Below are positions 1 through 5,946 of a stretch of 5,946 nucleotides of DNA, piece after piece. The notes beneath the pieces are model-generated. The model searched no databases, was not told the origin of the DNA, and saw only the letters and a list, made by a program, of their open reading frames with translations. The translations under genes were made by a program, and so were the position numbers. Origin of the DNA: Anaerolineales bacterium UBA6663 (GTDB lineage Bacteria > Chloroflexota > Anaerolineae > Anaerolineales > UBA6663); NCBI GenBank assembly GCA_002455335.1, contig DKKP01000131.1, forward strand, positions 806 to 6,751. Direction: 5' to 3'. The stretch's first letter is position 1. Each line of letters starts with the position of its first letter.

Positions 1-1
1 G

Positions 2-112
2 GGCGGGGTGGAGATGCATGAGCGTCCTCACCGGCCGGCTATGGGCGGGCCGACTGCGCCGCGCGAGAAGAACGTGGAGCGATCGGGCCTGCGCATCAAG
101 CTGGGCAGTTAA
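2..112 (+). CDS. 3' end of an unidentified gene (partial)
   Basis: An open frame enters from the left edge and ends at TAA 110-112, giving 36 residues that finish in RSGLRIKLGS. Third positions are mostly G or C, as in the genes downstream, which supports real coding. The stop overlaps the Shine-Dalgarno sequence of the next gene, so this is probably the preceding member of the same operon. The visible tail is polar and rich in Pro, Gly and Arg and carries no motif I recognise, so no product can be named. Its identity, outside the window, would be the best clue to the role of the three genes that follow. Confidence 0.6.
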   Translation, partial: GGVEMHERPHRPAMGGPTAPREKNVERSGLRIKLGS

Positions 113-117
113 AGGAG
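111..117 (+). promoter_or_regulatory. Ribosome-binding site of the 125-952 gene
   Basis: AAAGGAG lies 7 nt before the ATG at 125 and overlaps the upstream stop codon (TAA 110-112). This fixes the start at 125 rather than the in-frame Met codon at 140 and suggests translational coupling to the upstream gene. Confidence 0.75.
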
Positions 118-124
118 CAGTCGG

Positions 125-952
125 ATGGCCGAAAGCGAGATGCCTTCCCGCGACGTGATCCAGCATCCCTCGACGGAGCCGATCGTCCTGGTCGGCCCGC
201 CGGAGTCGCTGCAGGGCGAGGTGTTGCTGCACAACACCGGCGCCGAGAAGCTGATTCTGCGCGACATTCGCCTCCGCGGCGATGCCGTGACGCGCCGCGC
301 CGCGGTGGCGGACGGGCCGACTGAGCTGGCGCTGCGCCGCGTGATCCTGCGCCCGGGCCAGCTGCGCCGGATGCCGTTGCAGCTGGCGCTCGGCCCGACC
401 ACGCCGCCCGGCGAATACCACGCCGAGGTGCAGGTCGGCGAGTCGGTGCGCGAGATCGTCATCCATGTCACCGAGGCGGTCCGGCTCGAGATCGACCCGG
501 ACCCCGTGATCGTCGACAACCAGCCCGGTGAGACGATCACCAAGCGCGTCGTCTTCAGCAACCGCGGCAACATCCCGCTGCGCGTCGGCGAGATCGGGGC
601 CGTGGTGCTCGACGAGGAGTTGCTCAACTGCCGCGCCGGGCGGGCGGCGGTGATGAACAGCGGAGAGGGGATGCGCGGGCTGGACGACCTCCTGGCCGAG
701 TACATCCGCCAGACGCGCATCGCACTCAACGAGACCGGGCTGCTGCGGGTGCACAACACGGCCGGGCCGTTTACGCTCATGGCTGGCGAGGTGCGTGCTG
801 TGGATCTCGAGTTCCGCATCCCAGACAATCTCAACCGCCGCTCGCGTTACTTCGGGTTGGCAGCGCTCTACACCAGCAACCTGAGCATTGCTATCACCCC
901 AACTCATGGCGAACGCGTCAAGACGAGCACGCGACGGCGCAGCGCCGAGTAA
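125..952 (+). CDS. Unnamed protein with two beta-sandwich (Ig-like) regions
   Basis: This 275-residue protein has no signal peptide and no membrane segment, so it is probably cytoplasmic. I do not recognise a named family. Residues about 20-117 form alternating beta strands with an Ig-like pattern: HNTGAEKLILRDI near 36-48, a turn RPGQ at 76-79, then TPPGEYHAEVQVG at 93-105. Residues about 120-258 look like a second sandwich: a PGETITKRVVFSNRGNIPL stretch at 134-152, then a helical insertion around 183-203, then strands at 207-258 with YFGLAALYTS at 242-251. The tail is short and basic (RRR at 270-272). It heads a probable operon with the next two genes, which carry related beta domains, so the three products may coat or organise one structure. 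Coding is well supported by the Shine-Dalgarno sequence and codon bias; function is unknown. Confidence 0.85.
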   Translation: MAESEMPSRDVIQHPSTEPIVLVGPPESLQGEVLLHNTGAEKLILRDIRLRGDAVTRRAAVADGPTELALRRVILRPGQLRRMPLQLALGPTTPPGEYHAEVQVGESVREIVIHVTEAVRLEIDPDPVIVDNQPGETITKRVVFSNRGNIPLRVGEIGAVVLDEELLNCRAGRAAVMNSGEGMRGLDDLLAEYIRQTRIALNETGLLRVHNTAGPFTLMAGEVRAVDLEFRIPDNLNRRSRYFGLAALYTSNLSIAITPTHGERVKTSTRRRSAE

Positions 953-972
953 TCGGCGGCGCCGCGTGATCG

Positions 973-980
973 AAGGAGGT
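973..980 (+). promoter_or_regulatory. Strong ribosome-binding site of the 986-1750 gene
   Basis: AAGGAGGT is an essentially complete anti-16S match located 5 nt before the ATG at 986. It establishes that start and suggests a high translation rate for the cysteine-rich protein. Confidence 0.8.
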
Positions 981-985
981 CAAGC

Positions 986-1750
986 ATGGATCGAAGCCCC
1001 TTTGCCCAATATGCCAGCGCGATGTCGGAGTGGACGAAACCCTATTCGCCGCCGCGCTGTGAGGTTTGCGGGCGGGCTCTGGCGACGCCCGGCGCGGATT
1101 GGGCCGGCCAGATGAACCAGTGGTACACGGCGTACCAACCGATGATGGACAACCTGACGCGGATGTGGAGCACGATGGCCCAGCCCTGGCTCGCGCCGAC
1201 GGCGTATCAGGGCTGGCCCGGCACACAGACCCAGCGCCCGGAGCGCCGCCCGCACCACCGAGGGCACCGAGACGAGTGCGACTGCGGTGACCGTGACGGC
1301 TGCCGCGACGATCGCTGCCACTGCCGCTGCTGCATCACGGATGCCGACCTGGTCGTTTATGCGCGTCTCGGCGAGACGCGCGTGGTGCCGCTGACCTTCG
1401 AAAACCCGCGGCGGCGCGAGCGCCAGGTGAAGCTCGAGCTGAGCAACTGGACCAGCCGCGGCGGGACGGCCGGCACGATCAAGGCGCGCTTCCTCGGGCC
1501 GACGGAGTTCACGCTGGCGCCGTGCGCGGAGCGTGAAGCCGTGCTCGTGATCGAGGCGACGCCCGCGAACCAATCGGGCGGTCAGGACGGGCCGACGCGC
1601 ATCGTCATCCCGGACGTCGATGACTGCCAGGTCTTCTACGCCGATCTGCGCGTGGAGGGCTGCGAGATGCGGCCGCTGCGGATCGCGTTGGCGCTACTGC
1701 CCCGCGATTGCGCGGCCCTTAAGGTCGAGTGCGGGTGCGATTGCTGCTGA
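986..1750 (+). CDS. Cysteine-rich protein: helical N-terminus plus beta domain, unnamed family
   Basis: This protein has 254 residues, 17 of them Cys, and no signal peptide. In order it shows: a CxxC pair at 25/28; an aromatic- and Met-rich amphipathic segment at about 39-70 (W39, W46, Y47, Y50, W61, W68); a His/Asp/Arg/Cys linker at about 84-118 with seven Cys (98, 100, 106, 111, 113, 115, 116) and His at 90, 91, 94 and 112; a beta-sandwich at about 122-239; and a C-terminal CGCDCC at 249-254. The Cys clusters could bind metal or form disulfides; neither is shown. The beta domain resembles that of the next gene: FEN at 138-140 against IEN at 137-139, and a matching last-strand pattern Y-A-D-L-R-V-x-G against Y-T-A-R-V-V-V-R-G. 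The gene lies 33 bp after its upstream neighbour and 30 bp before the next. The helical segment recalls phasins, so a role on a cytoplasmic inclusion is possible. Function is unknown. Confidence 0.85.
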   Translation: MDRSPFAQYASAMSEWTKPYSPPRCEVCGRALATPGADWAGQMNQWYTAYQPMMDNLTRMWSTMAQPWLAPTAYQGWPGTQTQRPERRPHHRGHRDECDCGDRDGCRDDRCHCRCCITDADLVVYARLGETRVVPLTFENPRRRERQVKLELSNWTSRGGTAGTIKARFLGPTEFTLAPCAEREAVLVIEATPANQSGGQDGPTRIVIPDVDDCQVFYADLRVEGCEMRPLRIALALLPRDCAALKVECGCDCC

Positions 1751-1770
1751 GCAAGGTCGCCGCGAGAACA

Positions 1771-1779
1771 GGGAGGGGG
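1771..1779 (+). promoter_or_regulatory. Ribosome-binding site of the 1781-2584 gene
   Basis: GGGAGGGGG sits directly ahead of the ATG at 1781, with GGGAGG giving the anti-16S match. It supports this start. Confidence 0.6.
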
Positions 1780-1780
1780 C

Positions 1781-2584
1781 ATGAGCGATGGGCAAAACGA
1801 CTACTACCGCTGGCTACAGGACCTGACGACGCGCTCCGTCGAGGAGCAGACGAGGGCCTACCAGCGCTACAACGACCTCGTGCAGCGCGCCCTGCGCGGT
1901 GAGTTCAACGAGCCTCGGCTTCGTGAAGACCTGCTGCGCTTCGCGACCGAGGAGACCAGCCGCTATACGCGAGAAGTGGCTCAGCTCAGTGTCGACTACT
2001 ACATGAGCCTGCTTGAGCTGGGCCGCCGCACCAACGAGCGCTTCTACGAACAGCTCGTTGGAGGCCGGCGGTCAAGCCGCGATCGCGAACCGCAACGCCA
2101 CGAGGGTCCGGCGGCTCAAAGCCCTCCGCGGCAGGTATCGCTCGAGCTTCAGGGGGAAGTCGGGGCGGCCGCTGCAGCGTCGTTCGTCATCGAGAACAAA
2201 CGCGAGGAGCTCGCCGAGATCAGCTTCCAGATCTCCGACTTCGTCGATCTGGCCGGCGGCGCGCCGTTCGCTGCGGCGCTTCAGGTTCAGCCAGCGCGTC
2301 TGGCGCTGGGCTCACGCCAGGAGGCCGAGGTCACGCTGAGGCTCCCGCTCCCGGCTGACAAGTTCGCGCCCGACCATCGCTACACGGCTCGGGTCGTCGT
2401 GCGCGGCTACGATGAGCTCGAGCTGATCCTGAGCGTGCTCGTGACGCGCGCGGCGCCGCCGCCCGAACCCGCGGCGCCTGAAGTCGAGGTCAAGCCCGAG
2501 CCGTCTCTGCCCCGGAAGCCCCGGCAAACGAAAGCCACCCCGGCCCGCGGCAAGGGGAAACGCACGGGCGGCACGCGGCGCTGA
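1781..2584 (+). CDS. Phasin-like helical protein with beta domain and basic Pro/Lys tail
   Basis: This 267-residue protein has three parts. Residues about 5-95 are strongly helical and amphipathic, with many Tyr, Arg, Glu and Gln (YYRWLQDL at 8-15, YYMSLLELG at 73-81), much like phasins and PhaE-type N-termini. A charged linker (about 96-118) leads to a beta-sandwich at about 119-222. The tail, about 225-267, is rich in Pro, Ala, Lys and Arg (PRKPRQTKATPARGKGKR at 244-261) and is probably disordered; such tails in PhaF- and PhaM-like granule proteins bind DNA. There is no signal peptide or transmembrane helix. It has the same layout as the preceding gene's product, so the two may be diverged paralogues acting together. 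It is the last gene of the block, facing the convergent kinase gene. A granule-surface or nucleoid-tethering role is my inference; a generic coiled-coil scaffold is the alternative. Confidence 0.85.
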   Translation: MSDGQNDYYRWLQDLTTRSVEEQTRAYQRYNDLVQRALRGEFNEPRLREDLLRFATEETSRYTREVAQLSVDYYMSLLELGRRTNERFYEQLVGGRRSSRDREPQRHEGPAAQSPPRQVSLELQGEVGAAAAASFVIENKREELAEISFQISDFVDLAGGAPFAAALQVQPARLALGSRQEAEVTLRLPLPADKFAPDHRYTARVVVRGYDELELILSVLVTRAAPPPEPAAPEVEVKPEPSLPRKPRQTKATPARGKGKRTGGTRR

Positions 2585-2590
2585 GGTCCA

Positions 2591-2604
2591 GGGTCAGCAG
2601 ACCC
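2591..2604. terminator. Weak hairpin in the convergent gap
   Basis: GGGTC-AGCA-GACCC forms a 5-bp stem with a 4-nt loop starting 6 nt after the stop of the last plus-strand gene. The same 73-bp gap (2585-2657) also holds the perfect palindrome GCGGGCCCGC at 2626-2635. Neither is followed by a T-run on either strand, so intrinsic termination is doubtful. I see nothing else in this gap. Confidence 0.22.
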
Positions 2605-2657
2605 GCGATGATCCATCCTATCCACGCGGGCCCGCCCAGGTCTGACGCCCGACGCAT

Positions 2658-4880
2658 TTACCCCGGCTGCGCCAATCGCTGAACCACAGGCTGCAGTTCT
2701 TGCCACCACTGCTCCTTGGGGCGGATGTGCTCGGCATCCATCAGATCGGGCATGTCGACGAGATCGGTGAGCTTGATCCGCCCGCCGACGATCCCGATCA
2801 GGGCCGCCGTCGTGGCGCCCTGCTCGGCCTGGTCGATGAGGAAGTCGACGCAGCGCGCCGCAAGCCGTGTCGCCTGGATGCGATCGAACGGCGACGGGTC
2901 GCCGCCCTGCTGCAGGTGGCCCAGGATCGCCTGACGCACCTCGAACAACCCCTGGCTCTCCTGCTCGAACAACGCGGCCATGAAAGCCGTGGTGTAAAAC
3001 GGGTTGGCGCGCTCGTTGCGGATCAATAGGCTCAGGCGCCGGCCATCCGAGAACCCGGCGGTCATGCGCTCCAGGTCCTCCTGAAGATCGCGCAGCGTCA
3101 CGCCCTCTTCGTTAAGATACACGCGCTCGGCGCCGGTCGCCAGGCTGCTCATCAATGCCAGATAGCCGCAATGGCCACCCATGACCTCGACGACGAAGCA
3201 ACGCCGGGCAGCGACGGCCGAGTTCTTGATCTTGTCCACGACCTCGACGATGCTGTTGAGCGCGGTGTCGGCGCCGATGCACAGCTCGGAGCCCGGAAGG
3301 TTGTTGCTGATCGAGGCCGGCAGACAGATGATCGGCAGGTCGAAGGCCGGGTGCGCGGCCCGTCGTCGATACAGCTCGAGCGCCGACTGATACGCGGCCC
3401 AGCCGCCGACGAGCAGCAGCCCATCGAGGCGCTCGGCCTCGAGCGTGCGCGCGATCGCGGCGAAGTCGGCGCCGGCCGGCACCGTGCGGCTCGTGCCCAG
3501 GTTTGAGCCCCCGGTCGAGCCCCAACCGTGGACGTTCATCCAATCGAACTCCTGCGTCTGCCCCTCGATCAGGCCGTCGACGCCGTTGTTGATCGCCACG
3601 ATCACGTGGCCGCGATCGATCGCCAGACGCGTCGCGGCCCGGACCGCGGTGTTCATGCCCGGAGCTGGCGCGCCCCCGGTCAGCACCCCCAGACGCAGTC
3701 GGCGCTGGCCGGGGCGCGGCGGGTGGGGCACGGTCTGGATCAGGGTCTGCAGGATACGGTACTGCTCGGTGAAGCTGCCGCCGCGCAGTTCCATGGCGCG
3801 CTCGTAGTCGTGCGCCGCGATCGCCTCGGCGACCGCCCGGGTCTGGGTCACGCACGCCATCAACGGCTGATGCGTGATGCGGTTGTAGCGCAGGCCGATG
3901 ACCTGCGGCTCGTCGTCGGGCGTGCTGGCCAGCAGATGCTCGACTGCCGCATGCCCCAGCAGCGTGCTCATCCAGCGGTCGAAGGCGCTCGGCGCGCCGC
4001 CGCGCTGGATGTGGCCAAGGATCGAGACGCGCACGTCCTCCTTGAGATGCTCCTCGAGCACCTGACGCACCCGCTCGCTCGTGATCGGGTTGCCGTTTCG
4101 GTCGCGCGCACCCTCGGCCACGATCACGGTGCTGTGCCGGCGCCCGGCCGCGCGCCCGGCCGCGAGCACTTCGCACATCGCGGCTTCCCAGTCTTCGGCC
4201 TCGGGCGGGTGCTCGGGCAGGAAGACCCAGTGTGCGGTCCCGGCCAGTGCCGACATCAACGCGAGATAGCCGCAATGTCGGCCCATGACCTCGATCACGA
4301 AGGTGCGCTGATGGCTCGCGGCCGTGCTGCCGATCTGATCGAGTGCCGTGGTGATGCGGTGCAGGGCGGTGTCGGCGCCGATGGTCATGTCGGTGCCCGT
4401 GAAGTCGTTGTCGATCGAACCGACCAGGCCGACGATCGCCAGCTGGCTGTGCCGCGCAGCGGCCTCGGCCGTGATCGCGCCCTGGGCCGCGAGCTCGGCG
4501 ATCAGGCTCGGCCACTCCTGGCGAAAAAGGTTGGCGCCGGTCAGACTGCCGTCGCCGCCGATCACGACCAGGCGGTCGATGCCTTGCTCGAGCAGATGCC
4601 GCGCGGCCTGCAGGCGACCCTCTCGGTTTCGGAACGCCGCGCACCGGGCGGTGCCGATGATCGTGCCGCCGTGCTGCATAATCCCGCCGACGCTGTCCCA
4701 GGCCATGGCGCGCAGCCGATCGCCACCATCCACCATGCCCTGGTAGCCCTCGTAGATCGCGAACACTTTGACGCCGCGGCTAAGCGCCGTGCGCACGACA
4801 GCCCGCAGGGCCGCGTTCATGCCCGGCGCATCGCCGCCGCTGGTCAGGACGCCGATCGCGCCGCCGGTTGGTTCTGTCAT
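2658..4880 (-). CDS. pfkA: 6-phosphofructokinase, fused tandem (eukaryotic-type) form
   Basis: It phosphorylates fructose 6-phosphate to fructose 1,6-bisphosphate, probably with ATP, in glycolysis (cytoplasm). At 740 residues it is about twice a normal bacterial PFK (about 320) and close to animal PFK (about 780). The N-half (about 1-380) looks catalytic: LTSGGDAPGMN at 12-22, RC 79-80, GGDGS 108-112, GSIDND 154-159 with the catalytic base D157, R192, MGR 199-201, E256, R284 and HIQRGG 290-295. The C-half (about 393-740) is a second PFK fold with GGWAAY in place of GGDGS (492-497) and SISNN in place of the SID motif (523-527), so it is catalytically dead and probably regulatory, as in eukaryotes. 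The end, RPKEQWW at 720-726, also matches animal PFK. Compared with the animal enzyme, the N-terminal extension and C-terminal tail are shorter. The start has a G-run (4885-4890) as a weak ribosome-binding site. It lies 126 bp downstream of fpg. The family call is very secure; ATP rather than PPi use is inferred from the GGDGS motif and overall similarity. Confidence 0.97.
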   Translation of the reverse strand: MTEPTGGAIGVLTSGGDAPGMNAALRAVVRTALSRGVKVFAIYEGYQGMVDGGDRLRAMAWDSVGGIMQHGGTIIGTARCAAFRNREGRLQAARHLLEQGIDRLVVIGGDGSLTGANLFRQEWPSLIAELAAQGAITAEAAARHSQLAIVGLVGSIDNDFTGTDMTIGADTALHRITTALDQIGSTAASHQRTFVIEVMGRHCGYLALMSALAGTAHWVFLPEHPPEAEDWEAAMCEVLAAGRAAGRRHSTVIVAEGARDRNGNPITSERVRQVLEEHLKEDVRVSILGHIQRGGAPSAFDRWMSTLLGHAAVEHLLASTPDDEPQVIGLRYNRITHQPLMACVTQTRAVAEAIAAHDYERAMELRGGSFTEQYRILQTLIQTVPHPPRPGQRRLRLGVLTGGAPAPGMNTAVRAATRLAIDRGHVIVAINNGVDGLIEGQTQEFDWMNVHGWGSTGGSNLGTSRTVPAGADFAAIARTLEAERLDGLLLVGGWAAYQSALELYRRRAAHPAFDLPIICLPASISNNLPGSELCIGADTALNSIVEVVDKIKNSAVAARRCFVVEVMGGHCGYLALMSSLATGAERVYLNEEGVTLRDLQEDLERMTAGFSDGRRLSLLIRNERANPFYTTAFMAALFEQESQGLFEVRQAILGHLQQGGDPSPFDRIQATRLAARCVDFLIDQAEQGATTAALIGIVGGRIKLTDLVDMPDLMDAEHIRPKEQWWQELQPVVQRLAQPG

Positions 4881-4970
4881 CGTTCCCCCCGAGTCTCGAC
4901 GGGTATCTTGTGGCGAATCGTCGAGCGGTCGCCGCTGATTAGTGTAACCGGGTTGTGGGTTCGGTTGGAG

Positions 4971-5006
4971 CCCGAGAACAGGGTAACCGCTTACGGTGAT
5001 CTCGGG
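4971..5006 (-). terminator. Nested inverted repeat immediately after fpg
   Basis: CCCGAGA (4971-4977) pairs with TCTCGGG (5000-5006), a 7-bp perfect stem that abuts the fpg stop codon at 5007-5009. Its 22-nt loop holds a smaller stem, ACCG-CTTA-CGGT (4986-4997). There is no T-run after it on the minus strand, so it may be a weak or factor-assisted terminator, a transcript-stabilising structure, or a regulatory site for the kinase gene. Farther toward the kinase, TACACT (minus strand, 4941-4946) is a possible -10 box but has no good -35 partner. Confidence 0.3.
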
Positions 5007-5861
5007 TCAGAGCCCCTTGATGAGGCCGCCGGGTTGGCACGCCCGGCAGAAGTTCGTGATGCGCTGGTTGGCCGAGATCTCGGCGATCGGCCCGCCGCAG
5101 CGTGGGCAGGGCTGCCCGGCGCGCAGATGCACCTTCATGAAATCGCGGGGCTTGAGATGAATGGCGTCGCCCATCTCGGCGCGGACGAGGTCGCGGGCCT
5201 CGAGCAGGGTGGAACGCATGGCCGCGTACAGGCGCTCGATCTCGGCCACGTTTAGCGTGGTGCGTTTGCGATAGGGATGCAGCTCCGCGGCCCAAAGGAT
5301 CTCGTCGGCGTAGGCGTTGCCGATCCCGGCCACGAACGCGCTGCGGACGAGGATGCCCTTGATCTCGCCCCGGAACGGGCGTAGCCGCTGTTTGAAGTCC
5401 GCGAGCGAAATCTCGAGCGCCTCGGGGCCCATCTCGGCGAAGTCGGGCACGCGCGCCGGGTCGCCTGTGACGTAGATCTGGCCCATGGTCTTGGGGTCGA
5501 AGTAGCGCAGTTCGATCGACGCCGCCCCAGGCCCGGTCAGTGTGAGCACCAGACACGTATCCTTGCGCCGCTTCTCGCCGGGCTCGGCCAGCTGCAGCCG
5601 GCCGCTCAATTTAGGGTTGATCACCAGGCCATAGGGCGGCTCGGCGCGCAGATCGAACACCAGGAACTTGCCACGACGCCTGACTGCCTCAAGCCGCAGC
5701 CCAAGCGCGGCGGTCGCCAGCGGTCCCGCCGTGGCCGTCGCCAGGTCGCGCACCACGATCGCGCCGCCCGGCTGGACGATATCGACACCCGCGATGGTCC
5801 ATCCGATCGCGCGCCGCTCGAGCACTTCGCACACGATGTCGAGTTCAGGGAGTTCGGGCAT
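5007..5861 (-). CDS. mutM: Formamidopyrimidine-DNA glycosylase (Fpg/MutM family), divergent variant
   Basis: This is a bifunctional DNA glycosylase/AP lyase that removes oxidised purines such as 8-oxoguanine and FapyG during base-excision repair. The 284-residue length is near the usual 270-290. MPELPE at 1-6 supplies the catalytic N-terminal Pro (P2 after Met removal) and E3, which fixes the start. K65 in RRGKFLVF matches the conserved beta-hairpin Lys. The helix-two-turn-helix is GIGNAYADEILW at 179-190. The zinc finger has C252, C255, C272 and C275 with C-x2-C-x16-C-x2-C spacing and R267. The DNA-probing loops differ from textbook Fpg: NPKLSG (82-87) stands where HLGMSG is usual, and DPKTMG (122-127) where DPRRFG is usual. 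A Nei-like substrate range is therefore possible. No Shine-Dalgarno sequence precedes the ATG; a large palindrome begins 5 bp upstream instead. An out-of-frame ATG (5867-5869) lies just before the start. Confidence 0.95.
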   Translation of the reverse strand: MPELPELDIVCEVLERRAIGWTIAGVDIVQPGGAIVVRDLATATAGPLATAALGLRLEAVRRRGKFLVFDLRAEPPYGLVINPKLSGRLQLAEPGEKRRKDTCLVLTLTGPGAASIELRYFDPKTMGQIYVTGDPARVPDFAEMGPEALEISLADFKQRLRPFRGEIKGILVRSAFVAGIGNAYADEILWAAELHPYRKRTTLNVAEIERLYAAMRSTLLEARDLVRAEMGDAIHLKPRDFMKVHLRAGQPCPRCGGPIAEISANQRITNFCRACQPGGLIKGL

Positions 5862-5866
5862 AACTC

Positions 5867-5946
5867 ATTTGCGATTGACGATTGGTGATTGGTGATGTCC
5901 ACTGAACCCAGTGGGAATCGCCAATCACCAATCGCCAATCGCAAAT
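5867..5946. repeat. 80-bp near-perfect palindrome made of 7-bp units
   Basis: The left arm (5867-5904) and right arm (5909-5946) are 38 bp each, match as inverted repeats at 34 of 38 positions, and flank the loop AACC (5905-5908). Both arms begin or end with ATTTGCGATTG or its complement. Inside each arm, units of the form GATTGGY (complement AATCRCC) follow one another in 7-bp steps, and the inner tip is CCACTG/CAGTGG. The element reaches the last base of the window, so it may continue. It resembles dispersed intergenic palindromes (REP- or MITE-like) rather than a gene or a classical terminator. Single-stranded, it would form a very stable hairpin just ahead of the fpg start codon. Confidence 0.9.

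Follow-up and report, generated by a model that had tools for sequence, protein, structure and literature searches.

A four-gene set with Ig-like domains and a cysteine-rich member, conserved in order in Anaerolineales and other bacteria: a possible scaffold for hydrophobic-metabolite enzymes

The window analysed here (the whole stretch of 5,946 bases, bases 806-6751 of contig DKKP01000131.1, which has 6751 bases in total and is labelled L003) contains the end of one gene, g0, followed by the complete genes g1, g2 and g3. In profile searches, all 17 distinct loci keep the order and strand g0-g1-g2-g3 over the extent of their contigs. A constant four-gene set, beside changing enzymes that likely act on hydrophobic metabolites and with products that combine Ig domains, Cys clusters and an amphipathic hairpin, is most readily interpreted as a scaffold or coat. 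The products of g0-g3 would form a cytoplasmic Ig-domain scaffold, probably metal-braced, for enzymes of hydrophobic-metabolite synthesis or for their product, a tentative reading to which we give a probability of little more than one in three (about 0.37). Its demonstrated components are the order and co-inheritance of the genes, the homologous beta domains shared by g2 and g3, the conserved Cys columns of g2 and the relatives of lipid-type enzymes in the neighbourhood.

Layout of the window and conservation of the gene set

The first-pass annotation described three consecutive genes with strong ribosome-binding sites and gaps of about 30 bp, and this description stands: the open reading frames are 33 bases (g1-g2) and 30 bases (g2-g3) apart, and a purine-rich stretch precedes each ATG (Table 1). 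The three-gene operon that it named is real as to these genes, but they are the last three of four. The gene upstream of position 1, which it had left to be identified, is g0, preceded by the C-terminus of an acyl-CoA-ligase-type protein. The g0 part of the contig lies at 642-917 (g0 profile match E 1.7e-47), and the gene extends upstream of the window. The contig has two 2-base N gaps within or adjoining g0, at 412-413 and 804-805; the second, which g0 spans, immediately precedes the window. A promoter scan of window positions 1-2700 found no sigma-70-type promoter, which says little for this organism, and no signal peptide or membrane segment was seen in the window proteins, as judged by reading their sequences.

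Table 1. Features of the gene set and its surroundings (positions are those of the window unless a locus is named)
Feature	Position	Strand	Basis or remark
g0, C-terminal tail (fourth gene)	2..112	+	ends RSGLRIKLGS, a conserved GLRIRLG-type end
g1 ribosome-binding region aggagcagtcgg	113..124	+	by reading
g1, 275 aa, two probable Ig-like beta regions of NEW3/Fn3 type	125..952	+	open reading frame and sequence comparison
g2 ribosome-binding region gaaggaggtcaagc	972..985	+	by reading
g2, 254 aa	986..1750	+	open reading frame, alignment, predicted model
g3 ribosome-binding region cagggagggggc	1769..1780	+	by reading
g3, 267 aa	1781..2584	+	open reading frame, alignment, predicted model
Two-domain phosphofructokinase, 740 aa, two PFK stretches	2658-4880	-	Pfam
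Fpg-like glycosylase	5007-5861	-	Pfam
406-aa protein	L012 6580-7800	-	also in nine other loci

The phosphofructokinase and Fpg-like genes do not come after g3 in L004, the locus of a family relative, Anaerolineales SJ338 (genome G419). The second half of the phosphofructokinase has GGAPAPG and SISNN where the first has GGDAPG and SIDND, and from these motifs it looks catalytically dead; the regulatory half of eukaryotic phosphofructokinase is the comparison for it. Beside the Fpg-like gene, positions 5867-5946 hold a 38-base inverted repeat, with arms 89% complementary and 4 bases between them, an exact 21-base part of which is absent from all other loci compared.

The loci were collected with g2 as the bait, so that g0, g1 and g3 are the tests of co-conservation. 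Scanning genome contigs for two short patterns taken from the g2 alignment gave 13 loci; genome searches added L035, L043 and L044, and the window's own contig completes the 17. Among the pattern loci, three are from Anaerolineales/Anaerolineae and four from Phenylobacterium, and the others are recorded as Burkholderiaceae, Erythrobacter, Aurantiacibacter, Nitriliruptorales, 'Proteobacteria' and 'bacterium', which we take to make three phyla of carriers. Most carriers are metagenome-assembled, the taxa are those of the record titles, and a contig may be misplaced. L002 (a 41-base DNA match) and L020-L032 (PHA-synthase matches) were dropped, and the single-match loci L001, L017, L018, L019, L033, L034, L036-L042 and L045-L060 were left out of the count, since each either duplicates a counted place or holds another family only. 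The sole locus lacking g3, L016, is on a contig that ends there.

A survey of the trio across genomes, which the first-pass annotation had proposed, came out in its favour: the inheritance of the three genes is strictly joint, and g0 goes with them in all 17 loci. Pairwise protein distances of g0-g3 correlate at r 0.83-0.93 (15-16 loci; g0 of L003, with its N gap, and g1 of L007, in two frames, are omitted), a level reached by 0 of 2000 permutations. These distances show co-inheritance and not contact, because descent in the same hosts would give such a correlation too. One g1 is present in each of 10 genomes searched, in two pieces in the genome of L007. There, at 8927-9720, the two parts of g1 lie in different frames, with one stop inside, through an assembly error or because the gene is broken.

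The g0-g3 genes are rare in the genomes sampled. The window's own genome is the single carrier among 400 genomes of its phylum and one of two among 400 of its order; around other carrier genomes, the counts are 2/249, 4/249, 1/2 and 2/36.

Domains and cysteine clusters of the proteins

Profile searches, advised earlier as a check, place g1-g3 in no Pfam, NCBIfam, PADLOC or PHROGs family: the window proteins have no Pfam match at E <= 1, no NCBIfam match at E <= 5, and none to the anti-phage defence models of PADLOC or the phage models of PHROGs. PDB sequences gave no significant match to g3 as a single query or to the profile of any of the four proteins (best E 0.4, for g1). Protein searches at E <= 1e-3 yield 22 relatives of g3, 173 of g2 and 31 of g1, and no functional name occurs among those listed (120 of the 173 for g2). 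The set fits no family tested, any function assigned to it is putative, and the titles and abstract openings of the open-access literature contain no description of it that we could find. A phage, plasmid or defence origin was considered and rejected within the collections searched, which comprised the PADLOC and PHROGs models, viral contigs (26 g2 pattern stretches, 0 confirmed), 50,697 phage records and the plasmid records (no g2 match in either).

The matching beta domain that had been noticed in the second and third proteins is borne out by profile comparison. With the larger alignments, hhalign gives 96.4% (E 1.3e-9, 109 columns), with the smaller first ones 93.9%, and the g3 profile detects g2 of the window's own locus at E 2.7e-5. 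The alignment used for the g2 fold has 112 proteins, the window protein and 111 of the 120 listed relatives; nine short ones were left out. Both domains are predicted to take a PapD/ASH/MSP-type Ig-like fold, to which the g2 and g3 models conform in fold only. The view of the proteins as paralogous parts is thereby upheld for g2 and g3, whose beta domains are homologous and of the same predicted fold. PapD-like/ASH/MSP Ig-fold proteins (CEP192, HYDIN, VAP, pilus chaperones) are alike in predicted fold, whereas identity to them is only about 6-19% in the VIA-align rows, and g2 and g3 are bacterial and apparently cytoplasmic, with a hairpin attached to the domain in g3 and Cys clusters in g2. 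The VIA-align tables cover the g2/g3 Ig domains only, and missing helical matches in them are no evidence against the hairpin.

The pilus chaperones among the structural matches could suggest that these PapD/MSP-like folds build a surface filament or another exported structure. This is very improbable, given that no signal sequence is seen by reading and that the part of the neighbouring genes scanned with Pfam includes no usher, pilin or secretion family. Pilus chaperones have two Ig domains per chain, and the g2 and g3 models have one each (g1 may have two); a CxCxCC-type cluster would also fit a reducing cytoplasm.

The first-pass annotation gave g2 and g3 a common helix, which holds for one protein better than for the other. 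g3 has a confidently predicted hairpin (helices 3-38 and 44-94), followed by a linker, the PapD/ASH-like Ig domain at 118-222 and a low-confidence basic tail, but the short N-terminal helices of g2 are of low confidence (pLDDT ~56-58). The predicted components of the scaffold reading are the g3 hairpin and the Ig fold of the beta domains in g2 and g3. As for g1, two beta-sandwich regions had been described, and it probably does consist of two Ig-like (NEW3/Fn3-type) beta regions, as far as sequence comparison can tell: NEW3 or Fn3-like Pfam models appear at E <= 0.1 in 9 of 19 g1 proteins, and the first region has a weaker likeness to g3 (hhalign 79%, E 1.5e-5; 34% with a smaller alignment), but the window's own g1 matches no such model.

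Stand-alone proteins similar to the g3 hairpin only are present at L010 3066-3359 (E 0.027) and L044 6005-6412 (E 3.7e-11), in both cases just before a DUF362 gene. A g3 with an extra C-terminal helix-hairpin-helix/DUF4332 domain occurs in P0020-P0022 and, by reading, at L007 11523-12464.

The earlier description of the proteins omitted the strong Cys richness of g2, in which 14 Cys columns are conserved in at least 80% of the 112 proteins. After the N-terminal helices, the protein has a Cys cluster ending in CHCRCC (111-116), the Ig-like domain (~120-240) and CGCDCC (249-254), so that CxCxCC flanks the domain at both ends. These clusters may bind metal and thereby lock subunits together. Metallothioneins are small, almost wholly Cys-rich metal-binding sequences, and g2 differs from them in its length, its Ig domain and the confinement of its Cys to clusters; plant metallothionein is among the matches for CxCxCC in the titles and abstract openings of the literature.

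Neighbouring genes

The neighbouring genes were called by a simple script, and only part of them was scanned against family libraries; several assignments lie below curated cut-offs or are based on one or two members. Within these bounds, relatives of lipid, isoprenoid, polyketide or acyl-CoA enzymes stand beside g0-g3 in 15 of 17 loci, ten of these 15 links resting on an HpnA-related reductase together with a weakly matched SRPBCC-like protein.

These two proteins belong to a cassette found in 10 of 17 loci (L005, L008, L010-L014, L035, L043, L044), with a DUF362 protein of ~700 aa (Pfam match shown for L005 and L012) and a 406-aa protein. The NAD-dependent reductase is nearest to HpnA and SdmB, below their cut-offs (L012 member scanned; NCBIfam HpnA score 232 against a cut-off of 368), and the SRPBCC-like protein matches Polyketide_cyc2 at E 5.3e-5 in one of five members scanned. 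The 406-aa protein, which might be a beta-propeller as read by eye only, drew no match from Pfam, NCBIfam or the PDB for those copies that were scanned; eight aligned copies are 63-93% identical to the Aurantiacibacter copy and have many invariant His. The contigs of L015 and L016 stop at g0-g3 or shortly after, and the genomes concerned carry the 406-aa protein on another contig. The cassette is a candidate pathway even if the scaffold reading fails; no description of it was found in the titles and abstract openings of the open-access literature.

The His of the 406-aa protein and the Cys of g2 could also be explained by metal storage or delivery, in which g2, with the His-rich stretches of g2 and g0, would bind metal and load partner enzymes such as the 406-aa protein. 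The 14 conserved Cys columns with CxCxCC on both sides of the Ig domain suit this, as do the 38 of 112 g2 proteins with at least four His in the 20-residue window before the first cluster. It is nevertheless unlikely: the His-rich stretch is absent from the other 74 g2 proteins and from several g0, the 406-aa protein is missing from five of ten carrier genomes searched (G000, G419, G765, G766, G768), and storage has no need of Ig domains and a hairpin.

Other enzymes accompany the set elsewhere. L006 and L007 contain a polyprenyl synthetase, placed between g2 and g3 in L007, and an SCP2-like protein matched below cut-off; L006 also has IspH between g2 and g3 and a B12-type radical SAM protein. 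Both loci encode a protein that may be CrtC/tocopherol-cyclase-like, a reading from a motif seen by eye on which no conclusion here depends, with a Pfam E of 0.043 for the L007 copy, no Pfam match for that of L006 and nothing significant among PDB sequences. In L009, a type I polyketide synthase (KS, AT, KR, ACP, methyltransferase; 11649-17012) starts 9 bases past g3. An acyl-CoA-ligase-type gene precedes g0 in L003 and L004; its C-terminus (L003 1-309), assigned by reading and by a cluster shared with a full-length ligase in L011, is the sole partner visible on the window's contig.

Such tight coupling, with 9 bases to the polyketide synthase and a polyprenyl synthetase or IspH between g2 and g3, could mean that the g0-g3 products build no particle and instead serve a biosynthetic enzyme complex as small adaptors or carriers, which would hand a hydrophobic intermediate to the neighbouring enzymes. 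The SRPBCC-like and SCP2-like lipid-binding partners, both weak matches, point the same way. This explanation is possible but unlikely, since the set stays constant while the enzyme class changes, as would be expected of a general scaffold more than of a carrier specific to one substrate; the Gly- or His-rich stretches of g0 and g2 in several loci are, in addition, commoner in assembly parts.

The first-pass annotation had offered the coat of a PHA granule as an example of an assembly. An amphipathic helical hairpin is common to g3 and the phasins, and PhaC_N (PF07167) is present in 10 of 14 carrier genomes searched, which belong to groups that commonly have phaC. The search for phaC that had been recommended went against the proposal in the window's own phylum, and the PHA version is contradicted because PHA synthase is missing in the four Chloroflexota carriers: neither PhaC_N nor the class III synthase model TIGR01836 has a match in G000 (the window's genome, 86% complete by estimate), G419 (100%), G764 or G766. 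In 7 of the 10 PhaC_N-positive carriers (7 compared) the match is on a different contig than g0-g3. No phasin model was found for the window proteins in Pfam or NCBIfam, or among the nine Pfam families matched by 13 g3 proteins at E <= 0.1, and g0-g3 differ from a phasin coat in their extra Ig domain, Cys-rich partner and gene company. A phasin-like coat on a PHA granule is rejected for Chloroflexota by the two synthase models and the Pfam scan of g3, and is barely credible overall.

Proposed assembly and its relation to known systems

In the scaffold reading, the g0-g3 proteins would bind each other, and the g3 hairpin and the N-terminal helices of g2 would pair with each other, with a partner enzyme or with a lipid surface. 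The Cys clusters at the ends of the g2 Ig domain would hold metal and lock the subunits together. The g0-g3 set would stay fixed while the neighbouring enzymes are exchanged, with the scaffold holding hydrophobic-metabolite enzymes or their product; metal, assembly and product are all what we infer from the genes. Against a scaffold stands the variety of unrelated roles in which Ig-like folds are found.

Family 2 encapsulins with terpenoid (polyprenyl transferase) cargo are an assembly adjoining isoprenoid enzymes. The set resembles them as a proposed assembly beside such enzymes, and the second-best NCBIfam match of the L006 and L007 polyprenyl synthetases is the encapsulin-cargo model f2_encap_cargo4, below cut-off. 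By contrast, the part of the neighbours scanned includes no HK97-type shell, the models of g2 and g3 show Ig-like folds, and a polyprenyl synthetase is seen in 2 of 17 loci. Hopanoid/sterol-type clusters (HpnA, IspH, B12 radical SAM, SdmB) share IspH and the B12-type radical SAM protein with L006, and HpnA and SdmB have a relative in the L012 copy of the cassette reductase; however, the HpnA match of this copy is under the cut-off, and no squalene cyclase was seen by reading. To our knowledge, the g0-g3 set is not part of the described hopanoid clusters.

A further-reaching version, which we consider distinctly unlikely, would make g0-g3 a new bacterial protein organelle: a metal-locked Ig lattice with amphipathic hairpins, enclosing or coating a hydrophobic product, not of the HK97 or microcompartment type, and plugged onto terpenoid, polyketide, acyl-CoA and sterol-like pathways across phyla. 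One carrier, Aurantiacibacter sp. 219JJ12-13, is not a metagenome assembly by its record and may be culturable. The set, whose window members match no family model, keeps its order across three phyla while the enzymes beside it change, as a constant platform with exchangeable chemistry would. If the scaffold reading is true, the set would represent a new bacterial way of organising hydrophobic metabolism.
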